Shown here: piece by piece, positions 1-35,538 of the stretch | Numbering within the stretch: position 1 is the first letter of the stretch | How the letters are laid out: every line of letters begins with the position of its first letter | DNA from: Candidatus Woesearchaeota archaeon | GTDB lineage: Archaea; Nanobdellota; Nanobdellia; SCGC-AAA011-G17; JACPNG01 | Assembly (NCBI GenBank): GCA_016185605.1 | Contig: JACPNG010000001.1 | Coordinates: 1-35,538 of the forward strand | Direction of reading: 5' to 3' | Length of the DNA: 35,538 nt | The notes under the pieces: model-generated | What the model was told of the DNA's origin: nothing | Database searches by the model: none | Seen by the model: only the letters and a program-made list of their open reading frames with translations | Translations under genes and position numbers: made by a program

Positions 1-726
1 AATGCCCCTCCAAATCTTTTTGGAGTAGAGCAGATAAAACTTAATAAAATAGTCAGTAAAGGAGACTCAATTGAGGTTAAGTTCAAAATAACAGCCCCCT
101 CAAAGCCAGAAACTTATTCAAGTGAATGGCAGATGGCTCAACTAGTAAGCAATAGATATATTAATTATTTTGGCGAAATATGCAAGCAAAAAATACAAGT
201 AGTTGATATCGGAAAATGTGTTTCTACAAAAGAAATATGCGATAATATAGATAATGACTGCGATGGCTTTGTTGACGAGGGGGTTAAAAATTTATGTGGT
301 GGCTGTGGACAAGTAGATTATGAGATATGTGATGGAATAGATAATGATTGCGATCTAGATACAGATGAGGGATGCTCCTTAGATTGTATAGACAATGATA
401 ATGACGGCTTTTGCAATGATGTAGACTGCAATGATAATAACAAAGATATCTATCCAGGAGCAGAGGAGCTTTGTTCTGATAATGTAGACAATAATTGCAA
501 TACTTTGATAAACGAGATATGCAAGCCAAATGAATTTGAGGCAATAATAAACAACCCATTTGTTTTTTACGGAGTTAATATTGAGTTGGATGATGTTTAT
601 AGTGATGGCGGCATTTTATTAACTGTTGATGAAACTAAGGTAAAGATACAAAGAAAAAGCAATAATAAAGATAATCCCATAAAGCTTAAAAAATCCCTAA
701 TTTTAGGTTTAATATGCAAGACATAA
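1..726 (+). CDS. Secreted/surface protein with NBR1-like Ig domain and MopE-type repeats (5'-truncated)
   Basis: The frame is open from the first base, so the gene starts outside the window and 241 C-terminal residues are visible. Visible residues about 1-70 resemble the end of an NBR1-type Ig-like domain: GDSIEVKF, then APSKPETYSSEWQM, then FGEICKQKIQVV. Next come four Asp/Asn/Cys-rich units of the MopE putative metal-binding type, such as CDNIDNDCDGFVDEG, CDGIDNDCD and CNDNNKDIYPGAEELC. They are likely to bind calcium or another metal and to be disulfide bonded outside the cell. About 65 residues without a recognised domain follow. The 3' end overlaps the next gene by 13 nt. No signal peptide is visible because the N-terminus is missing, so export is inferred from the domain types. 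Confidence 0.8.
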   Translation, partial: NAPPNLFGVEQIKLNKIVSKGDSIEVKFKITAPSKPETYSSEWQMAQLVSNRYINYFGEICKQKIQVVDIGKCVSTKEICDNIDNDCDGFVDEGVKNLCGGCGQVDYEICDGIDNDCDLDTDEGCSLDCIDNDNDGFCNDVDCNDNNKDIYPGAEELCSDNVDNNCNTLINEICKPNEFEAIINNPFVFYGVNIELDDVYSDGGILLTVDETKVKIQRKSNNKDNPIKLKKSLILGLICKT

Positions 727-1313
727 AACATAAGATAGAGGCAATATTGTTTACTACAGGCAGATTTATGGATACAGAAGAAATATCAAAATTAATAGGG
801 ATTGGCTCTATTGGAATTGTTAAAGAGACATTAAACAAGTTAATTGATGATTATAAATCCAAGACCACTTCCTTGGAGATTATAGAAGATAATAATAAGT
901 TCAAGCTTAACATAAAGAAAGAATATAATTATCTGACAACATCATTATTAAAGGATTCTGAGTTTGACAATCAGACCACTAAAACATTGGCTATAATAGC
1001 CTATAAAAATCCAGTCCTGCAGAGTGAAATAATTGACATAAGGGGAAATAAGGCTTATGATCATATAAAACTATTAAAAGATAATGGATTCATAAACAGC
1101 GAGAAAAAAGGCAGAACTAGACTGATAAAATTGTCTCCAAAATTCTTCGATTACTTTGATGTTGTTGAGAATGAACTAAGGTCAAAATTCACCAATGTCG
1201 AGATAAGCACAGTAATTAATGAGGTTGAAGAGAATAATAATTTAATTAATTCTGAAACCAAGGAAAATCCGGAAATTAAAAGCCAAGTTTTGGAAGAAAA
1301 TAAAGATGAATAA
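714..1313 (+). CDS. scpB: Segregation and condensation protein B (ScpB)
   Basis: The 199-residue product has the ScpB layout of two winged-helix domains (about 1-75 and 85-160). The family signature is clear: TLAIIAYKNPVLQSEIIDIRG, with IRGNKAYDHIKLLKDNGFI after it and GRTRLIKLSPKFFDYF closing the second domain. ScpB works with ScpA (kleisin) and SMC in chromosome condensation and segregation; neither partner gene is in the window. An acidic, probably disordered tail of about 40 residues follows. The ATG lies inside the end of the upstream gene (13-nt overlap), and the 3' end overlaps the next gene by 8 nt, so it is probably cotranscribed with cell-surface genes, an unusual setting. Confidence 0.88.
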   Translation: MQDIKHKIEAILFTTGRFMDTEEISKLIGIGSIGIVKETLNKLIDDYKSKTTSLEIIEDNNKFKLNIKKEYNYLTTSLLKDSEFDNQTTKTLAIIAYKNPVLQSEIIDIRGNKAYDHIKLLKDNGFINSEKKGRTRLIKLSPKFFDYFDVVENELRSKFTNVEISTVINEVEENNNLINSETKENPEIKSQVLEENKDE

Positions 1314-2769
1314 GAAAATTTATGTTATATTCTTTTTTGTACTGATATTCAGACTTTTTTTTGCATTCCAGCAAGATGAATATAATAATGACAGCGCATA
1401 TTTTGTGTTAAGGAATGTTGAAAACATAAAAGAGATAGGAAAACCATTATTCAATGATGAACTAAGCTATGGCGGAAGATCTGCATTATTTCCTCCGCTA
1501 TATTATTATTTTCTCAGCATAACAAATAATATTCTAGGCGATATTGCACTTAAGATAATACCCTCATTGTTGTTCTCTTCATTGGTATTTCTTGTCTATC
1601 TTATTTCCAAAGAGTTCACAGAAGACGAAGATTCCATATTATTTGCTTCCTTAATATCTGCATTTATACCATTTTTTATATCAAGGACAATAAACAACAT
1701 ATCAATTTTTTCTGCAGCGCTATTCATAATTCTGCTGCTGACATTATCGTTAATAAAGCTAAACAACAAAAAATATCTTAATCTGTTTATGGGATTATCC
1801 TTATTGTTTCCTTTAGTTCATAATATGGCGTTTTTCTTTATACTGTCATTATTTGTATATCTTATATTATTAATAATAGAATCAAAGAAACTTGAGACGA
1901 TAAAGAGGGAAGCTATCTTATTTTCCATATTTGTCATATTAGTTGTAGGGTTTTTATTTTTCAGGGATGCTTTCCTGTTAAATGGATTTAAAGTAATTTA
2001 TCAAAATACCCCATCTAGCTTATTGGAGAATTATTTTAAGGGAATAATCATAGAGGATTTAATATTAAATTTCGGGTTAATTCCGTTGCTGTTCGGAATA
2101 TTCGGACTGATATATTCATTTATCAGGAGAAAAGACAATACTTTGTTTTTGACAAGCATGATTTTAACAACCTCTTTTTTATTGGCGTTTAGATTAATAA
2201 GCTTCTCTTTAGGGGTTATATTCTTGGGAATTTTACTGTCCATAATGTCATCTATAGGATTTGAGAGCTTTTTTAAGTATATAAAATTAACAAAACTTTC
2301 TGGATATTTTAGGCATATTAAATATTCTATATTTATATTAATATTAATTATGATAGTTGTTCCAAGCTATATTGAAGCAAATGAATCAAACAATAATGCA
2401 TTGACAGATAATGAACTAAGCGCTTTAATATGGCTGAAAGAACAGACCAATGAAGATTCTATAGTTATGTCTTCCCACCAAGAAGGCAATTATATCACTC
2501 AGATTGCCAAGAGAAGAAATGTAATAGATGATAATTTTATGCTGATAAAAAATATCGACCAGAGATACAATGATGTTGAATTAGTATTTACAACAACCTC
2601 CCAGGCCAAGGCGTTACAGGCTTTAAACAAGTACAAAGTTAATTATGTCTACTTTTCTGATAGAACGAAACAAATATATAATATAGATGAGATAGCTTAT
2701 ACAGATGATAACTGCTTTAAAGAGGTATATAGAACAGAAGGAGCCGGAATTTACAAGGTTAGATGTTAA
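1306..2769 (+). CDS. Polytopic membrane protein, GT-C-like glycosyltransferase candidate (paralogue 1)
   Basis: This 487-residue protein has about ten to eleven hydrophobic segments and a C-terminal soluble part from about residue 370. The first external loop has an acidic residue before an aromatic-Leu-Arg motif (D29-S-A-Y-F-V-L-R), as in GT-C enzymes such as AglB, followed by SYGGR (54-58). The C-terminal part contains TNEDSIVMSSHQEGNYI and KYKVNYVYFSDR. It is a clear paralogue of the next gene, sharing SYGGR and the C-terminal domain plan. GT-C enzymes transfer sugars from polyprenyl-phosphate donors on the outer membrane face; substrate and acceptor cannot be told here. Donor transferase activity is inferred from fold and context. 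It lies in a run of overlapping genes. Confidence 0.65.
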   Translation: MNKKIYVIFFFVLIFRLFFAFQQDEYNNDSAYFVLRNVENIKEIGKPLFNDELSYGGRSALFPPLYYYFLSITNNILGDIALKIIPSLLFSSLVFLVYLISKEFTEDEDSILFASLISAFIPFFISRTINNISIFSAALFIILLLTLSLIKLNNKKYLNLFMGLSLLFPLVHNMAFFFILSLFVYLILLIIESKKLETIKREAILFSIFVILVVGFLFFRDAFLLNGFKVIYQNTPSSLLENYFKGIIIEDLILNFGLIPLLFGIFGLIYSFIRRKDNTLFLTSMILTTSFLLAFRLISFSLGVIFLGILLSIMSSIGFESFFKYIKLTKLSGYFRHIKYSIFILILIMIVVPSYIEANESNNNALTDNELSALIWLKEQTNEDSIVMSSHQEGNYITQIAKRRNVIDDNFMLIKNIDQRYNDVELVFTTTSQAKALQALNKYKVNYVYFSDRTKQIYNIDEIAYTDDNCFKEVYRTEGAGIYKVRC

Positions 2770-4138
2770 GATATTAATCTTTTTATTCTTAATTTCATTG
2801 TTGATTTTTGTCCTGCCTTTATTATTAGGAAGAATTAATAATGTATTTACAGAGCAGACTTATTACACTTTGAGAATAGCAGAAAATCCTTTTATAAAAT
2901 TTGACCAGTTTAGCTATGGCGGAAGGCCCCATGTATTCTCTGCTTGGCCTGTAATAATAAATCTCTTCAGCAGAGCATTAAATTTGTCTATACAAACCTC
3001 AGCTGTTATATTATCTGTAATATTGGGAACAGCATCAATAATTTTATTTTATTTAATACTAAGAAAATTCGTAAATTCAATTATCTCCTTATTGTCTGTA
3101 TTAATATTAGTATTTTCGCCAAGCTATATTTATTCTTTTGTTACATTAAATGATTTTAGCTTTGTTGCTTTTTTCATGCTTCTGATAATAATATTTATGC
3201 TAAAAGACAACAACATTGCCATATTATTCTTGTCATTTATCTCGCTTTTTGGAATAATACACATTATAGTTGCAAGCTTATTATTGATAATTTACTCTTT
3301 GTGGAGAAAGGAAAATAAATGGCTTTTAGTGCTTCCGTTTTTCTTTATATCAGTAATAATTTATCTGTTTATCTATGGATTGCCTGAATTATTATGGTAT
3401 AATGTGGCTGAAAATAAAGTTTTGATAAATTTAATATCTGATTTTGGAAGTTTTGGTCTTAGTTTATTCACACTAATACTTTCTTTCTTCGGTTTACTAT
3501 TGCTTTGGGAGAAAAAATACAAAAATATGCCAATTTATCTGTCAATAATATTCTTGTTGGTTATGATGAACTTTAGCGTAAATATTATCTTATACCTTGG
3601 TTTTTTCCTGTCATTTATTGCAGCTTTAGGAATAGTAAGGATTGTCGATACTGACTGGAAGATAAAAATAATAAGGAATTCTATATTTTCAATACTTATA
3701 TTGGGGATATTTCTATCATTCTTTATATTTTTTGATAATTTTTATACGCAAGAGCAAAATTCCAATGTTATAGAAAGCCTGAAATTTTTGGATAGCCAGA
3801 CAACAAATAATGATGTTGTTTTCACCCATTACAGCAAAGGGCATTCGTTGGCTTATTTTGGAGAGGTGAAAAATGTTATGGACCAAAATTTTATTTTTGC
3901 GCCCAATCTAAACGAGAGATTTTCTGATTCACAGGATTTTTTATATACAAGGGACTTGAATAAATCAGTTGAGATAGTAAATAAATATAATATTAATTAT
4001 ATATGGATGAGCAAAGAATTAAAGGATGAATTATGGGATGAGGAAAATGAAGGGCTTCAATTTTTATTAGAATACAGCAAAAAATTTAAAAAAATATATA
4101 ACCAAAACAATATGGAGATCTGGAGGGTGGAAGATTGA
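2705..4138 (+). CDS. Polytopic membrane protein, GT-C-like glycosyltransferase candidate (paralogue 2)
   Basis: This 477-residue membrane protein has about ten to eleven hydrophobic segments and a soluble C-terminal domain (about 365-477). It is paralogous to the preceding gene: TYYTLRIAE and SYGGR (70-74) near the N-terminus, and TNNDVVFTHYSKGHSLAYFG plus KYNINYIWMSKE near the C-terminus. The acidic position before the aromatic-Leu-Arg motif is Glu50 rather than Asp. The chosen ATG gives a 65-nt overlap with the upstream gene. It is kept because it supplies a basic cytosolic N-terminus before the first membrane segment; later in-frame starts would cut into that segment. Function is inferred to be lipid-linked sugar transfer or a related step. 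Confidence 0.62.
   Translation: MITALKRYIEQKEPEFTRLDVKILIFLFLISLLIFVLPLLLGRINNVFTEQTYYTLRIAENPFIKFDQFSYGGRPHVFSAWPVIINLFSRALNLSIQTSAVILSVILGTASIILFYLILRKFVNSIISLLSVLILVFSPSYIYSFVTLNDFSFVAFFMLLIIIFMLKDNNIAILFLSFISLFGIIHIIVASLLLIIYSLWRKENKWLLVLPFFFISVIIYLFIYGLPELLWYNVAENKVLINLISDFGSFGLSLFTLILSFFGLLLLWEKKYKNMPIYLSIIFLLVMMNFSVNIILYLGFFLSFIAALGIVRIVDTDWKIKIIRNSIFSILILGIFLSFFIFFDNFYTQEQNSNVIESLKFLDSQTTNNDVVFTHYSKGHSLAYFGEVKNVMDQNFIFAPNLNERFSDSQDFLYTRDLNKSVEIVNKYNINYIWMSKELKDELWDEENEGLQFLLEYSKKFKKIYNQNNMEIWRVED
4122..4130 (+). promoter_or_regulatory. Shine-Dalgarno for the TTG start at 4135
   Basis: The sequence GGAGGGTGG lies a few bases upstream of a TTG codon whose bases overlap the TGA stop of the preceding gene (TTGA). 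No in-frame ATG is better placed, so this ribosome-binding site supports the TTG start and translational coupling. Confidence 0.7.
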
Positions 4139-5388
4139 TATCTTGGATTACAATTATAATTTGGATATTTTATTTTATATCATTGTATTTTATAGTATTT
4201 TGGCTATTGGTATTCTTAGACGGGAATATTAATGATAAGAAAAAAACATTATCATTATCGGGTTATCCAAAAGTAACAGTTACAATTCCAGCATATAATG
4301 AAGGAAAAAGAAATTTAAGAGAGACAATAGAGTCTGTATTAGCATTAAATTACCCAAAAGATAAATTGGAGATTATAGCAGTAAACCATGGAAGCTCAGA
4401 TGATACGGGAGATATAATAAACAGCTATGAAGGAATTAAGAAATTGCATCTAAGCAGAACCCCGAAAGAAAGGAAAGGAAAGGCTGTAAATGAAGCGTTA
4501 AAAATAGCCCAGGGAGAATTTTTTGTCTGCATGGATGCAGATTCAACAATAGAAAAAGATGCATTGATAAAAATGCTTCCTCATTTTTCAGACAAGAATA
4601 TAGCTGCTGTACTGCCGTTGATGAAGATTTCCAATCCGGTTAAGCTATTGCAGAAGATACAATGGTGCGAGTATCTAGTAAATTTTTTCTACAAGAAATT
4701 GATGTCAGAGCTTGATTGTATACATGTAACTCCTGGGCCTTTTAGTATATATAAGACAGATGTTCTAAAAAAAATAGGAATGTTTGACGAAAATAATCTT
4801 ACAGAAGATCTGGAAATATCATTAAGGCTGCAAAAGTATAATTATAAGATAATTCAATTATTAGATACAGAGGTATATACAATAGCACCAGATAATATAA
4901 AAGATTTCTATAAACAGAGAAATAGATGGTACAAAGGCGCTGTTTTGAATGCAATGAAATACAAAAGCATGATGTTCAACAAGGATTACGGGGATTTTGG
5001 CTTTATCCAGATGCCAAGGATAATAATAGCAGGCATAACTGCCGTAGTGTTATTAATGATTACTTTTTACAAGTATCTTATCGAGCCAATATTCAGGAAT
5101 ATCTACAATCTATCATTGATAGACTTTAATCTTCTTATCCCAATAGCCAATTCCATAAATAATTTTAAGATGCTGGATTTTAATTATACAAACACATTTT
5201 TTGTTATAGTAATATCTATAATAATATTGATAATACTGAAATTATCACATAAATATACGAGAGAAACAATGATAAGGCACGGCTATATTACAATCCCGTC
5301 ATATTTATTATTATATTCTTTTCTGGCTTCTATCGCTTGGATGAGTGTGGCAATAGATTTAATAATAAACAAAAAGCAGAATTGGTAA
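4135..5388 (+). CDS. Family 2 processive-type glycosyltransferase, membrane-bound
   Basis: This 417-residue protein has an N-terminal membrane helix (about 4-27), a cytosolic GT-A domain and two to four C-terminal membrane segments. GT2 motifs are intact: VTIPAYNEG near residue 50, CMDADSTI (the DxD metal-binding site) near 132, EDLEISLRLQ carrying the catalytic acid near 225, and Q-R-N-R-W near 262, the QxxRW motif of hyaluronan/cellulose/poly-GlcNAc-synthase-like enzymes. Such enzymes polymerise or transfer sugars from nucleotide-sugar donors at the inner membrane face. It uses a TTG start coupled by a 4-nt overlap to the preceding GT-C-like gene. Donor sugar is unknown. Confidence 0.85.
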   Translation: MISWITIIIWIFYFISLYFIVFWLLVFLDGNINDKKKTLSLSGYPKVTVTIPAYNEGKRNLRETIESVLALNYPKDKLEIIAVNHGSSDDTGDIINSYEGIKKLHLSRTPKERKGKAVNEALKIAQGEFFVCMDADSTIEKDALIKMLPHFSDKNIAAVLPLMKISNPVKLLQKIQWCEYLVNFFYKKLMSELDCIHVTPGPFSIYKTDVLKKIGMFDENNLTEDLEISLRLQKYNYKIIQLLDTEVYTIAPDNIKDFYKQRNRWYKGAVLNAMKYKSMMFNKDYGDFGFIQMPRIIIAGITAVVLLMITFYKYLIEPIFRNIYNLSLIDFNLLIPIANSINNFKMLDFNYTNTFFVIVISIIILIILKLSHKYTRETMIRHGYITIPSYLLLYSFLASIAWMSVAIDLIINKKQNW

Positions 5389-5389
5389 G

Positions 5390-6076
5390 ATGAGAGAGAT
5401 TAGCAGGAACAAATATTTCATAGCATTAGTAATTACATTGGCTGTATTTGTTATAGGGATATTAATCGGAATTTTAGTTACTGAAAAAAGAACTGAGTTC
5501 TTGGAATTGTCTGGAAGGGAGCAGAAAATAGAGTTTGACAGCTTACAGCTACAGTCATTATATCTGACAACCTCATCAGACAAATGCAATGTTGTGAATA
5601 AGGCACTAGAAGAAAATATTAACAGGCTTGAGCAGACCAGAATAAAGCTAGAAAATTATCTTGCCCAGTCCTTTAGCGACAATAATGAATTTCCCCTGAC
5701 AAAAAGGGAGTATATGCTGGCAGAGATGAGATATTTATTGTTAGCCAAGCAAACTAAAGAATTATGCAAGGGAGACAGTATCTCTTTATTATACTTTTAT
5801 TCTAATACTGAAGAATGCGAAGATTGCGACTCACAAGGACTTATATTAACATATCTGAAAGATAAGTTTAAGAACAGGCTATTAATATTCTCGTTAGATT
5901 CTGATTTTAAAGGTGAGGCAATGATAAATATATTTAAAGAGGAATATGATATAGCTAAAGTTCCAACTGTAATAATAGAAAATGAAAAATTTGAAGGCTT
6001 AACAACAAAAGAAGAATTAGAAAAAGTAATATGTTCTTATTATAATGATAAACCAAGTGAGTGCAATGAACTGTGA
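5390..6076 (+). CDS. Membrane-anchored thioredoxin-fold protein with CEDC motif
   Basis: The 228-residue product has one N-terminal membrane helix (about 9-31), then a charged, probably helical stalk (about 35-115). A compact thioredoxin-like domain follows (about 130-215), with a beta strand SLLYFYS, a Cys-x-x-Cys site at C143-E-D-C146, and KVPTVIIEN with the cis-Pro-type loop. The orientation predicted from the basic N-terminus places the domain outside the cell. It could form or isomerise disulfides in exported proteins. The giant Cys-rich proteins encoded downstream are plausible substrates, but that is an inference. It starts 1 nt after the GT2 gene and overlaps MBF1 at its 3' end. Confidence 0.72.
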   Translation: MREISRNKYFIALVITLAVFVIGILIGILVTEKRTEFLELSGREQKIEFDSLQLQSLYLTTSSDKCNVVNKALEENINRLEQTRIKLENYLAQSFSDNNEFPLTKREYMLAEMRYLLLAKQTKELCKGDSISLLYFYSNTEECEDCDSQGLILTYLKDKFKNRLLIFSLDSDFKGEAMINIFKEEYDIAKVPTVIIENEKFEGLTTKEELEKVICSYYNDKPSECNEL

Positions 6077-6506
6077 GATGTGCGGCCGGAATATAGAAAA
6101 TCCCTATGATGTGAATGTTGAGGGGGTTGTTATGCAGCTATGCAAGAACTGCATAAGATTTGGAACCATAATCAATAAGCCAAAGAGTATAATAAAAGCC
6201 AATAAAATAGATATAAAGAAAGACGAAATTACAGAGGTTATAGCTGAAGACTTTGCTGTTAAAATAAAAAATGCAAGAGAATTAAGGCAATTAATGCAGA
6301 AAGACCTGGCAAAAGAAATTGGAGTTAAAGAATCCTTAATACATAAGGTAGAATCAGGAGGTATGGAGCCGAGTTTAGATTTAGCGAAGAAATTTGAAAA
6401 GTTTTTAAGCATAAAGTTAATAGAAAAACAGAAAGAAGAGCTTAATAAGATAAAATCAAATAAGAATACACTTACAATAGGAGATATATTAAACATCAAA
6501 CAATAA
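6066..6506 (+). CDS. mbf1: Multiprotein bridging factor 1 (MBF1), archaeal type
   Basis: The 146-residue protein has the archaeal MBF1 plan: an N-terminal zinc ribbon (C3-x-x-C6 and C26-x-x-C29) and a C-terminal Cro/C1 helix-turn-helix (IKNARELRQLMQKDLAKEIG, then ESLIHKVESG). Archaeal MBF1 is linked to transcription/translation control and binds ribosomal subunits in studied species. I chose the ATG at 6066 over the upstream ATG at 6045 because MNCEMCG is the usual MBF1 N-terminus; the start still overlaps the preceding gene by 11 nt. Confidence 0.92.
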   Translation: MNCEMCGRNIENPYDVNVEGVVMQLCKNCIRFGTIINKPKSIIKANKIDIKKDEITEVIAEDFAVKIKNARELRQLMQKDLAKEIGVKESLIHKVESGGMEPSLDLAKKFEKFLSIKLIEKQKEELNKIKSNKNTLTIGDILNIKQ

Positions 6507-6512
6507 CGAAAG

Positions 6513-6522
6513 CCTTAAAAAT
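6513..6522 (+). promoter_or_regulatory. TATA box for rpoL
   Basis: The sequence ccttaaaaat is centred about 25 nt upstream of the rpoL ATG. This places the transcription start at or next to the start codon, so the mRNA is probably leaderless. Confidence 0.6.
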
Positions 6523-6542
6523 ATTATTTTAACTATGTTAAT

Positions 6543-6809
6543 ATGGAAATAAAAATTATTGAAAAAGATAAGGGGAAATTGAAATTAGAGGTTATTGGAG
6601 AAGACCATACTTTAATGAATGCATTAAGGAAAGAGCTATGGAATGACAAGGATACAGAGGTTTCCGGCTATAAAATAGAGCATAGCCTGGTTGGAAATCC
6701 AATCTTGATTGTCGAGCATAAAAAAGACCCGAAAAAAGCATTATTGGATGCAGTAGAAAGATTAAAGAAAAAGAATAAAGACTTTAAATCAAAGATTTCT
6801 AAATTATAA
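6543..6809 (+). CDS. rpoL: DNA-directed RNA polymerase subunit L (Rpo11)
   Basis: The 88-residue length and the sequence are typical of archaeal subunit L, homologous to eukaryotic Rpb11/AC19. The diagnostic motif GEDHTLMNALRKELW spans about residues 20-34, followed by YKIEHSLVGNPILIVEHKK and an Ala-Val-Glu-Arg-Leu helix. Subunit L pairs with subunit D to nucleate polymerase assembly; rpoD is not in this window. It has its own TATA box. Confidence 0.95.
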   Translation: MEIKIIEKDKGKLKLEVIGEDHTLMNALRKELWNDKDTEVSGYKIEHSLVGNPILIVEHKKDPKKALLDAVERLKKKNKDFKSKISKL

Positions 6810-6849
6810 AATCTTAAATATATCTTATAATATCAAAAATAGGAATATT

Positions 6850-7404
6850 ATGGAATATAAAAAAAATCTGAAGAAAATATGGCATTTTATATGGTATGAT
6901 AATTCTTGGCTATCATGGATAGTTAATGTAATAATTGCATTCTTATTGGTGAAATTTATTATATATCCTGGATTTGGGTTAATACTTGGGACAGATTTTC
7001 CTGTTGTGGCTGTTGTAAGTTCCAGTATGGAGCATAATTCGAATTTTGATAAATGGTGGTTAGATAATGAATTATACTATAATAAATTAGGAATCAAAAA
7101 AGAAGAGTTTAAGGAATATTCATTTCATAATGGATTTAATAAGGGAGATATTATGGTTTTGGTAAAGCCAGATAAGATAAATAAAGGAGATGTTATTGTT
7201 TATACTACTAATAAATACAAATATCCTATTATTCATAGATTGATATTATTAGATCCTCTAATCACAAAAGGAGATAATAATTACAAGGAAGATAATGAAA
7301 ATATTAATAAAGATGCTATTATTGGAAAAGCTGTCTTAAGAATCCCAATTTTGGGATGGGTAAAGATATGGTTTACAGAATTTTTGAGTATATTTGGTTT
7401 GTAG
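6850..7404 (+). CDS. Signal peptidase I, archaeal/ER (Sec11) type
   Basis: The 184-residue membrane protein has one N-terminal membrane segment (about 24-46) and the signal peptidase catalytic boxes. The nucleophile is S59 in VVSSSMEH, H129 sits in YPIIHR where bacterial enzymes have Lys, and D142 sits in TKGDNN. The Ser-His-Asp arrangement marks the archaeal/eukaryotic class. It removes signal peptides from Sec-exported proteins, and several likely substrates are encoded downstream. A 30-residue insert follows the catalytic Ser. TATA-like tracts lie 22-33 nt upstream and a weak AGGA (6841-6844) precedes the ATG. TFS starts 3 nt downstream, so the two genes are probably cotranscribed. Confidence 0.92.
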   Translation: MEYKKNLKKIWHFIWYDNSWLSWIVNVIIAFLLVKFIIYPGFGLILGTDFPVVAVVSSSMEHNSNFDKWWLDNELYYNKLGIKKEEFKEYSFHNGFNKGDIMVLVKPDKINKGDVIVYTTNKYKYPIIHRLILLDPLITKGDNNYKEDNENINKDAIIGKAVLRIPILGWVKIWFTEFLSIFGL

Positions 7405-7407
7405 GGG

Positions 7408-7731
7408 GTGGTTAGAATTCAGTTTTGTCCTAAGTGCGGCGCAGTATTAGTTCCACAGAAAGATAAGAAAATGGTAAGTTGTAGTTGTGGCTACAGAAGC
7501 AAGCAAAAGCCCAGTTTAATTATTAAAGAAAAAATAAAATTAGGCAAGCACGATAAAATAGAAGTAGTAGACAAACAAATAGAAACCCTGCCAAAAACAG
7601 ATGAGGAATGCCCTGAATGCAGCCACGGCAAGGCATATTACTGGACTTTGCAGACAAGAGCAGGAGATGAAGCAGAAACTAGATTCTTTGAATGTGTAAA
7701 ATGCAAGAACAGATGGAGGAGCTATAGCTAA
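7408..7731 (+). CDS. tfs: Transcription factor S (TFS; TFIIS/RpoM-like cleavage factor)
   Basis: The 107-residue protein has two zinc ribbons. The N-terminal one uses C7, C10, C25 and C27; the C-terminal one uses C68, C71, C96 and C99. The loop Q82-T-R-A-G-D-E-A-E-T carries the acidic D87-E88 pair that enters the polymerase active site to stimulate RNA cleavage in backtracked complexes. The length is normal for archaeal TFS. The start is GTG, 3 nt after the signal peptidase stop; no ATG would retain the first ribbon. Confidence 0.95.
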   Translation: MVRIQFCPKCGAVLVPQKDKKMVSCSCGYRSKQKPSLIIKEKIKLGKHDKIEVVDKQIETLPKTDEECPECSHGKAYYWTLQTRAGDEAETRFFECVKCKNRWRSYS

Positions 7732-8021
7732 TGGACAGCTATTTTAAGGAAAAATACATTAAGAATTTAATAAAAGATGATTTTAATGTAGCTGTTGCTG
7801 GAATGGTTGTTGATAAGCAGGATAATTCTTTTATTCTTGATGATGGAACAGGCCAAGTAATGGTGTATTCAAATAATGAGGTAAATGGAGATTTTGTAAG
7901 GGTTTTTGGAAGAGTCAATATAATAGACAATAATCTACATGTACAAGGATTTATCATACAAGATATTAGCAAGGTAGACAAGTTTTTATACAAGAAAGTA
8001 AAGGATTTATTGTATGGATAA
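7731..8021 (+). CDS. Small OB-fold nucleic-acid-binding protein
   Basis: This 96-residue protein is mostly one OB-fold. The pattern NVAVAGMVVDKQDNSFILDDGTGQVMVYSN is the beta1-beta3 region typical of RPA32/Ssb and tRNA-anticodon-type OB domains, followed by GDFVRVFGRVNIIDNNLHVQGFII. It probably binds single-stranded nucleic acid or forms part of an RPA-like complex. Its ATG overlaps the TFS stop by 1 nt, so the two are coupled. The exact subfamily is not resolved. Confidence 0.75.
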   Translation: MDSYFKEKYIKNLIKDDFNVAVAGMVVDKQDNSFILDDGTGQVMVYSNNEVNGDFVRVFGRVNIIDNNLHVQGFIIQDISKVDKFLYKKVKDLLYG

Positions 8022-8367
8022 GAAAAGCTTTCTAGTTGGATTATTATTCTTGGCTTATGGATTACTTGCATTAATAAGATTGGATTCATTACAAGCTTTA
8101 TTTACAAAGGAGATTGAAGGAGTTTTAATAATATTGGCTGGATTTTATATTTTAATAACATTATATGGAATAAAAAAATTAAACGTAAAAATTGCAACCA
8201 TTATTGTTAGTTTGGTGTTAATTTCCATTGGAATATTCTCATTATTGGTGAATTTCGGATTTTTAGAATTAAAGTTTATCACAATTGTTTCAAATCAGAA
8301 TTTCATAGAAACCATGATTATAATATTCGGAATATACAATCTAATTGATTCCCTATATTTAAATTAG
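8014..8367 (+). CDS. Small hypothetical membrane protein, four predicted helices
   Basis: The 117-residue product is almost entirely hydrophobic, with about four membrane helices (roughly 5-22, 36-53, 58-80 and 92-113) and short charged turns. I recognise no family. It overlaps the OB-fold gene by 8 nt and ends just before the PCNA promoter, so it is the last gene of the signal peptidase-TFS-OB cluster. Confidence 0.7.
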   Translation: MDKKSFLVGLLFLAYGLLALIRLDSLQALFTKEIEGVLIILAGFYILITLYGIKKLNVKIATIIVSLVLISIGIFSLLVNFGFLELKFITIVSNQNFIETMIIIFGIYNLIDSLYLN

Positions 8368-8387
8368 ATAATCCAATATAGAAATTG

Positions 8388-8396
8388 TTATAAATA
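8388..8396 (+). promoter_or_regulatory. TATA box for PCNA
   Basis: ttataaata is centred 26 nt upstream of the PCNA ATG at 8418, matching a leaderless transcript. Confidence 0.65.
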
Positions 8397-8417
8397 AACT
8401 ATAAGCATTGTCTATTC

Positions 8418-9164
8418 ATGAGATTAGTCCTTGCTGAGCCAAAATTCCTTAAAGATAGCATCAACATAATTTCTGAGCTTGTAAACGAGGTTACATTAAA
8501 AATAGACAAGAATAAAATTGAATTAATTGCATTAGATCCAGCTAATGTCGCCATGGTTGTATTTAGGCTATTAAGCTCTGCTTTTGTTGAATATGAAGTA
8601 GATAAGCCACAAGAAATCTCAATTAACCTAGATTCTTTCAAGCAGGTATTGAGAAGGGCAAAGTCAAGAGATGTAATAATTCTAGAATTAATAAAAAAGA
8701 ATCAGCTTACTATAAAGTTTAAGGGAGAAAGCGCCAAGACATTTAATTTAGCATTGATTGATATTGAGGAAAAAGAGCAGAAGATTCCTGATCTGAAGTT
8801 TCCTTTAAGGGTTGAGATTCCATCTACAATATTTGATGAATGCGTAGAGGATATGAGCATTATCTCAGAATCTGTCGCTTTAATAGCAGAGAAGGATAAA
8901 TTTACAATACAGGCAGAATCAAAACTAAACACTGCAAAAGTCGAGATTACCCCAGATGAGGAGACAAAAATAATCGTGTCTAATAATGATCCTGTATTGG
9001 CTAGGTATAGCATAGAATATTTAAAAAAGATTGCAAAAGCCTCTAAATTAAGCGATACAGTAATGCTTGAGTTTAATAAAGAATATCCATTAAGGGCAGT
9101 CTTTAGGGTCATGGACAAACTGGATCTGCAATTTATTCTGGCGCCAAGAGTAAGCAATGACTAA
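8418..9164 (+). CDS. pcn: DNA polymerase sliding clamp (PCNA)
   Basis: The 248-residue length and whole sequence match archaeal PCNA. The N-terminal half has KIELIALDPANVAMVVFRL; the middle has ISINLDSFKQVLRRAKSRD; the C-terminal half has ARYSIEYLKKIAKASKLSD and LRAVFRVMDKLDLQFILAP. PCNA forms a trimeric ring that tethers replication and repair enzymes to DNA. It stands alone with its own TATA box between an RNA-polymerase-associated cluster and the surface-protein locus. Confidence 0.96.
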   Translation: MRLVLAEPKFLKDSINIISELVNEVTLKIDKNKIELIALDPANVAMVVFRLLSSAFVEYEVDKPQEISINLDSFKQVLRRAKSRDVIILELIKKNQLTIKFKGESAKTFNLALIDIEEKEQKIPDLKFPLRVEIPSTIFDECVEDMSIISESVALIAEKDKFTIQAESKLNTAKVEITPDEETKIIVSNNDPVLARYSIEYLKKIAKASKLSDTVMLEFNKEYPLRAVFRVMDKLDLQFILAPRVSND

Positions 9165-9173
9165 TTAATAAAG

Positions 9174-9182
9174 TTTTTATAG
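9174..9182 (+). promoter_or_regulatory. TATA box for the first giant Cys-rich protein
   Basis: tttttatag is centred about 25-26 nt upstream of the ATG at 9203, so this gene is probably also leaderless. Confidence 0.6.
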
Positions 9183-9202
9183 ATAATTTTTAATATAATC
9201 AT

Positions 9203-12200
9203 ATGCAAAAAGAGGTCAAGGCTTATTTCCAGATAATTATATTAATATTTTCAATATTTACATTTTCCAGTCTGAATTCTGATAATGCTTATGCTGTGCA
9301 GTCATGCTGCGAGAAGACATTAGACGGAGAATACTGCAGATTTGCTGACTCAAAGCAATGCGACAATGAATTTAATTCAGCATCTGTTAGATGCGAGCAG
9401 ACTAGCTATTGTAATGTTGGAACATGCGTGATTGATGGAAGATGCATAGACAGCTCAACAAAAGCTTCTTGTGTAGAGCAAAAAGGAAAATTTTTCTCTC
9501 AATCTTCCAGCTCAATAGCTGAATGCAGAAGAGGATGCTGTTTAACAAATGATCAATGTAATTATGAAACTGAATTAAGCTGCAAGCAAAAACAAGATTT
9601 ATTTACTAATGAAGAATTTGATTTTAGGGATATTGGATCAGAACAAGAATGTCTAAACTTATGCAAAGAAGAACAGCAGGGTTGCTGCGTTGATTCTGGA
9701 ACATGTACAATAACCTCTGAATCAGAATGTAATTTAGCTATTAATCCAATAACAGGAGAGGGATTTTATTCTAATAGCTTATGCAGTTCATTAACCCAAT
9801 GTAAAACATGCAAGCCAAAAAATAACAAGGGATGTTTTGATGACGATGTTTATTGGTTTGATTCTTGCGGGAATAGAGAGGGAAAAGTTGAAGATTGTAA
9901 TTATGCTTCTGGAACTATATGCAGCCCTAAAACTTTAAAATGCGAATCTTTAGATTGCGAAGACACAAAAAATTATCCCGGTAATCCTCATGATTCCAAG
10001 ATTGGAGGTCCAAGAAAGAATGGAGAATCTTGGTGTGTTTATGAATCTGGAACAGGCGATTATTTAGACAGGCCAGGATCAAGGCATTATAGAGTAATGT
10101 GTGTTAATAATGAAGAGATAGTTGAACCTTGCAGGGATTTTAGGGAAGAAATATGTGTACAATCAACCACAAAAGAATTTACAGAAGCTACATGCATAGA
10201 AAATAATTTTAATTCCAATGATAATATTAAATTAGATTCTTCAAAAACCACTGTGCCACCTGGAAATGAATTCTGGAGAGGCGATAAGATTGGAATTGGA
10301 AGTAGTTTTATAGGAAATTCTTTTGGAGGTTCAACATGCAATACAGCAAATAGGCAATGTCCTGTTGTTTATGTCAAAAAAAACAGAATAAGCTCCTGGA
10401 AATGTGAAAAGAATTGTGAATGTGAGGAACAAAGTTATATTGATCAGATGGCTAAGTTTTGCAAAGCCCAAGGAGATTGTGGAGCTGACTTCAATGTATT
10501 TGATGTTTATTCTGATTCTGGGTTTAAGGTTACTGGCGATGGAAAAGCACCTAAAATAGTTAGCGAGAATGAAAAACAAAATTGGCTGAGAAGAGGGATT
10601 TATGGCGGAGTTATTTTACTTGGAGAAGAATTTCAAAAACAGTTAGAGAAAGTTGAATTAAGTGATATAGGGGAGAAATTACAATTAGGGGGAACTTTAC
10701 TGGGGGGAGTTGGATTTTTAGCAAATAGTGCTTTTGCAGGAGTAGGATTTTATAATATTGGAGGATCTCTTGGATTCTTCCCTTCATTAGAAGCTGCAAA
10801 ATTAGCAGCTTCAGCAGCAGCACAAACAGCATTAGCAGAATCAACTGTTGGACTTGCTACATCAACAGAACTTAGTGCTGCTGGAACACAAGCAGCAGCT
10901 GCAACAACAGCACCAACTATAGGAATCGGAGCAGTTTTTACAGTTGCGGTAGTTGCAATAGTTGTTGTAGCATTTTTATTGTCTGGGGGAAAAACAAAAA
11001 TAAAATATGTCAATACAACCTGCAATTCTTGGGTAGCTCCATCAGGAGGAGATAGCTGCAAAAAATGTGATAATTTTGAATCATGCACAGAATATAAATG
11101 TAAATCATTAGGACAATCATGTGTTTTTATTCCTGAAAATGAAGGAACAGATAGAATAAGCTGTATTAATCAAAATCCAAATGATGTCAACAGCCCAATA
11201 ATAAGTATATGGCAGGAAAATATAACTAAGGGCTATAATATTGATATATTATCTTATGGATTTGAATTATCCCCAGCTATAGAACCTTATCAAAGAATTA
11301 CATTAGGGGTTTTAACAAATGAACCATCACAATGCAAATATTCAAAAGAACATAGCATAGACTTTGAGAATATGGAAGAATTCTTTGGAGATTCTTTCTA
11401 TGATATAAAACACAGTATTACATCAAATTCAATTCCCGGATCATTAAATCAATTCTATGTAAAATGCAAAGATGCTAATGGAAACAAAAATAATAGGGAT
11501 TATCTAATCCAATATTCTGTCAAGCCCGGTCCTGATTTAACCCCAGTTATAATAGAAAGTTCAAATCCAGAGAACCTAGCTACAATCCCATTTGATCTAG
11601 ATACATTGCCTTTTACTTTGTATCTTAATGAGCCCAGTGAATGCAGATATTCATTAAGCGATGTTGAATATGATGCTATGCAGAAGACCTTTGTATGTGA
11701 TGAGTTAGAAGATGTTATAGATAATAATAAATTTAGTTGCTTGGCTGCTCTAAATCTTACTGTTGGAGATAATGAATTTTTCATAAGATGCAAAGATTCT
11801 TCTGGAAACCTAAATTCAGAAAGCTATTTACTAAAATTAAGGAGAAGTGATAGATTAAATATAATATCAAAAGAGCCTACTGGAGAGATTTATCTAAATG
11901 ATGTTTTACTGAATGTTGTAACATCTGGTGGTGCTGAAAATGGGAAATCAATATGCAGCTTTGACTCAGGAAATAATTCAGTATTATTCTTGAATACAAA
12001 TAATAATATCCATACCCAGCCGTTAACATTAGACTTTGGAGATTATAACTATAAGATAATATGCAGCGACAGCTCTGGAAATTTTGCATATGATAATCTA
12101 AATTTTATGGTTACAAAGGATATTAAGCCACCGCAATTCATTAATATATACAAAGAAGGCAATGAATTAACTCTTACATTTAATGAAAAAGTTAGTTGTG

Positions 12201-12355
12201 AATATGGATTTACAAAATTTAACTATGGCTCTGGACAGATTATAGATCAAGATTCAGAAACTCAGGGATTTACTTTTGAAGAGAATAGAATTTATTACTT
12301 AAATTGCAAAGACCAGTTTGATAATTTAATGAGGGAAATAAGGATTATTCCCTAG
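9203..12355 (+). CDS. Giant Cys-rich secreted protein with hydrophobic core and Ig-like repeats (paralogue A)
   Basis: This 1050-residue protein has a signal peptide with likely cleavage at AYA31/V32. A very Cys-rich N-terminal region follows (about 35-450; it begins CCEKTLDGEYC), then a Gly/Ala-rich hydrophobic stretch (about 462-596) ending in a clear membrane helix (IGAVFTVAVVAIVVVAFLL). Another short Cys-rich block precedes about four Ig-like units (about 690-1050) that each place one Cys early and one in a later CKD/CSD-xx-GN strand. Two units are joined by PGPDLTP. Asn-X-Ser/Thr sites are present. It is a paralogue of the gene at 13173, with a pilin-like gene between them. I recognise no named family; a surface adhesin or appendage role is only inferred. 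Confidence 0.85.
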   Translation: MQKEVKAYFQIIILIFSIFTFSSLNSDNAYAVQSCCEKTLDGEYCRFADSKQCDNEFNSASVRCEQTSYCNVGTCVIDGRCIDSSTKASCVEQKGKFFSQSSSSIAECRRGCCLTNDQCNYETELSCKQKQDLFTNEEFDFRDIGSEQECLNLCKEEQQGCCVDSGTCTITSESECNLAINPITGEGFYSNSLCSSLTQCKTCKPKNNKGCFDDDVYWFDSCGNREGKVEDCNYASGTICSPKTLKCESLDCEDTKNYPGNPHDSKIGGPRKNGESWCVYESGTGDYLDRPGSRHYRVMCVNNEEIVEPCRDFREEICVQSTTKEFTEATCIENNFNSNDNIKLDSSKTTVPPGNEFWRGDKIGIGSSFIGNSFGGSTCNTANRQCPVVYVKKNRISSWKCEKNCECEEQSYIDQMAKFCKAQGDCGADFNVFDVYSDSGFKVTGDGKAPKIVSENEKQNWLRRGIYGGVILLGEEFQKQLEKVELSDIGEKLQLGGTLLGGVGFLANSAFAGVGFYNIGGSLGFFPSLEAAKLAASAAAQTALAESTVGLATSTELSAAGTQAAAATTAPTIGIGAVFTVAVVAIVVVAFLLSGGKTKIKYVNTTCNSWVAPSGGDSCKKCDNFESCTEYKCKSLGQSCVFIPENEGTDRISCINQNPNDVNSPIISIWQENITKGYNIDILSYGFELSPAIEPYQRITLGVLTNEPSQCKYSKEHSIDFENMEEFFGDSFYDIKHSITSNSIPGSLNQFYVKCKDANGNKNNRDYLIQYSVKPGPDLTPVIIESSNPENLATIPFDLDTLPFTLYLNEPSECRYSLSDVEYDAMQKTFVCDELEDVIDNNKFSCLAALNLTVGDNEFFIRCKDSSGNLNSESYLLKLRRSDRLNIISKEPTGEIYLNDVLLNVVTSGGAENGKSICSFDSGNNSVLFLNTNNNIHTQPLTLDFGDYNYKIICSDSSGNFAYDNLNFMVTKDIKPPQFINIYKEGNELTLTFNEKVSCEYGFTKFNYGSGQIIDQDSETQGFTFEENRIYYLNCKDQFDNLMREIRIIP

Positions 12356-12367
12356 ATAATAAAAAGG

Positions 12368-12376
12368 TTTAAATAA
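12368..12376 (+). promoter_or_regulatory. TATA box favouring the ATG at 12397
   Basis: tttaaataa is centred about 25 nt upstream of ATG 12397 but only about 7 nt upstream of ATG 12379. Transcription would therefore begin after 12379, so 12397 is the better start. Confidence 0.6.
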
Positions 12377-12396
12377 TTATGAGGATTAAGAACAGT

Positions 12397-13167
12397 ATGG
12401 AAAAGAGAGGTCAGGTAACTACTTTTGTAATATTGGGGGTTATAATTGTTGCTTTAATCTTAATATTCTTGTATGCAAGACAGACTATTTTACTGCCTCC
12501 AACAAAAGAAAATCTGGATATTGAGATGGATTCTATTAAAAAGCATATTAATGATTGTACAATTAGTATAAGTGAAAATCCAATTAGGGTTATTGGATTA
12601 CAAGGAGGTTATCTGGAAACACCAGAAGACACCTATAGATTATATAATGATTCAAGGATAAGCTATTTGTGTTACAGCATAGAAGATTCTCCAACATGCT
12701 ATAATCGATTATTATTATTAAATCATATGGAAGAAGAGCTGCAGCAAGAGCTAGAATCTGGATTAAAAGGATGTTTAGACTTAAAAAGTTTTGAAAGATT
12801 CAGGAATTTCAATGTTATAACAACCAAAGACCCAGAAGTAGATATAAATATACAGCAGACTAAAATTTTAGTCAATATAGATTATCCTGTAACATTAAAA
12901 TCAAAGAGGGATGCACTAGAGATTAGAGAAGATAAATTTACCAGTTCATTAGATTATCCTTTAGGAGAATTATATGATGCTGCCCAGGAGATTTTAAGCG
13001 CAGAATCCCAAATAGGGGATATGGATATATTATCTTATATGATATTCAAGAAAGGCAAATATAAAATCTATAAAGAGAAGCCTTATCCAGACAAGATTTA
13101 TATCTTGAAGAGGGAAGACAATCCTTACATCTTTCAGTTTGCTGTGCAAGGACAGCCTAGTAAATAA
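12397..13167 (+). CDS. Pilin-like N-terminus secreted/membrane protein
   Basis: From ATG 12397 the product has 256 residues; an upstream in-frame ATG at 12379 is unlikely because it lies before the predicted transcription start. The N-terminus MEKRGQVTTFVILG followed by a long hydrophobic helix resembles archaeal class III (type IV pilin-like) signal sequences, with possible cleavage between G5 and Q6. The rest is a soluble mixed domain (about 35-256) with a few Cys residues (e.g. ISYLCYSIEDSPTCY) and no family I recognise. It sits between the two giant Cys-rich paralogues, 5 nt before the second, so joint expression and a shared structure are likely. Pilin function is an inference from the N-terminus only. 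Confidence 0.75.
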   Translation: MEKRGQVTTFVILGVIIVALILIFLYARQTILLPPTKENLDIEMDSIKKHINDCTISISENPIRVIGLQGGYLETPEDTYRLYNDSRISYLCYSIEDSPTCYNRLLLLNHMEEELQQELESGLKGCLDLKSFERFRNFNVITTKDPEVDINIQQTKILVNIDYPVTLKSKRDALEIREDKFTSSLDYPLGELYDAAQEILSAESQIGDMDILSYMIFKKGKYKIYKEKPYPDKIYILKREDNPYIFQFAVQGQPSK

Positions 13168-13172
13168 TTAAA

Positions 13173-16100
13173 ATGATAATGAAGAGGGGAGTATCAATTT
13201 TTTTAATAATCATAATAGTCTTCTCAATATTTAGCATCTATAATTCTGATAATGTTTATGCCCAGAGCAAAGTCTGCTGCGAAAAAACAGTTGATGGAGA
13301 ATATTGCCAGTTTAGCGATAAGACATTATGCGATTTAAGATCTAGAAGTGTAAGCGCTTCATGTGAACAAACTAGTTATTGTAAACTTGGAAGCTGCTTT
13401 GTGGAAGATGAGGGGAGATGCTTCAAGAATGTTCCTCAATCTAGCTGTACAGCTAGAAAAGGAATTTATTTTGATGAGCCTAACTGCAATATTCCACAAG
13501 CCCAGCAGGGATGCTGCTTATTGGGGAATGACGCTTTCTTCACAACATTAGGGAGATGCAATATTATTACATCTCAATATCCAGATGTGAAGATGAGTTT
13601 TGATGAGTCTATTACAGATGAGTCTCAATGCCTTGAAAAATCAAGAAGCCAGGAGAAAGGGGCTTGCGTAAAAGAGGATGGAACTTGTTTATTTACATCA
13701 AGAGAATCATGCAATACAGCTGGATTAGAAGCAGAAGATTCTAGATTAGAAAAAATAAATCAAACTAGCGTGGGATTTCACAAGGATTTTTTATGCAGCA
13801 ATCCTTTGTTAGGAACAGAATGCGCAAGACAGCAAACAACAAGATGCTCTGATGGAAAAGTATACTGGACAGATAGCTGCGGAAATATTGAAAATGTCTA
13901 TGATTCCAACAAAGAAAGAAGCTATAATAATGGCTTTATTTTATCCCAGCCTTCTTGCGATGCAAATCCAAATGATCCAAATTGCGGAAACTGCGATTAT
14001 GGACTTGGCTCATTATGCGGAAAAGCCCCTAGGGAGGTTAAGCCAGCTTTTGGAGATTTAATATGCAAAAGCGTAGACTGTAAAACAACAACGAAAGAAA
14101 ATCCAGTCAGCCCAAATGCAGGAACCCCAAAAAAGAACGGAGAATCTTGGTGTGTTTATGATGCTGCCACTGGATTTGGAAGGGATGTTGTTGGCTCTAG
14201 ACAATTTAGAAGATTATGCGTTGGCGGAGAGGAAATTACAGAACCCTGCAGAGATTTTAGAGAAGAAATTTGTGTCCAGGGAATTTTAGGACAAGACCCA
14301 TTTGGAACAGAAGCTAGTTTTGGATTAAGTGCTAGGGAAGGAAATTTTGTCGAAGCAAGATGCAGAGTAAATAGAAATAATGGCTGCATAGCTATAGAAA
14401 ACAAAAATGATTGCGAGAATATTGCTTTTGGGGATTGCTTTTGGTTGGCTACTGGAATAAAGACAGATGGAAATACTGGAATTTGTCTATCTACTGTTCC
14501 TAAAGGATTGAAATTCTGGAGTGATATAACTCCAGCAGAAGGTCAGATATTAGGACAGGATGTTGCAGCTAATGTAGCTGCCCAAAGACAAAGAACTCCT
14601 AATGCAGAAGCTACTAGTGTCTGCTCCCAGGGAAATAGAGGATGTGAAATAACTTATAAGACTGGGGGGGTAGCGAGAATAACTGGATTAAGTTTTGGAT
14701 TTTCTGACAAGGATGAATGTGTGAATAATTGTCATTGCGAGGATAAATCATGGGTTATTGCTGCGCATAATACTTGTGTAGCGTTGGGGGACTGCGGGGC
14801 ATATTATAATATTGCAGGGGTATTTACCAATGATGGATTTAGTTCTATTGGAGGATCAATAAATAAAATTAATGCAAATGATGTTGGAAAATGGAATCAG
14901 GGAACTTTATCTACAACAGAATATAAAAAACCAGGACATTTAAATGAAATAACAGATAATAAAGGATTAATAATATCATTAGCTGCTGTAGGACTTACTG
15001 GATTAGTGGGAATTTCAGAGGGAGCTGGATTTTTTAAGGGATTAACATCTGGTACATTAGGTGCTTTGGGTGCGGGAGCAGTTGCTACAGGTGGAGCTCT
15101 TACTAGTTTTTTGGGTTTAACTGGGAAGGATATTTTGGGTGGTAAAGGAGCAACAGTATCAGAAACATTTGGTCAAGGGTTAAAGACTTATGGCTCAAAA
15201 TTAGCTTCTGAAGCAACACTTACTCCTGGAACTGTAATAAATGCTGGGAAAGAATCTATGAAAATAAGTTATACTAAAATTATAGATACTCGGGGAAGTT
15301 ATAATATCCCAGAAGGTGCAAATAGCATTTATCTTAATGGAGATCTATTAACCCTTGCACCAAATACTAAATTAACATTAGCGGAAGGAAGTAGACTTCA
15401 ATATAGTTTTACTGAGAATATCGCTGCTGAAAAATCTTTTACTATAGCAAAGGATACTGTTATTCATAAAGTTGAGGGAACTACAGCTACAGTAAATCAA
15501 GCATCATTAACTGGACAAATCTGGGGCATAATTAATGTAGCAGCTATAACTTGGTCAGTATTACAGCTAGCTGATGTATTATTTGCAAAAACCAAAACAA
15601 AAAATGTACAAGTAACATGTGATGCTTGGAGGGCTCCTGAAGGCGGCTCTGACTGCAGACAATGCGGAAAAGATGGAAAGGGATGTTCTGAATACAGATG
15701 CAAATCATTAGGACAGAATTGTGTCTTGATAAATGAAGGAACTGGAAAAGAAGAATGTATTAATCTCCATCCAAATGATGTTAATAGCCCAATAATAACC
15801 CCAGCAAAAGAATTAATAACAAAGGGATTGACAATAAAGGAATTAAATGAAAAGGGAATAAAAGGATTTCAGATTAATGAAAGGATAGAGGCATTCAAGC
15901 CAATAAATCTAGGTATAAAAACTAATGAGCCGGCACAATGCAAATATGATTCTAATAACAGCGTTAAATTCAATGATATGAATAATTTCTTCGGAGATAC
16001 TTTATATGAATCAAATCATACATTAATGTTAAGATTGCCTGGAGAGTTAGCTGAGCCAGAAGCAATAAAATTAACTAATGGGGGAACCCATAATTTATAT

Positions 16101-17039
16101 GTAAGATGCAAAGATAGATCTGGAAATGCAAATGAAAAAGATTATATGATAAGATTTAGGATACAGCCTGGACCAGATTTAACACCCCCAATAATAGAAA
16201 GGACAAGCATACAAAATGGAGCATTTGTTCCTCAAGGTATTAATGAAACTGATTTAAGCATTTATGTGAATGAGCCCAGTTCATGTAAATGGAGCAATAA
16301 AGATACTGATTATGAGGTTATGGAAAATACATTCCAATGCGCTACAACAGGAATAGAGCAGGATTTAGGGGTATTTGGATTATATAGATGCAATACAGAA
16401 TTAAAAGGAATTAATTTTGGAGAGAATAAATTTTATTTCAGATGCAAGGATCAGCCAACAAAGCAGGAAAATCAAAGGAATGTAAATGAGGAAAGCTTAT
16501 TGTTTACATTGTCTGGAACTAATGAGTTAAATATAGTAGAAGCTGGACCTTCTGGAACATTATATGATATTCCTATATTAAGGGTTGTGACTTCTGGAGG
16601 GGCTGAAAATGGAAAATCAATATGTGCATTCTCAGAAGAGGATGCTGGATTTGAGGCAATGACCCAATTCTTCAACTCAGATTCTACAATAAACACTCAG
16701 GAATTAATATTGGACAAGGGAAATTATAATTTCTTTGTCAAATGCAGGGATAAAGCTGGAAATGAAGATTTTACTCAAATAAAGTTCAGATTAGATATAG
16801 ATGTTTCTGGACCAAGAGTAGCTTTATTATACAAAGATTCATCTGCTTCATTATTGCATCTAGAAACAACTGAAAATTCCATATGTGAATATTCAAATAA
16901 TGGGGCATTTAAATTTGGGGAGGGGACATTGATGACTGGACAGGAAAAAGCCCATGAAGCCAGCTTAGTAAATGAAAGATACCATATTATATGCAGGGAC
17001 AGTAAAAATAATGAAGTCAAGTTTGTTGTAATTCCTTAA
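13173..17039 (+). CDS. Giant Cys-rich secreted protein with hydrophobic core and Ig-like repeats (paralogue B)
   Basis: At 1288 residues this is the longest product here. It has a signal peptide with likely cleavage after VYA31, a Cys-rich region (about 35-560; it begins CCEKTVDGEYC), a Gly-rich hydrophobic zone (about 590-660) and an extra domain of about 130 residues absent from paralogue A. A membrane-type segment (IWGIINVAAITWSVLQLADVL, about 788-808) and four Ig-like units with CKD/CRD-xx-GN strands (about 900-1288) complete it. Blocks shared with paralogue A include SDNxYA, KNGESWCVY, EPCRDFREEICVQ, CKSLGQ, NPND/HPNDVNSPII and TSGGAENGKSIC. Starts at 13173 or 13179 are equally possible. 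Its last 17 bases are repeated beyond the antitoxin/toxin islet. No named family recognised. Confidence 0.85.
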   Translation: MIMKRGVSIFLIIIIVFSIFSIYNSDNVYAQSKVCCEKTVDGEYCQFSDKTLCDLRSRSVSASCEQTSYCKLGSCFVEDEGRCFKNVPQSSCTARKGIYFDEPNCNIPQAQQGCCLLGNDAFFTTLGRCNIITSQYPDVKMSFDESITDESQCLEKSRSQEKGACVKEDGTCLFTSRESCNTAGLEAEDSRLEKINQTSVGFHKDFLCSNPLLGTECARQQTTRCSDGKVYWTDSCGNIENVYDSNKERSYNNGFILSQPSCDANPNDPNCGNCDYGLGSLCGKAPREVKPAFGDLICKSVDCKTTTKENPVSPNAGTPKKNGESWCVYDAATGFGRDVVGSRQFRRLCVGGEEITEPCRDFREEICVQGILGQDPFGTEASFGLSAREGNFVEARCRVNRNNGCIAIENKNDCENIAFGDCFWLATGIKTDGNTGICLSTVPKGLKFWSDITPAEGQILGQDVAANVAAQRQRTPNAEATSVCSQGNRGCEITYKTGGVARITGLSFGFSDKDECVNNCHCEDKSWVIAAHNTCVALGDCGAYYNIAGVFTNDGFSSIGGSINKINANDVGKWNQGTLSTTEYKKPGHLNEITDNKGLIISLAAVGLTGLVGISEGAGFFKGLTSGTLGALGAGAVATGGALTSFLGLTGKDILGGKGATVSETFGQGLKTYGSKLASEATLTPGTVINAGKESMKISYTKIIDTRGSYNIPEGANSIYLNGDLLTLAPNTKLTLAEGSRLQYSFTENIAAEKSFTIAKDTVIHKVEGTTATVNQASLTGQIWGIINVAAITWSVLQLADVLFAKTKTKNVQVTCDAWRAPEGGSDCRQCGKDGKGCSEYRCKSLGQNCVLINEGTGKEECINLHPNDVNSPIITPAKELITKGLTIKELNEKGIKGFQINERIEAFKPINLGIKTNEPAQCKYDSNNSVKFNDMNNFFGDTLYESNHTLMLRLPGELAEPEAIKLTNGGTHNLYVRCKDRSGNANEKDYMIRFRIQPGPDLTPPIIERTSIQNGAFVPQGINETDLSIYVNEPSSCKWSNKDTDYEVMENTFQCATTGIEQDLGVFGLYRCNTELKGINFGENKFYFRCKDQPTKQENQRNVNEESLLFTLSGTNELNIVEAGPSGTLYDIPILRVVTSGGAENGKSICAFSEEDAGFEAMTQFFNSDSTINTQELILDKGNYNFFVKCRDKAGNEDFTQIKFRLDIDVSGPRVALLYKDSSASLLHLETTENSICEYSNNGAFKFGEGTLMTGQEKAHEASLVNERYHIICRDSKNNEVKFVVIP
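17023..17039 (+). repeat. 17-bp direct repeat, left copy
   Basis: ttgttgtaattccttaa includes the stop codon and last codons of the giant Cys-rich gene. An exact copy lies at 17539-17555, so the pair brackets the 0.5-kb antitoxin/toxin islet. Confidence 0.85.
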
Positions 17040-17053
17040 TCTCAAAAAGAAAG

Positions 17054-17062
17054 TTTTAAAAA
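17054..17062 (+). promoter_or_regulatory. TATA-like element for the small antitoxin gene
   Basis: ttttaaaaa is centred about 29 nt upstream of ATG 17087 and only 14 nt upstream of ATG 17072. This favours the later start. Confidence 0.45.
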
Positions 17063-17086
17063 GATAAAACCATGATAAATATTAAA

Positions 17087-17236
17087 ATGAAAGAACAAAT
17101 GATGTTGATTTCCAAGAAAGAGTATGAAGGGATGAAAGAAACCATAGAGATATTGCAAAATCCAGATATGATGAGCCAGATTTTAGAGAGTGAAAAGAAT
17201 ATTAAAGAAGGCAAAATAAAGGAACTAAAATATTAG
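17087..17236 (+). CDS. Short antitoxin-like protein (Phd/YefM or RelB C-terminal type)
   Basis: This 49-residue frame (54 if started at 17072) contains ISKKEYEGMKETIEILQNPD, then MMSQILESEKNIKEGKIKEL. That pattern of a Tyr-containing helix, 'LxNPDMM' and 'I-K-E-G-K' is common in antitoxins paired with RelE/ParE-fold toxins. It lacks an N-terminal DNA-binding domain, as do other very short archaeal antitoxins. The gene faces a broken RelE-like gene on the other strand; the two stop codons overlap. The assignment rests on short motifs and the neighbour. Confidence 0.65.
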   Translation: MKEQMMLISKKEYEGMKETIEILQNPDMMSQILESEKNIKEGKIKELKY

Positions 17237-17490
17237 TATATATTATGCGTTCCTATCGCTTCTACAACAATTATTCTGTTAACATCATCTATTATATATA
17301 TCATTCATATGTTATAACCCAGCCAACAACTCCATTTTCCAGATAATCTTCCATGTAAAGGATGAGCGCCAATTTCTCTTCTTGGGTCATTTTTTAGTTT
17401 TTCAAGCTTATCTTTAATATCTTTTCTTAATTTGATATATTTATGCAATCTTCTTTCAGTCTTTGCATTTGCTGTAAAGAGATTATACAT
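17233..17490 (-). pseudogene. RelE/ParE-superfamily toxin interrupted by in-frame TGA
   Basis: Reading the minus strand from ATG 17490 gives 61 residues ending HPLHGRLSGKWSCWLGYNI, then TGA (17307-17305). The same frame then continues for 23 residues (MIYIIDDVNRIIVVEAIG, then THNIY) to TAA at 17235-17233. Together they make a full-length RelE-like toxin of 85 codons; the TGA falls where homologues usually have the Arg of '[YF]-x-[IV]-R-x-[IV]-Y', a residue implicated in RNA cleavage. TGA ends other genes in this window, so recoding is unlikely and the toxin is probably dead. A TATA-like element lies 25 nt upstream of the ATG. Confidence 0.78.
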
Positions 17491-17510
17491 ATACAATATA
17501 ATAGTTAATT

Positions 17511-17520
17511 CTTAATAAAC
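17511..17520 (-). promoter_or_regulatory. TATA-like element for the toxin pseudogene
   Basis: On the minus strand this reads gtttattaag, centred about 25 nt upstream of ATG 17490. The toxin frame therefore has its own promoter-like signal, independent of the antitoxin. Confidence 0.45.
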
Positions 17521-17538
17521 TTTTATTTGTAATTTAAG

Positions 17539-17555
17539 TTGTTGTAATTCCTTAA
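17539..17555 (+). repeat. 17-bp direct repeat, right copy
   Basis: Exact copy of 17023-17039 (ttgttgtaattccttaa), just upstream of the promoter of the next surface gene. The flanking bases differ on both sides of each copy, so the repeat is exactly 17 bp. Confidence 0.85.
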
Positions 17556-17566
17556 ACACTAATAAT

Positions 17567-17576
17567 CTTTATATAA
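17567..17576 (+). promoter_or_regulatory. TATA box for the pilin-like operon
   Basis: ctttatataa is centred about 25 nt upstream of ATG 17597. It probably drives a leaderless transcript of three overlapping genes up to 19525. Confidence 0.65.
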
Positions 17577-17596
17577 TTTTAAAAAATAAATATCAG

Positions 17597-18580
17597 ATGA
17601 AAAAAGGTGATATTAGCCCTGTTTTTACTTATATCTTTGTTGCAATTATTGGCGCAATTATAATTGGATTTTTTGCCACATTTGGCTTCCAGCAATTATC
17701 ATTGGGAAATAAATTGAATTCTGCTGAGATAGCAAAAACATTGGATGATAACCTAAATGCGTTTTCAATATCAAAAAGCTCTGACAAGGATATTGAGTTT
17801 GGATTAGATACAAAGCTTTTGTTTAATAATTTAGTCTGCGGAACATTATCTACAGAAGAAGGGATTAATCTAAGGACAAGCAAGATTATTTTCTCCCAAA
17901 AATCTTTTCAAGGAAATACAATGAAGGCATGGACATTGGCTTTTAAGTATCCTTTTCATGTTACTAATTTCTTTTATTTATCAGATGACAGGATATTTTA
18001 TTACATTGTATATGATGGGTCTAATCAGCAGTATGTTGAAGAAAAATTCTTCAGCCAGAACAGCCAGTATAAGATTCCAAGCAGATTTAATGTCAAAAAA
18101 ATAAGATCAAATGATATAAGCAATCAATTAATCTCAAGTTTATTGTCTAAATATAATTCTGTAAAGCTTGTCTATTTTACAACCCCAAATATTAATCCTA
18201 AAGATAGACTAAAAATAATAGAAATAGACAATAATAAAGTAAAATTCCATAATGAGAATAGGGAAGAGGTATTATTGGGAGATGAATTTATTTTAGGAGC
18301 TGTATTTTCAGAAGACTATAATAATTTTAAATGCGGTTTTGACGAAGCTGTTAGAAGATTAAAAATAATAAGCAGTTTATATATTGAAAAAAAAGAAAAA
18401 TTAATTGCTCCAGCCAAAGGATTGGCATGCGATTATGGAATAATTACAGCTAATTTAGATTATTTTATCAATAATGATCCAACTATTAATAACTTTGACC
18501 CATATAAGAACAACAAAAATAATCTGATAATAAATAATAATGATTTAGAAGGAGCTGATGATTGTGAAGCGCTCTTCTAA
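17597..18580 (+). CDS. Membrane-anchored protein with pilin-like N-terminus
   Basis: The 327-residue product begins MKKGDISPVFTYIF and continues in one hydrophobic helix to about residue 33. The short basic leader and K-K-G-D before the helix resemble class III (pilin-like) signal sequences, but an ordinary N-terminal anchor is also possible. The remaining 290 residues form a soluble domain with few Cys (SLVCGTL-like region near 77, KCGFDEA, LACDYG, DDCEALF at the end) that I do not recognise. It is the first gene of a three-gene operon and overlaps the next gene by 23 nt. Confidence 0.7.
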   Translation: MKKGDISPVFTYIFVAIIGAIIIGFFATFGFQQLSLGNKLNSAEIAKTLDDNLNAFSISKSSDKDIEFGLDTKLLFNNLVCGTLSTEEGINLRTSKIIFSQKSFQGNTMKAWTLAFKYPFHVTNFFYLSDDRIFYYIVYDGSNQQYVEEKFFSQNSQYKIPSRFNVKKIRSNDISNQLISSLLSKYNSVKLVYFTTPNINPKDRLKIIEIDNNKVKFHNENREEVLLGDEFILGAVFSEDYNNFKCGFDEAVRRLKIISSLYIEKKEKLIAPAKGLACDYGIITANLDYFINNDPTINNFDPYKNNKNNLIINNNDLEGADDCEALF

Positions 18581-19091
18581 GGCTCAATTAGGAACTATAG
18601 AAATGATAATGGTATTGGTAATAGTGATTGTTATTGTTGTTATAGGGATTGTATTTTACTATAATTTTTTCTTAAAAGGAATAGAATCTAAAAAATCAGA
18701 GTTAAATCTTCAAGAGGCTAATGTTCTATTAGCTTCTTTAAGCTCAATCCCAGAGCTTCAATGCAGCTTTAGATCAGTTACAAGAGAATGCATTGATATG
18801 GGAAAGGCAATAGCATTTAAGGAAGTTTTAGTTAATAATAAGGCATATTATATTGATATGTTTGGCTCTAAGAATATAAAGATAGAGCTTTTATATCCCA
18901 GTAAGCAAGAGGGAGAGTGCAATGACAATAAGTATAATTCCAATGAATATCCAGACAACTGCAGCTTATGGACATTATACAATAATCTAAACATACAAGA
19001 AAAAGCCATAACCTCTACTCCTGTCTCATTATACTTTCCAATAACAAAAGAATTTAGGGTTGGAAGACTTATTGTTGAGCTGAAAATATGA
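18558..19091 (+). CDS. Small secreted protein with pilin-like N-terminus
   Basis: The 177-residue protein has a short basic leader (VKRSSKAQLGT) followed by a very hydrophobic helix (about 15-35). K-A-Q-L before the helix fits an archaeal prepilin peptidase-type site with cleavage between Ala and Gln. The soluble part contains paired Cys residues (LQCSFRSVTRECID and EGECND...DNCSLW) and no family I recognise. AAGGAG at 18549-18554 could serve ATG 18558 or GTG 18564. It overlaps both neighbours, so it is probably translationally coupled to them. Confidence 0.7.
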   Translation: MIVKRSSKAQLGTIEMIMVLVIVIVIVVIGIVFYYNFFLKGIESKKSELNLQEANVLLASLSSIPELQCSFRSVTRECIDMGKAIAFKEVLVNNKAYYIDMFGSKNIKIELLYPSKQEGECNDNKYNSNEYPDNCSLWTLYNNLNIQEKAITSTPVSLYFPITKEFRVGRLIVELKI

Positions 19092-19525
19092 AAAAAGCAC
19101 AAGCTGACATTATTGGATTGGTTGTCATAGTAATATTATTTATTATAATAGCTGTTGTGTTTCTTAGGCTAAGCACCTTGCCTAAGTCAGATTCTGTTGT
19201 AAAAGAGAATATTAAAGTTAGCAATCTGCTAAATGCCATGCTCAAATTAACACCTTGTAATAACATAAAGCCTTTAGAGTCATTAGCTGATATTATAGAC
19301 AGGTGTAATAACCAACCTTATTGCGGCTCTTCTAACTGCAGGGATTATATAAAGACACAGATAGAAAATATAGCCATGAAATCATTTGATAGGGAAACTT
19401 ATAAGTTTACAATAACAAAGAATGGGATTATATTTTTAAATACAGGAAACTGTCTAGGAAATACAAAATTTGTTGACAATACAATTACTCCCAGATTTAC
19501 AGCTAAATTAGAGGTCTGCAGCTGA
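19088..19525 (+). CDS. Small secreted protein with pilin-like N-terminus
   Basis: The 145-residue product begins MKKAQADIIGLVV and continues in a hydrophobic helix to about residue 26. K-A-Q again fits a class III signal sequence. The soluble part has several Cys residues (LTPCNN, DRCNNQPYCGSSNC, TGNCLGN, EVCS), suggesting disulfides outside the cell. The ATG overlaps the preceding stop by 4 nt (ATGA). It is the last gene of the three-gene operon before the S-layer gene. No named family recognised. Confidence 0.7.
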   Translation: MKKAQADIIGLVVIVILFIIIAVVFLRLSTLPKSDSVVKENIKVSNLLNAMLKLTPCNNIKPLESLADIIDRCNNQPYCGSSNCRDYIKTQIENIAMKSFDRETYKFTITKNGIIFLNTGNCLGNTKFVDNTITPRFTAKLEVCS

Positions 19526-19650
19526 GTTATGGAAAATAATAATCTTAAAGTGGTGAATAAAATCAATAATAAGACTAGTGGATTTTTGGGAATAAGGGCT
19601 TATCTCCTTAATATTTTGCCAAAAGAAGCATATATTATATCATTCATTAC

Positions 19651-19665
19651 GAAAATCTTTATAAA
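19651..19665 (+). promoter_or_regulatory. Promoter of the S-layer gene (BRE plus TATA)
   Basis: A purine/A-rich BRE-like gaaaat directly precedes ctttataaa. The predicted transcription start is near 19688, about 60 nt before the S-layer ATG at 19750. This gene therefore has a real 5' leader, unlike most neighbours. Confidence 0.65.
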
Positions 19666-19734
19666 CTACTAATTCAGTTATAGACTAACTCTATGTTACA
19701 GAATAGGGTATATAATAATCAGACGAAAAAACTC

Positions 19735-19741
19735 GGAGGTG
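19735..19741 (+). promoter_or_regulatory. Strong Shine-Dalgarno of the S-layer gene
   Basis: GGAGGTG lies 8 nt upstream of the ATG. It is the best match to the 3' end of 16S rRNA seen in the window and fits a very highly expressed gene. Confidence 0.8.
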
Positions 19742-19749
19742 CATTATAA

Positions 19750-21993
19750 ATGCAAGAAAATTTTGGATTAAGAATAAAAAGAGCTGTTAAAAAAGTGGCT
19801 GCGATTTCTACTGGTGTTGCTATGATGGGTGCAACTATGACTGGTGCATTGGCATTAGATTTAGCTGAGTACCCTGCTCCATTTGTTACAGATGGAACAT
19901 ACAGTTCAAGCAATGCTTTGATTGTTGGTGCAGGAGCTGCAGCATCAGACACATTGGGAATGGTAGATATAGCAAGTAATTTACAATTTGAATCTAAGGT
20001 ATGTACTGCAACTTCTGGAAGTTCAGTATCTGTTGTTGGCGGAAAAACTGAGGAAATACCACTTGGATTATACATTGCAGACAATGGAGACTCAAGAAAC
20101 TTTGATCAGGAATTAACAGATTCCGACTTACCACATTTATTAGATACAACAGTTACATTCCAGAGTTCAGAATATGATGTTAAAGAGGTATTAAAATTAG
20201 ATGAAGGGGCTGCAGGAAATGTTAGTATAATGACATCATTAACATCTTCAGAAGATGATTATGAGACTGATATTGTTATGGAAGTAGAGAAGGATTCCAT
20301 TAAATATTATTATGTATTTGATGAGGCAATCCAGCCAAACAAGACAACAAGTTCAGACCCATTAGAGATTAAATTCTTGGGACAGACTATTAAAATAACA
20401 GATGTTGATGATACTACAGCCAATAAGATTACAGCCAGAGTAGGAGCTGAATTCTTCATGAATGTAGGCGATACTGTAACTGTATCTGGAAAGAAGATAA
20501 CATTGGAGAATGTTGGTTCAGGAGGCGCTATTGTAGTTAATGTAGATGGTGTTTCTGAAACAATACCATCATCAAATACAGAGACTATTAATGGGATTGA
20601 GATTAATAATGATGAGACATTCTATGAGGATAATAAAGAACAAAGATCAGCTACTTTAGTTATTGGAAAAGATGCTGTTGAATCATATGCTGATGGAGAT
20701 GCCTATGTTGGAGAGGATGATAATGATCCTGACTGGGTATGGAACCTAGCTAATCTGCATACAACAACTTCAACAACAACAACTGCAGATGCAGAATATA
20801 CTGGACCAGTAATTGGAATAGAAAATGACTTTGTATGGAACGATGATTCAGATAATCCTCCTGGTGTAGGAGAATGTATTGACTTGCCAAACAATTATAT
20901 AAGCATTTGCTTTGACAGTTTAACTGTAGCAGATGAAGATTATATGACATTAACAATTGAAAGGGAGGCATCAACTGATTTAAGTGAGGCATTTGCATTG
21001 AATACTAGCGTACCAGCAATTGCTATTAGTGTAAATGAAAATGAGGGATTAGTAGTTGATATAAGCCAGATAACAGCAAATATAACTAATGACGCTAAGA
21101 CAGATAAAATATGGCTATACAATGACAATGCTAGTATGGGTGTTTACTATGAAGATACAAATGGAAAGACACAATTGGCAGGATATGTTGAAAATAATTC
21201 AGCCGATGCGGCAACAAATGGTGCTGGATTTATAGACATTAACTTTGGAAGCACTAAAGATACAGATATCCAGTTTGATCTTGTTGGAGGATTTGATGGA
21301 GATAAGTTAAATCTTACATTAATTCCATTTGATTCAACTGATTTACCAAGTCAGCAAGATAATATAACAACAGTTTGGACATCGGGTGCTGCCGGAATTA
21401 CTGCATTAGGAGCAACAGTTTCTACAGAAGAAGCTAGTGAATTAGTCTATATGGAGGGAGCTTTTATGACCTCAAGCGGAGAGATTAACATAGGAACAAA
21501 AGATGAAGACCATAGAACAAAATATGGGATCATCATAAGAGACCCTAAATCCAATGGTGCAAGCGACCAAGTAGTATTAGAGATACCAGGAGACCAAGTT
21601 ATGGCTAATGTTGTCATAAAGGGGTCAGCAGCATCTGTAGCAAGCGGTGGAGAAAGCTGTACAGTAGCTGATGTAAGTCCTGTAACTATGACAGATGATG
21701 AAGTAACAGATGCAACAAAATACAACTTAATCTTGGTAGGCGGACCATGTGCCAATACCTTAGTAGAGAAATTAGGATTTGGAGTAACATGTGAAGGCTG
21801 GGACTTGAAAGAGGGAGAAGCAATGATTAAGTTGGTAGACAACGGAGACAAAGTAGCAATGTTGGTAGCTGGAACAGAAGCTCTAGACACAAGAAGGGCT
21901 GCTAAAGTAGTAGCTAACTACAAAGACTACACATTAAGCGGCACAGAGCAATTGGTTAGAGGTACAACCTTAACTGATATAACTGTAGAATAA
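19750..21993 (+). CDS. S-layer protein, MJ0822-like family
   Basis: The 747-residue protein has a long signal peptide (basic RIKRAVKKVAAISTG, likely cleavage after ALA near residue 36). The N-terminal S-layer domain follows: DLAEYPAPFV, then NALIVGAGAAASDTLGMVDIA. The C-terminal S-layer domain is also clear: YNLILVGGPCANTLVEKLG (about 658-676), then GEAMIKLVDNGDKVAMLVAG and DTRRAAKVVANY. It forms the surface lattice. There are several Asn-X-Ser/Thr sites (e.g. NVS, NKT, NTS, NAS, NNS, NLT, NIT) and a Thr-rich stretch (HTTTSTTTTAD, about 337-347) suited to glycosylation. It has its own promoter, leader, strong ribosome-binding site and terminator. Confidence 0.93.
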   Translation: MQENFGLRIKRAVKKVAAISTGVAMMGATMTGALALDLAEYPAPFVTDGTYSSSNALIVGAGAAASDTLGMVDIASNLQFESKVCTATSGSSVSVVGGKTEEIPLGLYIADNGDSRNFDQELTDSDLPHLLDTTVTFQSSEYDVKEVLKLDEGAAGNVSIMTSLTSSEDDYETDIVMEVEKDSIKYYYVFDEAIQPNKTTSSDPLEIKFLGQTIKITDVDDTTANKITARVGAEFFMNVGDTVTVSGKKITLENVGSGGAIVVNVDGVSETIPSSNTETINGIEINNDETFYEDNKEQRSATLVIGKDAVESYADGDAYVGEDDNDPDWVWNLANLHTTTSTTTTADAEYTGPVIGIENDFVWNDDSDNPPGVGECIDLPNNYISICFDSLTVADEDYMTLTIEREASTDLSEAFALNTSVPAIAISVNENEGLVVDISQITANITNDAKTDKIWLYNDNASMGVYYEDTNGKTQLAGYVENNSADAATNGAGFIDINFGSTKDTDIQFDLVGGFDGDKLNLTLIPFDSTDLPSQQDNITTVWTSGAAGITALGATVSTEEASELVYMEGAFMTSSGEINIGTKDEDHRTKYGIIIRDPKSNGASDQVVLEIPGDQVMANVVIKGSAASVASGGESCTVADVSPVTMTDDEVTDATKYNLILVGGPCANTLVEKLGFGVTCEGWDLKEGEAMIKLVDNGDKVAMLVAGTEALDTRRAAKVVANYKDYTLSGTEQLVRGTTLTDITVE

Positions 21994-22011
21994 GGCTAAA
22001 GCCTTTTTTTC
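21992..22011 (+). terminator. Intrinsic-type terminator after the S-layer gene
   Basis: AAGGC (21992-21996), loop taaa, then GCCTT (22001-22005) form a 5-bp hairpin running into seven T residues. It overlaps the S-layer stop codon region, and more T-rich sequence follows. Confidence 0.7.
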
Positions 22012-22080
22012 TTTATTTTATTTATAATTTATTATTAGAAATAAGAATATAAAATTCTTAGATTTGTATAAAATAACAAA

Positions 22081-22089
22081 ATATTTAAA
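22081..22089 (+). promoter_or_regulatory. TATA box of aglB, fixing the ATG at 22111
   Basis: atatttaaa is centred 25-26 nt upstream of ATG 22111. An in-frame TTG at 22093 would lie before the predicted transcription start, so 22111 is preferred. Confidence 0.65.
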
Positions 22090-22110
22090 CCTTTGTCGGG
22101 CTTGAAATCC

Positions 22111-24465
22111 ATGGAAGAGAATAAAAGTGAGGTAAGCAAGGATAATATAGATTACAGGAAAAACAAGATAATAAATTATTTCTTAACTAATAAAAATCTG
22201 TTAATATACATTATTCTGTTAATATTGGTTATATTTGCTTATGATGTAAGAACCAATAATTTTAATCTATTGAAAGATTCAACAACAGGAGACTTTACTC
22301 CAATAGATATTGATTCATATCTTTATCTAAGGTATGCCCAGCAAGTAATAGATCAAGGAAAGGTATTAGCACATGATGCTCTTAGATATTATCCTTACGG
22401 CTATGAAACATCTGGAGAAACCATATTTGTATCTTATTTTATAGCTTACTTATATAAATTCCTTCATTTCTTTAATTCTAATATAACCTTAAATTATACT
22501 GATATAATATATCCTGCATTAACCTCAGCTATAGGATTAATATTCTTTTTTTTGTTAGTAAGAAGACTATTTAACTATAAAATAGCTTTATTATCAAGCT
22601 TCTTATTGGCTGTTATTCCCTCTTTTGTCTACAGAACTATGTCTCCAGATAAAGAGGCATTGGCCAATATGTTCATGTTTATGGCATTGTATTTTTTTGT
22701 GGTAGCATACCAATCTGACAAGCTAAAAAAATCAATCTCATTGGGAATATTAGCTGGAATCTCAACTGGATTAATGGCCCTTAGCTGGGGCGGGGTCCAA
22801 TTCATATTCTTGACAATAGGATTATTCTATCTAATAACGATAGCATTAAATAAATTTGATCTAAATAAATTTTTGGCATACTGCAGTTGGATGCTCACTA
22901 TGTTTTTTATAGCGATTAGCCTTTCTGGAAGATACACTATAAATGGAATATTATTTTCATTTACAACAGAGGTTGTTTTGGCTGGATTTTTAGCTGGATT
23001 AATCTATTATATTGTTTATGAAAAAGACTTATTAAAAATAAAAAACAAATTAGAAAGATATCCCAAAGGGGTATTATCTGTATTTATTACTGGATTAATT
23101 GGATTAATATTTGTCATTTTATTATATGGGCCATCTTTTATCTCAAATCTATTAAATGAGCAGTATATTAATTTAATACAGCCATTTGGAAGGACAAGAT
23201 GGGCATTGACTGTAGCAGAATCCCATCAGCCTTATCTTGTTGATTGGGCTAGCAATCTTGGATGGAAGTACATCTGGGTGTTTATTATAGGATCTGTTAT
23301 TTTATTTTATGAATTGATTAAATCGTTGGATAAGCATATCTGGAAATTTACTGTTTTATACTTTTTATTTATAATTGGGATTACTTTTAGCAGGTATTCT
23401 TCAGATTCTGTTTTCAATGGAACTTCATCTACAGCACAATTTGTGTATTTTAGCTCTATAATAATTTTTATCTTGATTTTATTGATAATATACTTGTATT
23501 CATATTATGTTAATGGGGGGTTATTTGAGAGATTTAATAAGCTAGATGATCATATAATTTTTATTTTACTATGGTCATTCCTGATGATTATAGCAGCTAG
23601 ATCAGCTATAAGATTATTATCTGTTATATCTCCTGTAACTGTAATTATTGTCAGTTATTTTGCATTCTGGTTATATGATAAATCTAAATCTTCCAGAAAT
23701 ATTTATAGGATATCATCATATATATTATTATTCCTAATATTATTATTGCCAGTAGCATTATCATCCACAACTTTTGCATTCGGGATTTTTGATAAGGGAA
23801 TAATTCCAAAGTTTACTAAATCTACGATTGATACCTCAAGAAATTTAGGGCCAAGCTATGGAAATCAATGGCAGCAATCAATGAAATGGGTAAGAGAAAA
23901 TACTCCAAAAGAATCTGTTATTGCACACTGGTGGGATTACGGATACTGGGTGCAGTATGGGGGGCAAAGGGCAACATTAAGCGATGGAGGAAATGCGCTT
24001 AGGGCTATAAATCATTTTATAGGAAGGCATGTATTAACAGCTCAGAGTGAGGGAGAGGCATTAGAGTTCTTGAAATCGAGAGGAGCAAATTATTTGTTGA
24101 TGATAGATGATGATATTGGCAAATATCCAGCTTTCTCATCTATAGGGGCAGATGCGAATTATGACAGGTATTCATGGATTAGCACTTATGTCTTAGATCC
24201 AAATAAGCAGGAAGGCAGAGATATTAGTTATTATGTCTATAGGGGCGGAGTTGCTCTAGATGGCGATTTTGAGTATCAAGGAAAAATATTTCCAGCAAAT
24301 AATGCTGGCATAGGAGCATTCTTAGTTCCTATAAAAGGCGAACAAGATATCCTAAGTTTAGGACAGCCAACAGCATTATTGTTTTATAATAATCAGCAGT
24401 TTAATGTTCCATTAAAATGGTGGCAACAGAATAGGCGCAGCCTTATATCTATCCCCAAAAGTTAA
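22111..24465 (+). CDS. aglB: Oligosaccharyltransferase AglB (STT3 family), C-terminus frameshifted
   Basis: This frame encodes 784 residues with about 12-13 membrane helices and then an external C-terminal domain. Catalytic features are intact: an acidic D66-x-D68-SYLYLR loop, MSPDKEALANMF, and the STT3 signature W607-W608-D609-Y610-G611. AglB transfers lipid-linked glycans to Asn in Asn-X-Ser/Thr on exported proteins such as the S-layer protein directly upstream. The frame ends early at 24463-24465 with IPKS, but the reading continues in the +1 frame for about 75 codons up to the next gene. A full product would have about 855 residues. The lesion is in the C-terminal domain, so residual activity is possible, and an assembly error is also possible. 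Confidence 0.9.
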   Translation: MEENKSEVSKDNIDYRKNKIINYFLTNKNLLIYIILLILVIFAYDVRTNNFNLLKDSTTGDFTPIDIDSYLYLRYAQQVIDQGKVLAHDALRYYPYGYETSGETIFVSYFIAYLYKFLHFFNSNITLNYTDIIYPALTSAIGLIFFFLLVRRLFNYKIALLSSFLLAVIPSFVYRTMSPDKEALANMFMFMALYFFVVAYQSDKLKKSISLGILAGISTGLMALSWGGVQFIFLTIGLFYLITIALNKFDLNKFLAYCSWMLTMFFIAISLSGRYTINGILFSFTTEVVLAGFLAGLIYYIVYEKDLLKIKNKLERYPKGVLSVFITGLIGLIFVILLYGPSFISNLLNEQYINLIQPFGRTRWALTVAESHQPYLVDWASNLGWKYIWVFIIGSVILFYELIKSLDKHIWKFTVLYFLFIIGITFSRYSSDSVFNGTSSTAQFVYFSSIIIFILILLIIYLYSYYVNGGLFERFNKLDDHIIFILLWSFLMIIAARSAIRLLSVISPVTVIIVSYFAFWLYDKSKSSRNIYRISSYILLFLILLLPVALSSTTFAFGIFDKGIIPKFTKSTIDTSRNLGPSYGNQWQQSMKWVRENTPKESVIAHWWDYGYWVQYGGQRATLSDGGNALRAINHFIGRHVLTAQSEGEALEFLKSRGANYLLMIDDDIGKYPAFSSIGADANYDRYSWISTYVLDPNKQEGRDISYYVYRGGVALDGDFEYQGKIFPANNAGIGAFLVPIKGEQDILSLGQPTALLFYNNQQFNVPLKWWQQNRRSLISIPKS

Positions 24466-24679
24466 GAATAGCTTATTTGCACAATTATATATACTAGATA
24501 AAAAAACAAAAAATTTTGAATTAGTGTATAAAGATGATCTGCCTATAGCTGTATATAATGGAAATATCATAGGGCCTATAAAGATATGGAAGATAAATCC
24601 TCCAAAGAATATAAAGATAAATCCAGTATATCAGGGAACTGACCTGCCTGATCTAAGAGTAGATATAGTCAGGAGATAA
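24422..24679 (+). other. Displaced C-terminal part of AglB in the +1 frame
   Basis: The frame beginning near 24422 reads NRIGAALYLSPKVKNSLFAQ, then LYILDKKTKNFELVYKDD and on to LPDLRVDIVRR, stopping at 24677-24679. It has no start codon or ribosome-binding site of its own, is codon-like throughout, and ends 1 nt before the next ATG. The shift must lie between 24416 (after a TAA in this frame) and about 24440. There is no long homopolymer at the site. Confidence 0.82.
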
Positions 24680-24680
24680 T

Positions 24681-26165
24681 ATGAACATAAAAGACAGTTG
24701 GCTTTATTTTCCCATCTTAATACTTTCTTTGAATTTTATCTATAGATTAATAAACCAATCCCAGATCACGAAAATATTTCCCTTGGATTATACTAATGAC
24801 TGGGCTTCTTATATGGCACAGTTATTTTTCTTAGATAAATGCGGATATCTTAATTCATGCCCTTATTGGTATAATGGAATTTTAACATTAAAATCTGCCC
24901 AGCCAGGATGGTATTTTTTTACACTGCCACTATACAAACTGACAAATGATGTGTTAATTTCAGTTTTTATCTCTTTATTGATTATATTTATCTTGGGATT
25001 TCTTGCATTTTACTTGTTTGGAAGATTAAATGGATTTTCACTGATAAAAATTACTGCTTTTTTTATACTATTCTTTGGGAATGCAATTGCTGTTGGAAAT
25101 TTCATAAGATTGGGAAGGATAAATGAATTATATGGATGGCTGAATTTTATTCCATTCGCTTTTATTTTATTATGGTACAAAGATCATAAGCTGGATAAAA
25201 ACTTTTTCTGGACAGTTCCTTTTCTGTCAATAATACTATTGTCGCATCAGACTACTGCTATTTTATCTTTAGTATTGCTTTTAGGATTATTTTTAATTAA
25301 GAATGGAAAAGAAAAATTAAAGATAATCTTATCCGGGGTAATCTCATTCCTATTGGCATCATTCTGGCTAATCCCCTATATTATAAGCTTCTTTAATACA
25401 GAAGCAGTTAATATTATATTGACGAGAAATTTATTTTCTTTTGACAAAACTTACATATTGTCCAATATAGCTGTATGGCTGGTAATAATATTTTTATTTT
25501 TTATATTCTATTTCTATTGGATATATAATAATAAATCAAAAAAAGAATTGATTTTTTTCCTGCCGACATTAATAATAGCAGTATTATTATTTTTTGGGTT
25601 GACTTTTTACATTCCAATTTTGAAATTTGTCTATCCTGATTCGCATTTATACTATTTTATATTTTTGTTAATTTTCATGCTGTTCAAAACAGACTTAATT
25701 GTATTTAACGGAATTATAAAAAAGATGATATTCATAGGATTAATATTATTGCCAATAATAAGTGTAGCTGTTAATGTTTTTTACACCCCATATTTTATTG
25801 CTCATGGGGACTTGGAAAAAGATACATTATATGTTTTAGATGAGGTAGATGGAAGATTTATTATTTTGACAGATGAGTCATATCCGACATCATATACTCG
25901 AGCATATTATTCATATGCAGCAATATACTTAAGTAAATACACATCTTCTGGATTTTATCAGCAGTATATCTCCCAGGATTATTTCTCTAAACTAAAAGAT
26001 ATAAACAGTTATTTCAAAAATGATGACCCAAGAATATTAGAAACACTTAACATATTAAACACAACAAGTATTATAAGCTATGATAATGGATGCAATAAAT
26101 TAGAAAAGCTTAATTTAGAGAAAAGATTTAAAAAAGGAAGGGTTTGTCTTTACATTAATGAATAA
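24681..26165 (+). CDS. Polytopic membrane protein, GT-C-like / PTPS-related membrane family
   Basis: The 494-residue protein has about 11-12 membrane helices and a short soluble C-terminus. An acidic first loop (NDWASYMAQ), WYNGILTLKSAQPGWYFFTLP, an internal FIRLGRINELYGWLNFIPFA and LLSHQTTAILSL resemble the large archaeal/bacterial membrane families related to '6-pyruvoyl-tetrahydropterin synthase-related' membrane proteins, which share a GT-C-like fold. A role in lipid-linked sugar transfer is inferred. AGGAGA lies 5 nt before the ATG, inside the displaced AglB tail, and the gene overlaps the next by 8 nt. Confidence 0.62.
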   Translation: MNIKDSWLYFPILILSLNFIYRLINQSQITKIFPLDYTNDWASYMAQLFFLDKCGYLNSCPYWYNGILTLKSAQPGWYFFTLPLYKLTNDVLISVFISLLIIFILGFLAFYLFGRLNGFSLIKITAFFILFFGNAIAVGNFIRLGRINELYGWLNFIPFAFILLWYKDHKLDKNFFWTVPFLSIILLSHQTTAILSLVLLLGLFLIKNGKEKLKIILSGVISFLLASFWLIPYIISFFNTEAVNIILTRNLFSFDKTYILSNIAVWLVIIFLFFIFYFYWIYNNKSKKELIFFLPTLIIAVLLFFGLTFYIPILKFVYPDSHLYYFIFLLIFMLFKTDLIVFNGIIKKMIFIGLILLPIISVAVNVFYTPYFIAHGDLEKDTLYVLDEVDGRFIILTDESYPTSYTRAYYSYAAIYLSKYTSSGFYQQYISQDYFSKLKDINSYFKNDDPRILETLNILNTTSIISYDNGCNKLEKLNLEKRFKKGRVCLYINE

Positions 26166-26880
26166 ACCAACAGTAGACATTATAATACCAGTTTATTACG
26201 GCAATTTAGATGAAATTGAACCCAGCGTAAAGAAACAAATACTATTTTATAATAAATATTTAAATGATTATAAATGGAGCATTGTCATAGGAATCAACGG
26301 GCCAAAAGACAGGATTTTTGATTTAGCCAAGAGATTGAGCAAAAAATACAAAAATGTAAAATATCATTATACTTCTACTCCTGGAAGGGGAGCCACATTA
26401 AAAGACGCCTGGGTTAATACAAAAGCTGATTTTGTCAGTTATATGGATGTTGATCTGTCAACTAATCTTGATTGTTTTCCAGCTTTATTAAAGGAATTAA
26501 ATAATGGCTATGATGTTGTTGTGGGCTCAAAGTATATATCTGGCTCTGAAATAAAAAGAATCCCTTTAAGATATATTATCTCAAAGGTTTATAATACATT
26601 ATTTACAAAGCTTATTCTAAATGCCAAGTTTACAGATGCCCAATGCGGCTTTAAATCAATGAGAAGAAAAGCTGCTGAGGAATTAATGCCTAAAATAAAA
26701 GACAACGGCTGGTTTTGGGATACAGAGATGTTATACCTAGCCCAGAAATATAATTATAAAATAAAGGAGATTCCTGTAAGATGGATAGAAGACCCAAATA
26801 GTGGGGTAAGAATGGCTAAAACAGTAGTGTTATTTCTGAAGAATATGATTAATCTAAGACTTAGGAAACTAACCAGATAA
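26158..26880 (+). CDS. Family 2 glycosyltransferase, dolichyl-phosphate sugar synthase-like
   Basis: The 240-residue protein is a single GT-A domain: VDIIIPVYYGN (residues 5-15), STPGRGATLKDAW near 78-90, and the metal-binding YMDVDLST near 97-104. The downstream acceptor-loop pattern is DAQCGFKSMRRKAAEELMP and WFWDTEMLYLAQKYNYKIKEIPVRW. This set is typical of enzymes that load glucose or mannose on a polyprenyl phosphate (Alg5/AglD/DPM-like), which feed GT-C transferases. No C-terminal membrane domain is present. It ends just before the promoter of the epimerase gene. Confidence 0.85.
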   Translation: MNKPTVDIIIPVYYGNLDEIEPSVKKQILFYNKYLNDYKWSIVIGINGPKDRIFDLAKRLSKKYKNVKYHYTSTPGRGATLKDAWVNTKADFVSYMDVDLSTNLDCFPALLKELNNGYDVVVGSKYISGSEIKRIPLRYIISKVYNTLFTKLILNAKFTDAQCGFKSMRRKAAEELMPKIKDNGWFWDTEMLYLAQKYNYKIKEIPVRWIEDPNSGVRMAKTVVLFLKNMINLRLRKLTR

Positions 26881-26881
26881 G

Positions 26882-26890
26882 TTTATAAAT
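26882..26890 (+). promoter_or_regulatory. TATA box for the epimerase-methyltransferase pair
   Basis: tttataaat is centred 25 nt upstream of ATG 26911, consistent with a leaderless mRNA. Confidence 0.65.
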
Positions 26891-26910
26891 TTATATTATG
26901 ATTTCTAATT

Positions 26911-27903
26911 ATGAATCTGTTAAATGAATATAAAGATAAGAGTATATTAATTACAGGAGGACTTGGCTTAATAGGAAGCACAATAGCAAATAAGTTAGTC
27001 AAGCTAGGCTCAAAGGTTTATATTCTGGATGCAAAGATTCCAATATACGGGGCAAATTTCTTCAATATAAATGATGTAAAAGATAATATAGAAGTTGAAA
27101 TAGGAGACATAAGAGATAGAGATAGAATAAATCAGATTGTCCAAGGCAAAGACATTATATTTAATCTAGCTGGGCAGGTAGATTATACCTATAGCCTAGA
27201 TGAACCCCATTATGATTTAGATATAAATTGTAGAGGTCATCTAAATATTCTGGAAGCCTGCAGAAGATACAATAAAGACGCAACTGTTTTATTCTCTGGA
27301 TCAAGAATGCAGTATGGCAAGGTTGAATATAATCCTGTAGATGAAAAACATCCGACAAATCCGTTAAGCATTTATGGAGTACATAAACTAACTGGAGAAA
27401 AATATCATTTGGCATATAACAACCATTATGGCTTAAAAACTATAATGTTCAGGATAGCTAATCCATATGGTCCAAGGTCGCAGATGAAGCATTATAAGTA
27501 TAGCATCATAAACTGGTTTATCAGATTGGCAATGGAAAACAAAAAAATAACTGTTTATGGCGATGGTTCCCAGATGAGGGATTATATCTATATAGATGAT
27601 GTTGCAGATGCATTTATCCAATCTGCTATCAATAAAAATGCTTTTGGAGAGGTCTTTAATCTTGGCAGCGGGATAGGAACAAGATTTATAGATATGGTTA
27701 ATACAATAGTAGATACAGTCGGCAAGGGAGAAATTGTTAATGTTCCATGGCCCAAAGAATGGAAGAATGTAGAGACAGGAGATTATATTTCAGACATATC
27801 AAAAATCAAGAATGCAATTGACTGGGAGCCTAAAATCTTGTTAAAAGACGGGATTAACAAGACTTATGATTATTATAAATCTAATAAATCATTTTACTGG
27901 TAA
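26911..27903 (+). CDS. NAD-dependent nucleotide-sugar epimerase/dehydratase (extended SDR)
   Basis: The 330-residue enzyme has a Rossmann NAD site G16-G-L-G-L-I-G22, LAGQVDYTYSLDEP, a catalytic-region FSGSRMQYG near 128-136, and the Y155-G-V-H-K159 (YxxxK) motif. RIANPYGPRSQ and YGDGSQMRDYIYIDDVADAF follow, as in UDP-glucose 4-epimerase and dTDP/GDP-sugar dehydratase relatives. It converts a nucleotide sugar used for surface glycans; the exact substrate cannot be read from the sequence. It is the first gene after its own TATA box and is followed 5 nt later by the methyltransferase. Confidence 0.88.
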   Translation: MNLLNEYKDKSILITGGLGLIGSTIANKLVKLGSKVYILDAKIPIYGANFFNINDVKDNIEVEIGDIRDRDRINQIVQGKDIIFNLAGQVDYTYSLDEPHYDLDINCRGHLNILEACRRYNKDATVLFSGSRMQYGKVEYNPVDEKHPTNPLSIYGVHKLTGEKYHLAYNNHYGLKTIMFRIANPYGPRSQMKHYKYSIINWFIRLAMENKKITVYGDGSQMRDYIYIDDVADAFIQSAINKNAFGEVFNLGSGIGTRFIDMVNTIVDTVGKGEIVNVPWPKEWKNVETGDYISDISKIKNAIDWEPKILLKDGINKTYDYYKSNKSFYW

Positions 27904-27908
27904 TTATA

Positions 27909-28496
27909 ATGGTTAGTAGATTAATAGATTTTATCTTCAAAAGGACTTCTGTATTCTATCATTTCAGGAATTTTATTCATAATAATTTTAAAGAGGAAAA
28001 GAAGATACTAAGAAAAGAATTTGATAAAGACAAGAAAACATTGGATTTTGGATGTGGCATAGGGCAATATTCTTATTTGTTTAATGATTATTTAGGGGTA
28101 GATATTGATAAGGATAATATTGAATTTGCCAGGAATAAATTCAACAGAAAATTCCAGGTTATAGAAAATATTTCAGATATTAAAGAGAAAAAATTTGATC
28201 AGGTATTTTCTACCATGACATTACATCATATTTCTGACAAGGAATTAATGATTATATTTAATGAGATATCAAAATTGCTTAATAAGAATGGCAAGTTATT
28301 GATTATAGACCATATAGAAGTTGGATTACAGAAAAATCCATTGGGAAGATTTATCTTGATGAATGACCGGGGAGAATATTTCAGGAATGTTGATAAGCTA
28401 AAAAATCTTTTTGATAAATATTTTAGAATAACTAAGTTATATTATTATAAAACAGGGCCTTTTAGGGACTATGTTTTAATATTGAATAAGAAATAG
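27909..28496 (+). CDS. SAM-dependent class I methyltransferase
   Basis: The 195-residue protein shows the class I methyltransferase core: motif I LDFGCGIGQYS (about 46-56), motif II GVDIDKDNIEFA, and FDQVFSTMTLHHISDKEL with KLLNKNGKLLIIDHIE later. It is short and has no extra domain that would define the substrate. Location after a sugar epimerase suggests a sugar or polyprenol-linked acceptor, which is an inference. Its stop abuts the stop of the convergent radical SAM gene with no gap. Confidence 0.82.
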   Translation: MVSRLIDFIFKRTSVFYHFRNFIHNNFKEEKKILRKEFDKDKKTLDFGCGIGQYSYLFNDYLGVDIDKDNIEFARNKFNRKFQVIENISDIKEKKFDQVFSTMTLHHISDKELMIIFNEISKLLNKNGKLLIIDHIEVGLQKNPLGRFILMNDRGEYFRNVDKLKNLFDKYFRITKLYYYKTGPFRDYVLILNKK

Positions 28497-29876
28497 TTAC
28501 ATCATTCCCAGTATAAATTTAGCAGCTAATAAATTATATTTTAACTGCGTCATAGTCCTTATTCTCATTATATGCTGCATTATTTTTCTAGGCCTTAAAT
28601 AGAATTTTCTATAGGCTGTTCTCTGCCATTTTAATATGTCATCTGCACTTAAATCTTTTAAATGATGGACTGGAGCAGTGTAAACTCCATAATTATCATA
28701 ATCTATATTATCTATTAAATTCTCTTCCTGCAGTTGATCCCAGACATGGCTGTTTGGATAGGGTTTTAGTATTAAAAATTTCGCAAAATCAACATCTAAT
28801 TCCTTGGCAAAGTTTATTGTATCTTTTATTGTGGATTCATTTTCTCCAGGCAATCCCAGAATAAAGAAGCCCCAGGTCTGGAATCCAAGTTCCTTGGCCA
28901 TTTTATATGATTCTCTTACCCTATCTAATCTAATATCTTTTCTTATATTATTAAGAATCTGCTGATTTCCAGATTCTACTCCACAGCCAATGCTTATTAC
29001 TCCTAAATCCTTTAATGCCTCTAATCTCTCTTTATCAACTTGATCTGCCCTTAATCCATTTGCCAGGACAAAATTAACATCTATATCTCTTCTTTTTACC
29101 TCGTCTCTAAATTGAAATACTCTTTCTTTATTATATGTAAACACATCATCCATTAGATGGATTTCCTGAATTCCAAATTCCCTTACAACATGTTCAATCT
29201 CATCAACAATATTTTTTGGGCTCCTGAATCTAAATTCCTGACCAAGAATATGCTTAGTGCAGCAATATGTGCATCTAGAAGGACACCCACGACTAGTCAT
29301 CATTGGAGTTACTGGCTCTCTCATTGCATCTGGCGGCTTATATGCTGTTGGGTTTTTTAACAAGTGTCTAGAAGGAAATGGCAATGAATCTAGATCTTGT
29401 ATATATGGCCTGTCTTTATTTCTTATTATCTCTCCATTCTTCTTATACCACATTCCATCAATATTAAAATCTTTATTATCTAGATTATCAACTACTAATG
29501 GGATTGTTATTTCTCCTTCTCCTTTAACAATGAAATCAAAGCATCCATAATTCATGCATTCTTCAGGCATCATTGTAGAATGCAATCCCCCAAGCAAAGT
29601 TTTAATTCCTTCCTGCTTGGCTAATGAGGCAATCTGTTTGGCGCTGTTAATATTGGCTGTGGAAGCTGTTAGTCCAACTAATTCTGGATTAAATGTCTTG
29701 AAAATCTGTTTTAATTTCTGATCGTTCATATTATCAGCGTCATAATCCACAACTTTAATGTCATGCTCTTTTTCTAATACAGCTGCTATGTACAATAATC
29801 CCAAAGGGGGATAGATTGGACTAATATTTTGACCATACACAGTTGAAGAAGAAGGACTCACCAACAACACCCTCAT
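28497..29876 (-). CDS. B12-binding-domain radical SAM protein
   Basis: The 459-residue enzyme has an N-terminal cobalamin-binding-type Rossmann domain (about 1-135; IYPPLGLLYIAAVLEKEHD, GLTASTANI, LLGGLHSTMMPEE, DFIVKGEGE). A radical SAM core follows, with the 4Fe-4S motif C198-x3-C202-x2-C205 (SRGCPSRCTYC) and GCGVESGNQQIL plus WGFFILGLPGE. A C-terminal segment of about 90 residues completes it. Such proteins often methylate or rearrange unactivated carbons in lipids, cofactors or sugars; the substrate here is unknown. It is the only minus-strand gene inside the glycan locus and shares a divergent promoter region with the GlcNAc-1-P transferase gene. Confidence 0.9.
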   Translation of the reverse strand: MRVLLVSPSSSTVYGQNISPIYPPLGLLYIAAVLEKEHDIKVVDYDADNMNDQKLKQIFKTFNPELVGLTASTANINSAKQIASLAKQEGIKTLLGGLHSTMMPEECMNYGCFDFIVKGEGEITIPLVVDNLDNKDFNIDGMWYKKNGEIIRNKDRPYIQDLDSLPFPSRHLLKNPTAYKPPDAMREPVTPMMTSRGCPSRCTYCCTKHILGQEFRFRSPKNIVDEIEHVVREFGIQEIHLMDDVFTYNKERVFQFRDEVKRRDIDVNFVLANGLRADQVDKERLEALKDLGVISIGCGVESGNQQILNNIRKDIRLDRVRESYKMAKELGFQTWGFFILGLPGENESTIKDTINFAKELDVDFAKFLILKPYPNSHVWDQLQEENLIDNIDYDNYGVYTAPVHHLKDLSADDILKWQRTAYRKFYLRPRKIMQHIMRIRTMTQLKYNLLAAKFILGMM

Positions 29877-29898
29877 AACTATTTTCTTATATAAGCTT

Positions 29899-29907
29899 AT
29901 TTAAAAT
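29899..29907 (-). promoter_or_regulatory. TATA box for the radical SAM gene
   Basis: On the minus strand this reads ttttaaata, centred 27 nt upstream of ATG 29876, consistent with a leaderless mRNA. Confidence 0.6.
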
Positions 29908-29919
29908 CCTTTCGAAAGG
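29908..29919. promoter_or_regulatory. 12-bp palindrome between divergent TATA boxes
   Basis: CCTTTCGAAAGG is a perfect inverted repeat that directly abuts both divergent TATA boxes. Each half supplies a BRE-like CGAAAGG upstream of one TATA box. It may act as back-to-back TFB sites or as an operator for both genes. Confidence 0.6.
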
Positions 29920-29928
29920 TTTTTATAT
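29920..29928 (+). promoter_or_regulatory. TATA box for the GlcNAc-1-P transferase operon
   Basis: tttttatat is centred 25 nt upstream of ATG 29949. A GTG at 29940 lies before the predicted transcription start and is disfavoured. Confidence 0.6.
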
Positions 29929-29948
29929 GCTCCATAGCTGTGACTGCT

Positions 29949-30956
29949 ATGGCTAATATATTCTGGGTGCCTTTAATTTCAGCTTTATTTACCTTCTTAA
30001 TAGTCTTTTATATAACACCATGGACAATGAGATTTCTCAATAGAATAAATTTGGTTGATACAGACCAAAATAAAAAAGACAAGCCGACATTGCCAATATC
30101 TGGAGGAATCCCAATTATGATTGGATTATTTTCTGGATTAATGCTGTTTATATTTTTAAGAACATTTTTTCCCCAGGATAATGGAATAATCTTAAATGGA
30201 AATTCTCTTGTTTTGTTCTTTGCAGCAATAACATCCATATTAGTAATTACATTTCTTGGATTTTTAGATGACTTGTTAAGAAAATCAGATTATGGATTTC
30301 CTGGATTGAGGCAGTGGCAGAAGCCTTTGCTGACTTTTATTGCTGCTATTCCTTTAGTTGTTATTAATGCAGGAGATACAATAATAGGGCTGCCATTTTT
30401 CGGGGAGATTAATCTTGGATTATTATATCCCTTGGTTTTAGTGCCAATAGGATTTGTAGGAGCCACAAATATGGTAAATATGCTGGCTGGATTTAATGGG
30501 CTGGAAACTGGAATGGGCTTAATATATATAGGAATGCTGGGGTTATTTGCGTATGTCAACCAAAGTTATATAGCTGCTTTAATAGCATTGCTTTCAGTGG
30601 CTTCATTAGCTGCATTTTACTTCTATAACAAATATCCTGCCAAGATACTTCCTGGAGATTCATTGACATATTTATTGGGAGCTATATTGGCTGTTATAGC
30701 AATTGTTGGAAATATAGAAAAAGCAGCATTGATAGTTTCAATTCCATTTTTTATTGAATTTATGCTAAAAGCCAGATTAAGATTTAATGCACAGACTTAT
30801 GGATATTATAAAGATGGGAAAATACATTCCCTTCATGACAAGATATATTCAATTCCCCACATATTTACAATAAATGGAAAATATACAGAAAAGCAAATTG
30901 TTTATTTCATGATGCTAATTCAACTAATCTTTTCAAGTTTAATCTGGATAATATGA
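29949..30956 (+). CDS. UDP-GlcNAc:polyprenyl-phosphate GlcNAc-1-phosphate transferase (Alg7/DPAGT1-like)
   Basis: The 335-residue membrane enzyme has about 9-10 helices. It carries the family motifs: DKPTLPISGGIP near residue 45, FLGFLDDLLR (Asp-Asp, magnesium site) near 100, NMVNMLAGFNGLETG near 180-194, and a late cytosolic KARLRFNAQTYGYYKDGKIHSLHD. 'NMLAGFNGLE' is closer to the eukaryotic/archaeal Alg7 type than to bacterial MraY. It starts lipid-linked glycan synthesis by adding a GlcNAc-1-P (or similar) to the polyprenyl carrier. It opens an operon of at least five overlapping genes; the ATG at 29949 fits the TATA spacing. Confidence 0.93.
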   Translation: MANIFWVPLISALFTFLIVFYITPWTMRFLNRINLVDTDQNKKDKPTLPISGGIPIMIGLFSGLMLFIFLRTFFPQDNGIILNGNSLVLFFAAITSILVITFLGFLDDLLRKSDYGFPGLRQWQKPLLTFIAAIPLVVINAGDTIIGLPFFGEINLGLLYPLVLVPIGFVGATNMVNMLAGFNGLETGMGLIYIGMLGLFAYVNQSYIAALIALLSVASLAAFYFYNKYPAKILPGDSLTYLLGAILAVIAIVGNIEKAALIVSIPFFIEFMLKARLRFNAQTYGYYKDGKIHSLHDKIYSIPHIFTINGKYTEKQIVYFMMLIQLIFSSLIWII

Positions 30957-32230
30957 TAAATAAAATAGTTAAGATGTTTAATAACAATTCTATATTGATT
31001 AAAGACAACTTCCTTATTTTTATAGCATTTAACATGGCAAATCTAATTGGATTTTTATTCCAGTTTTACATGGGAAGGGTATTGGGGCCAAGCGATTATG
31101 GAATACTGGGAACATTATTGGCATTAGTATATTTGTTTAATGTTTTTGTATTGGCAATACAAACAAGCATAGCAAAATTTGTCTCTGATCTAAAAGTCAA
31201 GAATGAATATAATAAAATAGCTTATCTTTTAGTTAGATCATTAAGAAAATTATTTATATTAAACTCATTGATTGTTATAGCATTAATCATAGTTAGTCCA
31301 TTCTTAGCTGATTTCCTGCATATTGAAAAACTGCCATTGATAATAATTGCATTTTTTATCTTGTTTGCGGGAGTTATTCCTGCTACAAGGGGAATATTAC
31401 AAGGGCTGCAGAAATTTTCCAGTTATGGCTTAAATTATTTAATAGAGGCGATTTTAAAGTTATTAATTGCTTTTATATTAGTATATTTGGGATTTAAAGT
31501 TAATGCAGGAGTTTTGGCAATAGTATTATCTGTTATGCTTGCATTGATATTATCGCTTGTTCCATTAAAAAAGCTTTTATTCATCAAAAAAGAAAAGTTC
31601 AATACTGATATAATATATTCTTATTCATTTCCTGTCGGATTTACTTTATTGATGCTGACTTCTTTATATACAGTTGATATAATATTAGTCAAGCATTTTT
31701 TGGATCCTGTTAAAGCCGGATTATATGCTGCCATGGCATTAATAGGCAAGGCAATATTCTTCGGGAATTTCTCAATATGCCAAGTAATGTTTGCAAAAGC
31801 ATCTGAGCTTTACTATAAAAATGAGCATTCCAAGAATATTTTATATAAATCATTGTTCTTTATCTTAATGTTATCAGTACCAGTTATAATAATATACTAT
31901 TTATTTTCGGATTTTATCTTAAGAATATCTTATGGTCAAAGTTACTTGGAAATATCAAATCTTATATGGCTTTATTCACTGGCAATATTATTGTTTACAT
32001 TAATATATACAATATCCTTGTATAATCTGGCTATAGGAAAAATAAGATTTATCTACTTATTGGTATTGTTTAATTTATTGGAAATTTCATTAATATGGCT
32101 GTTCCATGATACAATATTAAATGTTATAATGATATTATTGTATTTATTATCAGCCTTGTTTGGATTATCCTTATTGATAGTATGGTTTTCAAAAGATGTC
32201 AGATCTAACACTCGTAATTCCAGCTTATAA
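30953..32230 (+). CDS. Polysaccharide flippase, MOP/Wzx-like
   Basis: The 425-residue protein has about 12 membrane helices. The start resembles Wzx/RfbX and MurJ-type flippases: IAFNMANLIGFLFQFYMGRVLGPSDYGILGTLLAL, with IQTSIAKFVSDLK and PATRGILQGLQKFSSYG further on. It probably flips the lipid-linked glycan built by the adjacent enzymes to the outer face, where AglB can use it. The ATG overlaps the preceding stop (ATGA), and the 3' end overlaps the next gene by 35 nt, so all three are coupled. Confidence 0.9.
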   Translation: MINKIVKMFNNNSILIKDNFLIFIAFNMANLIGFLFQFYMGRVLGPSDYGILGTLLALVYLFNVFVLAIQTSIAKFVSDLKVKNEYNKIAYLLVRSLRKLFILNSLIVIALIIVSPFLADFLHIEKLPLIIIAFFILFAGVIPATRGILQGLQKFSSYGLNYLIEAILKLLIAFILVYLGFKVNAGVLAIVLSVMLALILSLVPLKKLLFIKKEKFNTDIIYSYSFPVGFTLLMLTSLYTVDIILVKHFLDPVKAGLYAAMALIGKAIFFGNFSICQVMFAKASELYYKNEHSKNILYKSLFFILMLSVPVIIIYYLFSDFILRISYGQSYLEISNLIWLYSLAILLFTLIYTISLYNLAIGKIRFIYLLVLFNLLEISLIWLFHDTILNVIMILLYLLSALFGLSLLIVWFSKDVRSNTRNSSL

Positions 32231-32903
32231 TGAAGAGAAAAGAATCAAAAGTAGTTTACAGTCTCTTGATAAGGTATTTGGAAATAAAGTGGATATATTG
32301 GTTGTCTCAAATGGAAGTTCTGACAGGACAATAGAGATATTAAATGAATGGAAAAAGAGCCATAAAAATCTAAAATATTTGGATTTTCCTGAAAAGCTTG
32401 GAAAAGGAGGAGCTATATTAGAAGGACTTAAGATAGCTAAAAATAAGTATATTGGCTATATTGATGCAGATGACGCTTTTAATTTAGTTTATATAAAGAA
32501 TATTATAAGCGAGCTTAAAAATTATGATGCTGTTATTGCCTCAAAATGGAAGGACAAGAATTTCTTTACTGTAAACGAGCCTTTCTTAAGAAAATTATTA
32601 AGCAGAGGATGGAATACATTGGTTAGATTTTTGCTAGGGTTAAAATATAAAGACACCCAGGCTGGAGCAAAGTTCTTTAGAAGCAGTGCATTAGCAAACA
32701 TTGATATGGATTTTATATGCAAAAATTTTGCGTTTGATGTTGAATTGCTATGGAAATTAAAAGAAAAGGGATATTCCATCCAAGAATCATATGTTCCTAC
32801 AATTCACAGGGAAGGAAGCACCTTCAAAACAATTTATGCAGTGTATATGTTTAATAGCTTAATCAAGTTATGGTGGTATAAATGCAAAAAAATATACTTC
32901 TGA
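32196..32903 (+). CDS. Family 2 glycosyltransferase, dolichyl-phosphate sugar synthase-like
   Basis: The 235-residue single GT-A domain protein has LTLVIPAYNEEKRI (residues 4-17), VVSNGSSDRT, KLGKGGAILEGLKIA and the metal-binding YIDADDAF near 90. DTQAGAKFFRSSAL and FAFDVELLWKLKEKGYSI follow. This set is typical of Alg5/AglJ/DPM-type enzymes acting on polyprenyl phosphate or a lipid-linked glycan. Compared with the GT2 at 26158 it has DADD rather than DVDL at the metal site, so the two are distinct paralogues. It overlaps the flippase gene by 35 nt and the deacetylase gene by 22 nt. Confidence 0.87.
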   Translation: MSDLTLVIPAYNEEKRIKSSLQSLDKVFGNKVDILVVSNGSSDRTIEILNEWKKSHKNLKYLDFPEKLGKGGAILEGLKIAKNKYIGYIDADDAFNLVYIKNIISELKNYDAVIASKWKDKNFFTVNEPFLRKLLSRGWNTLVRFLLGLKYKDTQAGAKFFRSSALANIDMDFICKNFAFDVELLWKLKEKGYSIQESYVPTIHREGSTFKTIYAVYMFNSLIKLWWYKCKKIYF

Positions 32904-33667
32904 CATTCGATACTGAGGAGTTTGATGCATTAAATGGAAAATCCACTATAGAAGTAAGCACAAATGGCCTGAATAAAATCATTAAATTATTAGATAAGCA
33001 TGATATAAAAGCAACTTTTTTCGTCACAGGAATTTTTGCAGAACATAATAAGTTATTAATAAAAAAACTATCAAAAAAACATGAAATAGCATCCCATGGA
33101 TATTCTCATAGTTCAAATTATAATAAAATGAATGAGAAAGAGGTTTATAATTCATTGTTAAAAACAAATAACATATTAAAAAAAATAATAAACAAAAAGA
33201 TAATGGGATATAGGTCTCCAAGATTCAGCAAAATCGACTTAAGAATACTGAAAAAACTGGATTTTAAGTATGACAGCTCTGTCAATCCTACTTTTGTTCC
33301 TGGAAGATACAATTATTTGTCGCATACAAGAAAAATAACAATAAAAGACAATATTGCTGTAATACCAATGTCTGTCTCCCCTCTATTAAGACTGCCTTTA
33401 TTCTGGTTTGCATTCAAGAATTTTGGATTAATTTACTCAAAACTAATAACAAAAATATGCTTATTAGACCAGGATTTTGTCCATTTGGTTTTTCATCCAT
33501 GGGAATTTGAAGAGTTATCAAAGTATAACATATCATTTATATATAAATTAAATTCTGGAAGTTCTTTAATAAAAAAATTAGATAATTATATTGTATGGTG
33601 CAAAAGAAACAATATGAAATTTGACACAGTGCAAGGTTATCTTATTAATGGGAGTTATATAAAATGA
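32882..33667 (+). CDS. Polysaccharide deacetylase (NodB-type carbohydrate esterase 4)
   Basis: The 261-residue protein has the NodB plan: motif 1 L-T-F-D10-T-E-E, motif 2 S-H72-G-Y-S-H76, motif 3 G-Y-R111-S-P-R-F, and a late FVHLVFHPWEFEE carrying a possible catalytic His. The long insert DSSVNPTFVPGRYNYLS and the HPWEF end are like exopolysaccharide-locus deacetylases. These metal-dependent enzymes remove N-acetyl groups from hexosamine residues. There is no signal peptide, so it probably acts in the cytosol on a lipid-linked sugar or precursor. It overlaps both neighbours in the operon. Confidence 0.88.
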   Translation: MQKNILLTFDTEEFDALNGKSTIEVSTNGLNKIIKLLDKHDIKATFFVTGIFAEHNKLLIKKLSKKHEIASHGYSHSSNYNKMNEKEVYNSLLKTNNILKKIINKKIMGYRSPRFSKIDLRILKKLDFKYDSSVNPTFVPGRYNYLSHTRKITIKDNIAVIPMSVSPLLRLPLFWFAFKNFGLIYSKLITKICLLDQDFVHLVFHPWEFEELSKYNISFIYKLNSGSSLIKKLDNYIVWCKRNNMKFDTVQGYLINGSYIK

Positions 33668-34752
33668 ATATACTGGCTTTAAACTGGAGGGATATTACCC
33701 ATCCAAGGGCTGGAGGGGCAGAATTAAATGTGCATGAAATACTTAAAAGACTAGTAAAGCAAAAGCACAAAGTAACATTATTCTGCGGTTATTATAATGG
33801 AGCAAAGAGACATGATAAAATAGATGGAATTAATGTAATAAGATATGGAAATATAATTACTGTTTACCTGTGGGCTTTTATTTTTTATATATTTAAATTA
33901 AGAAAAGAAAAATATGACCTAATATTTGAAAATATATCTGGAGCTCCATGGATGTCAATGTTATATTCCAGAAAACCAAGGGTAACAATAATATACCATA
34001 TTGTTGGAGATATTTATCTTAAAGAGATATTCTTCCCTGTTGCATTAATTGCCATGTTTATTGAATCTTATTTAATGCCTTTGTTATATAGAAATGAAAA
34101 AGTATTGGCAATATCAGAATCATCCAGAGAGGAGCTTTCTAAGATGGGATTTAGGAATATTGATATGATCTCAATGGGAATTGACAGGAATTTAAAGCCA
34201 AAATTAAAAGTGAAAAGTAAATATAATCCAATAATAATTCATCACGGAAGATTAATGAATTACAAAAGAGTTGAGATTTTAGTTAGATTAATGAGATTAG
34301 TTGCAAAAAAATATAAGAATGCACAGCTTTACATAGTCGGAAAAGGAGAAGCTGAAAATAATTTAAAGAAACTAACAAAAGAGCTTCATTTAGAAGATAA
34401 TATCAAATTCTTTGGTTTTGTTTCTGAGAAAAAGAAATTAGAATTACTCCAAAAGTCCTGGATTTTTATCACCCCCTCTTATAAAGAGGGCTGGGGGATT
34501 GTTGTTTTAGAGGCAAATGCATGCGGTGTTCCCGCCATATCCTTTGATGTGCCTGGGTTAAGAAATGCAATAATAAATAATAAAACAGGATATTTAGTTA
34601 AGGATGAAGATGAGATGCTGGAAAAAACAATTGATTTAATAGAAGATAAAAAAACAAGAGATAAAATGAGCAGAGAAGCAGTTAAATGGTCCAAAAATTT
34701 TGACTGGGACAAAACCGCAAAGACATTTCTTAATATAGTTAAAAAGCTATAA
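33664..34752 (+). CDS. Family 4 glycosyltransferase (GT-B fold)
   Basis: The 362-residue enzyme has two Rossmann domains. The N-terminal acceptor domain begins LNWRDITHPRAGGAELNVHE. The C-terminal donor domain begins near IIHHGRLMNYKRVEILV (about 196-212), then YIVGKGEAENNLKKL, FFGFVSEKKKLELL, and the nucleotide-sugar EX7E region PSYKEGWGIVVLEANACGVP. It is a retaining transferase that extends the glycan. It is the last gene of the operon from 29949, overlapping the deacetylase by 4 nt and running 14 nt into the convergent gene. Confidence 0.9.
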   Translation: MNILALNWRDITHPRAGGAELNVHEILKRLVKQKHKVTLFCGYYNGAKRHDKIDGINVIRYGNIITVYLWAFIFYIFKLRKEKYDLIFENISGAPWMSMLYSRKPRVTIIYHIVGDIYLKEIFFPVALIAMFIESYLMPLLYRNEKVLAISESSREELSKMGFRNIDMISMGIDRNLKPKLKVKSKYNPIIIHHGRLMNYKRVEILVRLMRLVAKKYKNAQLYIVGKGEAENNLKKLTKELHLEDNIKFFGFVSEKKKLELLQKSWIFITPSYKEGWGIVVLEANACGVPAISFDVPGLRNAIINNKTGYLVKDEDEMLEKTIDLIEDKKTRDKMSREAVKWSKNFDWDKTAKTFLNIVKKL

Positions 34753-35538
34753 TCTCATATACTATTAAAGTTATGGAATTTCTATCTATTTCAGCTAGAT
34801 TATCACTGCAGACAGAATTATCACAGGCATAAACTATTCTTAGTTTGTCTGGATTTCTCTGGGGATAGGAAAATACCCATTCAGGCGGAATCTCCAATCT
34901 GGAAACCACAAAATATTTTATTCTTCCCTCTTTTAGTATTTTATTAAAATTTTCTTCTGATCCATGACCAAAAGTTTCCCTTTCTGTATAATATGTATTC
35001 TGGGGAACCCCTGTATTAAATATTATATCATTTGGATTTGTCCTTAACTTCATCCATTCCCCTGCATATCTAAATTGTACAAAGCTGTTAGCCCTGCTTT
35101 CTATTACTTGTTGAGCAAAAACACCCTGCTGATATCCTGCAAACAACAATATAAATAATATAATTGTTAATGCCAGTCTTTTATCATAATCTTTAATGAA
35201 GTCATATATAATCATAGCTCCAACCCCAGCTATGATAAATATTGCAGGAAATATTGACAGTAAATATCTTGGGTCAAATACATGGAAAAGAAAGCTAAAA
35301 TACAATAAAGGAATCAATATCCATAATAATAAGAATAAATATGGATTTAATGATTTTTCCTTTCTTTTTACAACTAAATCAAATCCAATTATTAATTTAT
35401 AAAATGAGATTAAACCAATTATAAATAAAATAAACAAAGCGGTTTTCAAGTAGAATGGAGATTGAGTTATATAACTTAAAAATCTGCTAAACGCCTCCTG
35501 AAATCCCTTTTCTGCTGAGTATTTTAAGCCATCCCCCC
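34739..35538 (-). CDS. Membrane glycosyltransferase-like protein, ArnT/PMT (GT39) type (5'-truncated)
   Basis: The minus-strand frame is open from its stop at 34739 to the window edge, giving 265 visible residues of the C-terminal part; a TTG at 35449 is internal, not the start. It shows about four membrane helices, a FHVFDPRYLLSIFPAIFIIAG stretch like the late R-Y-L-x-P loop of ArnT/PMT enzymes, and an outer C-terminal domain (about 140-265; NDIIFNTGVPQNTYYTERE, IKYFVVSRLE). It probably transfers a sugar from a polyprenyl-phosphate donor; substrate unknown. Its stop overlaps the end of the convergent GT4 gene by 14 nt. Confidence 0.75.
   Translation of the reverse strand, partial: GDGLKYSAEKGFQEAFSRFLSYITQSPFYLKTALFILFIIGLISFYKLIIGFDLVVKRKEKSLNPYLFLLLWILIPLLYFSFLFHVFDPRYLLSIFPAIFIIAGVGAMIIYDFIKDYDKRLALTIILFILLFAGYQQGVFAQQVIESRANSFVQFRYAGEWMKLRTNPNDIIFNTGVPQNTYYTERETFGHGSEENFNKILKEGRIKYFVVSRLEIPPEWVFSYPQRNPDKLRIVYACDNSVCSDNLAEIDRNSITLIVYEIIAF

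What the first reader, a model, noticed from the sequence alone, without database searches (positions are those of the whole stretch)
17233..17490. RelE-like toxin broken by a single TGA at the position of a conserved Arg
The minus-strand frame reads through one TGA into 23 more residues that complete a normal RelE-family C-terminus (IYIIDDVNRIIVVEAIG, then THNIY). The stop replaces the residue that is usually Arg in this family and matters for RNA cleavage. This looks like a recent one-base inactivation (CGA or AGA to TGA) with the rest intact. TGA is a stop in at least two other genes here (4136-4138, 6074-6076), which argues against recoding.
Basis: partly seen in the sequence, partly recalled or inferred. 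Interest (0 to 1): 0.66.

Follow-up and report, generated by a model that had tools for sequence, protein, structure and literature searches.

The report
Broken toxin facing its antitoxin gene
An archaeal growth-stopping enzyme has been switched off by a single recent stop codon, while the gene for its antidote survives and runs towards it on the opposite DNA strand, an arrangement shared by most relatives and missed by searches that expect both genes on one strand.

Summary
The minus frame 17490-17233 encodes an 85-residue RelE-superfamily toxin (YafQ/YoeB-like) interrupted by one TGA at 17307-17305. Intact relatives in Woesearchaeota carry Arg there in 31 of 32 aligned sequences, matching YoeB's transition-state Arg. 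Everything after the stop is still conserved, so inactivation looks recent. Recoding is unlikely: TGA ends 7 of 32 window genes, no tRNA-Sec was found, and relatives are broken by TAA, TAG or frameshifts at other places. Assembly error cannot be tested here.

The antitoxin is intact on the plus strand (17087-17236), tail to tail with the toxin, the two reading frames overlapping by 4 nt. In 45 of 47 loci with a detectable antitoxin the pair is convergent, with archaeal TATA boxes about 30 nt before both starts. Seven distant RelE loci recovered in the same search are ordinary co-directed pairs. Published type II surveys require co-directed genes, and ten literature searches found no convergent type II pair. 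I call it a new, convergent variant of type II toxin-antitoxin, seen here in a copy whose toxin is dead. Twelve of 49 copies have broken toxins, mostly with the antitoxin kept.

The parts
17233..17490 (-). Toxin gene, 85 codons plus TAA, RelE superfamily (YafQ/YoeB-like), broken by one in-frame TGA
17305..17307 (-). In-frame TGA at residue 62; Arg in 31 of 32 aligned intact relatives
17087..17236 (+). Intact 49-residue antitoxin gene (Phd/YefM-like C-terminal arm, no DNA-binding domain) plus TAG; ATG 17087 preferred over ATG 17072 from relatives and TATA spacing
   Evidence: (PhdYeFM_antitox E 1e-4, profile 35-72 of 74)
17233..17236 (.). 4-nt overlap (CTAA on the toxin strand) in which the toxin TAA and the antitoxin TAG interlock
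17512..17519 (-). TATA-like box TTTATTAA at -29 of the toxin ATG
17054..17061 (+). TATA-like box TTTTAAAA at -33 of antitoxin ATG 17087

Best explanation
This is a type II toxin-antitoxin pair of Woesearchaeota with tail-to-tail genes. A YafQ/YoeB-like mRNA endonuclease (inferred active site H43, R62, H82) is read leftward from its own promoter. A small Phd/YefM-like neutralising peptide is read rightward from its own promoter, and the coding regions overlap at their stop codons. In intact relatives the peptide is inferred to bind and block the nuclease. In this lineage the nuclease was recently killed by a nonsense mutation at the catalytic Arg while the antitoxin survived, the order expected because losing the antitoxin first would be lethal. 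Shown: homology, layout, promoter-like boxes, intact antitoxin, stop position, absence of decay. Inferred: RNase activity, neutralisation, loss of function, order of events.
For: Intact homologues with Arg62. AlphaFold2 model of a relative, pLDDT 93.5, matches YafQ, YoeB and RelE. Residue correspondence with YoeB and HP0892 and YoeB catalysis. Convergent antitoxin in 45 of 47 loci, 4-nt overlap in 31. TATA boxes before both genes: toxin 26/35 against shuffle mean 4.9 and maximum 10; antitoxin 26/28 against 3.4 and 10. Toxin and antitoxin distances correlate, Mantel r 0.83, p 0.0002. dN well below saturated dS on both sides of the stop and in the antitoxin. The window toxin departs from 90%-conserved columns at two mild residues plus the stop.
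Against: No reads or second strain, so an assembly error or mixed population is possible. No expression or activity data. The toxin stays below Pfam's YafQ cut-off. Mantel and dN/dS results share ancestry among few sequences.
Confidence: 0.82

Rival explanations
1. The TGA is a sequencing, assembly or binning artefact, or a minority allele, and the living cells have an intact toxin.
For: The genome is in 26 contigs and 91.85% complete, and the frame is otherwise undamaged.
Against: No other broken gene was noted among the window's main reading frames (not examined systematically). Broken toxins recur in this family in unrelated assemblies.
Confidence: 0.12
2. TGA is read as an amino acid (Sec, Trp or Arg) or is read through.
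For: The frame continues with conserved sequence.
Against: No tRNA-Sec in the genome. TGA ends 7 of 32 genes and the toxin's own Trp codons are TGG. Relatives are broken by TAA and TAG at other residues.
Confidence: 0.02
3. The 61-residue product is a functional truncated form, for example an antitoxin sink or regulator.
For: The toxin promoter box and N-terminal part are retained.
Against: No natural relative ends there. It lacks the last two strands of the sheet (residues 61-81) and the invariant His82.
Confidence: 0.04

Closest known systems
E. coli DinJ-YafQ and YefM-YoeB (type II toxin-antitoxin)
   Same: Toxin fold and inferred catalytic residues; antitoxin resembles the Phd/YefM C-terminal arm
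   Different: The known systems are co-directed operons with DNA-binding antitoxins; here the genes are convergent with separate promoter-like boxes, and the window's antitoxin lacks a DNA-binding domain
Pyrococcus horikoshii aRelE-aRelB (1wmi)
   Same: Archaeal RelE fold, matched
   Different: Weaker structural match; that pair is an ordinary operon (own knowledge)
Type I systems with convergent 3' overlap (fst RNAI/RNAII, BsrG/SR4)
   Same: Toxin and antitoxin transcribed towards each other with overlapping 3' ends (PMC3874152)
   Different: There the antitoxin is an antisense RNA; here it is a conserved protein

Membership tests
RelE/YoeB/YafQ toxin superfamily | RelE-like fold | tested here: met
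   Relative L008: model pLDDT 93.5; Foldseek to YafQ, YoeB, RelE; NCBIfam RelE_StbE above cut-off for four relatives
RelE/YoeB/YafQ toxin superfamily | Catalytic residues present (His43, Arg62, His82 by alignment) | tested here: not met
   Met in relatives; in the window Arg62 is a stop and His82 lies beyond it
YafQ proper (TIGR00053 / PF15738) | Score above the curated cut-off | tested here: not met
   26.8 of 30 bits for the window in Pfam; about 25 of 87.25 bits for relatives in NCBIfam
Type II toxin-antitoxin | Protein antitoxin gene adjacent to the toxin gene | tested here: met
Type II toxin-antitoxin | Two genes co-directed in one operon | tested here: not met
   Convergent in 45 of 47 loci; field definition in PMC10767807
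Type II toxin-antitoxin | Antitoxin protein neutralises toxin by binding | not testable with these tools
   Only indirect: Mantel r 0.83
Phd/YefM antitoxin | N-terminal DNA-binding domain plus toxin-binding arm | tested here: not met
   Only profile positions 35-72 of 74 match, below the cut-off
Type I toxin-antitoxin | RNA antitoxin acting by pairing | not testable with these tools
   The geometry would allow it; no RNA data

The most novel reading that the evidence does not exclude
The tail-to-tail layout is functional: the antitoxin transcript runs on through the toxin gene as antisense RNA (or opposing polymerases collide), so one gene restrains the toxin both by RNA and by protein, a hybrid of type I and type II control that replaces operon autoregulation.
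Probability: 0.3. Interest if true: 0.75.

Novelty: new variant of a known kind. Interest (0 to 1): 0.55.

Why it matters
Type II toxin-antitoxin surveys and predictors look only for co-directed neighbours (PMC2701414; PMC10767807), so convergent pairs in DPANN archaea would be listed as solitary toxins or missed, and short antitoxins may not be called as genes. Textbook regulation of type II systems rests on co-transcription and autorepression, and this family seems to manage with two facing promoters and often no DNA-binding domain. Recurrent toxin death with antitoxin survival offers a natural series for studying how such modules decay.

Tried and rejected
A dedicated U-tract terminator for the toxin transcript: T-runs after the toxin stop are longer than after the antitoxin stop (means 5.6 and 4.3, p 9e-5), but no longer than synonymous shuffles of the Lys-rich antitoxin end give (5.7 against 6.1), so not selected. 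Selenocysteine: no tRNA-Sec in the genome. Mobile-element carriage: no relative in viral contigs, plasmids or phages. PADLOC defence families: none. Ten literature searches gave no convergent type II pair; the few papers with matching words were type I systems, neighbouring genes, or cloning constructs. The window toxin's exact place in the tree is unresolved (85 columns).

Full report
Observation. The minus frame 17490-17233 holds 61 codons, TGA at 17307-17305, 23 more codons and TAA. Read through with X at the stop it matches Pfam YafQ_toxin at 6.5e-6, under the curated cut-off; the first 61 residues alone match no toxin family. The genome has one copy. The nearest relatives, all full length and unbroken, are Woesearchaeota proteins at 67-69% identity.

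The stop. In an alignment of 32 relatives residue 62 is Arg in 31; His43 and His82 are invariant. The profile aligns Arg62 with the Arg of 'HRVVY' in S. aureus YoeB and His43 and His82 with the corresponding His residues of H. pylori HP0892. In YoeB, Arg65 stabilises the transition state and His83 is the general acid, and YafQ His50 is proposed as general base (PMC3814384). An AlphaFold2 model of relative L008 (pLDDT 93.5) matches YafQ, YoeB and RelE structures. The stop therefore removes the catalytic Arg, the last two strands of the sheet and the catalytic His.

Age and cause. Nonsynonymous divergence from relatives is about 0.13-0.36 before and after the stop while synonymous sites are mostly saturated, and the antitoxin behaves the same way. 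At columns at least 90% conserved the window toxin departs at K13R, the stop, and K83N, the last also seen in intact L009. So the loss is recent or is an assembly artefact; read support cannot be checked here. Recoding is unlikely: no tRNA-Sec in the genome, TGA ends 7 of 32 genes, and relatives are broken by TAA near residue 39 (L026), TAG at residue 53 (L029) or frameshifts (L038, L039, L042, L060, L061). By my count, 12 of 49 distinct loci have a damaged, fragmentary or cut toxin, and in 8 of these the convergent antitoxin reads intact. Some of this may be assembly error.

The partner. Right after the toxin stop, on the plus strand, lies an intact ORF ending at 17236. Its 49-residue form (ATG 17087) matches the C-terminal arm of Phd/YefM (E 1e-4, profile positions 35-72 of 74) and is 82% identical to the antitoxin of L008. 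The two coding regions overlap by four bases, CTAA on the toxin strand, with the toxin TAA and antitoxin TAG interlocked.

The layout is the family rule. Searches of the relatives, order, class and phylum and one named-genome scan gave 49 distinct loci. An antitoxin was found in 47; it is convergent in 45, with exactly a 4-nt overlap in 31. The two co-directed members, L025 and L044, form one clade (100/95) inside the convergent family, and orientation needs only two changes on a tree rooted with ordinary RelE toxins. The more distant RelE loci recovered in the same searches (L046, L047, L049-L053) have the antitoxin upstream on the same strand, which serves as a control. Toxin and antitoxin distances correlate (Mantel r 0.83, p 0.0002, n = 19), as expected of cognate partners, though shared descent also contributes.

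Two facing promoters. A TATA-like box (TTTAWAWA, at least 7 of 8) starts between -34 and -26 in 26 of 35 toxins and 26 of 28 antitoxins; shuffles give means of 4.9 and 3.4 and a maximum of 10 for both. The window keeps both boxes, at -29 and -33. This spacing suggests nearly leaderless transcripts starting independently and running towards each other. Some relatives have a longer antitoxin (about 75 residues) whose N-terminus resembles a ribbon-helix-helix domain (RHH_1 E about 4e-4 in two of four); their upstream regions carry TAGTA/TACTA repeats by eye, perhaps an operator. The window's short form has no such domain.

Mechanism. Best model: a ribosome-associated mRNA endonuclease neutralised by a small peptide encoded tail to tail. 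In this genome the nuclease is dead and the antitoxin is left over. Whether overlapping transcripts also give antisense control is open. A dedicated terminator was sought and not supported.

Novelty. TADB 3.0 describes types II-VII as tandem genes on one strand and keeps that rule in its predictor (PMC10767807); the 2009 survey collected only co-directed neighbours (PMC2701414). Ten searches of the open-access library found no convergent type II pair; subscription papers were not covered. Convergent 3' overlap is known for type I systems (PMC3874152). I file this as a new variant of a known kind. The broken toxin alone is ordinary; the conserved convergent layout carries the interest.

Noticed in passing
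L003 928-1919 / L007 951-1942 (genome G051): Two convergent toxin-antitoxin pairs of different subtypes sit in tandem, each with its own matching antitoxin type.
   Followed up: partly
L021, L023, L024, L027, L030, L033, L035 (antitoxin upstream regions): Longer antitoxins with a ribbon-helix-helix-like N-terminus have TAGTA/TACTA repeats between the TATA box and the start codon, possibly an autoregulatory operator; judged by eye only.
   Followed up: partly
L034 1728-1965: The toxin's last residues are replaced by unrelated sequence and the convergent antitoxin is displaced by about 80 nt and cut by the contig end.
   Followed up: no
window 13173-17039 and 19750-21993: The pair lies between a 1288-residue protein with weak Ig-like domain hits and a protein matching the S-layer family PF05124, with several unannotated small proteins between.
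   Followed up: partly
window 28497-29876: A radical SAM protein with a B12-binding domain, one of few long minus-strand genes in the window.
   Followed up: partly

Follow-up and report, generated by a model that had tools for sequence, protein, structure and literature searches.

The assembled genome of a Candidatus Woesearchaeota archaeon (GenBank assembly GCA_016185605.1) presents its aglB gene in two reading frames, and the question that this locus raises is whether the break belongs to the gene, to its translation or to the assembly. The window, i.e., the whole stretch of 35,538 nt that was analyzed, carries aglB on its forward strand, directly downstream of an S-layer protein gene (PF05124, positions 19750–21993), so that a glycosylation enzyme is found beside its likely main substrate. 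The preliminary description had taken the gene for AglB, and this is borne out by the domain matches and by the homologues. PF02516, the STT3 N-terminal membrane domain, matched with 70.8 bits (cut-off 24.5, E 2e-19) and was the one match to this family in the genome, PF21436 matched with 29.8 bits (cut-off 23, E 9.7e-7), and the subfamily model TIGR04154 gave 127 bits, under its cut-off. The STT3/PglB/AglB core domain (23911–24054, forward strand) contains the WWDYG motif at residue 607 (codons from 23929), and it is followed by the segment DDDIGKYPAFS (24106–24138, forward strand; residues 666–676), a DK motif of the Lys type by pattern, whose lysine (K110 of the reference) was invariant across 54 sequences. 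Both lie in frame 0 and upstream of the lesion. The gene shares its domain order, the WWDYG motif and the Lys-type segment with archaeal AglB proteins (TIGR04154-like; PDB 5gmy, 7e9s, 3vu0, 2zag), but it differs from them in that its C-terminal beta region is short of ~30 residues and the remainder is out of frame. A complete C-terminal core in a single frame is absent from the printed aglB, which is a broken member of the AglB/STT3 family.

The frame-0 part (22111–24465, forward strand) starts with the ATG at 22111, runs over 784 codons and terminates at the TAA at 24463–24465. Homology to the relatives extends to residue 769 (24415–24417), after which there are 15 out-of-frame residues (WWQQNRRSLISIPKS) before the stop. 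The continuation is found in frame +1 (24416–24679, forward strand), open from 24416, just past a TAA at 24413–24415, to the TAA at 24677–24679, and coding for 87 codons plus stop, (NGG)NRIGAALYLSPKVK...RVDIVRR. This peptide is a genuine AglB C-terminus, with 36–54% identity to 29 homologues from 40 related genomes (best E 2e-26), as had been proposed from the letters. Its end is marked by the next gene (24681–26165, forward strand, ATG at 24681), an intact ORF for a 494-aa protein in which no Pfam match was found.

The comparison of homologous C-termini, which the preliminary description had recommended, settled the type of lesion. We measured the spacing between two conserved anchors, '...VPLK' and '...GAALYLSP', in 109 homologues (80 came from records of Woesearchaeota, Pacearchaeota, Nanoarchaeota and the like, and some of these duplicate the 29 genes found first). 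In all 109 the anchors were in one frame and separated by 93–126 nt, most commonly 99, 102 or 105 nt, vs. 13 nt and two frames in the window, a spacing shorter than that of every homologue by 80–113 nt. At the sequence level, the comparison shows the lesion to be an out-of-frame loss of ~86–92 nt (~30 codons) that all 109 homologues have, with a junction at ~24415–24430 of the forward strand. A loss of this size, congruent to 2 modulo 3, yields exactly frame +1, and the same comparison shows that the deletion shifts the last ~84 codons of aglB into that frame. The missing block, as seen in the relatives, reads KCxF..GQ.I.F...L.GCL.IIP.I....NP; it spans two to three beta strands and includes two cysteines that are kept in 76–79% of the AglB family. 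The original interpretation as a simple +1 shift or single-base indel does not survive, since removing one base cannot restore the protein, and a single-base sequencing error is excluded because ~30 conserved residues are absent whatever the frame. The accompanying estimate of a protein shortened by about 70 residues took in the out-of-frame tail but left out the internal block of ~30 residues that is lost as well.

These data bear also on a programmed +1 slip of the ribosome at AAU AGG C, by which a full AglB would be produced. There is an AGG-C string near the junction and AglB is encoded in both frames, and in this the site resembles the Ty1-type CUU AGG C and the prfB programmed +1 frameshifts, where the change of frame also takes place beside such a string. 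Unlike them, the site in the window has no slippery codon pair and no conservation, none of the 109 homologues changes frame there, and after any slip ~30 residues common to all of them would still be missing. No frame change can supply missing codons, and programmed frameshifting is therefore ruled out as a route to a normal AglB; we give this explanation virtually no credence, in agreement with the doubts already expressed about it.

A search for a second aglB had been recommended. The genome, which comprises 857 kb in 26 contigs and is 92% complete, yielded no further aglB and no further STT3 gene; the unassembled 8% could in principle hold a second aglB or a second trpS (see below). Among the relatives, the same-family genome G006 has three aglB matches (C84 and C55), vs. 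one in the genome of the window. Neither was anything convincing found when the genome was searched with a profile of the missing block, the best match (E 0.008, on contig C25) being antisense within a solid gene. Exact strings of 20–21 bases flanking the junction gave zero matches in viral contigs.

We have found a parallel lesion elsewhere in the same assembly. The only trpS of the genome, coding for the tryptophanyl-tRNA synthetase (TrpRS), is located at 10487–11540 of contig C23 on the minus strand and carries an out-of-frame deletion of 65 nt. At this site the genome has 13 nt vs. 78 nt in all the TrpRS homologues compared (69–84% identical), and the NCBIfam model for tryptophan--tRNA ligase matches two pieces of the gene, at model positions 8–135 and 150–371, in different frames. 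Besides trpS, the genome contains a single gene with PF00579 (TrpRS/TyrRS family), a complete ORF on contig C25 that we read as TyrRS. To our knowledge no cell dispenses with TrpRS, an essential enzyme, and for this reason the trpS lesion is almost certainly not the fixed state of the organism. Since this assembly shows an essential gene broken in a parallel way, the same artefactual origin is likely for the aglB lesion, and the assembly error that had been listed as an alternative gains support. The argument hangs on trpS being essential and not on the number of lesions.

The deletion-type frame breaks found in this genome were two only, those of aglB and trpS. The scan covered 439 genes compared with G008 (same family, 789 kb of it) and 290 compared with part of G012 (same order), and proteins from 138 further loci revealed no other confirmed frame break. 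Two breaks in 439 genes vs. none in 444 for the control G008 is not a significant difference (Fisher p = 0.25). An apparent third broken gene (C25:23160–25318) was really two adjoining genes with their own starts, a Hef-like helicase and a nuclease, split in G012 too; in G008 they are largely one fused ORF. Stops flagged in the first scan were placed by inspection at gene ends. On contig C3 (~31667–33060) a difference of the insertion type came from one query protein only, whose matches lay in two frames and were separated by ~170 extra nt; this may represent two neighbouring genes. In-frame deletions relative to the two relatives showed no excess in the genome of the window, a comparison that is uninformative. 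There was no sign of decay downstream of the aglB lesion, where the ratio of downstream to upstream identity was 0.84 (rank 93 of 108 intact genes), nor after the trpS lesion, where identity to the nearest homologue was 78% on either side. Of the other draft genomes of the same order, G037 has its trpS split into three pieces and its aglB in two frames (losses of roughly 10–110 nt), and in G028 aglB also occupies two frames, ~58 nt having been lost around residue 240, a site unlike that of the window. Such lesions recur across draft genomes of this order.

We consider that the out-of-frame deletion of ~86–92 nt carried by the assembled aglB (24417–24430) is most likely an artefact of assembly or of a chimeric molecule. 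The deletion would then most likely be absent from the genome of the living organism, having its source probably in a local assembly error, or in a consensus that took up a chimeric or minority molecule. The true aglB of the organism would code for an ordinary full-length AglB of ~885 residues, and translation itself would involve no shifting of frame. Spurious pseudogenes generated by genome assembly have been documented, low coverage being one of the causes (Cooley and Wright, 2024; PMC11017572). The likeness here is that a draft genome has a conserved single-copy gene interrupted but showing no decay, along with a second broken gene that is essential; the difference is that the lesions described here are deletions of 65 and ~86–92 nt, and not single-base indels or internal stops. 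As to how the molecule may have arisen, both junctions can be read with a microhomology of 3–6 nt when they are reconstructed from the relatives, that of aglB being compatible with a repeat of 4–6 nt (AATG/AAAATG). Microhomology would be less suited to the collapse of a repeat than to a true deletion or to a chimeric molecule produced during library preparation or amplification. Repeat collapse by a k-mer assembler is unlikely, because the possible junction repeat is limited on one side by the TAA in frame +1 and on the other by the usual Lys-Cys pair, and would not exceed ~6 nt provided that this pair existed.

The same 4–6 nt repeat would suit a recent and genuine microhomology deletion that inactivated the only aglB of the strain, or of a subpopulation, with S-layer N-glycosylation lost or impaired. 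Some archaea live without AglB activity, and the assembly has few breaks (2 in the 439 genes compared), both of which argue for such an event. Against it, the essential trpS carries a lesion of this kind in the same assembly, the tail of aglB shows no decay after the junction, and aglB is retained by the relatives, with matches in 32 of 40 genomes and in 22 of the 24 good ones. In Sulfolobus acidocaldarius AglB is essential (PMC4287180), which also counts against an inactivating loss. We regard this explanation as unlikely, although it is the chief competitor of the artefact.

To see what a real deletion would entail, we took L031, an intact relative with 48% identity, and modelled its C-terminal half together with 53 other sequences (pLDDT 90.7). 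The model matched AglB, PglB and STT3 structures, mostly with Z values of 10–17. The deleted block corresponds to approximately residues 213–245 of the model, two to three strands of a beta region inserted in the core, and the out-of-frame tail holds the last strands (residues 275–303). The shortest known AglB, AfAglB-S2 of A. fulgidus (3vu0), has nothing beyond the catalytic CC unit (PMC3703281), and it aligned to model residues 20–304 (first and last residues), with 144 of its 153 residues aligned and its C-terminus reached. Judging from this model, the truncated AglB would retain WWDYG and the Lys motif, with a catalytic core that would probably be incomplete at its end. A real deletion would deprive AglB of the last strands of the core and would probably leave it inactive, not merely trimmed, and in that the alignment of the lost tail to the final part of the minimal catalytic unit is in favour of a true inactivation.

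The alternative is that the deletion is real and the truncated AglB still works, the known catalytic motifs being all upstream of the lesion. The DxD-type loops, WWDYG and the DK-type lysine do precede it, the latter two within frame 0 at residue 607 and in the segment 666–676, and the short AglBs of A. fulgidus, CC unit only, could be taken as a precedent (PMC3703281). However, the CC-only AfAglB-S2 aligns up to model residue 304, past the deleted block, and part of that core would be missing here, while the trpS lesion points to an artefact also in this case. A functional truncated enzyme seems to us very improbable. A recent real deletion in aglB, all its forms taken together, is unlikely as well, though it deserves some weight.

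The apparent frameshift is true of the printed sequence, yet no +1 frameshift underlies it, and most likely it does not reflect biology. A real deletion would make this DPANN archaeon a natural aglB knock-out. We think it rather doubtful that an archaeon of the Woesearchaeales type lost its only oligosaccharyltransferase very recently while keeping the S-layer gene and the glycan locus, with N-glycosylating and non-glycosylating strains coexisting. With an artefact as the most likely origin, inferring from this genome either a loss of N-glycosylation or recoding in the organism would probably mislead.
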